Virus record (IMG/VR): IMGVR_UViG_3300036985_000997
Span: 1-38,347 of that record
Strand: one strand, 5' to 3'
Origin: a virus
DNA: 38,347 nt
This document shows, piece after piece, positions 1-38,347 of the stretch. The notes under the pieces are model-generated. The model was given only the letters and a program-made list of their open reading frames with translations. It was not told the origin of the DNA and did no database searches. The first letter of the stretch is position 1, and each line of letters opens with the position of its first letter. The position numbers and the translations under genes are program-made.

Positions 1-127
1 GCGGTAAGTGCCTATGATGTTCCAGTTGTGGCATTAGCAAGCGGCGCAACCACGGCGGGGACGTATTTGCTTTCGGTGGCTGCTGTAGCTGCCGGATCAT
101 TTACCTTGGTAATTTCAAATGCATCCG
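1..127. repeat. Terminal direct repeat, left copy (circular overlap)
   Basis: These 127 bases are identical, base for base, to the last 127 bases of the window. The reading frame of the small virion protein begun at 37969 continues in phase across the join and ends at 189. The simplest reading is a circular assembly with one overlap of 127 bases, a common assembler k-mer length, rather than a biological terminal repeat. A circularly permuted headful-packaged genome would assemble this way. Confidence 0.95.
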
Positions 128-189
128 CAGGCAGTTTGTCTGAGGCGCTAACTTTGAATTTTGCTTTGATTCACGTTGCACAAGCGTAA
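1..189 (+). CDS. Small virion decoration-type protein, 3' part (continues from 37969)
   Basis: This is the C-terminal part of the 145-146 residue protein that starts at 37969; the frame is open from base 1 to the TAA at 187-189. It ends in an alternating hydrophobic/small-residue stretch (YLLSVAAVAAGSF, then LNFALIHVAQA) that closely matches the C-terminus of the protein at 1131-1799 (TAVAAGSF, then FNFAVIKAVAA). The two share one beta-rich domain. This domain type is frequent next to coat genes and inside tail-fibre proteins of such phages, so a surface decoration role is inferred. A terminator-like hairpin follows directly. Confidence 0.8.
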   Translation, partial: AVSAYDVPVVALASGATTAGTYLLSVAAVAAGSFTLVISNASAGSLSEALTLNFALIHVAQA

Positions 190-193
190 GAGG

Positions 194-218
194 AAGGGAA
201 GGCTAAAAACCTTCCCTT
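194..218 (+). terminator. Rho-independent-type hairpin after the coat/decoration genes
   Basis: A perfect 9-bp stem (AAGGGAAGG at 194-202 with CCTTCCCTT at 210-218) encloses a 7-base loop and is followed by a short T-rich stretch. It lies 5 bases after the stop at 189 and ends 7 bases before the ATG at 225. The T tract is short, so partial termination or RNA processing is as likely as full termination. The purine-rich 5' arm is the only Shine-Dalgarno-like sequence before the next gene, and it is sequestered in the stem. Confidence 0.6.
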
Positions 219-224
219 TCATTT

Positions 225-410
225 ATGGAAATTTACCTATCTCACCCTGTTCATGGCCGCAAAGTGGCGACTATGGAACTTGAAGCAGCCTATGATGAAA
301 CAAACGGCTGGACACGATATACTCTGGATACGCCCGAAGTCACTGAGGCGGCTCCTGTTAACGCACTGGAAGTAAAGCGCCGTCGTAGAACCGAAACCGA
401 AGGAGCCTAG
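225..410 (+). CDS. Small conserved phage protein (61 aa), function unknown
   Basis: The 61-residue protein starts MEIYLSHPVHGRKVA, continues with an acidic middle containing NGWTRY, and ends in a basic patch (KRRRR) before TEGA. I recall similar short proteins starting with a 'hPxHG+KvA' motif and carrying 'GW' in the middle next to capsid and head-completion genes of other phages, but know no function. It lies between the coat/decoration genes and the gp4-like adaptor, 2 bases from the latter, so a virion or head-completion role is possible. The start follows a hairpin with no free ribosome-binding site; an internal ATG at 273 is the alternative. Confidence 0.75.
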   Translation: MEIYLSHPVHGRKVATMELEAAYDETNGWTRYTLDTPEVTEAAPVNALEVKRRRRTETEGA

Positions 411-412
411 TC

Positions 413-1129
413 ATGGCGACATATACCGCTGGCGATCAGATTAACCGAGCCCTTCGGTTGCTTGGCGTGCTGGCCGAAGGCGAAACTACTTCTGCTTCAG
501 TGTCGCAAGACTCCTTGACGGCGCTCAACCAGATGATTGATAGCTGGAACACCGAACGACTGTCGGTGTTCAGCACCCAAGATCAAATGTTTACGTGGCC
601 CGCTGGTCAGATCAACCGCACTCTTGGCCCAACAGGCGACTTTGTGGGCAACCGCCCAATTCTGCTGGATGACGCGACCTACTACCGCGACCCAGGCACC
701 AACGTTAGTTTTGGCATTAAATTCATTAACCAGCAGCAGTACAACGGTATTGCTGTCAAGACGGTAACTTCAACGTACCCACAGGTTATTTTTGTCAACA
801 TGACATATCCTGATGTGGATATGTTCATCTACCCCAAGCCCACACGGGACTTGGAGTGGCACTTTATCAGTGTTGAAGAATTGACCCAACCTGCCAACTT
901 GGCGACTAACATTCTGTTCCCGCCGGGATACTTGCGGGCGTTCACCTACAACTTGGCTTGCGAGATCGCGCCTGAGTTTGGCGTGGAGCCCAGCCCCCAA
1001 GTGCAACGCATTGCGATGACCAGCAAACGCAATCTGAAGCGCATCAACAACCCTGACGATGTGATGTCTATGCCTTACGCCATTGTGGCGACTCGTCAAC
1101 GCTTTAACATTTACGCAGGAAACTACTAA
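413..1129 (+). CDS. Head-to-tail adaptor, P22 gp4-like tail accessory factor
   Basis: The 238-residue protein begins with TAGDQINRALRLLGVLAEGE, a helical region, then SLTALNQMIDSWN; this N-terminal pattern is typical of P22 gp4-like tail accessory/packaged-DNA stabilisation proteins. In P22, gp4 binds below the portal ring and begins tail assembly. It is longer than P22 gp4 (166 residues), as in many environmental relatives. The start follows an AAGGAG ribosome-binding site (398-405 area) and overlaps nothing; a fibre-like gene follows after one base. Its position before a gp10-like hub protein matches the P22 tail-machine order (gp4, gp10), with one fibre gene inserted. Confidence 0.85.
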   Translation: MATYTAGDQINRALRLLGVLAEGETTSASVSQDSLTALNQMIDSWNTERLSVFSTQDQMFTWPAGQINRTLGPTGDFVGNRPILLDDATYYRDPGTNVSFGIKFINQQQYNGIAVKTVTSTYPQVIFVNMTYPDVDMFIYPKPTRDLEWHFISVEELTQPANLATNILFPPGYLRAFTYNLACEIAPEFGVEPSPQVQRIAMTSKRNLKRINNPDDVMSMPYAIVATRQRFNIYAGNY

Positions 1130-1130
1130 C

Positions 1131-1799
1131 ATGGCAACTATCGCAATCTCATCTCTCCCCGTCGCAACTGCTGCTGCCGTTGGTGACGTCTTGCCAATTG
1201 TGCAAGGCGGCACAACTAAACAAGTCACTAACGCGCTGCTGTTTACCAATGCAACACTAGTCGCGCCTGCGCTGGGCACTGTTGCAAGCGGCAACATTAG
1301 CGCTTGTACCAGCACCAGTATGGTTATGGTTACGCCTGTATTGGGTACGCCAACAAGCGGTAATTTGTCAAATTGCACCAGCACCAGTATGGTCATGGTT
1401 ACGCCAGTAATCGGTGCCGCCACTGGCACTAGCCTGACAGCCACAGGCACAATTGTTTCAACCGGCACGGCTGGCGTAGGCTATGCCACAGGCGCAGGCG
1501 GCGCGGTTACACAATTAACTAGCCGCACCACGGGCGTAACGCTGAACAAGACAGCAGGCGCAATCACGCTGTTCAGCGCGGCAGGTACAACAGTAGCGGC
1601 AACTTTTACTGTGACCAACAGCACTGTGGCGGCAACCGATGTTGTCATCTTGAACCAAAAGTCAGGCACTGACTTGTACGACTTGATGGTCACTGCGGTG
1701 GCGGCGGGTAGCTTCAACATCACATTCCGCACTACTGGCGGCACGACCACAGAAACGCCCGTATTTAACTTTGCAGTTATCAAAGCAGTTGCGGCTTAA
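1131..1799 (+). CDS. Repeat-containing tail/virion protein with decoration-type C-terminal domain
   Basis: The ATG at 1131 (AGGA upstream) gives 222 residues; an upstream in-frame start at 1083 would run into the gp4-like gene and is rejected. The N-terminal part carries two near-identical repeats around residues 55-95 (GTxxSGNxSxCTSTSMVMVTPVxG), a low-complexity pattern known from fibre-type phage proteins. The C-terminal 100 residues (from GYATG, through TGVTLN and VTNSTVAATDVV, to TAVAAGSF) are paralogous to the protein split by the contig ends. I infer a structural protein that pairs a repetitive stalk with a small beta domain. It shares one base (TAATG) with the gp10-like gene and is probably translationally coupled to it. 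Confidence 0.7.
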   Translation: MATIAISSLPVATAAAVGDVLPIVQGGTTKQVTNALLFTNATLVAPALGTVASGNISACTSTSMVMVTPVLGTPTSGNLSNCTSTSMVMVTPVIGAATGTSLTATGTIVSTGTAGVGYATGAGGAVTQLTSRTTGVTLNKTAGAITLFSAAGTTVAATFTVTNSTVAATDVVILNQKSGTDLYDLMVTAVAAGSFNITFRTTGGTTTETPVFNFAVIKAVAA

Positions 1800-3442
1800 T
1801 GAAAACGCCGATTCTTGGCTCTGCGTATGTTGCCCGCAGTATCAACGCTGCGGACAACCGCATGGTCAACCTGTTTCCAGAGGCCATTCCAGAAGGTGGT
1901 AAGGAACCTGGCTTTCTGAATCGTGCCCCTGGCCTAGAGTTTTTACAGACCGTGGGCACCGGCCCAATTCGGGCCTTGTGGGCGCACCAGACTAACGGCA
2001 GTGATTTCTATGTGGTGTCTGGCGTTGAAGTCTACAAGCTAACTAGCTTGACTGCTACACCAATATTATTGGGCATTGTGTCTGGCACGGGGCCGGTGTC
2101 CATTGCGGATAACGGTACACAAATATTCTTTGCTTGTAATCCTGATGGATTTATCTACAACGAATCAACTAACGTATTTGCACAGATCACTGACCCTGAC
2201 TTTACTGGCGCTGTTACGGTTTCTTACTTAGATGGATATTTTGTCTACAACGAGCCTAATAGCCAAAAGATTTGGGTAACTCAACTGCTGGACGGCACTT
2301 CAGTTGATCCGTCAGATTTTGCCAGTGCTGAAGGTTCACCAGACGGCGTAGTAGGTGCTATTTCCGACCACCGCGAACTATGGGTATTTGGCACCGACTC
2401 GGTAGAAGTCTGGTACGACTCTGGTGCCACAGACTTTCCCTTGCAACGCATCCAAGGCGCGTTTAACGAGATTGGCTGCGTGGCAGCGTTCTCAATCGCC
2501 AAACTGGACAATGGCCTGTTCTGGCTAGGCACAGACGCCCGTGGGCAAGGTATTGTTTATCGGGCTAACGGCTATACCGGCGTTAGGGTTTCTACCCATG
2601 CTATTGAGTACGCCATAGCCCAATACGGCAACATTGCGGACGCTATTGCGTATACATACCAGCAAGAAGGCCATGCTTTCTATGTGCTGACGTTCCCCTC
2701 GGGCAACGCCACTTGGGTCTACGATGTGTCCACCCAAGTCTGGCATGAACGCGCTGGTTTTGACAACGGCGAATTTATGCGGCACCGCAGCAATTGCCAG
2801 TGCAATTTTGGCGGCAACATTCTTGTTGGTGATTTTGAGAATGGCAACCTGTATCGGTTTGACTTGGATGTGTACGCCGACAACGGCGGCATTCAAAAGT
2901 GGTTGCGCTCATGGCGGGCGCTGCCAACCGGCCAGAACAATCTCAAGCGCACGGCGCATCACAGTTTGCAACTGGATTGCGAAACAGGTGTGGGACTCAA
3001 TCTGTACCCTGGGTATGACAGCGAAAATATTGACACTGAGTCAGGGTTAGACCTTGTAGCTGAATACGTACAAACGTTTTTAGCAACGCAATCAGGTGAT
3101 ACTTTAACTACCGAGGCTGGGGACGGTTTTCAGCCTTTAGGCCAATACGAACTGTCGGATACCGATATTAGCGGGTACAACTTAGTGACCACAGCTTATC
3201 CGGCTGCACCAGGTTATGACCCTGAAGTCATGCTCCGCTGGTCAGATGATGGCGGTCATACATGGAGCAATGAACACTGGTCGCCAGTTGGCAAAATTGG
3301 TGCGTATGGTCACCGAACCTTTTGGCGTCGGCTAGGCATGACATTAAAGCTGCGTGACCGTGTGTATGAATTGTCAGGCACTGACCCTGTAAAAATTACA
3401 ATCATGGGCGCTGAATTGATACTTAGCCCGACTAACGCATGA
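1799..3442 (+). CDS. Tail hub / packaged DNA stabilisation protein, P22 gp10-like
   Basis: The 547-residue protein opens with PILGSAYVARSINAADNRMVNLFPE, a signature of the P22 gp10 family, followed by PGLEFLQTVG and a series of beta-propeller-like blades (repeated hydrophobic beta segments with W-V-Y patterns such as ELWVFGTDSVEVWYDSG). In P22, gp10 assembles onto gp4, closes the portal channel and carries the tail needle and spikes. Length is close to P22 gp10 (472 residues) plus an extended C-terminal domain with MLRWSDDGGHTWSNEHW, an Asp-box-like element also seen in other gp10 relatives. The start overlaps the previous stop (TAATG) and the stop overlaps the next start (ATGA). Confidence 0.88.
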   Translation: MKTPILGSAYVARSINAADNRMVNLFPEAIPEGGKEPGFLNRAPGLEFLQTVGTGPIRALWAHQTNGSDFYVVSGVEVYKLTSLTATPILLGIVSGTGPVSIADNGTQIFFACNPDGFIYNESTNVFAQITDPDFTGAVTVSYLDGYFVYNEPNSQKIWVTQLLDGTSVDPSDFASAEGSPDGVVGAISDHRELWVFGTDSVEVWYDSGATDFPLQRIQGAFNEIGCVAAFSIAKLDNGLFWLGTDARGQGIVYRANGYTGVRVSTHAIEYAIAQYGNIADAIAYTYQQEGHAFYVLTFPSGNATWVYDVSTQVWHERAGFDNGEFMRHRSNCQCNFGGNILVGDFENGNLYRFDLDVYADNGGIQKWLRSWRALPTGQNNLKRTAHHSLQLDCETGVGLNLYPGYDSENIDTESGLDLVAEYVQTFLATQSGDTLTTEAGDGFQPLGQYELSDTDISGYNLVTTAYPAAPGYDPEVMLRWSDDGGHTWSNEHWSPVGKIGAYGHRTFWRRLGMTLKLRDRVYELSGTDPVKITIMGAELILSPTNA

Positions 3443-4755
3443 GTTACGGCAACGAGACCCAAATCACGCCGCCGCGAGTGTCGCTGGTTGACGAGCGCAC
3501 GGGCGCGGTCTCGCGTGAATGGTATCGTTGGTTTTACAGCCTGTTCACCACTCTTGGTTCCGGCACAGGCATTATTCCCGTCACTTCTGGCGGTACTGGC
3601 CTAGGCACAATCCCAATCAACGGCCAATTGCTGATTGGCAATGGGTCAGGGTACACCCTTAATACGCTTGGTTTTGGCGCCGGTATATCGGTCACTAACG
3701 GGGCGGGAACAATTACGGTCGCCAATACGGGCGTCTTGTCCTTTTCAGGCGGCGCTACTGGCCTAACACCCGCAGCGGCCACCGCAGGCGTTGTAACGCT
3801 TGCAGGAACATTGATTGCCGCAAACGGCGGTACAGGATTTTCGTCTTACGCCGTTGGTGATTTACTGTATGCCAATACAGCAACCACTTTAGCCAAACTG
3901 CCTGATGTCGCCACTGGCAACGCGCTTATCTCAGGCGGTGTGGCTACGGCGCCAGCTTGGGGCAAGATTGGTTTGACAACTCATGTTAGCGGCGTATTAC
4001 CAATTGCCAACGGCGGCACAAACGGCGCGGCGACCCCTACAGCTTATGGCGTTGCCTATGGCACGGGTACGGCCTACGCATTCACGGCGGCGGGGACAAC
4101 GGGCCAGGTGCTTACGGCTACCACGGGCGGCGCACCAACTTGGGCAAGCCCCGCAACAAGCGGAACGGTTACTAGCGTTAGCGGTACAGGCACGGTCAAT
4201 GGCATCACATTGACAGGCACGGTAACTAGCACCGGCTCCTTGACGCTTGGCGGCACACTATCGGGCGTTAGCCTCACAACGCAAGTTTCTGGAACGCTTC
4301 CTGTTTCTAATGGCGGTTCTGGTGCGACAACTCTTACAGGCTATGTCAAAGGCAACGGCGCAAGCGCGTTTACAGCGGCGGCCAGCGTTCCAGCGGCAGA
4401 TGTGTCTGGGCTTGCCACGGTTGCAACATCAGGATCGTTTAGCAACTTATCAAACAAGCCAGGTGTTCAGTCTAACGGTCAGAATGTTATTGGGGCGTCA
4501 ACAACTCTTGGAAGCGGAGATAAGGGAACAAACATCCTTATTGTCACATCCGGCATCACAATAACTTTCCCTTCTTCTGGTTATGCGTCTGGTGAAGGCG
4601 TGGCGATCAGCAATGTTAGTGGCGGCACTGTAACTCTTTCTGCCCCAGGCGGTAGCGATTTTGGAACTGTGCTGCTAAACAATGGATCGGTTTTGGTGTT
4701 CTGTGATGGCGGCGGGTTCTGGAGACAATATTGTTATTCAATTACTAGACTTTAA
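3439..4755 (+). CDS. Tail fibre / appendage protein with Gly-Thr-rich repeats
   Basis: The 438-residue protein starts with a conserved attachment-type segment (PPRVSLVDERTGAVSREWYRWFYSLF) common at the N-terminus of fibre proteins in such phages. After it come many repeats of the NGGTG / SGTLPVxNGG / SGTVTSV type, giving a strongly Gly/Ala/Thr/Ser-rich shaft. The C-terminus is non-repetitive (residues 345-438: GVAISNVSGGTVTLSAPGG, then WRQYCYSITRL) and looks like a small beta tip. The gene overlaps the gp10-like gene by four bases (ATGA), so the product probably attaches near the tail hub. Which appendage it forms (fibre, needle extension) cannot be told from sequence alone. Confidence 0.75.
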   Translation: MSYGNETQITPPRVSLVDERTGAVSREWYRWFYSLFTTLGSGTGIIPVTSGGTGLGTIPINGQLLIGNGSGYTLNTLGFGAGISVTNGAGTITVANTGVLSFSGGATGLTPAAATAGVVTLAGTLIAANGGTGFSSYAVGDLLYANTATTLAKLPDVATGNALISGGVATAPAWGKIGLTTHVSGVLPIANGGTNGAATPTAYGVAYGTGTAYAFTAAGTTGQVLTATTGGAPTWASPATSGTVTSVSGTGTVNGITLTGTVTSTGSLTLGGTLSGVSLTTQVSGTLPVSNGGSGATTLTGYVKGNGASAFTAAASVPAADVSGLATVATSGSFSNLSNKPGVQSNGQNVIGASTTLGSGDKGTNILIVTSGITITFPSSGYASGEGVAISNVSGGTVTLSAPGGSDFGTVLLNNGSVLVFCDGGGFWRQYCYSITRL

Positions 4756-4823
4756 GTGATGATTAAACTACAAAAAAATGCAAATTGGATTATTATGCAG
4801 GCTGCGTCTTGCTGGAGTAACAG

Positions 4824-5279
4824 ATGCCCGTAATGTCCGAAGAATGGCAAATAGCCAATCAAGAAAACAGCAAACGTTGGTTTTTGGGGAACCAAGACGC
4901 CATTGACTTTGTAAACCGGTTTTTTGACGCCGTAGAGTTGTGGGACGACTTAATTGACAAAGACGTTGAAATTACTGACAACCATATCAACCGCGTGTTT
5001 ACATCCTTGATGTTTGCGCTTCCAGGCAACCCTTGGTTTGTGGCAAAGTATACTTACTACCAACCGTTGATTATGGCGTCAATTAATGGGTTTCACGATG
5101 CCAATGAGATGTGCAACAGCGACGAAAAACGTTTTCGTAGCCTTGCGTTTCACACCCGAAATTTTGGGATTGAAATAATTATCGCCACTGCATTTTTGTT
5201 AGGTGGGTACGACCACATGAGAAAAGTATCCCGCGAAATACGCGAATTTTACGCTTTTGAGGAGTTTAACGATGCCTAA
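4824..5279 (+). CDS. Conserved phage protein (151 aa) before the ejection genes
   Basis: The product is predicted to be mostly alpha-helical, with N-terminal NQENSKRWFLGNQDAIDF and VELWDDLIDKD followed by hydrophobic helices (LPGNPWFVAKY, PLIMASINGFHDAN). I recall similar proteins ('NxDA..F', 'WDDLIDxD', 'LPxNPF') in other podoviruses near ejection-protein genes; no function is established to my knowledge. GGAG seven bases upstream supports the ATG at 4824; the ATG at 4833 is an alternative. Its 3' end overlaps the next gene by 8 bases, which suggests coupling. It may be a minor internal or chaperone-type factor, which is only inference. Confidence 0.75.
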   Translation: MPVMSEEWQIANQENSKRWFLGNQDAIDFVNRFFDAVELWDDLIDKDVEITDNHINRVFTSLMFALPGNPWFVAKYTYYQPLIMASINGFHDANEMCNSDEKRFRSLAFHTRNFGIEIIIATAFLLGGYDHMRKVSREIREFYAFEEFNDA

Positions 5280-6036
5280 TCCAGTTGTAGGAGTAACCGC
5301 CGGAGCCTCGCTACTTGGCGGCGCAATGTCCGCGCGCGGTGCCAGCCAAGCCGCAGATACGCAAGCGGCGGCTGCTGACCGTGCAGCCGCACTTCAAAAG
5401 GAAATGTTTGATAAGCAAATGGCAGGGCAAGAGCCATTTCGCCAAGCGGGTCTAACAAGTCAAAACCGATTAATGGAATTGTTGGGCCTTGGCGGCAACA
5501 CTGGCGCGGCAGGGTACGGCAAGTACGGCAGAGACTTTAGCATGGCAGACTACCAAGCAGACCCAGGCTATGCATTCCGTTTAAGTGAAGGTCAGAAAGC
5601 ACTTGATCGTCAAGCCGCTGCTCGTGGTGGTCTGATCTCTGGCGGGGCTTTGAGGGCCGCAACGCGCTACGGGCAAGACATGGGTTCGCAAGAGTACCAA
5701 AATGCCTTTAACCGTTACCAAACAAGCCGCGCAAACCAACTACAACCGTTGGGCAACTTGATGTCTATGGGGCAGTCTGCGGCTTCTAATCAAGGCACGG
5801 CAGCGGGCAATTACGGCACCAATGCTGGACAAGCATACATGGCTGGTGGACAAGCAACTGCCGCAGGCCAGCTAGGCATGGGCAATACGATAAGCAACGC
5901 GCTTGGCGCAGCCGCAAGTTCGTATCAAAACCAAATGAACTTTAATGATTTTTTAAACCGCCAGCAGAGACCGGGCTATGGGTATACATACGCCGACCCA
6001 TCTGCCGTAGGCCCAACTTATTATTCGGATCGATAA
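5272..6036 (+). CDS. Putative DNA ejection (internal virion) protein, gp7-type
   Basis: Starting at the ATG at 5272 (GAGGAG upstream), the protein has 254 residues. It begins with an Ala/Gly-rich hydrophobic stretch (VVGVTAGASLLGGAMSARGA), then a charged helix with many Ala (QAADTQAAAADRAAALQKEMFDKQM), then Gln/Gly/Ala/Asn-rich segments (YQADPGYAFRLSEGQKALDR, GNAxSxYQNQ). This composition and the position after the tail-hub genes match the small ejection proteins of P22-like phages (gp7, gp20, gp16 cluster), which leave the virion with DNA and help it cross the envelope. The assignment rests on context and composition, not on a catalytic motif. Confidence 0.7.
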   Translation: MPNPVVGVTAGASLLGGAMSARGASQAADTQAAAADRAAALQKEMFDKQMAGQEPFRQAGLTSQNRLMELLGLGGNTGAAGYGKYGRDFSMADYQADPGYAFRLSEGQKALDRQAAARGGLISGGALRAATRYGQDMGSQEYQNAFNRYQTSRANQLQPLGNLMSMGQSAASNQGTAAGNYGTNAGQAYMAGGQATAAGQLGMGNTISNALGAAASSYQNQMNFNDFLNRQQRPGYGYTYADPSAVGPTYYSDR

Positions 6037-6039
6037 ATC

Positions 6040-7356
6040 ATGGCCGACCTAAACGCACTCATCGCCCAAGGCGCTCAATTCCAAGCGCTGCCTGATCCGT
6101 TTGTTCAATACGGAAGGATGCAACAGTTGGAGCAGGGCCAGCAGGCAAACCAACTAAACCGAATGAAGATGGAAGAGGCACAGGCAGCGGCGGTAGAGCG
6201 TAATGCGTTGCGTGGTCTTAACCCAACTTCGCCTGATTACGAATCGCAATTGTTTAAGGTAAACCCACAGCTTGGTATTGCGTATCGTAAAGAACGTACT
6301 GCTGCTGATGCGCAGCAAGCAACGCAACAAGCACAACAAGCACAAGCCCTTAAAACTAATTTAGACAATTACCGTTCGTTTTTGGTTGGCGTCAACGATC
6401 AGCCCGCTTATGACGCTTGGAGGGATTCGGTTACTAAAAATATACCTGAGTTGGGCAATATGCTACCCCCAGCGTTTTCAGCCGAGGTAAAAGATAGCTT
6501 GTTAAAAAGAGCCGAAGATGTTAGCAGACAATTGACGGCGGCGCCTAGCTTTCAAACCGCAGCGCCCGGAGCGACTGTGTTAAAAGATGGTGTTCCTGTC
6601 TACACGGCAACCGAAAAAACGCCTACTTCGGCTGACGCAACAACTATGCAGGCTTTAGGCTTCCCGCTTACTCCAGCAGGTTTTACCGCGTTTAACAACG
6701 CAAAACGTATGGAACGCTTACCGGCTGCGTCTGGCGCGGGTGTTAGCGGTGGCTCTCCTATGGGCAAAGCGCCTTCTGGATACCGCTACACACCGACTGG
6801 TGATTTAGAACCCATCCCTGGTGGGCCTTCTGCGGCAGGGTTAACAGCTAAAGAAATTCAAAAGCGTGAAGCGGTGTTGCCGCAAACAACGCAGTCTCTT
6901 AAAACAGTTAACAACACCATGTCAATTATTGGTCAAACTGTTGATAGGTTACTTGCTAACCCTGAAGGAATTAATGGCATAACTGGTTTAGTTGGCGGCA
7001 TTACCCCAGCGCTTACAGATAAAGCTAGGTTGGCAAAAGCTGACCTTGAACAATTGAAAAATTTGGCGTTTATACAAGGTCTTACTGAACTTCGCGCGGC
7101 ATCTAAAACCGGCGCTGGTGTTGGTAACGTGTCTAACCGCGAAGGCGATAGGTTTGAAAACCTTAAATCATCTTTAGATCGTTCACAATCAAAAGCAGAT
7201 TTAGAAGCCGCTTTGCGTAGATTAAAAGCACAGTCTGAATTTACCATTCAAACTATGCAAGAGGCCTTTGATGATACATATTCTTACAAATCAGCCGCAC
7301 CTGTTGCACCGCAAGGAACGGGTGGATTTAAATATCTTGGTAAAGAAAGTAAATAA
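6040..7356 (+). CDS. Putative DNA ejection protein, gp20-type
   Basis: The 438-residue protein has a long Gln/Ala-rich helical N-terminus (residues 1-110, with QLEQGQQANQLNRMKMEEAQ and QQATQQAQQAQ), a Pro/Gly/Thr/Ser linker near 180-260, and a helical C-terminal half containing LRAASKTGAGVGNVSNREGDR, a segment I recognise from internal virion proteins of other podoviruses. It sits as the middle of three consecutive genes in the place where P22 has gp7-gp20-gp16. Inferred role: ejected with DNA into the host envelope. The stop overlaps the next start by one base (TAATG). Confidence 0.72.
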   Translation: MADLNALIAQGAQFQALPDPFVQYGRMQQLEQGQQANQLNRMKMEEAQAAAVERNALRGLNPTSPDYESQLFKVNPQLGIAYRKERTAADAQQATQQAQQAQALKTNLDNYRSFLVGVNDQPAYDAWRDSVTKNIPELGNMLPPAFSAEVKDSLLKRAEDVSRQLTAAPSFQTAAPGATVLKDGVPVYTATEKTPTSADATTMQALGFPLTPAGFTAFNNAKRMERLPAASGAGVSGGSPMGKAPSGYRYTPTGDLEPIPGGPSAAGLTAKEIQKREAVLPQTTQSLKTVNNTMSIIGQTVDRLLANPEGINGITGLVGGITPALTDKARLAKADLEQLKNLAFIQGLTELRAASKTGAGVGNVSNREGDRFENLKSSLDRSQSKADLEAALRRLKAQSEFTIQTMQEAFDDTYSYKSAAPVAPQGTGGFKYLGKESK

Positions 7357-9434
7357 TGGCTACAAAATATCGTGTTCAAGGCCCAGACGGCGCGGTACAC
7401 GTCTTTGAAGGCCCAGATGACGCAACGCCCGCGCAAATAGAAACGTTTGCAGCCCAAACTTTTGGCGCAGCACCCGCGCCGCGCACCGCAAGTACCCAAG
7501 AAGGAACAATGGCGGCGTACGCCCCACGTCGAACGCCGCTTAAATTTACAGGTCTTAACGCGGTAATGGAAAGTATTGGCGCACCCATACAAGCTGTATC
7601 GGAAGGCGCTATTAGCGGTGGCGGCAACGTCATGTTTGGTGGGCAAAGATTGCTAGGTATGGGGTTGGAAAAGTTAGGCGCTACAGACACGGGCCAATTT
7701 TTACAAGAAAACGCTGCACGGCGGCTTGCAGAATCACAAGCGCGTGTAGCGCCGTTTAAACGAGAGTTTCCAATTTCTACTGGCGCGGGTGAATTGGGCG
7801 CTGAGATTATTGGCACGCTTCCTGTTGGCGGTGCAATTGCTGCACCTTTAAAAGCAATCCCCGCCGCCGCGCCTTTAGCGCAAGCTATTCGCGCTGGTGG
7901 GTTTTCTAAAGGCAATTTGGCTACCCGCGCAGCAGGCGGTGCAACTTTAGGTGGCGCGTCGTCTTTAATTATTAACCCAGACGAGGCTGGGACAGGCGCC
8001 ATGATTGGGGGTGCTATCCCCGTCGTTGCACCTGCGCTAAATAGACTGGTGCAGACAGGCGTGTCAAAACTTGCCGATATTCGCCAGATGCCCAATCAAC
8101 TTGCGGCCAAAATTGCCCGTGATTCGCTGGGTACGCCAGAGCAAGTAGCGGCAGCAAGAACAGCCTTACAAAACGCCCAGTCCGAAGGGCTAGATTTGAC
8201 AGCGCAGCAAGCTCTTGCTCGGTCTGGTTTAGTTGCGCCTTCCGCGCAAGCTACTATGGAACGCGCAATCAAAAATGCTCAACCTAAAGGCTTAAGGCCA
8301 ACCGCAGACACTCGGATGTCAATTGAGGTTGCTCAAGAAGCTGCGCGTAAATCTACGCTAAACGCAGTTACGCCAGATTTGGCAGAAGCAATTAACACTC
8401 GACGCATCATGTCACAGCCTTTGTACAACGCTGCTGATAAAGCAGTTGTACCACTTGATGCTGATCTTGCAAACGTGATTTCACGTATGCCATCGGGCAC
8501 GCTTGAGTCGGCGGCAAAACTTGCCAAGATGGAAGATCGACCTTTTATCATGGGCAAAACATCCGCGCCAAAAATGGAGCCCACTGGTGTGCTTGACGCA
8601 TCGGGCAACCCACTCATGCGGGAAATCCCCGGCGAAGTTGCTGAAATCACTGGCGAGTCGTTGCACTACATTAAACGGTCTTTGGCTGACATTGCATACG
8701 GCCCAACCGCCACTACTGGTATTGGACGCGATACGCAAATGGCGGCGCGGGGGTTGTTGAACGATTTTGTCAATGTGTTTGAAACCAAGGTTCCCGCGTA
8801 TGGTCAAGCACGACGCACGTTTTCAGATTTGTCTGCGCCCGTCAACCAAGCGCAGGTGTTGCGTGAAATGGTGTCGGTGCTAGAAAAACCAGGCGGCGGC
8901 GAACGCATCCAGCCTTTTTTAAATGTTTTAGGTCGCGGCGAACAAGCAATGCTTAAACGCGCAGGGGGTCGGGGCGGGGTTCGATTTGAATCGTTAAATG
9001 AAGTGCTGACGCCGGATCAACTTGCTAAAGTGCGCGAAGTAGCCAAGCAACTGGAAACCGAATCAGCAATTGGTACGCAAATTACCGCTGGTCAGCAACG
9101 GGCGTCAGATTTAATTAAAGAAGAACTTGTCAACCACCGCATTCCAAATCCGCTAAACAGTTTGATTTCGGTTGCAAATAAAATATTAGAACAAATTGGC
9201 GCAAAAGTTGGCAAACAGACCGTTGCAAAATTGGCTGAATCGTCTCTTTCTGCAAAAACTTTTGATGAGTTGTTGGCAACATTGCCAACTAAAGAACGGA
9301 GCGATTTGCTTAAAGCAATAAGCGATCCGTCTACATGGGGCACAAAAGGCGCGGCGATAACCCGCGCGGCGGCGATACCTGCCGCGCCTACAAATGCTTT
9401 GGCTCCCGAAAACCAAAACAAATTAGCACCATGA
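7356..9434 (+). CDS. Large internal virion / DNA ejection protein, gp16-type
   Basis: The 692-residue protein starts with a short domain, YRVQGPDGAVHVFEGPDDATPAQIETFAAQTFG, found at the N-terminus of many phage internal or structural proteins. A Gly/Ala-rich hydrophobic region follows at about 125-235 (ELGAEIIGTLPVGGAIAAP, ATLGGASSLIINPDEAGTGAMIGGAIPVVAP), consistent with membrane interaction, then long charged helices to the end. As the last and largest of the ejection cluster it corresponds in position to P22 gp16. No transglycosylase motif is evident. The start shares a base with the previous stop, and the stop overlaps the next gene (ATGA at 9431). Confidence 0.75.
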   Translation: MATKYRVQGPDGAVHVFEGPDDATPAQIETFAAQTFGAAPAPRTASTQEGTMAAYAPRRTPLKFTGLNAVMESIGAPIQAVSEGAISGGGNVMFGGQRLLGMGLEKLGATDTGQFLQENAARRLAESQARVAPFKREFPISTGAGELGAEIIGTLPVGGAIAAPLKAIPAAAPLAQAIRAGGFSKGNLATRAAGGATLGGASSLIINPDEAGTGAMIGGAIPVVAPALNRLVQTGVSKLADIRQMPNQLAAKIARDSLGTPEQVAAARTALQNAQSEGLDLTAQQALARSGLVAPSAQATMERAIKNAQPKGLRPTADTRMSIEVAQEAARKSTLNAVTPDLAEAINTRRIMSQPLYNAADKAVVPLDADLANVISRMPSGTLESAAKLAKMEDRPFIMGKTSAPKMEPTGVLDASGNPLMREIPGEVAEITGESLHYIKRSLADIAYGPTATTGIGRDTQMAARGLLNDFVNVFETKVPAYGQARRTFSDLSAPVNQAQVLREMVSVLEKPGGGERIQPFLNVLGRGEQAMLKRAGGRGGVRFESLNEVLTPDQLAKVREVAKQLETESAIGTQITAGQQRASDLIKEELVNHRIPNPLNSLISVANKILEQIGAKVGKQTVAKLAESSLSAKTFDELLATLPTKERSDLLKAISDPSTWGTKGAAITRAAAIPAAPTNALAPENQNKLAP

Positions 9435-9652
9435 TGGATCAACAAACAATCAACCTCATCTTGGGCGCGTGCATGGCCGTGGCAGGATGGTTCGCCCGCG
9501 AGTTGTGGACAGCGGTGCAAGAATTGAAAAACGACCTGTCCAAGCTGCCCACTATTTATGTGGCCCGTCAGGACTACAAAGACGATATGCGCGAGGTCAA
9601 GGAGATGTTAAGCAAGATTTTTGACCGGCTGGATAACAAAGCAGACAAATGA
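9431..9652 (+). CDS. Small membrane-anchored protein of the lysis cassette (73 aa)
   Basis: The start ATG at 9431 overlaps the TGA of the preceding gene (ATGA); longer upstream starts lie inside that gene and are rejected. Residues 5-22 (TINLILGACMAVAGWFAR) form a transmembrane segment, and the rest is a charged helix/coiled coil (AVQELKNDLSKL, KEMLSKIFDRLDNK). This N-anchor plus coiled-coil shape is typical of i-spanin or XhlA-like accessory lysis proteins, and it heads the lysis gene group. The precise role is not determined by the sequence. Confidence 0.7.
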   Translation: MMDQQTINLILGACMAVAGWFARELWTAVQELKNDLSKLPTIYVARQDYKDDMREVKEMLSKIFDRLDNKADK

Positions 9653-9655
9653 TTA

Positions 9656-9961
9656 ATGCGTGGTCTTGTACTCTTTTTGGTGCTGGTCACGGTATCGGTT
9701 GCCCAAGACAAACTGATCTTGAGCGCGGAGCCGTCCAAGAAACCCAAGCCGCAGCCACCAAAATGTGCGGTGCAAGAGTTGTACGCCATAGCCTGGTCAA
9801 CGCACAATCCGGCAGAGCGACACAAGGCCATGCTAGAGTGGCTGGACAAGTCAACGTGCAGCGCGGACGATTACACTGCTATTTGGAACACCCTGTCCGA
9901 GTGGGCTGGCACTGCTGATAGTCCAGCCCTGCGGGCCAAGATCATGGAGAAGGCAAGATGA
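9656..9961 (+). CDS. Secreted small protein with signal peptide in the lysis cassette (101 aa)
   Basis: The product begins MRGLVLFLVLVTVSVAQD, a short hydrophobic signal sequence with a likely cleavage after VAQ or before it. The mature part is Lys/Pro-rich (AEPSKKPKPQPPKCAVQELYAIAWS) and then helical, with two Cys (C37 and C68) that could pair in the periplasm. I recall similar proteins ('SAEP..KKPK..PPKCAVQELY') in related phages, unnamed. There is no clear lipobox, so it is not an obvious o-spanin. Its position between a coiled-coil membrane protein and holin genes points to a lysis or periplasmic role. The stop overlaps the next start (ATGA). Confidence 0.7.
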   Translation: MRGLVLFLVLVTVSVAQDKLILSAEPSKKPKPQPPKCAVQELYAIAWSTHNPAERHKAMLEWLDKSTCSADDYTAIWNTLSEWAGTADSPALRAKIMEKAR

Positions 9962-10188
9962 ACGAATCATGGTTAGCACGCAACATCCAGCCGGTCACGG
10001 TTGTGTTCTTGCTGTTCTCATATTTCTTTTTTGCGCTGCTGTCCGTCTTTGAGATGGAGACTCGCGGCGCTTATGTTGACTTGCTGGGCCAAGCAATGAT
10101 TATTGTGATTACCGCCATCTTTGCCGGTAAGACTGCCGAGAAAATTGTAGACATCCGCACCAATAAAGGAGCATCAGATGGCACTTGA
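9958..10188 (+). CDS. Putative holin-like two-TM membrane protein (76 aa)
   Basis: Two hydrophobic helices are visible at about residues 12-31 (PVTVVFLLFSYFFFALLSVF) and 41-58 (LLGQAMIIVITAIFAGKT), with a charged C-terminal tail (KIVDIRTNKGASDGT). Size, topology and its place directly before a second holin-type gene and an endolysin indicate a role in membrane permeabilisation or its timing (holin or antiholin). It overlaps the upstream gene by four bases and the downstream one by 11. Confidence 0.72.
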   Translation: MNESWLARNIQPVTVVFLLFSYFFFALLSVFEMETRGAYVDLLGQAMIIVITAIFAGKTAEKIVDIRTNKGASDGT

Positions 10189-10585
10189 TCCAGTTACAGC
10201 CCTGTTTGAAGTTGGCAGCAAGGTCCTAGACCGAGTCCTGCCCGACCCAGCGCAGCAAGCTGCTGCCAAGCTGGAACTGATGAAGCTCCAGCAAAACGGC
10301 GAGCTGGCTCAGATTACCGGACAGATGGAAATAAACAAGGTGGAGGCTGCAAGCTCCAGCATATTTGTCTCCGGTTGGCGTCCTGGCATTGGCTGGATAT
10401 GTGGTGCGGGTTTCGCTGTTCAATTCGTTATCGGCCCATTGGCTGAGTGGGGTTCATCTTTAGCCGGTCACCCCGTCAAGTTCCCGCAGATGGACACGGG
10501 CACCATGATGCCGCTGTTGTTGGGTATGCTTGGCTTGGGTGGTTTGCGTACTGCTGAAAAGTTGGCAGACAAGGCCGCAAAATGA
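10178..10585 (+). CDS. 3TM-type phage holin
   Basis: The 135-residue protein has an amphipathic N-terminal part (ALFEVGSKVLDRVLPDPAQQAAAKLELMK), then SSIFVSGWRPGIGWICGAGFAVQFVIGP and MMPLLLGMLGLGGLRTAEK. The combination of 'DP.QqA.A.lel...', 'f.aGWRPfiGW.cg' and a final Gly/Leu-rich helix is the pattern of the 3TM holin family related to gene-transfer-agent holins (PF11351 as I recall). It would form the inner-membrane lesion that releases the endolysin encoded immediately downstream (four-base overlap). Confidence 0.82.
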   Translation: MALDPVTALFEVGSKVLDRVLPDPAQQAAAKLELMKLQQNGELAQITGQMEINKVEAASSSIFVSGWRPGIGWICGAGFAVQFVIGPLAEWGSSLAGHPVKFPQMDTGTMMPLLLGMLGLGGLRTAEKLADKAAK

Positions 10586-11001
10586 CCCCGCATTTTTCTT
10601 TGGCCGAATTAACTACCACTGACCATCGGGAGTTTAAAAATGAACCTAACCCTAGTGAAATTGCAAATCTCCAGCGCCTGGCTGAGTTGCTGGAGCAAGT
10701 CAAAGTCGCTATTGGCGGCAAGCCGGTCATGGTTAACAGCGCGTTTCGGAGCAAGCAAGTAAATGACGCCGTGGGCAGCAAGGACACCAGCCAGCATCGT
10801 CTTGGCTGCGCTGCTGACATCCGTGTACCTGGCGTAACGCCAGATCAAGTGGTAAAGGCCGTCATTGCGGCCAAGCTGCCTTTTGACCAACTAATCCGTG
10901 AGTTTGACCGCTGGACGCACATTAGCGTACAGAATGACCCCAAGGGCAAGCCTCGGGGCCAAGTTCTAATCATCGACAGCAAGGGTACTCGCCCGTACTA
11001 G
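10582..11001 (+). CDS. Endolysin, M15-family D-Ala-D-Ala peptidase type
   Basis: The 139-residue protein matches the peptidase M15_3 fold: MTPHFSLAELTTTDHRE at the N-terminus, then VNSAFRS, the zinc-site motif H72-x6-D79 (SQHRLGCAADI), and WTHISV with the third ligand H113. A Glu before the last motif (E107) fits the catalytic acid. These enzymes cut the peptide stems of peptidoglycan. There is no signal peptide, so export depends on the adjacent holin. It is the last gene of the plus-strand late block, and its 3' end overlaps the convergent small gene ending at 10966. Confidence 0.9.
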   Translation: MTPHFSLAELTTTDHREFKNEPNPSEIANLQRLAELLEQVKVAIGGKPVMVNSAFRSKQVNDAVGSKDTSQHRLGCAADIRVPGVTPDQVVKAVIAAKLPFDQLIREFDRWTHISVQNDPKGKPRGQVLIIDSKGTRPY

Positions 11002-11136
11002 CTGCATAGCGTCCTTCAGGTCGCCGCGCAGTTGCTCAATGGCTTCCTGTTGGGCCTGCATTCGTAAGTACGCTTCCGAAGCGAATTTCGCTAAGGTTTC
11101 GTGGTTCCACGCGGCGAAGTTCGGTAGGTCTTGCAT
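10966..11136 (-). CDS. Small helical phage protein (56 aa), last gene of the minus-strand block
   Basis: From the ATG at 11136 the product reads MQDLPNFAAWNHETLAKFA, then a charged helix with SEAYLRMQAQQEAIEQLRGDLKDAMQLVR. Short proteins with this 'LPDF..W....L..FA..A' plus 'EIEQLR.DLK.A' layout occur in many phages; the function is unknown to me. An earlier in-frame start at 11175 is possible. It overlaps the HTH gene 11036-11371 by about 100 bases in another frame and the endolysin 3' end by 36 bases on the opposite strand. A GAGAAA element precedes the chosen ATG. Confidence 0.6.
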   Translation of the reverse strand: MQDLPNFAAWNHETLAKFASEAYLRMQAQQEAIEQLRGDLKDAMQLVRASTLAVDD

Positions 11137-11371
11137 TTGGTTTCTCAGTTGGTTTGGGACAGTTCTCTGGCGCAACGATAACGCACCACACAGCAGTCCA
11201 TTGTTTTCGTCGGGCTGTCCATCGGTCTATGTAGGCATCGGGCATTTCAAGTAGCGCACGCTTAGTATGGCTAGCGTTTTTCTCCAGCCGTTCAGCTATC
11301 TCAGAGTTGGTCAGCCCATCGTGGTACTGTTGTAGCAGCATCCTTATGGAGTGGTGGTTGGACTTATGCAT
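11036..11371 (-). CDS. Small helix-turn-helix protein, possible regulator
   Basis: The 111-residue product begins MHKSNHHSIRMLLQQYHDGLTNSEIAERL, an HTH-type sequence (LTNSEIAERLEKNASHTKRALLEM, residues 20-43), followed by MPDAYIDRW and a basic, Pro-rich C-terminus. AGGA before the ATG supports the start, which lies in the end of the upstream 66-residue gene. The N-terminal half is the convincing part; the last 45 residues share bases with the gene 10966-11136. It may regulate phage transcription, but no target site can be assigned. Confidence 0.65.
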   Translation of the reverse strand: MHKSNHHSIRMLLQQYHDGLTNSEIAERLEKNASHTKRALLEMPDAYIDRWTARRKQWTAVWCVIVAPENCPKPTEKPNARPTELRRVEPRNLSEIRFGSVLTNAGPTGSH

Positions 11372-11564
11372 TCTTTTCCTGTGGTGGTGTGCAAGTGTGT
11401 ATGTCTGCTGTGCGCTTACCGCAGCGTTCGCAAAAGTTACGTTCCCGCCCAGCTAGTGCTGCCTTCTTGCCATCGTAGTAACCGCTTTGGTATGCAATCG
11501 TCAGCGCATCGTCATCTTCCAACTTGTCCCGCGCTGCTGCGCGTTTGCTTTCGTAGCCTGTCAT
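11364..11564 (-). CDS. Small protein with C-terminal Cys cluster (66 aa)
   Basis: The product starts MTGYESKRAAARDKLEDDD, continues ALTIAYQSGYYDGKKAA, and ends with CERCGKRTADIHTC, a putative zinc-binding CxxC...HxC element. Similar small proteins occur in many phages of beta- and gammaproteobacteria; function unknown. The ATG at 11564 overlaps the preceding stop by one base (TGATG), which decides the start over a GTG one codon upstream. It belongs to the coupled chain of small minus-strand genes. Confidence 0.75.
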   Translation of the reverse strand: MTGYESKRAAARDKLEDDDALTIAYQSGYYDGKKAALAGRERNFCERCGKRTADIHTCTPPQEKNA

Positions 11565-11713
11565 CACTTACCCCAAATCACAAAAGCCAGCAGCGTCACT
11601 GCGGCGGTTAAAGTTATCACGGCAAGTAATGCCTTGAAAGTGCTAATTGTGTCGATGTAAGGGTCAGTATCTGGTCTGCCCTTTTCCATATAGGCTTTGT
11701 CTGCTTCAGTCAT
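11564..11713 (-). CDS. Single-TM micro-protein (49 aa)
   Basis: The reading frame starts MTEADKAYMEKGRPDTDPYIDTIS and continues with a transmembrane helix (FKALLAVITLTAAVTLLAFV, residues 27-46), ending IWGK. GGAGGA stands seven bases before the ATG. The start overlaps the previous stop (ATGA at 11713-11710) and the stop overlaps the next start (TGATG). This placement, the strong ribosome-binding site and the sensible topology (charged N-terminus, one helix) support a real gene. Function unknown; it is an inner-membrane protein expressed with the methyltransferase/helicase block. Confidence 0.72.
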   Translation of the reverse strand: MTEADKAYMEKGRPDTDPYIDTISTFKALLAVITLTAAVTLLAFVIWGK

Positions 11714-11901
11714 TTGTATTCCTCCATGCGTTTGTTCAGACGCTCAATGCGGGTTTTGTTGTAACTCACAATGCTCTGCGCGTACTCCACCGCAGTCTCG
11801 GCCTCCAGCTTGGACAGATGCGCGTCGGCCAGTTCAGCCGCAATCACCTCCAAAGGACTTGGTTTCTTAAACGGTTCTTTCATTAGATCAATAAATTTCA
11901 T
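11710..11901 (-). CDS. Small coiled-coil protein (63 aa)
   Basis: The product MKFIDLMKEPFKKPSPLEVIAAELADAHLSKLEAETAVEYAQSIV... is a nearly continuous amphipathic helix ending RIERLNKRMEEYK. Its pattern ('P.ev.a.EL..A...lLe.....eyA......y...R...L...') is one I recognise from small phage genes, without a known function. It overlaps both neighbours by ATGA, so translation is coupled. Confidence 0.75.
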   Translation of the reverse strand: MKFIDLMKEPFKKPSPLEVIAAELADAHLSKLEAETAVEYAQSIVSYNKTRIERLNKRMEEYK

Positions 11902-12089
11902 GGTAATTTAGCTTCCTTTAGTAGTTCAAGTCTCTCCCGCGCGACGCGCAGGGTGTTGTACCGCTGGTGCAAACGCTCCAGCATGGATACTCTTTTGAGC
12001 GTCTTGCGCTCGTTGTTCAGTAGGCCCAGCACTTCATCTTCAGTGAGCATGGGTAGATGGTCATTTAGACTTCGCCAGGTGTTTTTCAA
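11898..12089 (-). CDS. Small helical protein (63 aa), probable TTG start
   Basis: The sequence contains MLTEDEVLGLLNNERKTLKRVSMLERLHQRYNTLRVARERLELL, a helical small phage protein type I recognise without known function. The frame opens with a TTG at 12089 that has GGAG seven bases upstream; the first ATG (12050) has no good ribosome-binding site. With the TTG start it overlaps the upstream gene by 29 bases. Its stop overlaps the next ATG (ATGA). Confidence 0.7.
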   Translation of the reverse strand: MKNTWRSLNDHLPMLTEDEVLGLLNNERKTLKRVSMLERLHQRYNTLRVARERLELLKEAKLP

Positions 12090-12219
12090 TTCGTGTCTCC
12101 AGTTTGGCTATCAAATTGACGCAGCGGTCGTACGCCCGGTAGGTGGCGTTCAACTGGCGCGTGCGGGCCTTGAGTTCGGCCTTGGCCGCTTTGAGTTGTG
12201 CTTTCAGTTTGTCTAACAT
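12061..12219 (-). CDS. Small Lys/Ala-rich helical protein (52 aa)
   Basis: This frame encodes MLDKLKAQLKAAKAELKART, then RQLNATYRAYDRCVNLIAKLETRIEKHLAKSK, a basic amphipathic helix. The ATG lies inside the last codons of the helicase gene (seven-base overlap), and the stop lies within the next gene, matching the tight packing of this block. A competing longer frame over the same bases has no sensible composition and is rejected. Function unknown. Confidence 0.7.
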   Translation of the reverse strand: MLDKLKAQLKAAKAELKARTRQLNATYRAYDRCVNLIAKLETRIEKHLAKSK

Positions 12220-13520
12220 AGTTCTTCCATTGCAATATCAGAAATAGCGCGCTTGTCGTGCAGCGCGGCCCAGATGCGTTCATCCACCGTCTTGTTGGTC
12301 AGCATCACGTAGCACCACACGTCATGCCGCTGGCCGCTACGATGCAAGCGCCCGATGGTTTGCTCGTACAGTTCGAGCGACCAGGGCAGGGACAAGAACA
12401 CGATCCGGCAGCCGCCGTACTGGAGGTTGAGCCCGTGGCCTGCGGACTTGGGGTGGACGAGCAGTAACTCAATGGTGCCTGCGTTCCACCGTTCAATTGC
12501 CCGGTCGTCGTCAAGTGTCTGAGCATGGGGGTAACGCCGCTTGAGTTCGGCCAGTTCTTCTTGATAGTTGTAAACAATAAGCGTGTTAGCACGTTGGTTC
12601 TCCTCAAGTAAATCATGCAGCCGGTCAAACTTGGCCGTGTCAAACCACACTGGCGTTTGCACCGTCACCCACTTGCCAGGTATCTCCGATGGGCTCTGTA
12701 CGGTATGGTACACAAACCCGCTGGCAAGCTGCTGCAATTTGCCGGTCACCACAGCCGCGTTGATGGCCGTGATGTCTTGCAGTTTGAAGTCTTTTTTCAT
12801 GGTGTCGTAAGGCTTGCGGTCATACAGATCGCAGCGCACTTCTACCGTATGGAGCGGGGGCAGCTTGTCGCTATACTCACCCGCGTCCAAGACAAAAGTG
12901 GCGGGCTTTATCACGGCCATGACCTTCTCAAGACTGCCCTTGCGCGGTGCCCACTCGCCAAAATCGGGGTTAATCAGCACGAAATACTGCTGCTGAAATG
13001 CGCCCTTGCTGCGGCCCAGCAGGCTCTGGTCAACGATCTTGCATTGGCCGAATACGTCTTCCAAACCGTTGCTGGTGAACGAGCCGGTCAACCCCCAGCG
13101 AATCTCAATAGGCTTGAGGAATTTCAGCAGGTCTTTGAAGCGCTTGCCGCTGGGATTCTTGAGCCGCGTTAGTTCGTCGAACACCACCGCGTCAAAGGTG
13201 CCTGTGGGCAAATTTTCGTAGTTGGTCACCACCACCTGGGCGTCAGATGCAAAAGCCGCAGCCCGCTGCTTAGCCGAGCCCACGGCGACGGCCAACGTCA
13301 CGTCAGGCGCCCACTTGGGCTGCTCGACCGGCCAGACGCTGACGGCGACCCGCTTGGGGGCCAGCACGAGGAAGCGGCGGGCGTACCCGTCCTTGAGCAT
13401 GGCCTGCATGGCCGTGAGCGTGATGGCTGTCTTGCCAGCACCAACAGGGGCGAGGATCATCGCCCTGTCGCGCTCGTACAGGAAGTCAGCCGCCTGCTCT
13501 TGGTAGGGTCTAAGTTTCAA
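12213..13520 (-). CDS. SNF2-type (SF2) DNA helicase/translocase
   Basis: The 435-residue protein carries the SF2 set: Q-like LRPYQEQAADFL at the start, Walker A APVGAGKT (24-31), VLAPKRVAV (motif Ia), FDEL (motif II, D115-E116, a DEAx variant), LTGS (motif III, 144-147), HPKSAGHGLNLQ (motif V, 356-367) and QTIGRLHRSGQ (motif VI, 387-397). The last two are characteristic of the SNF2/RapA branch. Phage members are widespread and presumed to act in replication, repair or recombination. The start is a TTG with GAGG upstream, inside the end of the methyltransferase gene; no better start exists. Confidence 0.9.
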   Translation of the reverse strand: MKLRPYQEQAADFLYERDRAMILAPVGAGKTAITLTAMQAMLKDGYARRFLVLAPKRVAVSVWPVEQPKWAPDVTLAVAVGSAKQRAAAFASDAQVVVTNYENLPTGTFDAVVFDELTRLKNPSGKRFKDLLKFLKPIEIRWGLTGSFTSNGLEDVFGQCKIVDQSLLGRSKGAFQQQYFVLINPDFGEWAPRKGSLEKVMAVIKPATFVLDAGEYSDKLPPLHTVEVRCDLYDRKPYDTMKKDFKLQDITAINAAVVTGKLQQLASGFVYHTVQSPSEIPGKWVTVQTPVWFDTAKFDRLHDLLEENQRANTLIVYNYQEELAELKRRYPHAQTLDDDRAIERWNAGTIELLLVHPKSAGHGLNLQYGGCRIVFLSLPWSLELYEQTIGRLHRSGQRHDVWCYVMLTNKTVDERIWAALHDKRAISDIAMEELC

Positions 13521-14361
13521 GGTAAGCCTCTATGAGCGCTTGCGCTGCTTGCGAGACAATGGCGTTGCCGTAGGCGCGCAGGCGTCCCACTCTGGCGGTA
13601 GACCCATGAGCCAACGGGAATGTGCCGGATTCAACTGGCCGGTATTTTCCGTCTCGGCAGGAGAGCCAATCACAGTTCGCCCAAAAGCCAGTTGCGCCGC
13701 TACATCTAGCGTGTCCGTGCTGATCTTGCCGTCTCTCATACGCCCCCCCCGGTAGCCGCCCTTGTGATCCCGCGTCGATGTCGTCGGCCAACCTATCCAC
13801 TTCACCGCATTCGGTAACTCGCGTTTGCCAACGCCCGCTGACCCCCGACTGTCCGATGCGAGTGTTGTCGGCCACAAACCAGAGTCGCTGCCGGATGTGC
13901 GGAGCGCCGACGCCCGCAGCAGGGATACCGACCGCCCCGCAGGCGTAGTCTTCTCCTTCCAAGTCAGTTTGAACAAGGTCGAGCCAGCCGTGGTTAACCG
14001 CTGCTTCAACTTGTTCACCAAAGATAACTGGAGGGCGGCACTTGCGGATGAGATTGAACCAGACAGGCCAGAGGTGGCGCTCGTCGGCGGTTCCTTTTTG
14101 GTTGCCTGCGGCGCTGAACGGCTGGCATGGGCAACTACCCGTCCAAACAGGTCTACTGTCAGGCCATCCTGATTGACGTAGCGCATGGCTCCAGACTCCG
14201 ATACCAGCAAAGAAATGGCATTGGGTGTAGCCTGCAAGATCGGCGGGTTTAACATCTGTGATACTCCGTTCGTCAACAATTCCGTGGGCGATATGCCCCG
14301 CCGATATTAGGTTGCGTAGCCACTGCGCGGCATACGGGTCAATCTCGTTGTAGTAGTTCAT
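13510..14361 (-). CDS. DNA (cytosine-5) methyltransferase, Dcm-like
   Basis: The 283-residue protein shows C5-methyltransferase motifs in order: I (FFAGIG, 50-55), IV with catalytic Cys (PCQPFSAAG, 78-86, C79), VI as FGEQV (114-118, where the usual ENV is EQV), VIII (HIRQRLWFVA, 155-164) and X (LRAYGNAIVSQ, near 263-273). It methylates cytosine in DNA, probably to protect phage DNA from host restriction or to alter packaging or expression; the target site cannot be read from the sequence. ATGA overlap with the upstream gene supports the start. A second gene (13530-14255) lies entirely inside it in the +1 frame. A run of eight G occurs in the shared region. Confidence 0.92.
   Translation of the reverse strand: MNYYNEIDPYAAQWLRNLISAGHIAHGIVDERSITDVKPADLAGYTQCHFFAGIGVWSHALRQSGWPDSRPVWTGSCPCQPFSAAGNQKGTADERHLWPVWFNLIRKCRPPVIFGEQVEAAVNHGWLDLVQTDLEGEDYACGAVGIPAAGVGAPHIRQRLWFVADNTRIGQSGVSGRWQTRVTECGEVDRLADDIDAGSQGRLPGGAYERRQDQHGHARCSGATGFWANCDWLSCRDGKYRPVESGTFPLAHGSTARVGRLRAYGNAIVSQAAQALIEAYLET
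13530..14255 (-). CDS. Overprinted gene nested in the methyltransferase gene (241 aa)
   Basis: In the +1 frame relative to the methyltransferase, an open frame runs 241 codons from an ATG at 14255 with GGAG eight bases upstream. The product has recognisable conserved blocks: SSASAALQLSLVNKLKQRL, then GSTLFKLTWKEKTTPAGRS, repeated 'WPTT' motifs (LWPTTLASDSRG, IGWPTTSTRDHKGG), and near the end LNPAHSRWLMGLPPEWD followed by CAPTATPLSRK. I recall this same pattern in many phage and prophage proteins and, for 'LNP..v.WLMG.P..W', in proteins annotated as methyltransferase-associated. Function unknown. It is also possible that only the methyltransferase frame is translated, but the intact frame, start signal and family pattern argue for dual coding. 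Confidence 0.65.
   Translation of the reverse strand: MLNPPILQATPNAISLLVSESGAMRYVNQDGLTVDLFGRVVAHASRSAPQATKKEPPTSATSGLSGSISSASAALQLSLVNKLKQRLTTAGSTLFKLTWKEKTTPAGRSVSLLRASALRTSGSDSGLWPTTLASDSRGSAGVGKRELPNAVKWIGWPTTSTRDHKGGYRGGRMRDGKISTDTLDVAAQLAFGRTVIGSPAETENTGQLNPAHSRWLMGLPPEWDACAPTATPLSRKQRKRS
13743..13750 (-). other. G8 homopolymer in the dual-coding region
   Basis: Eight consecutive C on the plus strand are eight G in the sense of the two overlapping genes. They encode PGG in the methyltransferase frame and RGG in the nested frame. Slippage on such runs can change frame, either in replication or translation, so this spot could join the two frames. No direct evidence for that is visible. 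Confidence 0.6.
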
Positions 14362-14720
14362 GTTTCAACATACGCATCAATGGCAGGGCCGTTCTTGCCG
14401 TGGCCTTCCAAGACAATAGGCGACACCCAGCGCCCGTCTACAAACCGCTGGCTAAGTACATACTTGGCCATTTGCGCGTCTGTAAGTCGCAAAGCTGCTT
14501 TTATTTCAGGCTCTGGCGGGTACTCAAACACTTTGCCGTTGTTCCACTCGTCTGCTAGGCTTTTGGCCTCAGTTTCAAGAGCAAAAACATGGCCTGGGCG
14601 GTCAGCAAACGTAAGAACGTTTAAACCGTTCTTGTTCTTGACGCCCCACCATCCATTGGGGCCAATGGCTTCGGCTTTGTAAGGGCTAAAGGCAAAATAC
14701 CTAGCTGGTTGTCCACTCAT
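14358..14720 (-). CDS. Conserved small protein (120 aa) between nuclease and methyltransferase
   Basis: From the ATG at 14720 the product begins MSGQPARYFAFSPYKAEAIG and continues with a compact alpha/beta-looking sequence (GWWGVKNKNGLNVLTFADRPG, then ALETEAKSLADEWN), ending with LEGHGKNGPAIDAYVET. The upstream in-frame extension to 14834 lies over the nuclease gene and is rejected. It overlaps the VRR-NUC gene by 20 bases and the methyltransferase start by ATGA. I do not recognise a named family; no catalytic motif stands out. Confidence 0.7.
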   Translation of the reverse strand: MSGQPARYFAFSPYKAEAIGPNGWWGVKNKNGLNVLTFADRPGHVFALETEAKSLADEWNNGKVFEYPPEPEIKAALRLTDAQMAKYVLSQRFVDGRWVSPIVLEGHGKNGPAIDAYVET

Positions 14721-14970
14721 CAATCTGCCCCTTCGTCCATAAACATACATACCTTTGGTTGAGCCGCGCCATGTCTGCGGCAAACAGCTTTTGCAATTCT
14801 GATAACCTACCGCCCTTGGTCTTGAGTTCCACAAACCAAGTGCTGCCGTCAGGCAGGCAGGCTATCCTGTCCGCTACGCCCTTGCGCCCTGGCGAGGTGA
14901 ACTTGTAGGTCTTACCCCCAAGCCGCTCTACGGCCCAGACAAAATGATTTTCTACATCTTTTTCTTTCAT
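14701..14970 (-). CDS. VRR-NUC domain nuclease
   Basis: The 89-residue protein from the ATG at 14970 is a minimal VRR-NUC (PD-(D/E)XK) nuclease: E7 in the first helix (KDVENHFVWAVERLGG), then GRKGVADRIA with D34, the core E48-L-K50 (WFVELKTKGGRLSELQ) and the closing LNQRYVCLWTKGQIDEW. Stand-alone VRR-NUC proteins in phages cut branched DNA such as Holliday junctions, useful in recombination and before packaging. An in-frame GTG at 15021 would extend it through the divergent control region and is less likely. It is the first gene of the minus-strand block. Confidence 0.87.
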   Translation of the reverse strand: MKEKDVENHFVWAVERLGGKTYKFTSPGRKGVADRIACLPDGSTWFVELKTKGGRLSELQKLFAADMARLNQRYVCLWTKGQIDEWTTS

Positions 14971-15034
14971 GTCAAGAAGTTTAGCACAAAAAGTTGTGGT
15001 ACAGTTGTGGCTCACAAACACTAAAGGACTCTAA
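14971..15034. promoter_or_regulatory. Divergent control region between the minus block and the replication operon
   Basis: Only 64 bases separate the ATG of the VRR-NUC gene (minus) from the ATG at 15035 (plus), so at least one pair of divergent promoters probably sits here or overlaps the starts. Two direct repeats of AGTTGTGG lie at 14992-14999 and 15003-15010, an 11-base period close to one helical turn, which suits an activator or repressor site. The plus gene has AAGGA before its ATG. I do not see a clear consensus -35/-10 pair, so promoter positions are not assigned. Confidence 0.45.
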
Positions 15035-16162
15035 ATGCAGCATTCCAGTATCGTCGGCGGCAGCACCGCCAAGAGGGTAATCAACTGCCCTGGCTCTGTG
15101 GCCCTAGTCGCCAAGATGCCGCCCAAGCCATCTAGCAAGTACGCTGACGAGGGCACGCTCCTACACAACGTCATCGCAGAGATCGTGATGTCCGGCCAAA
15201 GTTCAGAGCATTACCTTGGCACCAAGTACGAAGACCAAGTGCTGACCCAAGAACTGATAGACAACAAGTTAAACCCCGCCTTGCGCGCGCTGGACGAGAT
15301 CGACCCCAAACAGGAGATGGAAATTGAAGCCGAAACAAGCGTTAATTTTGGTGATTTACTTCCCGGTGTTTTTGGTTCAACTGATCTTATTGGTCGTTTG
15401 GGCAATCGCGCTGTTGTTCTTGACTGGAAGTTCGGTGATGGTGTTGCTGTGGAAGTCGAGGAAAACCCGCAATTGATGTTCTACGCTGCTGCGGCCATGC
15501 GTACACCATCCGCGCAGTGGGCCTTTGAGGGCGTGACCGAGATTGAGATGGTCATCGTGCAGCCGCCTGCTGTAAAGCGTTGGGTGACCACACCAGCGCG
15601 TATTGCTGAGTTTGAGTTGCAGTTGGTGCAGGCCGTCAAGATGAGCGAGAAGAAGACCGCTCCGCTGCGCTCTGGCGATCACTGCCGCTGGTGCGCTGCC
15701 AAGCCGGTGTGCCCACAGATGACCGGCGCAGTTGAGCGCGCCTTGCAGACAACCATTGACAACCTTGACCCGCCGACGATTGCCACCTATCTCAAAAACG
15801 CGGATATGCTGGAGCAGTGGATCACCGATCTGCGGGCCTTGGCGCTCCAGTTGCTGGAGAGCGGCGCTAAACTGCCTGATTACAAACTGGTCGCCAAGCG
15901 GGCGATCCGTTCATGGACTGACGAGGACAAGGCCAAGGTCGCCCTGTTCGCGTTCGGTCTGACCGAATCTGAAGTGGTGGAGACTTCCGTGATCTCTCCG
16001 GCCAAAGCTGAAAAGGCGCTCAAAAAGCGCAAGCAGGCTTTGCCGGACGGTCTGGTGGTCGCCATCTCTTCAGGTAACACCTTGGCAAGCGCGGATGACC
16101 CGCGCCCCGAGGTGATGCTCTTGGGTAAGCAATTAACCGCTGCCCTTTCTAAACTTCAATAA
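15035..16162 (+). CDS. RecB/Cas4-like nuclease, DUF2800 type, with four-Cys cluster
   Basis: The 375-residue protein has the RecB-nuclease layout: GTLLHNVIAE (H44), STDLIG (D117), VLDWKFG (D130, K132) and a downstream ENPQLMFYA motif (QxxxY). Four cysteines, C18 (INCPGS) and C217/C220/C226 (DHCRWCAAKPVCPQM), are placed like the iron-sulphur ligands of Cas4/AddB-type nucleases. Phages often have this DUF2800-type gene directly before an ssDNA-binding protein and DNA polymerase, as here, so it probably processes ends during replication or recombination. It is the first gene of the plus-strand replication operon. Confidence 0.85.
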   Translation: MQHSSIVGGSTAKRVINCPGSVALVAKMPPKPSSKYADEGTLLHNVIAEIVMSGQSSEHYLGTKYEDQVLTQELIDNKLNPALRALDEIDPKQEMEIEAETSVNFGDLLPGVFGSTDLIGRLGNRAVVLDWKFGDGVAVEVEENPQLMFYAAAAMRTPSAQWAFEGVTEIEMVIVQPPAVKRWVTTPARIAEFELQLVQAVKMSEKKTAPLRSGDHCRWCAAKPVCPQMTGAVERALQTTIDNLDPPTIATYLKNADMLEQWITDLRALALQLLESGAKLPDYKLVAKRAIRSWTDEDKAKVALFAFGLTESEVVETSVISPAKAEKALKKRKQALPDGLVVAISSGNTLASADDPRPEVMLLGKQLTAALSKLQ

Positions 16163-16172
16163 AGGTACAGAA

Positions 16173-16805
16173 ATGTCCAATCTAGTAGCGTTCTCCCAAG
16201 CGGGCTTGCCCGCAGTTTCCACCCTCGCATCCTCCCTGCGGGCTATCCAATCCGATGTCGGCCCAGCCGGTACGGTCATCCTGAAAATGGACAAGACCGG
16301 CCATTGGGTGTTTGGTGCAGACCAAACTGAAATCGAAGAGGACAGCACCTGGGCGGTCAACCCTTTCAGTTTCGTCCACGGCTTTATTGCCTGGGGCGAC
16401 GGTGAGGTGTTGGGCGAGAAGATGGTGCCCGTGTCCCAGCCCCTGCCGGAGTTGGACGGTGCGCCCCCAGCAGCCAAAAAGGGCTGGGAGACTCAAGTGG
16501 GTATGAGTCTGAAGTGTCTGTCTGGCGAAGACAAGGGCATGGAAGCCCGCTTTACAACCACTTCGGTGGGCGGTAAGCGCAGCGTCCAAACCTTGGCCGT
16601 GTCCTTGGCAGATCAGGTAGAGAAAGACCAATCCAAACCAGTGCCGGTCGTGCACCTCAAAAAGGAGCATTACCAGCACAAGTCGTATGGCCGGATTTTT
16701 ACCCCGGTGTTTGAAGTTGTGGAGTGGCTGTCGTTGGAAGGTGAGCCCGAGCCTAAGAAGGCTGAGGAAGCTGCACCAAGTCGTCGTCGTCGCGTAGCGG
16801 CCTGA
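16173..16805 (+). CDS. Probable ssDNA-binding protein
   Basis: The 210-residue product (MSNLVAFSQAGLPAVSTLASS..., then VILKMDKTGHWVFGADQTE, NPFSFVHGFIAWGDGEVLGEKMVPV) is rich in beta segments consistent with an OB-like fold and ends in an acidic linker followed by a basic tail (SRRRRVAA). It takes the place that DUF2815-type single-strand DNA-binding proteins occupy between DUF2800 nuclease and polymerase genes in other phages, and similar proteins are found in betaproteobacterial phages. Assignment is by context and weak pattern. The stop and the next start overlap (TGATG). Confidence 0.62.
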   Translation: MSNLVAFSQAGLPAVSTLASSLRAIQSDVGPAGTVILKMDKTGHWVFGADQTEIEEDSTWAVNPFSFVHGFIAWGDGEVLGEKMVPVSQPLPELDGAPPAAKKGWETQVGMSLKCLSGEDKGMEARFTTTSVGGKRSVQTLAVSLADQVEKDQSKPVPVVHLKKEHYQHKSYGRIFTPVFEVVEWLSLEGEPEPKKAEEAAPSRRRRVAA

Positions 16806-18688
16806 TGACTCTCTGGGTCGATTTTGAGACCCGTAGCGCCTGCGACCTAAAAGTCGCAGGCGTCTACAACTACGCCCAGCACGCCAGTACCGAGGTGCTG
16901 TGTATGTCCTACGCCTTCGACGATGAAGACGTACAGACATGGTTGCCGGGGCAGCCACTGCCTGACCTGACAGGCCACCGCATCATGGCGCACAACGCCG
17001 CTTTTGAGCGGCTGATTCTTTGGTACGTCTTGCAGCTTGACATCCCGCTGGAGTCGTTTTACTGCACCGCAGCGCAGGCCCGCGCCAATTGCGCGCCTGG
17101 TTCGTTGGAGGACGTTGGCCGCTTTGCTGGCGCGTCCATGAAGAAAGACCACCGTGGTGCCCAGCTAATCCGCAAGATGAGCGTGCCGCCTTACGAGGAG
17201 TCGCCCGAGTTGACCGCCGAGATGGTGGCCTACTGTGAACAGGATGTACGGGCCATGCGTGCTATCAGCAAGGCCATGCGGCCATTGTCAGCGCAAGAGT
17301 TGCAGGATTACCACGTCAACGAGCGTATCAATGACCGTGGCGTCCTGGTGGACGTGCCCCTGTGCCATGCTGCGGTCAAATACGCCAGCGCTGAGTTGGC
17401 CGAGATTCAAGAGATCGTGGCCGAAGTGACCGAGGGCGAGATTACCAGCGTGCGGTCGCCCAAGATGCGCGATTGGGTTTATGACCGCGTGGATGATGAG
17501 GCCCGCAAGCTAATGCAAAAAGACGGCAAGGTCAGCATTGATAAGACCGTGCGGTTTAACTTACTCAACTGTGATGGAGTGCCACCCGATGTTCAAGAAG
17601 TCATCCAATGCGCCGACGACCTTTGGGCGTCCTCGGTTGCGAAGTTCAGCCGCCTTGCACAGCTATCAGATGAAGAAGATGGCCGAGTCCGAGGCGCTTT
17701 TGTGTTTGCAGGCGGCAGCGCTACTGGACGCGCTTCGTCTTATGGAGCCCAAGTCCACAACTTTACCCGCAAGTGCGCCCAAGCGCCTGAAGAAGTCCGC
17801 ACAGCAATGGTCAGAGGCCACGCCATCGTCCCCAAGTTTGGCAAGCGAGTCACCGACGTCCTCAAAGGAATGCTCCGACCGGCCCTTGTACCTAGTAAGG
17901 GTAAACACCTAGTCGTTGCCGATTGGTCGGCCATCGAAGCTAGGGTAAACCCTTGGTTGTCCGGCAGGGGCGACGACAAGCTGGCGATCTTTGCGTCCGG
18001 CGAAGACGTCTACAAAGTCAACGCCTCTGCGACCTTTGGTGTGAGCGTGGGTCAGGTCAATAAAGACCAGCGCCAGATCGGCAAGGTGCAGGAGTTAGCT
18101 TGCGGCTTTGCCGGTGGCGTCGGTGCCTTTGCAGCGATGGGCCGCGTGTACGGCGTGGCGCTGCCTGAGTCAGACGCGCGGCGCATGGTTGATGCTTGGC
18201 GTAGGGCAAACCCTTGGTCTGTTCCCTACTGGCAAGACCTAGAATCAGCGTACACCCGCGCGATGCGAAACAAAGGCAAAGAGTTCAGCGCGGGGCGCGT
18301 CGTGTACCTGTTCGACGGCTTGCACCTATGGTATGTGCTGCCCTCTGGACGCATCCTGTGCTACCCCTATGCCCGATTGGAAACAGACGGTGTGACTTAC
18401 GCCAAAGCTGCTTGGAAACCCGCCGCTGATGCCAAGGAATGGCCCCGCGCCCGTCTGTGGAAGGGGCTGGCCTGCGAGAACATTACCCAGGCCGTGGCGA
18501 ACGACTTGCTGCGCCATTCGCTGCGCCAGCTTGATGACGTGGTGCTGCACGTCCACGATGAAATTGTGATCGAGACCGCAACGCCCGACCCCGAGGCGCT
18601 GCGCTTGGTCATGTGTACCCCGCCCGATTGGGCTAAGGGTTTACCCCTAGACGCTGAAGTCTCAATTATGGAGCGATACGGAAAATGA
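16805..18688 (+). CDS. Family A DNA polymerase with 3'-5' exonuclease domain
   Basis: The 627-residue protein contains exonuclease motifs (D6-F-E8; H63NAAFE68; Y143CEQD147) and polymerase motifs A (D373WSAIEAR), B (RQIGKVQELACGFAGG, 423-438) and C (HVHDEIVIE, D585). The proofreading residues are all present. Length is typical for the compact family A polymerases of phages. It is the replicative polymerase, coupled by overlaps to the ssDNA-binding protein gene and to the primase-helicase gene. Three short elements resembling GGGTAAACCC lie within its coding sequence. Confidence 0.95.
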   Translation: MTLWVDFETRSACDLKVAGVYNYAQHASTEVLCMSYAFDDEDVQTWLPGQPLPDLTGHRIMAHNAAFERLILWYVLQLDIPLESFYCTAAQARANCAPGSLEDVGRFAGASMKKDHRGAQLIRKMSVPPYEESPELTAEMVAYCEQDVRAMRAISKAMRPLSAQELQDYHVNERINDRGVLVDVPLCHAAVKYASAELAEIQEIVAEVTEGEITSVRSPKMRDWVYDRVDDEARKLMQKDGKVSIDKTVRFNLLNCDGVPPDVQEVIQCADDLWASSVAKFSRLAQLSDEEDGRVRGAFVFAGGSATGRASSYGAQVHNFTRKCAQAPEEVRTAMVRGHAIVPKFGKRVTDVLKGMLRPALVPSKGKHLVVADWSAIEARVNPWLSGRGDDKLAIFASGEDVYKVNASATFGVSVGQVNKDQRQIGKVQELACGFAGGVGAFAAMGRVYGVALPESDARRMVDAWRRANPWSVPYWQDLESAYTRAMRNKGKEFSAGRVVYLFDGLHLWYVLPSGRILCYPYARLETDGVTYAKAAWKPAADAKEWPRARLWKGLACENITQAVANDLLRHSLRQLDDVVLHVHDEIVIETATPDPEALRLVMCTPPDWAKGLPLDAEVSIMERYGK

Positions 18689-20967
18689 ATTTCTTAACTT
18701 ATCTCGAAAACATTGCGCCCGAGGGCGAGGTCATCCTGTTCGTGCGGCAGAAGCCGATTTTGAAAGATGGCGAAACTCAGTTCCACGCCGATGGTGCAGT
18801 CAAGTGCGCTTGGCCTGCGTTTTTACCCAAGAAATGGAAGCCCGATCAGGCGTGGTATTGCAACACCGGCTGCTTCATCATCGACCGATTCGACGAGGGC
18901 AAACCCGCAGCCAAGGCCGATGCCTGTGAGCGTGTGGCTTTCCTAGTGCTGGACGACGTGGGCACAAAGGCCAAGGTGCCGCCCATCGACCCGACGTGGA
19001 TCATGGAGACCAGCCCCAACAACTACCAGTATGGCTACACCTTCGCGCTGGACGACCAGCCCATGAAGGGCGAATTTAGCGCGGCCATTGTCGCCATCGC
19101 AGAAGCAGGCTACACCGACGGCGGGGCCATCAACCCCGTCCGTAATTTCAGGCTGCCTGGTTCGATCAACCTCAAGCCTGGCCGTGAGCGCTTTGCGTCT
19201 GCCTTGGTTGAGTTTCACCCCGAGCGTGAGTTTTCGTTAGCGGCCATCTGCACCGCCCTGGGCGTGGTGCCCAACCCAGCAGACACGGCCACCGTGCGCC
19301 CGATCCGGCTCACAGACGACGGCGGCGACGACGTGCTGGCGTGGACAGCAGCGCGCGGCGACTTGCTGGAGAAGGGCAACAGCAGCGGCTGGTGGGGCAT
19401 CGTTTGCCCGAACAGCGCCGAGCATAGCGACGGCAATCCAATGGGCCGGTATCACCCCGTCAACCGCGCGTACTGCTGCCTGCATGAGCATTGCGCCCAT
19501 CTGGACAGTGCCGCCTACCTTGCATGGGTGGAAGAGCAGGGCGGCCCCAAGCGCTCACACGGCCTGCGTGATGAGTTATTGGCCGCAGTAATGGAAAACA
19601 CCCTTGCCAAGCTGACCCCGACGGTCGAGTACCCCGACGACGCTGCGACAGTCATCGCAGAGGTCGAGCATCGTGAGTTGGGCCGCGTGGAAATGTCCGG
19701 CTGGTTTGAGCGCTTTGCGTACATACAGAACGACGATGCATACTTTGACATGGAAGACCGGCGCGAAGTGATGCGTAAGACCTTTAACGCCCTGTTTCGG
19801 CATATCAACTGCAAGTCACGGCATGGTAAGCACCCCAAGGTCGAGGCGTCGGTGTCCTTTGATGAGTACCGCCAAGACAAGGGCGCAAGGGCGCTCGTAG
19901 GTATCACCTACGCGGCAGGCGAGTCGGTGCTGGTGGCGCGTGAGGGCTTGGTGTATGGCAACCGCTGGCGCGATGCCCGCCCCGAGCCGGTGGCCGCTGA
20001 CGTGTCCGCGTGGCTGCGCCATGTCGAGCGCATGGTTCCGATTGAATTCGAGCGTGAGCATTTGCTTAACGCCCTTGCCCATAAGGTGCAGTTCCCCAGC
20101 CACAAGATCAATCATGCGATCTTACTGGGCGGCAATCATGGATCAGGGAAAGACACCCTCTTTGCGCCCTTTTTCTGGGCCATAGGTGGCAAGGCCAAGG
20201 CCAATTGCTCCCTGGTCAAGAACGAAGACCTAAGCAGTCAGTGGGGCTATGCGCTCGAGTGCGAAGTGATGGAGATCGCTGAGTTGCGCCAAGCAGAGGC
20301 CAAAGACCGGCGCGCCCTTGAAAATACCCTCAAGCCCATCATTGCAGCGCCCCCCGAGTTGCTGATGGTCAACCGCAAGGGCTTGCATCCCTACTATGCT
20401 TTGAATCGCGTTTTCGTGGTGGCATTCTCCAATGAGCGCGTGGCGATATCGTTGCCCAGCGAGGATCGCCGCTGGTTTGTCCTATGGTCTGAAGCAGGCA
20501 AGCTGCCTGAAGCAGAGGCGGTTAGTCTTTGGAATTGGTACGAGCATCGCGGGGGCTTTGCAGCCGTGGCGGCTTACCTGCACACCCGTGACGTATCCGC
20601 GTGGAACCCAAATGCTGCGCCCCCAATGACTGAGGCCAAGGCCATCATGGTCGAGCATGGCATGAGCGGCGCTGAGTCGTTCCTGGTTAACCTGATCAAG
20701 GCCCGTCAGCGTGCATTTGCGTCGGGCGTGGTAGGCGCGCCCTTTTACGCGATCTGCGACGAGTTGCAGCTATACGCGCCAGCAGGGATCAAGATCGTTC
20801 CCCCGGCCCTCATGCACGCGCTGAAAGAGGCGGGCTGGATCGATATGGGCCGCCTGGCGTCGCGTGAGTATCAGACCAAAAAGCACATTTTCTGCGCGCC
20901 GGAATTGGCGAAAACCAATAAATCAGACCTACGGCGCGCCATAGAAAAAGCCCCCGAAGGGGCTTAG
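18685..20967 (+). CDS. Primase-helicase (PrimPol-like N-terminus, P4/DUF5906-type ATPase)
   Basis: The 760-residue protein has an N-terminal half resembling RepB/PrimPol archaeo-eukaryotic primases: LVLDDVG (D90-D91) and NFRLPGSINLKPG (154-166). A Cys/His cluster follows (C241, H247, C264, C265, C270, H272), probably zinc-binding. The C-terminal half is an SF3/P4-type ATPase with Walker A GGNHGSGKDT (482-491) and a Walker B-like EVMEIAEL (527-534). It would prime and unwind DNA for the adjacent polymerase. Its last codons form the arm of a terminator hairpin acting mainly on the opposite strand. Confidence 0.88.
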   Translation: MNFLTYLENIAPEGEVILFVRQKPILKDGETQFHADGAVKCAWPAFLPKKWKPDQAWYCNTGCFIIDRFDEGKPAAKADACERVAFLVLDDVGTKAKVPPIDPTWIMETSPNNYQYGYTFALDDQPMKGEFSAAIVAIAEAGYTDGGAINPVRNFRLPGSINLKPGRERFASALVEFHPEREFSLAAICTALGVVPNPADTATVRPIRLTDDGGDDVLAWTAARGDLLEKGNSSGWWGIVCPNSAEHSDGNPMGRYHPVNRAYCCLHEHCAHLDSAAYLAWVEEQGGPKRSHGLRDELLAAVMENTLAKLTPTVEYPDDAATVIAEVEHRELGRVEMSGWFERFAYIQNDDAYFDMEDRREVMRKTFNALFRHINCKSRHGKHPKVEASVSFDEYRQDKGARALVGITYAAGESVLVAREGLVYGNRWRDARPEPVAADVSAWLRHVERMVPIEFEREHLLNALAHKVQFPSHKINHAILLGGNHGSGKDTLFAPFFWAIGGKAKANCSLVKNEDLSSQWGYALECEVMEIAELRQAEAKDRRALENTLKPIIAAPPELLMVNRKGLHPYYALNRVFVVAFSNERVAISLPSEDRRWFVLWSEAGKLPEAEAVSLWNWYEHRGGFAAVAAYLHTRDVSAWNPNAAPPMTEAKAIMVEHGMSGAESFLVNLIKARQRAFASGVVGAPFYAICDELQLYAPAGIKIVPPALMHALKEAGWIDMGRLASREYQTKKHIFCAPELAKTNKSDLRRAIEKAPEGA
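20948..20965 (-). terminator. Terminator of the minus-strand block, at a convergent junction
   Basis: A 7-bp stem (AAGCCCC at 20948-20954 with GGGGCTT at 20959-20965) around a CGAA loop is followed, in minus-strand sense, by a run of T (TTTTTC), the classic intrinsic form. In plus-strand sense it has no T run, so it mainly ends the minus-strand block. It overlaps the last codons of the plus-strand primase-helicase gene. Confidence 0.75.
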
Positions 20968-21026
20968 TCTAGATCAAACAAGATCGCTAGGATCGCGGCC
21001 GCAAGGGCCGCAGCGATTATAAGCAC
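20964..21026 (-). CDS. Possible 20-aa hydrophobic peptide
   Basis: A GTG-initiated frame overlapping the end of the 44-residue gene encodes a very hydrophobic peptide (LIIAAALAAAILAIL followed by FDLD), ending just at the terminator. Composition is that of a membrane peptide, like the 35-residue product upstream. There is no convincing ribosome-binding site; translation would rely on coupling. It may be chance. Confidence 0.25.
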   Translation of the reverse strand: MLIIAAALAAAILAILFDLD

Positions 21027-21151
21027 GCAAGCGCGCGTTCAGCATCGTCGCGCGTCGCCTCATTGTCGTCGTCCAGCAAAGCGCGCAGCACATCCTCCAA
21101 GTGATTTATCCGCGCAATGTAGTGCGCCTCTTCAAAATTTTCGTCGTTCAT
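21017..21151 (-). CDS. Small acidic protein (44 aa)
   Basis: From the ATG at 21151 (GGAG six bases upstream) the product is MNDENFEEAHYIARINHLEDVLRALLDDDNEATRDDAERALACL, abbreviated here by its two halves MNDENFEEAHYIARI and DDAERALACL: an acidic helical protein. The longer frame to 21217 has no start signal. Its ATG overlaps the stop of the upstream 35-residue membrane protein (ATGA). Function unknown. Confidence 0.65.
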   Translation of the reverse strand: MNDENFEEAHYIARINHLEDVLRALLDDDNEATRDDAERALACL

Positions 21152-21255
21152 AAATACTCCAATAGGATAGCGGCTAGGGCCAGGCCAATAGTCACGGCCA
21201 GCAGGGCACCGGCCCAAGGGCGCGCCACTGGTTCGGGTTTGTAGTGTTCCCTCAT
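21148..21255 (-). CDS. Single-TM micro-protein (35 aa)
   Basis: MREHYKPEPVARPWAG is followed by ALLAVTIGLALAAILLEYL, one transmembrane helix with a basic N-terminus. GGAGG stands seven bases before the ATG, and both ends overlap neighbours by ATGA. This combination strongly supports expression despite the small size. It would sit in the inner membrane with the N-terminus in the cytoplasm; the role is unknown. Confidence 0.68.
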   Translation of the reverse strand: MREHYKPEPVARPWAGALLAVTIGLALAAILLEYL

Positions 21256-21533
21256 GCTTCGACCTCCATAGAATCGACGCCTACGGGCACGCTGATATGC
21301 TTGGACAGTGGCGCAAAGTGGTTTGTCTCGCCCAAACCGTTCATAGCGTAATAGTCGCGCACGTAGGCGTGCGTAGACAGGCTATCCCCGAAGCGCGGGT
21401 AAGTGCGCTTGGCCGCTTTGGGCCGCACCGGCTTATGCTTGCCGGTGATCTTACCGGCCAGGGCCTGCACGGCCAGCGTGCGCTCCAGTGACGCCAGCGT
21501 GTACGTGGTTGTTTCAATTTTCAGGGGGTGCAT
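21252..21533 (-). CDS. Small basic protein (93 aa), function unknown
   Basis: Starting at the ATG at 21533 (GGAG upstream), the product reads MHPLKIETTTYTLASLERTL, then a basic section GKITGKHKPVRPKAAKRTYPRFGDSL and ends VGVDSMEVEA. Upstream in-frame codons overlap the preceding gene and are not used. I do not recognise a family. It overlaps the 58-residue gene upstream by 20 bases and the next by four. Confidence 0.68.
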   Translation of the reverse strand: MHPLKIETTTYTLASLERTLAVQALAGKITGKHKPVRPKAAKRTYPRFGDSLSTHAYVRDYYAMNGLGETNHFAPLSKHISVPVGVDSMEVEA

Positions 21534-21690
21534 AACGTAACTCCAGGTTGATAGCCCTATCAATAGAGCGTTGAAAATACCCATCGGCCAGCTTATCGGC
21601 CAGCATGGCCGCGTCGATGGCTTCAGGCGTGGGCAGTGGCGCCGGTGGCGCATATGGCCGTAGGATGGCCTCAAAGAGGGGATGCATCAT
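21514..21690 (-). CDS. Small protein (58 aa), function unknown
   Basis: The frame encodes MMHPLFEAILRPYAPPAPLP, then TPEAIDAAMLADKLADGYFQ and RSIDRAINLELRYAPPEN. It has a Pro-rich N-terminal part and a helical remainder. The first ATG overlaps the stop of the 52-residue gene (ATGA), which fixes the start. Coupled, compact arrangement supports a real gene; function is unknown. Confidence 0.68.
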   Translation of the reverse strand: MMHPLFEAILRPYAPPAPLPTPEAIDAAMLADKLADGYFQRSIDRAINLELRYAPPEN

Positions 21691-21845
21691 AGTCCGGCCC
21701 CCACGGCCATAGATAGTCCGCTCACGCGATAACAGGCACCGTCTGATCGTTGCACGTCAATGGTGCCTGCACGGTGGATCGCCAGGATCCGCACGCGCTC
21801 CAAGCGCCCGTATAGTGAGATATGGATATATTGTCCGATTTTCAT
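21687..21845 (-). CDS. Small beta-rich protein (52 aa), function unknown
   Basis: The product MKIGQYIHISLYGRLERVRI, then LAIHRAGTIDVQRSDGACYR and VSGLSMAVGAGL looks like a short all-beta (SH3-like) barrel of the kind that binds nucleic acid or protein, but no family is recognised. It ends in an ATGA overlap with the next gene. The ribosome-binding site is weak (AAAGTAA region). It follows a 25-base inverted repeat at 21883-21907. Confidence 0.65.
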   Translation of the reverse strand: MKIGQYIHISLYGRLERVRILAIHRAGTIDVQRSDGACYRVSGLSMAVGAGL

Positions 21846-21882
21846 AATTTACTTTCGTTTATTGTCCGGCCAGGATTAGCCC

Positions 21883-21907
21883 GCAAGCGCTGGCGCGCAG
21901 CGCTTGC
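21883..21907. promoter_or_regulatory. Intercistronic 9-bp inverted repeat
   Basis: GCAAGCGCT at 21883-21891 and AGCGCTTGC at 21899-21907 are perfect inverted copies with a 7-base GC-rich loop. The repeat lies in the only real gap of the minus block, between the Cys-rich protein gene and the 52-residue gene. No T run follows on either strand, so it may be an RNA-processing or stability hairpin, or a protein-binding palindrome, rather than an intrinsic terminator. Confidence 0.55.
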
Positions 21908-21915
21908 AGATAGCC

Positions 21916-22575
21916 CTATGCGGCCAAGCGCAGATTTATAACCCGGTGGCGCGAACCGTGGGCCGGGAATGCCACAATGGCCGCGCGCTGGCGCTGGCAC
22001 AACTGGCACGTGGCGCATGAGACATCGTCGCGCTGGGTGGCTGGGCAGATCACCACCGGGCGGCCCTTAGGTGTGGTGGTGTTTTTAGTGGTGGTCGATG
22101 GCACCACCACCACCACCGGCCCGCATTCAGTATCGGCCAGGGTATCGGCATCGATTAGATCATTGGCCGATAGATTGACTGTAAACCCCCAAGCATTCGC
22201 GTGTTTGATCCAGGCCAGGCTTGCAGCATCGCGATGGTGCGAATAGGTAAAGCCCCGGCGGCCAGCATTGGCCGCGACCAATTGGCCTAATTTGATAGCA
22301 TCGATGGTGCCGCCAGCTTGGGGCAGATCGCCCGCTTGATTGTGCCGCCACAATTGGCCATCGGGCAGCGCTGCGATTGATTGGGTGAATTGGCCCCATG
22401 TGGTGCCGCGTGTGCCGTTGGAGACGGCCGCCCAGTGCAGCGCAAGCGGCCCGCTGGCCGCGTAGCATTCTGCGCGCATCGCGCAATTGGTGGGGCATGA
22501 GCTTTTTTCGGTGGTGCTTACGGGTATCGGGCCGGTTTTCACATTGGCGCTTTTAGGTGTGAGGTGAACGTTCAT
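21916..22575 (-). CDS. Cys-rich phage protein (219 aa), DUF7227/gp37-gp68-like, function unknown
   Basis: The protein starts MNVHLTPKSANVKTGPIPVSTTEKSSCPTNCAMRAECYA, with three Cys in a CPxxCxxxxxCYA arrangement, and ends with another cluster, CPATQRDDVSCATCQLCQRQRA. The middle reads AGDLPQAGGTIDAIKLGQLVAANAGRRGFTYSHHRD. I recall this family in other phages, and the N-terminal Cys pattern resembles the gp37/gp68-type proteins that are distantly radical-SAM-like; neither assignment is certain. The two clusters probably bind metal. It is coupled to the upstream 85-residue gene by an ATGA overlap. Confidence 0.65.
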   Translation of the reverse strand: MNVHLTPKSANVKTGPIPVSTTEKSSCPTNCAMRAECYAASGPLALHWAAVSNGTRGTTWGQFTQSIAALPDGQLWRHNQAGDLPQAGGTIDAIKLGQLVAANAGRRGFTYSHHRDAASLAWIKHANAWGFTVNLSANDLIDADTLADTECGPVVVVVPSTTTKNTTTPKGRPVVICPATQRDDVSCATCQLCQRQRAAIVAFPAHGSRHRVINLRLAA

Positions 22576-22829
22576 TTTTTGCCCTTAAGAATAGTTGCAA
22601 GATAGGTTTTTGTCGGCTCCACGCATGGCGCGTTGACATACCGGCCAGAATAATTGGTGCCTGTCCACCGACTATCGTTTTCAAAAACGAAATCGTCATA
22701 GCCTAGCGCGGCGCGGATCGCTGCGGCGCTGGTACTAAAGCGCGCCATTAGATCAGCCACAAAAACGTGCTTATGGGTTTCAATATACGCGCTTAGCACA
22801 AAAGCGCGGATATCTTCGGCTTTGCTCAT
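22572..22829 (-). CDS. Small HTH-like protein (85 aa)
   Basis: The product MSKAEDIRAFVLSAYIETHK... contains VFVADLMARFSTSAAAIRAALG (residues 22-43), a plausible winged-helix or HTH segment, followed by NDSRWTGTNYSGRYVNAP and a basic tail (KGKK). It may bind DNA; no further assignment is possible. It is second in the minus-strand block under the promoter at 23067-23094 and overlaps the Cys-rich gene by ATGA. Confidence 0.65.
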   Translation of the reverse strand: MSKAEDIRAFVLSAYIETHKHVFVADLMARFSTSAAAIRAALGYDDFVFENDSRWTGTNYSGRYVNAPCVEPTKTYLATILKGKK

Positions 22830-22837
22830 GGCGCGCT

Positions 22838-23020
22838 TTAGATGATGAATTCGGGGTTGTCTGTCACGCCCAGGTCGAGGGCAATTGCCATAATTTCATT
22901 GTGACTTTTCGCAGTGCGCGCAGATCGAATGAGCATTGACAGTGCGCGCGCGACATAATTTGCGCCAAAGTGCTGCATTTTGAGGGTGATCGCAACCTCA
23001 CGTTTTTCTGATTTTGTCAT
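22838..23020 (-). CDS. First gene of the minus-strand block (60 aa)
   Basis: The 60-residue product (MTKSEKREVAITLKMQHFGANYVARALSMLIRSARTAKSH...) is basic and helical, with a C-terminal IMAIALDLGVTDNPEFII. AAGGA lies eight bases before the ATG, and a strong sigma70-like promoter is 50 bases upstream. Function unknown; as the first gene of an early-type block it could act against host functions, but that is only inferred from position. Confidence 0.7.
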   Translation of the reverse strand: MTKSEKREVAITLKMQHFGANYVARALSMLIRSARTAKSHNEIMAIALDLGVTDNPEFII

Positions 23021-23042
23021 GGTGTTTTTCCTTTACTTTACT

Positions 23043-23062
23043 GCATGGCGATGTTGCCATGC
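23043..23062. promoter_or_regulatory. Inverted repeat in the 5' leader of the minus block
   Basis: GCATGGC (23043-23049) and GCCATGC (23056-23062) are perfect inverted copies with a 6-base spacer, placed just downstream of the -10 box of the minus promoter. It could be a repressor site near the transcription start or a leader hairpin close to the first ribosome-binding site. Confidence 0.5.
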
Positions 23063-23066
23063 CTGT

Positions 23067-23094
23067 ATTGTAAGGGAATCTCTTACGCTGTCAA
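23067..23094 (-). promoter_or_regulatory. Sigma70-type promoter of the minus-strand block
   Basis: In minus-strand sense, TTGACA (23094-23089) is separated by 16 bases from TACAAT (23072-23067). The -35 box is the full consensus and the -10 box differs in one base. The first gene starts at 23020. A near-palindrome occupies the spacer. This is the clearest host-type promoter in the window. Confidence 0.78.
23070..23086. promoter_or_regulatory. Operator-like 17-bp near-palindrome inside the promoter spacer
   Basis: GTAAGGGAATCTCTTAC is symmetric except for one mismatched pair and the central base, with perfect 5-bp ends (GTAAG/CTTAC). Its length and position between -35 and -10 are those of lambdoid-type operators. 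The protein that would bind is not identified; the HTH-bearing products at 22572-22829 and 11036-11371 are candidates. Confidence 0.55.
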
Positions 23095-23104
23095 CATTTA
23101 TTTT

Positions 23105-23121
23105 CTAGGTGTTTACCCTTA
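23105..23121. repeat. 17-base element shared with the polymerase gene (inverted)
   Basis: CTAGGTGTTTACCCTTA is the exact reverse complement of 17896-17912 inside the DNA polymerase gene. It lies just upstream of the -35 box of the minus promoter, where a regulator site is expected. Confidence 0.5.
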
Positions 23122-23209
23122 GTTGACTAAAATTGTGGGCACCTATCGCGGCGCTTTGTAGGTACTGGCGTTTTTATGCGGTTGTCCAATGGGGGCGATT
23201 AGATGTGGG

Positions 23210-23287
23210 TCATATTGTCATTAAAAACATCTTAAGTTATCTAAACCTTACATTTCACATTATGAAATCTTACAATACTTACAATAT
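23210..23287. other. AT-rich segment of the non-coding control region
   Basis: About 78 bases here are strongly AT-rich compared with the neighbouring genes and contain short repeats: CTTACAATA occurs twice in tandem (about 23266-23283), and TTTCACATTATGAAA is an inverted repeat. It lies between the minus promoter and the repeat arrays. A DNA-unwinding segment of an origin is the favoured reading. Confidence 0.5.
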
Positions 23288-23382
23288 GGGGTAGAGCGAT
23301 TTGAAAACGCTGTTTTGGGTGCCCACACTGCCCACCGCACACAAGCGCTGTATTTTGCACGATGCACCATGGCCGCACTGTC

Positions 23383-23500
23383 AACGCAAGCCATGCAGTC
23401 CGGTTGGCACTGCCAACACTGCCAACACTGGCGCAAGGGTTAACGCAAGCCTTGCGATCCGGTTGGCACTGCCAACACTGCCAACACTGCCAACGCTGCC
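23383..23500. repeat. Two-copy 59-bp-period direct repeat
   Basis: Copies start at 23383 and 23442; the first 48 bases agree at 45 positions. Each contains GTTGGCACTGCCAAC, a short perfect hairpin, and tandem 9-base CTGCCAACA units (two in the first copy, four counting variants in the second). The repeat makes spurious long low-complexity open frames on both strands, which I do not accept as genes. Confidence 0.75.
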
Positions 23501-23515
23501 AGGCACAAACCCTTG

Positions 23516-23610
23516 CCAATCTGACTAGCATTACCATTACCAATCTGACTAGCATTACCCTTGCCATTTTGACTAGGGTTTTCTTGCCATTTTGACTAGG
23601 ATTTCAGCCG
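23516..23610. repeat. Four 23-24-bp iterons with core YTGACTAG
   Basis: Four consecutive units of the form CCAWTYTGACTAGSRTT... have cores at 23521, 23545, 23569 and 23592, spaced 24, 24 and 23 bases. The first two units are nearly identical, the last two diverge outside the core. Regular spacing near two helical turns in a non-coding region next to an AT-rich stretch is the classic layout of initiator-binding iterons. A related TTGACTA occurs at 23123. Confidence 0.72.
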
Positions 23611-23611
23611 A

Positions 23612-23629
23612 GGGGGGGGAGGGGTAGGG
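23612..23629 (+). other. G-rich tract with quadruplex potential
   Basis: G8-A-G4-TA-G3 provides four runs of three or more G within 18 bases. It sits directly after the iterons and about 95 bases before the terminase small-subunit gene. Confidence 0.55.
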
Positions 23630-23722
23630 CCGAGCGATTGGGCCAACGTAAACGGAGGGGCCACAAACAAAATTTTTTTAATATAAAATCTACGCACACG
23701 CCGCCCAGGCGCAGGAGAACAA

Positions 23723-24133
23723 ATGTTCAAGTCACTGCCGCTCACTGTCCGACACGTCCAAGCGACTGAATCGCGCTTGCAGGCGATATACGACGCTGCC
23801 AAGCTGGGGCTCAAAGGCGACACGCTGGCGCTAGCCTCTGGAATGCGGCCTGAAGAGTACCGGCACCTATGCCAATTTGACGCGCTGGCCGAGATGGCCG
23901 CGATCAAAGGCAAAGCTGACGGCGAACGCGAGATGGCCGACGTGCTGCACAAAGCTGCCAGAGAGGGCGATGCCAAGGCGGCGCTTGAGATACTCAAGCA
24001 CCAGCACGGCTGGGTAGCCAAGCAGTCCATCACGGTGGACATTGACCAGCGCATATCCATCACGCAGGCGCTGCAAGAAGCAGAGATGCGCGTCATTGAG
24101 GTAGTCGATGCAGTCCACCAGATACAGCGCTGA
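23723..24133 (+). CDS. Terminase small subunit
   Basis: The 136-residue helical protein begins with a helical segment (VRHVQATESRLQAIYDAAKLG) and an HTH-like unit (LKGDTLALASGMRPEEYRHLCQFD, residues 30-53), followed by MADVLHKAAREGDAKAALEILKHQHGWVAKQ, typical of small terminase subunits that recognise the packaging site and recruit the large subunit. The C-terminus overlaps the large-subunit gene by 26 bases. GGAG six bases before the ATG supports the start. The packaging site is normally in or near this gene; none can be picked out by eye. Confidence 0.8.
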   Translation: MFKSLPLTVRHVQATESRLQAIYDAAKLGLKGDTLALASGMRPEEYRHLCQFDALAEMAAIKGKADGEREMADVLHKAAREGDAKAALEILKHQHGWVAKQSITVDIDQRISITQALQEAEMRVIEVVDAVHQIQR

Positions 24134-25631
24134 AGACGAACAGGAATTGATGGCGCGTCTGTGGACGCCGCGCATCAAGGACAACCCGCTCAATTTTGTG
24201 GCTTTGGTATTTCCGTGGGGCGTCAAAGGCACGCCGCTGGAGAACTTCAAGGGGCCGCGCAAGTGGCAACGCGAGGTGCTGCAAGACATCGCCGAGCATA
24301 TCGAAGCGAACAAAGGGCTGCTGGACTACAACGTGCTGCAAGCGGCTATCTCGTCTGGGCGCGGTATTGGCAAGTCGGCGCTGGTTAGTTGGATCACGAT
24401 TTGGATGTTGGCGACCCGCATTGGGTCTACGACCATCATCTCGGCCAACAGTGAGTCCCAACTCAGAAGTATCACCTGGGCTGAGATTACCAAGTGGCTG
24501 GCGATGGCAATTAACAGCCACTGGTTTGAGGTAAGCGCCACCAGAGTGATGCCCGCCAAGTGGCTGACTGAACTGGTCGAGCGGGACTTGAAAAAGGGCA
24601 CCAGGTACTGGGGCGTCGAGGGGCGGTTGTGGTCAGCGGAGAACCCCGACGCCTACGCGGGTGTGCATAACTACGACGGCGTGCTGGTGGTGTTCGACGA
24701 GGCGTCCGGTATAGACGACACGATCTGGGCGGTAACAGCGGGCTTCTTTACGGAGAACACGCCCAACCGCTTCTGGCTGGCGTTCTCCAACCCCCGGCGC
24801 AACACTGGGTACTTCTACGAGGCGTTCAACTCCAAGCGGGCGTTTTGGAAAACCAAGGTGGTAGACGCGCGCACGGTAGAGGGTACGGACAAACAGGTCT
24901 ACGAGCGGATCATCCAAGAGTACGGGCCGGACTCCTCACAGTCGCACGTCGAGGTCTACGGGATGTTTCCAAGCGCGGGGGACGATCAGTTCATCGGCTC
25001 GGACATAGTGGACGAGGCTATGAAGCGGGAGAAGTACAAAGACCTGTCAGCACCCATCGTCATTGGTGTTGATCCGGCGCGCTACGGCGCGGACGCTACG
25101 GTCATCGCGGTGCGCCAGGGCAGGGATATTATTAACATAACGCGGCACCGGGGCGACGATACGATGACGGTGGTGGGGTATGTGATCGACGCGATTGAGG
25201 AATATAAGCCGACCCTGGTGGTGATCGACGAGGGCGGGTTGGGGGCTGGGATTGTGGACAGGCTCAAGGAGCAGCGGTACAAGATAAAGGGTGTGAACTT
25301 TGGAAATAAGGCCAAAAACCCGATAATGTACGGAAATATGAGAGCGCAGATGTGGGGTGAGATGCGGGAGTGGTTGAAATCTGCTAGTATCCCGACCGAC
25401 AGGTTTTTAAAGACGGATTTAATTTCGCCTAAGATGAAGCCTGATTCACGTGGAACAATTTTCTTGGAGAGCAAGAAAGAAATGAAAGCACGGGGTTTAG
25501 CATCACCAGACGCAGCGGACGCTATATGCGTGACGTTTGCTTTTCCTGTGGCTCACCGCGAGTATACTGAGCCCACCCGCCGCTATAACGCTCAAGACGG
25601 CGCAATGCACACATCATGGATGGGCTCATGA
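24108..25631 (+). CDS. Terminase large subunit
   Basis: The 507-residue packaging motor has an ATPase with Walker A SGRGIGKS (83-90), Walker B VLVVFDEAS (192-200, D197/E198) and coupling motif LAFSNPR, and an RNase H-like nuclease with D322 (IGVDPARYG), D374 (VVIDEGGLG) and a late acidic motif (SPDAADAICVTFA). It cuts concatemeric DNA and pumps it into the prohead. Its family and the P22-like portal suggest headful packaging, consistent with a circularly permuted assembly. The stop overlaps the next start (ATGA). Confidence 0.95.
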   Translation: MQSTRYSAEDEQELMARLWTPRIKDNPLNFVALVFPWGVKGTPLENFKGPRKWQREVLQDIAEHIEANKGLLDYNVLQAAISSGRGIGKSALVSWITIWMLATRIGSTTIISANSESQLRSITWAEITKWLAMAINSHWFEVSATRVMPAKWLTELVERDLKKGTRYWGVEGRLWSAENPDAYAGVHNYDGVLVVFDEASGIDDTIWAVTAGFFTENTPNRFWLAFSNPRRNTGYFYEAFNSKRAFWKTKVVDARTVEGTDKQVYERIIQEYGPDSSQSHVEVYGMFPSAGDDQFIGSDIVDEAMKREKYKDLSAPIVIGVDPARYGADATVIAVRQGRDIINITRHRGDDTMTVVGYVIDAIEEYKPTLVVIDEGGLGAGIVDRLKEQRYKIKGVNFGNKAKNPIMYGNMRAQMWGEMREWLKSASIPTDRFLKTDLISPKMKPDSRGTIFLESKKEMKARGLASPDAADAICVTFAFPVAHREYTEPTRRYNAQDGAMHTSWMGS

Positions 25632-25879
25632 AAAAAGTATCTCTTAGTGTCGGACGCGGCGAGAAGCTGCCCACATCCAAAGGCGCTGGCCTGACCGCCA
25701 AGGGCCGTGAAAAGTACAATGCCGCAACCGGCTCCAATCTCAAAGCGCCAGCCCCAAATCCCAAGACCAAGGCAGATCAAGGCCGCAAGGATTCATTTTG
25801 TGCAAGAATGGGCGCTGTAGCGGCCAACGCCAAAGACGGCGAACGCGCTAAAGCTGCTCTTAAACGATGGAAGTGCTAA
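25628..25879 (+). CDS. Small basic phage protein (83 aa), DUF6321-like
   Basis: From the ATG at 25628 (ATGA overlap with the terminase stop) the product begins MKKVSLSVGRGEKLPTSKGAGL and ends KDGERAKAALKRWKC. The pattern 'LP..KGaGLT.KGreKYN..tGsnL.aP' and the C-terminal 'KRWxC' recur in small genes between terminase and portal of many podoviruses and of marine phages. It is strongly basic and may bind DNA or RNA; the function is unproven. Confidence 0.78.
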   Translation: MKKVSLSVGRGEKLPTSKGAGLTAKGREKYNAATGSNLKAPAPNPKTKADQGRKDSFCARMGAVAANAKDGERAKAALKRWKC

Positions 25880-25882
25880 ATC

Positions 25883-26035
25883 ATGGCTACTAAACCTGGA
25901 CTGTACGCAAACATTCACGCTAAACAGGCACGCATTAAAGCTGGCTCTGGTGAGAAAATGAACAAAGTTGGCAGTAAGGCTGCGCCTTCGGCCAAAGACT
26001 TCAAAGACTCCGCCAAGACGGCCAAGAAAAAATAA
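25883..26035 (+). CDS. Small Lys-rich protein upstream of the portal gene (50 aa)
   Basis: The frame reads MATKPGLYANIHAKQARIKAG, then SGEKMNKVGSKAAPSAKDFKDSAKTAKKK. 'KPGLYANIHAK..RI..GSGEKM.K.G.KgAPtA.dF..AAKTAK' is a pattern I know from genes just before portal genes in podoviruses. It shares a base with the portal start (TAATG). Strong positive charge and co-location with DUF6321-like gene suggest a DNA- or head-associated role; unproven. Confidence 0.78.
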   Translation: MATKPGLYANIHAKQARIKAGSGEKMNKVGSKAAPSAKDFKDSAKTAKKK

Positions 26036-28233
26036 TGGCTGATTACACAGGCATGGTGGCGGTAGGCAACGTAGCCAATGGTGGCGGTAAAAAGGACGAC
26101 GACTCCAACGTACTGGCAACCGCCCGCAGCCGTTTGGACATGGCGATATCGGCGCTGTCTGAGTCCCGCGAGGACGAGATTGACGATCTGAAGTTCTACG
26201 CTGGATCACCTGACAACCACTGGCAGTGGCCTGCTGACGTACTGGCTACCCGTGGCGCGGTGCAAGGGCAGACAATCAACGCCCGCCCGTGCCTGACCAT
26301 CAACAAACTGCCGCAGCACGTACGGCAAGTCACCAATGACCAACGGCAAAACCGCCCAACTGGCAAAGTTATTCCAGCCGATGACAAGGCCGACATCGCC
26401 GTCGCCGAAGTATTCAACGGCATGGTCAGGCATATTGAATACATCTCGGACGCAGATGTCGCTTACGACACCGCCTGCGAAAACCAAGTCTCCTACGGCG
26501 AAGGCTATATCCGAATCCTAACCGAGTATTGCGACGACAATACCTTTGACCAAGACATCAAAATTGGCCGAATCCGCAACAGTTTTTCGGTTTACATGGA
26601 TCCGGCAATCCAAGACCCTTGCGGCGCGGACGCCAAGTATTGTTTTGTAACCGAAGACATCCGCAAAGACGATTACCAGCGGATGTACCCCGACTCAGCG
26701 CCCATTACCACCCTGCAAACGCTAGGTGTGGGCGATCAGAACCTGTCTCAGTGGCTCAACGAGGACACCATTCGCGTTGCAGACTACTACTACGTCGATT
26801 ACGACAATGCAACGCTGAATTTGTACCCTGGCAACGCCACGGCTTTTGACGGGACGCCCGAAGACAAGCAATTGCGGGCCATGTATGGCAAGCCAAAGAA
26901 GTCTAGGCAGTCTGACCGGCCACGGATCAAGTATTGCAAGATAAACGGCTACGAAATCTTGGAAGAACGCGAGTGGGCGGGCAAATATATCCCCATTGTC
27001 CGCATTGTGGGCAACGAATTTGAGGTCGATGGCCGTTTGTACGTGTCGGGCTTGGTGCGAAACGCTAAAGACGCCCAGCGGATGTACAACTATTGGGTTT
27101 CACAAGAAGCCGAGATGCTGGCTTTGGCTCCAAAAGCGCCATTTATCGGCTACGGCGGTCAGTTTGAGGGCTACGAGAACCAATGGAAGACCGCCAACAC
27201 GACCAACTGGCCGTATTTGGAGGTTAATCCAGACGTTACAGACGGCGCGGGCGCTACGCTGCCACTACCCCAGCGGGCGCAGCCGCCAATGGCTTCCAGC
27301 GGGCTTTTACAGGCCAAGGCAGGCGCTTCTGAGGATATTAAAGCGTCCACCGGCCAATACAACGCTTCTTTGGGCATGACTTCCAACGAACGCAGCGGCA
27401 AGGCCATTCTGGCCCGCCAGCGCGAGGGTGATGTCGGGACGTACCACTTTGGCGACAACTTGGCCCGTGGTGTGCGGTATCTGACCCGTCAACTGATTGA
27501 TTTGATCCCCAAAATCTACGACACCCAACGCATTGCCCGCATCATTGGTGAGGACGGCGAAACCAGCATGGTCAAGATTGACCCAATGCAGCAAGAGCCG
27601 GTCAAGAAAATCATGGATCAGAACGGGATCGTGATCGACAAGATTTACAACCCTGGCGTGGGCAAATACGATGTGGTGGCTACCACCGGCCCAGGCTACG
27701 CAACCAAGCGCCAAGAGGCGTTGGAAGCAATGGGCCAACTGTTGCAAGGTAACCCCCAACTATGGCAAGTAGCCGGTGACCTGTTCGTCAAAAACATGGA
27801 TTGGCCTGGTGCCCAAGAAATGGCAAAGCGTTTTGCCAAGACCATTGATCCTAAGTTGATGAGCGATGGCGACAAGCCGCCCGAGTTGCAGGCCGCAGAG
27901 CAGCAAATTGAAGCGATGGGTCAAGAGATGGAGCAAATGCACCAGATGATCCAAAACGTCGGCAAGTCTATTGAGATGCAAGAGCAACGCCGCAAGGATT
28001 ACGAGGCTGAGATTAAGGCTTACCAAGCTGAGACACAGCGCATCACGGCTACACAAGCGGGCATGAACGAGCAGCAGATTCAAGACATTGCTATGGGCGT
28101 GGTAGCGGCTGCAATGGAGTCTAATGGTCAAATTGGCGGTATTCCTGAAATGCCAGAGCAGCAGATGGACGTGGGCATGGAAGGTATGCCTGAGATGCCG
28201 CAGCCTATGCCACCTATGGAGCAGCCACAATGA
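26035..28233 (+). CDS. Portal protein, P22 gp1-like
   Basis: The 732-residue protein matches P22-type portals: LDMAISALSESREDEIDDLKFYAG near the N-terminus, GRPCLTINKLPQHVRQVTNDQRQ-type segment (here NARPCLTINKLPQHV), ACENQVSYGEGYIRILTEY, then FSVYMDPAIQDPCGADAKYCFV, and a C-terminal Gln/Met-rich coiled coil (about 620-690) with a Met/Pro/Gln tail resembling the barrel of P22 gp1. It forms the dodecameric ring through which DNA passes. Length is like P22 gp1 (725 residues). It overlaps the next gene by four bases. Confidence 0.93.
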   Translation: MADYTGMVAVGNVANGGGKKDDDSNVLATARSRLDMAISALSESREDEIDDLKFYAGSPDNHWQWPADVLATRGAVQGQTINARPCLTINKLPQHVRQVTNDQRQNRPTGKVIPADDKADIAVAEVFNGMVRHIEYISDADVAYDTACENQVSYGEGYIRILTEYCDDNTFDQDIKIGRIRNSFSVYMDPAIQDPCGADAKYCFVTEDIRKDDYQRMYPDSAPITTLQTLGVGDQNLSQWLNEDTIRVADYYYVDYDNATLNLYPGNATAFDGTPEDKQLRAMYGKPKKSRQSDRPRIKYCKINGYEILEEREWAGKYIPIVRIVGNEFEVDGRLYVSGLVRNAKDAQRMYNYWVSQEAEMLALAPKAPFIGYGGQFEGYENQWKTANTTNWPYLEVNPDVTDGAGATLPLPQRAQPPMASSGLLQAKAGASEDIKASTGQYNASLGMTSNERSGKAILARQREGDVGTYHFGDNLARGVRYLTRQLIDLIPKIYDTQRIARIIGEDGETSMVKIDPMQQEPVKKIMDQNGIVIDKIYNPGVGKYDVVATTGPGYATKRQEALEAMGQLLQGNPQLWQVAGDLFVKNMDWPGAQEMAKRFAKTIDPKLMSDGDKPPELQAAEQQIEAMGQEMEQMHQMIQNVGKSIEMQEQRRKDYEAEIKAYQAETQRITATQAGMNEQQIQDIAMGVVAAAMESNGQIGGIPEMPEQQMDVGMEGMPEMPQPMPPMEQPQ

Positions 28234-28592
28234 CCGCCGCGCAATTAATGGGGTTACTGTTCTTAGGCCGTAATGTGGCTCACAGCGTCCACTTGAACAC
28301 CCGTAGCTATTCCAAGCACGTTGCCTTGCAGACGTTCTACGACAGTGTGATTGATGTGGCTGACGCTTTTGCCGAAGCCTACCAAGGCCGTCACGGTTTA
28401 ATTGGCCCTATCGCCATTCCAGCGGCCAAGAAAACTACAAACATCATTGAGTTCTTGCAGGCCCAGCTTGATGAAATTGAAAAAGGCCGCTACGAAGTTT
28501 GCGACAAATCTGACTCGTCAATCCAACAATTGATTGACAACATTGTTGAGTTGTACTTGACCACGCTCTATAAACTGCGCTTTTTAGCATGA
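28230..28592 (+). CDS. Helical phage protein (120 aa), DUF5856-like
   Basis: The sequence MTAAQLMGLLFLGRNVAHSVHLNTRSYSKHVALQTFYDSVIDVADAF... is all-helical with conserved-looking H18, H21, H30, E49 and Y51 (EAYQGRHGLIGPI), which is reminiscent of ferritin/Dps-type bundles; DUF5856 is the closest named family I recall. A metal- or DNA-related function in the head is possible but not shown. Position: directly after the portal, overlapping both neighbours by four bases. Confidence 0.7.
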   Translation: MTAAQLMGLLFLGRNVAHSVHLNTRSYSKHVALQTFYDSVIDVADAFAEAYQGRHGLIGPIAIPAAKKTTNIIEFLQAQLDEIEKGRYEVCDKSDSSIQQLIDNIVELYLTTLYKLRFLA

Positions 28593-29524
28593 CGCTATCC
28601 ATTAACCACAGCACAGCAGCAGACGGTAGCTTTACCGCTGAAGGCGCGGCGGCTTGGAATGCCAATCATTCGCTGTCAGGCACTTTGCCAATTGGTTCTG
28701 GTGGCACGGGCGAAACAACTGCCGCAACGGCCATTACAGCTTTGTCAGGAACTCAGGTTTCTGGCCGGTACTTGCGCTCTGATGGCACAAATACGGCCTT
28801 GGCAACTATTGTTGCGGCTGACGTGCCTACGCTTAATCAAAACACTACAGGCACTTCGGCCAATGTGACCGGCCTTGTAGCTGTAGCAAATGGCGGCACG
28901 GGCACCGCCACTCCGGCCCTTGTGGCGGGAACCAATGTAACCATTACAGGCACTTGGCCCAACCAGACAATTAACTCTACTGCTGGCGGTAGCGGCACAG
29001 TCACTTCGGTGGCCGCAAGTGTCCCGTCGTTTTTGTCTATTGCCGGTTCGCCCATTACCACTTCTGGCACTTTAGCAATTACTTATTCTGGCACGGCGCT
29101 TCCAGTTGCCAACGGCGGTACAGGCCAAACGACTGCCAGCGCTGCTTTTAATGCTTTGTCGCCTGTTACAACTGCGGGCGATCTAATTATTGGCGATGGA
29201 ACAAACAGCGCAACCCGTTTGGCTATTGGCGCAAATACTTATGTTTTGACATCCAACGGCACTACGGCAACTTGGGCAGCGCCTAGCGGCGGTGGGTCAG
29301 GTACGGTAACGTCAATCACTGCCGGAACAGGCCTAACTGGCGGGACAATCACTACCAGCGGCACTATTGCGTTGGACACAACTGCCGTGACTGCGGCCAG
29401 CTACACAAGTGCAAACATTACGGTTGACGCTTATGGACGTATTACAGCCGCTTCAAATGGCAGCGGCGGCGGTGGCATTACAACTGGCAAAAGTATCGCA
29501 ATGGCGATGATTTTTGGATACTAA
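28589..29524 (+). CDS. Tail fibre-like protein with NGGTG repeats (311 aa)
   Basis: The protein begins MTLSINHSTAADGSFTAEGAAAWNANHSLSGTLP and consists of repeats of the 'LPVANGGTGQTTA', 'SGTVTSV' and 'GTxLTGGTITTSG' kinds, the Gly/Thr-rich shaft pattern of phage fibres. It ends in GKSIAMAMIFGY, a C-terminal motif common to such proteins. The shaft resembles that of the protein at 3439-4755, so both may form similar trimeric fibres. It starts the receptor-binding cassette. Confidence 0.72.
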   Translation: MTLSINHSTAADGSFTAEGAAAWNANHSLSGTLPIGSGGTGETTAATAITALSGTQVSGRYLRSDGTNTALATIVAADVPTLNQNTTGTSANVTGLVAVANGGTGTATPALVAGTNVTITGTWPNQTINSTAGGSGTVTSVAASVPSFLSIAGSPITTSGTLAITYSGTALPVANGGTGQTTASAAFNALSPVTTAGDLIIGDGTNSATRLAIGANTYVLTSNGTTATWAAPSGGGSGTVTSITAGTGLTGGTITTSGTIALDTTAVTAASYTSANITVDAYGRITAASNGSGGGGITTGKSIAMAMIFGY

Positions 29525-29526
29525 TT

Positions 29527-29898
29527 ATGGCAAACCCAAACATAGTCAACGTAACCACAATTTACGGCAATACTTCTTATTTAATTCCAAGTACGACAGC
29601 AGCCGCGACTTGGACTGCGCTTACGCCTGCGGTTGGCACGGTTAATAAAATTGACAACATCGTTGCGTCAAATGTAACTGCCGCCGTTGCAACCGTAACC
29701 GTGGCAATTAATAGCGCAGCGGCTGGCGCTGGTACAAACTACCGACTTGTCTACCAAGTGCCTGTGCCTGTTAATGCTTCAGTTGTTGTTGCTGATAAGA
29801 GTACGGCGTTTTACCTTGGGGAAGCACAGTCTATTGTGGTGACTGTTGGTACTGCATCCGCAATTGAATTAACCGCGTCCTATGAGGCTATTACCTAA
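29527..29898 (+). CDS. Small beta-rich virion protein (123 aa)
   Basis: The protein contains NIVNVTTIYGNTSYLIPSTTAAATWTALTPAVGTVNKIDNIVASN and VPVPVNASVVVADKSTAFYLGEAQSIVV. This Val/Thr/Ala-rich, beta-sandwich-like pattern is widespread in fibre or decoration loci of aquatic phages; function is not known in detail. It lies between the fibre gene and the LamG protein gene, with its stop overlapping the next start. Confidence 0.68.
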   Translation: MANPNIVNVTTIYGNTSYLIPSTTAAATWTALTPAVGTVNKIDNIVASNVTAAVATVTVAINSAAAGAGTNYRLVYQVPVPVNASVVVADKSTAFYLGEAQSIVVTVGTASAIELTASYEAIT

Positions 29899-31997
29899 TG
29901 TCTACTAGGTATAAAGGTTCGGTCATGTCGTCCACAGCGGCGACTAACTCTAATTCGGCGGCTATTGGAATTTGGCGTTCTAATGAAGTGATGCAAGGAT
30001 TAAAAGCATCTGCATGGCCTTCAAGTATTGTTACAGACCCTTACTTTAACTACGTCACGGTTTTGCTGCGCGGTGACGGTACTAACGGCGCTCAGAACAA
30101 CACGTTTTTAGACTCCAGCACAAACAACTTTTCGATTGTCCGCAACGGCAACGCTACGCAAGGTACGTTTACGCCGTATGGTGATAACTGGGGAAACTAC
30201 TTTAATGGAACAGCAGATTATTTTTTTGCGCCAGCAAATGCGGCATTTGCTTTTGGTACTGGCTCATGGACAGTAGAGGCTTGGGTGTATGTAACAACAC
30301 TTCAAACGCTTATATTGTTTGATACTAGAAGCAGCGCATCTACTGCCGGAATTGGCTGCACAATTTTTTCTGACGGCAAACTCTATTATTCTGGTTCTGC
30401 AAACACTGCGCTAACAACTACTGCAATCACTGCTAATTCTTGGAATCATGTTGCATGGGTTTACAACGGAACTACATTAACTGGTTACATAAACGGAGTA
30501 AGTGGTGGAACTGCAACCCCAGCATTTAACATTACACAAAATAACGGATATGTTGGAAGAACAGGTTTTTCTTCTTCTGCCTTTATGCCTGGTTATGTTT
30601 CAAATTTAAGAGTAGTAAAAGGCACGGCTGTTTATACAACCACATTTACGCCAAGCACAACGCCATTAACTGCCATTAGCGGCACATCTCTTTTAACTTG
30701 CAAAAGCAATAGATTTATTGACAATTCAAGCAATGCTTTTGCATTAACTACTTCAGGTTCGCCATCCATCCAACGCTTTAGCCCATTTAGCCCATCTGCT
30801 GAATACAGTGCAAGTGTTATTGGTGGGTCAGGGTATTTTGCTAGAGCATCTTCGCAATATTTAAGTGTTTCAAATAATACTGGTGGGCAATTTTCTTTTG
30901 GTACTGGAGCATTTACTATTGAATGCTGGATATATTTATCATCAATGCCATCTGGAACTGGTTACCCTGCAAGTTTCTGGATGTTTGGTGGTGGCCCAAC
31001 CAATTCAGATACAGGTGTAGATTTTTACATTAACAACACGCAAATTGGTTTTAATTTAGTAACATTTGTTACGGCAACTGCAATTGGCAATCATGGAATG
31101 TCGGTAGGAAAATGGTATCACGTTGCTGTTGTTCGTGGTGGGACATCAAACCAAACGGTGTCTATTTATGTAAACGGAACCCGTGTTGCAACCGCAAGTT
31201 CAGTTGTCGCAACTGCGGATGCAGCAGCTACAGGTATTGCAATTTGCGCGGCAGAGCCATCTGGAGCAACAAGCGGCAATTTTGATGGGTATATAAGCAA
31301 CTATCGAATTGTTAAAGGCACTGCTGTTTATAGTCCAACATCTTCCACGCTTACCGTTCCAACAGTACCATTAACTGCAATCACCAATACATCATTGCTT
31401 TGCAACTTCACCAACGCTGGCATTTACGACAGCGCTGAGATGAACAATTTGGAAACTGTTGGCAATGCACAAATAAGTACAACCGTTGTTAAGGTTGGCA
31501 CTGGATCAATGGCATTTGATGGCACTGGCGATTGGTTAACTGCTATTGATACGCCAAATCTTCAAATGGGGTCTGGAAACTTTACTATTGAAGGTTGGGT
31601 TTATCTTAATGCAATAGGCGTTGCTTATGGAATTATCAGCAAAGGCACTTCATCAACTGGAATTAGCGTAAATATAACATCTGGAAATAAACTTCAATTT
31701 AGTTATACCGCTTCAAATCTTACTGGTGCTACTTCATTGGCCGCATCCACTTGGTATTATTTTGCGGTTGTACGTTCTGGAACTGCAACAGGAAACTTAC
31801 AAATTTACCTTAATGGATCAGTAGACGCGACAAGCGGAGGTGCGGTTACTGATAACTTTAACCAAACAAGTATTTTGTATGTTGGGGCAAGCAGAACGGG
31901 CACAACTGCATTAAATGGTTATATAGACGATTTACGGGTAACTAAAGGTTACGCAAGAACTATAACCGTCCCAACAGCGGCATTTCCGGCTCAATAA
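29898..31997 (+). CDS. Triple LamG (concanavalin A-like) receptor-binding protein
   Basis: The 699-residue protein holds three LamG-type jelly-roll domains. Each has a 'YFxxASSQYL/FNGTADYF ... FGTGxFTIExWVY' opening (about residues 92-125, 310-345 and 535-570) and a 'WYHVAVVR / SWNHVAWVYNG ... IYVNGxxV' middle, ending with 'GYIxNLRVVKGTAVYT'. LamG domains in phage proteins bind sugars or cell surfaces. The gene is clearly AT-richer than the head and replication genes, with many A/T-ending codons, which suggests separate origin or fast exchange. It may be an adhesin on fibres or capsid. Confidence 0.85.
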   Translation: MSTRYKGSVMSSTAATNSNSAAIGIWRSNEVMQGLKASAWPSSIVTDPYFNYVTVLLRGDGTNGAQNNTFLDSSTNNFSIVRNGNATQGTFTPYGDNWGNYFNGTADYFFAPANAAFAFGTGSWTVEAWVYVTTLQTLILFDTRSSASTAGIGCTIFSDGKLYYSGSANTALTTTAITANSWNHVAWVYNGTTLTGYINGVSGGTATPAFNITQNNGYVGRTGFSSSAFMPGYVSNLRVVKGTAVYTTTFTPSTTPLTAISGTSLLTCKSNRFIDNSSNAFALTTSGSPSIQRFSPFSPSAEYSASVIGGSGYFARASSQYLSVSNNTGGQFSFGTGAFTIECWIYLSSMPSGTGYPASFWMFGGGPTNSDTGVDFYINNTQIGFNLVTFVTATAIGNHGMSVGKWYHVAVVRGGTSNQTVSIYVNGTRVATASSVVATADAAATGIAICAAEPSGATSGNFDGYISNYRIVKGTAVYSPTSSTLTVPTVPLTAITNTSLLCNFTNAGIYDSAEMNNLETVGNAQISTTVVKVGTGSMAFDGTGDWLTAIDTPNLQMGSGNFTIEGWVYLNAIGVAYGIISKGTSSTGISVNITSGNKLQFSYTASNLTGATSLAASTWYYFAVVRSGTATGNLQIYLNGSVDATSGGAVTDNFNQTSILYVGASRTGTTALNGYIDDLRVTKGYARTITVPTAAFPAQ

Positions 31998-31999
31998 CT

Positions 32000-32206
32000 A
32001 TGCTTTACTCTAAACTTGGTTCAATACCCAAAACCGAAACGGATGGCACTGATGGCTGGATTGAAGTTGGCTATCCTCCAAACCCTGTTGCAGAAGGGTA
32101 CGAGGTTGTATGGTGGTATCCACCAGGATGGGTAGTCCGTCCAGTACAACCAGAAGGTAATTGGTCATGGAATCAATTTCAAGAACAATGGATTGAACTA
32201 ACGTAG
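32000..32206 (+). CDS. Small protein following the LamG gene (68 aa)
   Basis: The product MLYSKLGSIPKTETDGTDGWIEV, then PPNPVAEGYEVVWWYPPGWVV and ending NQFQEQWIELT is rich in Trp and Pro. I recall similar short Trp/Pro proteins after fibre genes, where chaperone or assembly roles are often proposed without proof. It starts two bases after the LamG stop and is probably co-translated. Confidence 0.65.
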   Translation: MLYSKLGSIPKTETDGTDGWIEVGYPPNPVAEGYEVVWWYPPGWVVRPVQPEGNWSWNQFQEQWIELT

Positions 32207-32217
32207 AGTAAAATCCT

Positions 32218-32385
32218 ATGAACAAGTTTTTTAACGGTAGTTTTTTTAGCGGCGGGTTTTTTTCCTCGTTGACTGATTTTTTTGGTGGTAGTTTTTTTAG
32301 TAGTGGGTTTTTTGAAGAAGCCCCCGTTTACGTTACGCAACTTTTTATCGAATTAAGATCATTTACTGAAAGAAGGAGATTCTAA
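32218..32385 (+). CDS. Phe/Gly/Ser-rich micro-protein (55 aa)
   Basis: The frame begins MNKFFNGSFFSGGFFSS, repeats the theme in DFFGGSFFSSGFFEE, and ends APVYVTQLFIELRSFTERRRF. Di-phenylalanine pairs recur every 5 residues, separated by Gly/Ser/Asn, so the N-terminal 32 residues are a short tandem-repeat beta-type or amyloid-like strip. Similar 'FFNGxFFxGGFF' proteins are known to me from phage fibre loci only as uncharacterised. The stop shares a base with the next ATG (TAATG), and the AAGGAG of the next gene lies in its last codons, so it is probably translated. Its function is unknown. Confidence 0.6.
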   Translation: MNKFFNGSFFSGGFFSSLTDFFGGSFFSSGFFEEAPVYVTQLFIELRSFTERRRF

Positions 32386-32690
32386 TGGCGCTCAATCTTA
32401 AGGCTATCACTTCTGTCCTGGGCTACCAGCAGATCACCAGCTTGTCCGCAGCTACGGCCCTGACCGTACCCCAGAAAAACATTAGTGGCCTTGCGGGGTC
32501 ACCTCGTATTGCTATCATTACGCCAGAGACTCAAGCAGTTCGTTGGCGAGATGATGGTGTGGCTCCTACCGCTTCGGTTGGGATGCCCCTTGCGGCTGGT
32601 GTCACTTTGCAATACGATGGCGACTTGACTCAAATCAAGTTCATTGAGCAAAGCGCCAGCGCGAAGCTGAACATTACTTATTACTCGTAA
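32385..32690 (+). CDS. Small beta-rich virion protein (101 aa)
   Basis: The product MALNLKAITSVLGYQQITSLSAATALTVPQ... contains RIAIITPETQAVRWRDDGVAPTASVGMPL and FIEQSASAKLNITYY. The 'AvRwRDDGvaPTasvGm' pattern recurs in small structural proteins of aquatic phages and resembles a compact beta-barrel. AAGGAGA precedes the ATG. A virion role is inferred from position in the fibre/spike cassette. Confidence 0.7.
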   Translation: MALNLKAITSVLGYQQITSLSAATALTVPQKNISGLAGSPRIAIITPETQAVRWRDDGVAPTASVGMPLAAGVTLQYDGDLTQIKFIEQSASAKLNITYYS

Positions 32691-32699
32691 GGAGCCGTT

Positions 32700-33197
32700 A
32701 TGGACTTTCATGGCGAAGGCGGCTCAATGAGCCCCACAAATTTAATTGAGTACATCCAAAAGCAGCTTCCTACTGACTTGACCACTTTGGTCAATTTGCA
32801 AGCTGAATTGGCCCAGCGCCAAGGCGCGATGTCTGCGGTTCAAGATGCTGCCGCAGATCGGGCTAAGGCTGCTGAAGAATTGGCTACCGCCAAAGACCAG
32901 GCTGCGGTTATGGTTGCGTCTGCCAAGGATATGGAATCTGCGGCCAAAGCTAAAGCTGCTGACCTCAAGGCGCGTGAAGCTGCTTTGGCCGATAGTGCTA
33001 AAGCATTTGAAACGACCAGCGCAGCGCGTGAAACGGCCCTAAATGCGCGTGAAAAAACGTCTGATACCCGTGAGATGCACCAACAACAAACGCAAACCAA
33101 TTTGGATGCCTTAAGCGCATCTTTGGCAGCACAAGAAACTGCGTTACAAGCCCGAATTAAAACACTCCAAGATAAAGTTGCCGCAATAGGGTTGTAA
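32700..33197 (+). CDS. Ala-rich coiled-coil protein (165 aa)
   Basis: After MDFHGEGGSMSPTNLIEYIQKQLP the product is one long Ala/Lys/Glu coiled coil (about residues 30-160, with AADRAKAAEELATAKDQAA and AREAALADSAKAF). GGAG precedes the ATG. Coiled coils beside spikes can be trimerisation or scaffolding factors. No family is recognised with confidence. Confidence 0.7.
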   Translation: MDFHGEGGSMSPTNLIEYIQKQLPTDLTTLVNLQAELAQRQGAMSAVQDAAADRAKAAEELATAKDQAAVMVASAKDMESAAKAKAADLKAREAALADSAKAFETTSAARETALNAREKTSDTREMHQQQTQTNLDALSASLAAQETALQARIKTLQDKVAAIGL

Positions 33198-33201
33198 AAA
33201 C

Positions 33202-35235
33202 ATGACCACATCAATTGCAACACCTCCAAAACTACAATTCTTTACTGCTGGCGGCGTTCCGCTATCTGGCGGTAAGTTGTACAGCTATGCGGCGGGCACT
33301 ACTACGCCATTGGCAACGTACACCAGTTCAACTGGCGGCACAGCTAACACCAACCCTGTTATTTTGGACAGCCGAGGCGAAGCTGACGTTTGGTTTGGCG
33401 CGGGGCAATACAAGTTAAAACTTACCAGCTCCACAGACGTTGATGTCTGGACTGTTGACAATCTTAACGGGCCTGACCAAGCTACTCTTGCAAGTCTTGC
33501 AGCATCTAGCGGGTCTTCTCTTGTTGGCTATATTCAAAGTGGCAGCGGCGCAGTTGCCACTACAGTGCAAGCCAGGTTGCGTCAATATGTAAGCGTAATT
33601 GACTTTGGCGCGGATACATCAGGCGTGTCAAGTAGTTCAGCGGCGTTTACTAACGCAAACAATTTGGGCAAACAAGTTGTAATTACTAAAGGGACTTATC
33701 TTTTAAGCACAAGCGTTACTTTTACAGTTCCAGTGGTCATAGAATTTGGTGCTGTTATTACAGTACCAAACGGCGTAACATTGGCGTTTAACGGCGGATT
33801 TAACGCAGGCGTGTACCAATGTTTTAACACTACTGGCACTGGCTTAGTTACGTTTAGTCCTCAATATACGGCTGAAGGTTTTGCTGAATGGTGGGGTGCA
33901 GCAAGTGGAGGAAGTACAGATTCGGGGCCAGCAATCAATAAGGCAATTGTTGCGCTGTTAAAAGTGCAGTTGATGGGCGCGGAATATTTTTCGTCAGTAA
34001 CAATAAAAATTCAACTACCAAACAGAGAATTGTGCGGCGTTGGATATTCTTACTTAGGCGCTGGCTCCGCAGACTTAATGAGTCGTATAGTGGTAACAAG
34101 CGGGTCGCTTGATATTATATTGGTTGGCTTAGATGCAGAGCCAGCTGGTGGTATTAATGATTTTCTTAACCAAAGCGCCGTTCGTAATCTTTATGTGACC
34201 CGTTCCGTAGCGCCAGTAATTTCTAGTAGTTGCAACGGCATTAAATTGCAATTTACGCAATATGCACAATTAGAAAATGTAAGGTCGCATGACTCAATTT
34301 ATGGTTTTCAATTTATTGGTTCGGTTTACGCAATAGTTTCAAAATGCTCAGCTATTCGTGTTGCCGATGGTACTGGTGCTGGTACAGACCTTTGGTATGG
34401 GTTTTATATAAATGGTTTTACTGACATTGGCGCGGCTGGCGGGAATGCTTCATTGTATTTAAATTATTGCAACGCCTCTTGTAATAACGGTACTTTGGCT
34501 AATGCTGGCAGTACAGGATTTTATTCGGATGATGCATTTTCAGATACGTTTATGGAAAGCCCAGAAACACGCACTTGCACGACTTCAATTGTTGTGCTTG
34601 GGAATGCTAGTGAATTAGGAGTTAGTGCAAATGTAAATTTTCAAATTAAAAATCCCATTAGCGATCAATTTTATGATTATGGAATTTTTATTAAAGAGGC
34701 TAATACTTTTGGTTCAGTTTCAATTTCAGGTGGATATTACGGCCCACAAAATAATGCTTTAGCTTGCGTATATATTCAAGATACTAAAGCGTCTGTTCGT
34801 ATTGATGGGGGCCAATTTGTTATGAATGGCACAGCTACAGCATTTGGCATTACATTAAATAACGTAAGCAACGCCATTATTGACAAACCGCAAATTTTAG
34901 AAAGCCGCACTTCAGGCGTAAATGCCGTTGATGCGGTAAGTTGCTACATTGCTCCTTTTTGTAAAAATCATTATCAACCTTTGGAAAATACAATTGAATT
35001 TTCCGGCGCTTGCAATGCAAATTATTTAGCGCCATTTGTAAATGGTAATGTGAATGTTGCAACCTTGGGCGTTAAATTTGTTGGAACTACAAACGAACGA
35101 AATGAAATAAATTGCACTGGTCTTAATTCATCAGCAATTTCAGGCGGCAGCGCAAATAAATTAACAATTAACGGTGTTCAAATTACATCTACTGGTTTAA
35201 CTGGTACTAACCTTGTTTCCGGCGTTATGACATGA
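33202..35235 (+). CDS. Tailspike, P22-type N-terminal domain and beta-helix
   Basis: The 677-residue protein starts with the head-binding-type domain, FFTAGGVPLSGGKLYSYAAGTTTPLATYTSS, then PVILDSRGEADVWFGAGQYKLKL (residues about 12-75). It continues with VSVIDFGADTSG (about 130), a segment typical of the entrance to pectate-lyase-like right-handed beta-helices, and EWWGAASGG near 230. The rest is consistent with a beta-helix of short repeated strands. It would bind and perhaps degrade host surface polysaccharide. The C-terminal two thirds are AT-richer than the N-terminus, as expected for exchangeable receptor-binding parts. The stop overlaps the next start (ATGA). Confidence 0.83.
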   Translation: MTTSIATPPKLQFFTAGGVPLSGGKLYSYAAGTTTPLATYTSSTGGTANTNPVILDSRGEADVWFGAGQYKLKLTSSTDVDVWTVDNLNGPDQATLASLAASSGSSLVGYIQSGSGAVATTVQARLRQYVSVIDFGADTSGVSSSSAAFTNANNLGKQVVITKGTYLLSTSVTFTVPVVIEFGAVITVPNGVTLAFNGGFNAGVYQCFNTTGTGLVTFSPQYTAEGFAEWWGAASGGSTDSGPAINKAIVALLKVQLMGAEYFSSVTIKIQLPNRELCGVGYSYLGAGSADLMSRIVVTSGSLDIILVGLDAEPAGGINDFLNQSAVRNLYVTRSVAPVISSSCNGIKLQFTQYAQLENVRSHDSIYGFQFIGSVYAIVSKCSAIRVADGTGAGTDLWYGFYINGFTDIGAAGGNASLYLNYCNASCNNGTLANAGSTGFYSDDAFSDTFMESPETRTCTTSIVVLGNASELGVSANVNFQIKNPISDQFYDYGIFIKEANTFGSVSISGGYYGPQNNALACVYIQDTKASVRIDGGQFVMNGTATAFGITLNNVSNAIIDKPQILESRTSGVNAVDAVSCYIAPFCKNHYQPLENTIEFSGACNANYLAPFVNGNVNVATLGVKFVGTTNERNEINCTGLNSSAISGGSANKLTINGVQITSTGLTGTNLVSGVMT

Positions 35236-35417
35236 CCAACGAACAAGCAATGCGAGTGGCTATACAAAGCGGCGCTGAAGTTGATGATCGCTATATGTAC
35301 TCCATTACGCTTACCGAAAAAGGCTTGTATGAATTTGCTAGAGCAATTGCTGCTGCGGAAAACCGATCTTTAGAAGATAGAGTAGAAAAAGATATGTATT
35401 CGGCAATAGCTAGATAA
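35232..35417 (+). CDS. Small helical protein after the tailspike (61 aa)
   Basis: The product MTNEQAMRVAIQSGAEVDDRYMYSITLTEKGLYEFARAIAAAENRS... is short and mixed alpha/beta with no recognised family. Coupling to the tailspike (ATGA overlap) suggests an accessory or assembly role. It ends the receptor-binding cassette; a short non-coding stretch with two hairpins follows. Confidence 0.62.
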   Translation: MTNEQAMRVAIQSGAEVDDRYMYSITLTEKGLYEFARAIAAAENRSLEDRVEKDMYSAIAR

Positions 35418-35449
35418 TTAAAATTCCAGCATAATGCTGAAAAAACGTA

Positions 35450-35465
35450 CTGGTGCGTTCACCAG
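35450..35465 (+). promoter_or_regulatory. Hairpin in the scaffold-gene leader
   Basis: CTGGTG (35450-35455) and CACCAG (35460-35465) pair around a CGTT loop, 20 bases before the scaffold ATG. A second short inverted repeat (CAGC/GCTG at 35427-35439) lies just upstream. They could form a leader structure controlling translation, or an end of the spike transcript; no T tract makes this a clear terminator. Confidence 0.45.
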
Positions 35466-35485
35466 GGATTCTATGGAATCGAAAA

Positions 35486-36247
35486 ATGTCAGAAGAAAAC
35501 CTAGCGGTAGTAGACCCCGCGCCGGAACAGGAAGCAACGGCTGCACCTGAACCTGAAGTTAAAGCGCCGGAAGCAGAAGCACCCAAGACCTTCTCGCAAG
35601 AGGAACTTGATGCAGCTATTGGAAAACGCCTCGCAAGAGAGCAACGAAAGTGGGAACGGGAACAAGCACAGAGGACTGCGGAAACGCAAACCTTGAGGGC
35701 TCCGGCAGCACAGTCTGTTGATCAGTTTGAAACGCCAGAGGCTTACGCCGATGCGTTGGCCTATCAAAAGGCCGAACAACTGATCGCGCAGCGCGAAGCG
35801 GCCAAGCAGCACTCGCAAGTTCTTGAGAGTTATCACGATCTGGAAGAGGAAGCCCGTGCTAAGTATGATGACTTTGAACAAGTAGCGTACAACCCCAAGC
35901 TGCCAATTACGGACGTGATGGCCGATACGATTCGGTCTTCGGATGTTGGGCCTGAGTTAGCTTACTACCTCGGAACTAATCCCAAAGACGCAGAGCGTAT
36001 ATCTCGCCTAGCCCCGCTTGCACAGGCAAAGGAAATTGGGAAGATTGAGGCCAAATTGGCGTCTGATCCACCAATGAAACGTACGACATCCGCGCCAGCG
36101 CCGATTTCGCCTGTCACTGCTCGATCCACTGGATCACCGGCCTATGACACTACTGATCCACGGTCTACCAAGACCATGACGGATTCGCAGTGGATTGAAG
36201 CCGAACGAGCACGACAGCGTAAGAAGTGGGAAGCGCAAACCCGCTAA
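35486..36247 (+). CDS. Scaffolding protein
   Basis: From the ATG at 35486 the product has 253 residues: an acidic Pro/Ala/Glu N-terminus (ENLAVVDPAPEQEATAAPEPE), a central coiled coil (EELDAAIGKRLAREQRKWEREQAQR, about 38-62), and a basic C-terminus (SQWIEAERARQRKKWEAQTR) that would bind the coat protein. This layout and its place immediately before the coat gene are those of P22-type scaffolds. An upstream in-frame start at 35453 lies in the hairpin leader and is rejected. Confidence 0.85.
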   Translation: MSEENLAVVDPAPEQEATAAPEPEVKAPEAEAPKTFSQEELDAAIGKRLAREQRKWEREQAQRTAETQTLRAPAAQSVDQFETPEAYADALAYQKAEQLIAQREAAKQHSQVLESYHDLEEEARAKYDDFEQVAYNPKLPITDVMADTIRSSDVGPELAYYLGTNPKDAERISRLAPLAQAKEIGKIEAKLASDPPMKRTTSAPAPISPVTARSTGSPAYDTTDPRSTKTMTDSQWIEAERARQRKKWEAQTR

Positions 36248-36268
36248 CTTTTTTTAAGGACTTTTTTC

Positions 36269-37477
36269 ATGGCTAATAGTATCCTAACCATTGACATGAT
36301 TACCCGGAAGGCTCTCGAAATCCTCGAGAACAACCTGGTACTCACCCGTAACGTAAACCGTCAGTACGACGACAGCTTTGCTGTTAGTGGTGCCAAGATT
36401 GGTTCTACTCTGCGTATTCGTCTGCCTGACCGCGCTTTGGTCACTGACGGTGCCGCCCTGCAAGTTCAGGACGACAACGAACAGTTCACCACTTTGTCTG
36501 TCGCCTCGCAAAAGCATATCGGCGTGAACTTCACTTCCGCTGAATTGACCATGCAGTTGGATGACTTTGCAGAGCGTGTGTTGAAGCCTCGTATCAGCCA
36601 GTTGGCATCCAGCATTGATGCTGACGTTGCCAATGCGTACAAAACCATCGGTAACACTGTCGGCACACCCGGCACTACGCCAGCTACTTCTTTGGTGCTG
36701 TTGCAAGCCCAGCAGAAGCTGAACGAAAACGCCGCTGTAATGTCGCCCCGTTATGCAACGGTTAACCCCGCTGCAAACGCTGGTTTGGTTGAGGGCATGA
36801 AAGGCTTGTTCAATCCTACCGACACCATCAGCAAGCAATTTAAAAACGGCATGATGGGTACTGGCGTGTTGGGCTTTGACGAAATCAATATGTCTCAGTC
36901 TATCAAGCAGCACACCACTGGTTCGCGTGACGCTAGTGCTGCTACCACGGTTGGCACCACGGTGACTACTGAAGGCTCTTCCACTTTGAGCCTGTCGCAA
37001 GCCTCGGTTACTACAACCATCAAGGCCGGTGATGTGTTTACCATTGCAGCTTGTTCTGCTGTGAATCCGCAGACCCGTGAGACCACTGGTTCGCTGTTCC
37101 AGTTTGTGGCTTTGGCTGATGCAACTGCTGTCTCTGGCACTTGGACTGTGACTGTGGCTCCCATGTACTCCGCTGCTCACGCACTGGCTACCATGACTGC
37201 TCTGCCAGTATCTAGTGCTGTTGTGACTTTTGTGGGCACTGCTTCTACTGCTTACGCACAGAACTTGGTCTACCACAAGGACGCTATCACGTTTGCTACT
37301 GCTGACTTGTTGATGCCTCAAGGTGTTGACATGGCTGCTCGCGCAGTTCATAACGGTATCAGCTTGCGCGTTGTTCGTCAGTACGACATCAACAATGACC
37401 GTATGCCTTGCAGGATCGACGTTTTGTATGGTTTCAGCACCATTCGTCCACAGATGGCTTGCCGCATCTGGGGTTAA
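36269..37477 (+). CDS. Major capsid (coat) protein, P22 gp5-like
   Basis: The 402-residue protein begins MANSILTIDMITRKALEILENNLVLTRNVNRQYDDSFAVSGAKIGSTLRIR, the conserved start of P22-like coat proteins, and includes VASQKHIGVNFTSAELTMQLDDFAERVLKP. Residues about 220-330 (Thr/Ser/Val-rich) match the inserted domain region of this family. It assembles into the HK97-fold icosahedral shell around the scaffold. AAGGA precedes the ATG. A large antisense frame across it is not a gene. Confidence 0.92.
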   Translation: MANSILTIDMITRKALEILENNLVLTRNVNRQYDDSFAVSGAKIGSTLRIRLPDRALVTDGAALQVQDDNEQFTTLSVASQKHIGVNFTSAELTMQLDDFAERVLKPRISQLASSIDADVANAYKTIGNTVGTPGTTPATSLVLLQAQQKLNENAAVMSPRYATVNPAANAGLVEGMKGLFNPTDTISKQFKNGMMGTGVLGFDEINMSQSIKQHTTGSRDASAATTVGTTVTTEGSSTLSLSQASVTTTIKAGDVFTIAACSAVNPQTRETTGSLFQFVALADATAVSGTWTVTVAPMYSAAHALATMTALPVSSAVVTFVGTASTAYAQNLVYHKDAITFATADLLMPQGVDMAARAVHNGISLRVVRQYDINNDRMPCRIDVLYGFSTIRPQMACRIWG

Positions 37478-37503
37478 TCAATTCTTTCTAAAGGAAATTT
37501 ATC

Positions 37504-37926
37504 ATGGCTATTCCTAATTCTGGCGGTGGATATCAGTTTACTGATGGCAACACCAATGAAATCATCATGGGCGTTCAAGCAGCGCCTAATACGGCGACTG
37601 CTACGGCCACTTTGACCGTTGCACAAACCACGGGCGGTATCTTGGTAGGTAATCCAACTACCACGGCGGCATCGTACACGTTCCCAACTGCGGCGGCGAT
37701 TGATGCGGTGTTTACCAACTCAAAAGTCAACAGCACGTTTGAACTGACAGTTATTAACCTGGGCACTTCGACCGGATTGATTACGATGGTTGTGGGCACT
37801 GGCATTACCGCAGTTGGCAACTTGGTTGTTGCTATCACCGGCAGTGCAGCAGGCGTAAGTGGCGCGGGGCAATTCTTGTTCCGCAAAACCGGCGATGCCG
37901 CATACACTGTGTATCGCGTGGCCTAA
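37504..37926 (+). CDS. Small virion decoration-type protein (140 aa)
   Basis: The Gly/Thr/Ala/Val-rich protein (IPNSGGGYQFTDGNTNEIIMGVQAAPNTATATATLTVAQTTGGIL..., ending GQFLFRKTGDAAYTVYRVA) is predicted to be all-beta. Placement directly after the coat gene with AAAGGA before the ATG is typical of capsid decoration or accessory proteins. It does not obviously align with the following gene, though the composition is alike. A terminator-like hairpin lies eight bases after its stop. Confidence 0.72.
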   Translation: MAIPNSGGGYQFTDGNTNEIIMGVQAAPNTATATATLTVAQTTGGILVGNPTTTAASYTFPTAAAIDAVFTNSKVNSTFELTVINLGTSTGLITMVVGTGITAVGNLVVAITGSAAGVSGAGQFLFRKTGDAAYTVYRVA

Positions 37927-37934
37927 ACTTGAAT

Positions 37935-37948
37935 GGGGCTTCGGCCCC
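37935..37948 (+). terminator. C(TTCG)G-loop hairpin after the first decoration gene
   Basis: GGGGC-TTCG-GCCCC is a five-bp stem with an extra-stable TTCG tetraloop, followed by GTTCTTT. The form is that of a short intrinsic terminator or RNA-protection hairpin. Because the next gene follows at 37969 on the same strand, it probably lowers rather than stops downstream expression, or stabilises the coat transcript. Confidence 0.65.
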
Positions 37949-37968
37949 GTTCTTTAAAGGAAATAATT

Positions 37969-38347
37969 ATGGCAAATTCAAAATCTATTGGTGTTGCTTT
38001 TGAAGACCAAAACCTCAAAGGTTCAGCAACAATTTATGCCCTCGCTGGAAGTGGGCAGCTTGGATATAACACTGGAAGTTCTACTACGGCGCCTTCAACT
38101 GTTACTCAAGCTACAAGCAAATCTACTGGCGTAACTATTAACGCATCTGTTGGTCAAATTGTGACAAACAATGCTGCTTTGGCTGCCGGTGTTGAAGTGG
38201 CTTTTATTGTTACAAATAGTGCGGTAAGTGCCTATGATGTTCCAGTTGTGGCATTAGCAAGCGGCGCAACCACGGCGGGGACGTATTTGCTTTCGGTGGC
38301 TGCTGTAGCTGCCGGATCATTTACCTTGGTAATTTCAAATGCATCCG
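37969..38347 (+). CDS. Small virion decoration-type protein, 5' part (continues at base 1)
   Basis: The ATG at 37969 (AAAGGAAAT upstream) starts MANSKSIGVAFEDQNLKGSATIYALAG, then TVTQATSKSTGVTINASVGQ and AALAAGVEVAFIVTNSAVSAYDVPVV; the frame is open through the window end and closes at 189 after passing the circle junction, giving about 145 residues. The middle and C-terminus are paralogous to residues about 120-222 of the protein at 1131-1799. The position after the coat gene points to a surface protein. Confidence 0.78.
   Translation, partial: MANSKSIGVAFEDQNLKGSATIYALAGSGQLGYNTGSSTTAPSTVTQATSKSTGVTINASVGQIVTNNAALAAGVEVAFIVTNSAVSAYDVPVVALASGATTAGTYLLSVAAVAAGSFTLVISNAS
38221..38347. repeat. 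Terminal direct repeat, right copy (circular overlap)
   Basis: Exact copy of bases 1-127; see the left copy. Removing one copy gives a 38,220-bp circle. Confidence 0.95.

Follow-up and report, generated by a model that had tools for sequence, protein, structure and literature searches.

A diphenylalanine-repeat microprotein that may be the bodyless allele of a hypervariable virion-appendage gene in uncultivated phages

The microprotein locus

The DNA analysed here (hereafter, the window) is a 38,347-nt stretch, positions 1-38,347 of IMG/VR record IMGVR_UViG_3300036985_000997, and represents a phage whose portal is of the P22 type (Pfam P22_portal, E 6.7e-175). A short open reading frame (ORF) rich in phenylalanine pairs (hereafter, the FF microprotein) lies immediately before a gene for a conserved 101-aa protein (the partner). 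We refer to the position directly 5' of the partner as the slot, and to the gene that fills it and ends in a characteristic short tail as the slot gene. The features of the region are:

28230-28592: conserved 120-aa gene after the portal (Pfam DUF5856, 8.4e-20; phrog_858, labelled starvation-inducible transcriptional regulator)
29898-31997: LamG-domain protein, upstream (Pfam Laminin_G_3, 3.8e-48)
32218-32385, + strand: FF microprotein gene, 55 aa and stop (from its frame, relatives and pN/pS)
32227-32262, + strand: first FF block, three FF pairs at period five (from sequence and block counts)
32278-32313, + strand: second FF block (from sequence)
32353-32382, + strand: near-constant tail LRSFTERRRF, where homology between unlike slot genes resumes (32359 against locus L083)
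32374-32378, + strand: AGGAG, the ribosome-binding site of the next gene, inside Arg codons of the tail and six bases before the next ATG
32385-32690, + strand: conserved 101-aa partner (from relatives; all beta in the model)
32700-33197, + strand: 165-aa protein, which several relatives keep alongside the tail and partner (homologous block to 33187)
33202-35235: pectate-lyase-like tail spike, downstream (PHROG tail spike, 1.5e-07; Pfam match below the cut-off)

The microprotein gene starts with an ATG at 32218, stops with a TAA at 32383-32385 and encodes 55 residues (MNKFFNGSFFSGGFFSSLTDFFGGSFFSSGFFEEAPVYVTQLFIELRSFTERRRF). Its FF pairs start at residues 4, 9, 14, 21, 26 and 31 (spacing 5,5,7,5,5), which agrees with a preliminary description, made from this DNA alone, of FF pairs about every five residues. 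The coordinates likewise bear out the stop/start overlap and the ribosome-binding site in the gene end that it had noted, as the last base of the microprotein stop is also the first base of the next ATG (32385-32387). Its term "receptor-binding cassette" was fair, given the LamG-domain protein upstream and the tail spike downstream, and it was right to see here a real but easily missed small gene of the fibre cassette. It overlooked the near-constant tail, the unrelated bodies that replace the FF part in other phages and their repeated exchange.

Relatives and coding potential of the FF microprotein

The FF microprotein gene is a conserved coding gene. When the same 55 residues were shuffled, at least six FF pairs arose in 868 of 100,000 trials, so the pattern is improbable, which alone is no proof; we take the gene as real because its relatives repeat both the pair counts and the period-five spacing. 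A scan of IMG/VR returned 98 stretches encoding a microprotein relative, 80 of which were kept, and by our own pattern at least 70 of these 80 loci have the FF triad and the tail, some of the others matching by the tail alone. Homologues, on whose existence the preliminary description had made its proposal depend, are therefore present.

The FF part varies by units of three pairs. Among 90 distinct relatives, and with Y allowed for F, 3, 6, 9 and 10 aromatic pairs occur in 67, 16, 6 and 1 proteins, respectively; FF pairs thus number a multiple of three in 89 of the 90, and 240 of their 271 spacings equal five. The window gene itself has its aromatic pairs in threes at period five, and one 51-nt unit of it is absent, in frame, from the near relatives L028 and L087.

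Substitutions indicated purifying selection on the FF part. Its pN/pS was 0.25 among 10 distinct 55-aa relatives, whose tails gave 0.16. For distinct 38-aa stretches, analysed as two sets (26 and 20 sequences) that overlap, the FF part gave 0.30 and 0.24, and the tail 0.36 and 0.27. Both alternative frames were interrupted by stops (29/29 and 29/29 distinct sequences in one comparison, 69/73 and 73/73 in another), frame 0 being stop-free by construction as ORFs were the unit of selection.

Every FF codon pair in the window is TTTTTT, and these T runs might be read as a slippery or phase-variable stretch to which the peptide is incidental. In the relatives, however, 78 of 332 FF codon pairs contain TTC, the other frames carry the stops just described and pN/pS is about 0.25. 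We consequently rejected frameshifting or phase variation, which we regard as extremely improbable.

Searches of Pfam (E up to 1), PHROGs and PDB sequences gave no match to the microprotein, nor did tblastn against a named-phage collection, where the low-complexity filter was on and may mask the FF part. No description of a family combining the FF part, the tail and the slot was found in the parts of the open-access literature that were available.

The partner gene and its neighbours

The 101-aa partner was assigned to no family by Pfam, PHROG or PDB sequence searches and was not found in the named-phage collection by tblastn; 25 of its relatives gave six PHROG matches in all, with a best E no better than 0.074. 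AlphaFold predicted an all-beta protein (pLDDT 85.6, pTM 0.74). A fold search with this model matched nothing in the PDB at E 0.001 or better and gave 23 matches at that level in BFVD, of those listed by name, one was a tail fibre protein and most were uncharacterised. In a VIA comparison, PM2 spike P1 came first (Z 8.1), followed by a gamma-carboxylase domain and cupins (about 6-8) and the HFTV1 turret (6.5). The arrangement is too common for the fold to name the partner. For the 165-aa protein, Pfam and PHROG searches gave no convincing family.

By portal, the nearest named relatives are DSL-LC05 (77%) and ctNMl277 (69%), and neither has the partner or the slot gene within the region examined. 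The DSL-LC05 genome itself comes from a lake metagenome assembly (PMC10611076). Its fibre region includes a 52-aa gene (L516:11479-11637) with LLCENGDNLVQEDGGLILLE at its end, and some long slot proteins begin in a similar way (LLCEDGSYLVQEDGGKL in L110).

Eight relatives of the partner lie in bacterial contigs, and only one of them (L225) has a tail gene before it, ending LRSFTQRGRD. Five of the eight come from records named as Achromobacter or Burkholderiales, which are betaproteobacteria; assigning the window phage to a host of betaproteobacterial type is a guess. In a Bradyrhizobium MAG contig (L229:3820-4188), the partner relative starts with the secretion-signal-like MKKFLLPLLGLLIAPPAHA.

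A near-constant tail in front of the partner

We profiled what precedes the partner at loci retrieved through the partner gene itself, since such sets, although their patterns are loose, can gauge how constant the tail is, and pattern-picked sets cannot. Of 80 near loci, 12 with duplicate partner DNA were set aside. At all 68 remaining distinct loci, a tail ORF (44 FF and 24 long) lies intact and directly 5' of the partner, as in the window, where an LRSFT..RRF-like tail directly precedes the 101-aa gene; the frame disruption that the preliminary description had named as a ground for doubt was thus not seen at these 68 loci. In the raw loci, three of which are copies of the window and many of which overlap, a tail ORF is found in 143 of 144. 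The exception is the FF relative L022, in which GAATG stands at the partner start (2147) in place of the TAATG seen elsewhere, so that the stop is gone and the frame runs past the overlap, through either a sequencing error or a true loss.

Two distant partner proteins were used as queries to retrieve 127 distinct loci, labelled with a loose pattern. The partner is directly preceded by a tail ORF in 103, by a relative of the 120-aa gene in 14 and by something else in nine, and one locus is cut off. Some phages thus have the partner without a slot gene (these 14 loci, and L226 and L227). The distant tails follow a looser pattern, (L/I)RSFT(E/Q/T)xxR(F/I), in which, of 59 distinct tails, 57 have the first R, 55 the S, 53 the F, 54 the T and 56 the final R, and the distance from the stop to the next start also varies.

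The tail is kept at the protein level. Among 72 distinct tails picked by pattern, the two codons of the ribosome-binding site are AGG in 69 and AGA in 70, and elsewhere in the tail the codons of the near set vary synonymously. Conservation at the DNA level only was rejected on this synonymous variation. Both constraints seem to be active, as the protein pattern persists at distant loci and AGG-AGA is nearly fixed in the near set; even so, the tail may persist merely as a recombination joint, or partly for its ribosome-binding site.

Across FF and long forms, similarity of the partner tracks similarity of the tail (rho 0.51, reached in 0 of 300 permutations, which ignore the relatedness of loci). 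The ten residues preceding the tail track the partner equally (rho 0.54), so the correlation is not peculiar to the tail and could reflect simple linkage.

A GxYxLTG repeat protein of another phage, the Manatee Spring podovirus (MW202742.1; L233:5049-5639), offers a parallel: its last residues are GVFIRRRRD and, as at the window tail, its stop codon overlaps the annotated start of the following gene.

Long proteins in the same slot and exchange at the tail

Of 136 distinct tail ORFs picked by the tail pattern, 90 are FF proteins and 46 are others. The long bodies are unlike one another and include YTVTGQSATLLRSK-type repeats, ETATGTD repeats, WVGGTGTW bodies and glycine-rich bodies, and, in loci found through the tail itself, NTNTFYAATV repeats. 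Their ORF lengths run stop to stop, the longest (962, L095) being open at a contig edge, and the class labels of the bodies are rough (L116 and L176 are filed under TGQ despite other kinds of body). With the Pfam limit set at E 0.1, seven long forms yielded a single hit, to a glycine-rich domain (in L127), and their PHROG matches were weak or of unknown function. Two long forms were searched against named phages by tblastn; one had no match and the other had repeat-type matches in six records.

Bodies can be wholly different between phages with near-identical partner genes, with homology resuming at the tail. Window and L083 are homologous over 26024-27975 and 28268-28585, then share nothing until 32359, inside the tail; homology continues to 33187, the spike is unmatched and homology resumes at 35409. 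The 38-aa FF protein of L033 and the 735-codon frame of L116 precede partner genes with 97.4% identical DNA; the last nine codons of the two slot genes are 96% identical, the preceding nine 78% and the stretches before these 48 and 44%. Over 136 pairs drawn from different classes, all with more than 80% identity in partner DNA, the corresponding means are 93, 65, 35 and 31%; for 722 same-class pairs (partners 80-95% identical) they are 96, 87, 74 and 73%, both using the rough class labels.

In a tree of 210 partner genes (92 FF and 118 long; eight rows whose partner was broken or lacked the motif had been dropped), at least 16 changes between FF and long forms are needed (13-18 over bootstrap trees), and at least seven are forced by well-supported branches. 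In a previous tree, built from 232 rows, the changes numbered 16, nine of them forced.

As the slot and the tail are common to the long forms, the microprotein could be the remnant of a decayed long fibre gene, kept for its end alone. We consider this very unlikely, as the FF part is itself under purifying selection and recurs, in whole blocks, in 90 distinct relatives.

An aromatic triad at the start of long slot proteins

Three F or Y at period five were found within the first 45 residues of 17 of 37 distinct non-FF tail proteins, against a shuffling expectation of 0.54 and at most 5 in 1000 shuffles, although the 17 rows include many near copies and represent five or six kinds by eye. Examples are FGFDPFSTAPF, YGFSAYAQTPY, IFDIGIFDSGIF, AFEPTAFQGTVF and AFQTDAFQGDAF. 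The FF block is probably an N-terminal module of this type in which the aromatics are doubled. Not every long form has the triad, which is missing from the many WVGGTGTW forms, and convergence could account for its resemblance to the FF block.

A scan for AFQxxAFQxxAFQ gave at least 120 stretches. Among the matches listed, the triad lies at most 40 residues from the frame start in 105 of 117, and an LRSxT-type tail ends only one (L430) of the 104 proteins with a complete C-terminus. L430 combines an AFQxxAFQxxAFQ N-terminus with a Gly/Ala-rich body and the tail RLRSFTEEH, and is followed by the 101-aa and 165-aa genes and then by genes that we take to be scaffold and capsid from their likeness to the window.

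Other AFQxxAFQxxAFQ proteins, of about 118-166 aa, have an acidic leucine-rich end of the ELDDEEALLLL type (L403, L409, L413, L420, L427, L440, L444 and L463). A putative fibre gene lies upstream in 8/8 of the examined loci of this type; that of L440, the only one tested, matches PHROG tail proteins. A putative scaffold gene, so called by position alone, lies downstream in L403, L409, L420, L427 and L444. The L440 triad protein had no match in the named-phage collection by tblastn.

Predicted structure and membrane properties

From 52 aligned sequences, AlphaFold modelled the microprotein as helices at residues 5-11, 14-23, 25-28 and 31-52 with no strand; the mean pLDDT is 81.6 and the pTM only 0.41, a weak model. 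The preliminary description had suggested a beta-stack or amyloid-like element of the fibre. Diphenylalanine peptides self-assemble, and the Gly/Ser/Asn spacers would allow turns, but the weak model is helical and strand-free and leaves this suggestion unsupported; we consider it improbable. Neither the microprotein model nor that of the partner settles a function.

Membrane activity, also raised in the preliminary description, may apply to the peptide. Interface partition sums are -5.8 kcal/mol for block one and -2.3 kcal/mol for block two, and the highest 19-residue mean hydropathy of the microprotein is 0.91. An ordinary transmembrane peptide was rejected on the latter value.

These figures bear on a reading in which the tail serves only as a recombination joint and for translational coupling, and the FF part is a separate membrane-interface peptide unrelated to the long forms. 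Such a reading would account for the next gene's ribosome-binding site in the tail codons, for the return of homology between unlike forms at the tail and for the interface energy of block one. It sits poorly with the synonymous variation outside the two site codons and with a protein pattern that persists, if looser, at distant loci despite a varying stop-start distance, and the low hydropathy maximum speaks against its membrane-peptide part. We hold it to be unlikely, yet worth serious consideration.

A proposed minimal allele of a virion-appendage gene

On balance, we favour the view that uncultivated phages with a P22-type portal have, in their fibre region, a hypervariable slot gene for a virion appendage, and that the microprotein is its smallest allele, one without a body. 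Ahead of the tail, the slot gene has either one to three FF blocks, with three aromatic pairs apiece, or a long body that can be exchanged, and the gene for the conserved 101-aa beta protein comes directly after it. From the neighbouring genes we infer a virion location for the slot protein, which would make the slot gene the source of an appendage. The virion, or else the 101-aa partner, may hold the protein by its tail, by analogy with the layout of T4 Hoc, and the FF block would be an exaggerated form of the period-five aromatic triad found N-terminally in many long forms. With the FF allele, the appendage socket would then be occupied by a short hydrophobic cap in place of a fibre.

A more far-reaching version, which we put forward tentatively and think doubtful, is that the FF block and the triads (FGFDPFSTAPF, IFDIGIFDSGIF, AFQxxAFQxxAFQ) are one undescribed docking motif for appendages, and that fibre and bodyless FF cap interconvert, switching the appendage on or off through the swap of one module at a ten-residue joint.

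A microprotein that gene finders can skip has its end and its place in common with repeat proteins of several hundred residues from related phages, and the two have repeatedly replaced each other. Should it be a bodyless appendage allele, it would show the minimum of a virion fibre gene that must remain, its tail would mark a natural joint for module exchange, and it would offer a short probe for hypervariable appendage genes in uncultivated phages.

Comparison with known systems

The FF block resembles pentapeptide-repeat proteins in its period of five and its aromatics amid small residues, but the FF gene has only three pentads per block. The Pfam pentapeptide models did not recognise the microprotein, which has no family at E up to 1, and the quadrilateral beta helix of that type is absent from its weak helical model. 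AFQxxAFQxxAFQ proteins have a period-five aromatic triad as well, and L430 also has the tail and the partner; they differ in having single F rather than FF, and many end in the acidic leucine-rich stretch instead of an LRSxT tail.

Tailed phages exchange fibre modules at conserved joints, and slot genes are mosaic in the same manner, with homology resuming at a short conserved stretch. In most tail fibres, however, the constant, virion-bound end is N-terminal, whereas that of slot genes lies at the very C-terminus, where its codons also contain the ribosome-binding site for the gene that follows.

The closest layout is that of T4 Hoc. In Hoc and Hoc-like proteins, the C-terminal part is constant and the remainder is built of repeats and variable in length, short forms included (PMC10385173). 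Slot genes also combine a constant C-terminus with a remainder of very different length, although the constant part is a domain of about 96 residues in Hoc and about 10-17 residues in slot genes. The C-terminal capsid-binding domain of Hoc (T4 Hoc 281-376) was not detected in the 55-aa microprotein by Pfam or PHROG searches, and seven long forms have no Ig-like Pfam domain (E up to 0.1) of the kind strung together in Hoc. The slot gene is therefore laid out like T4 Hoc and is not a member of the Hoc family, and by this analogy its tail may act as an anchor.
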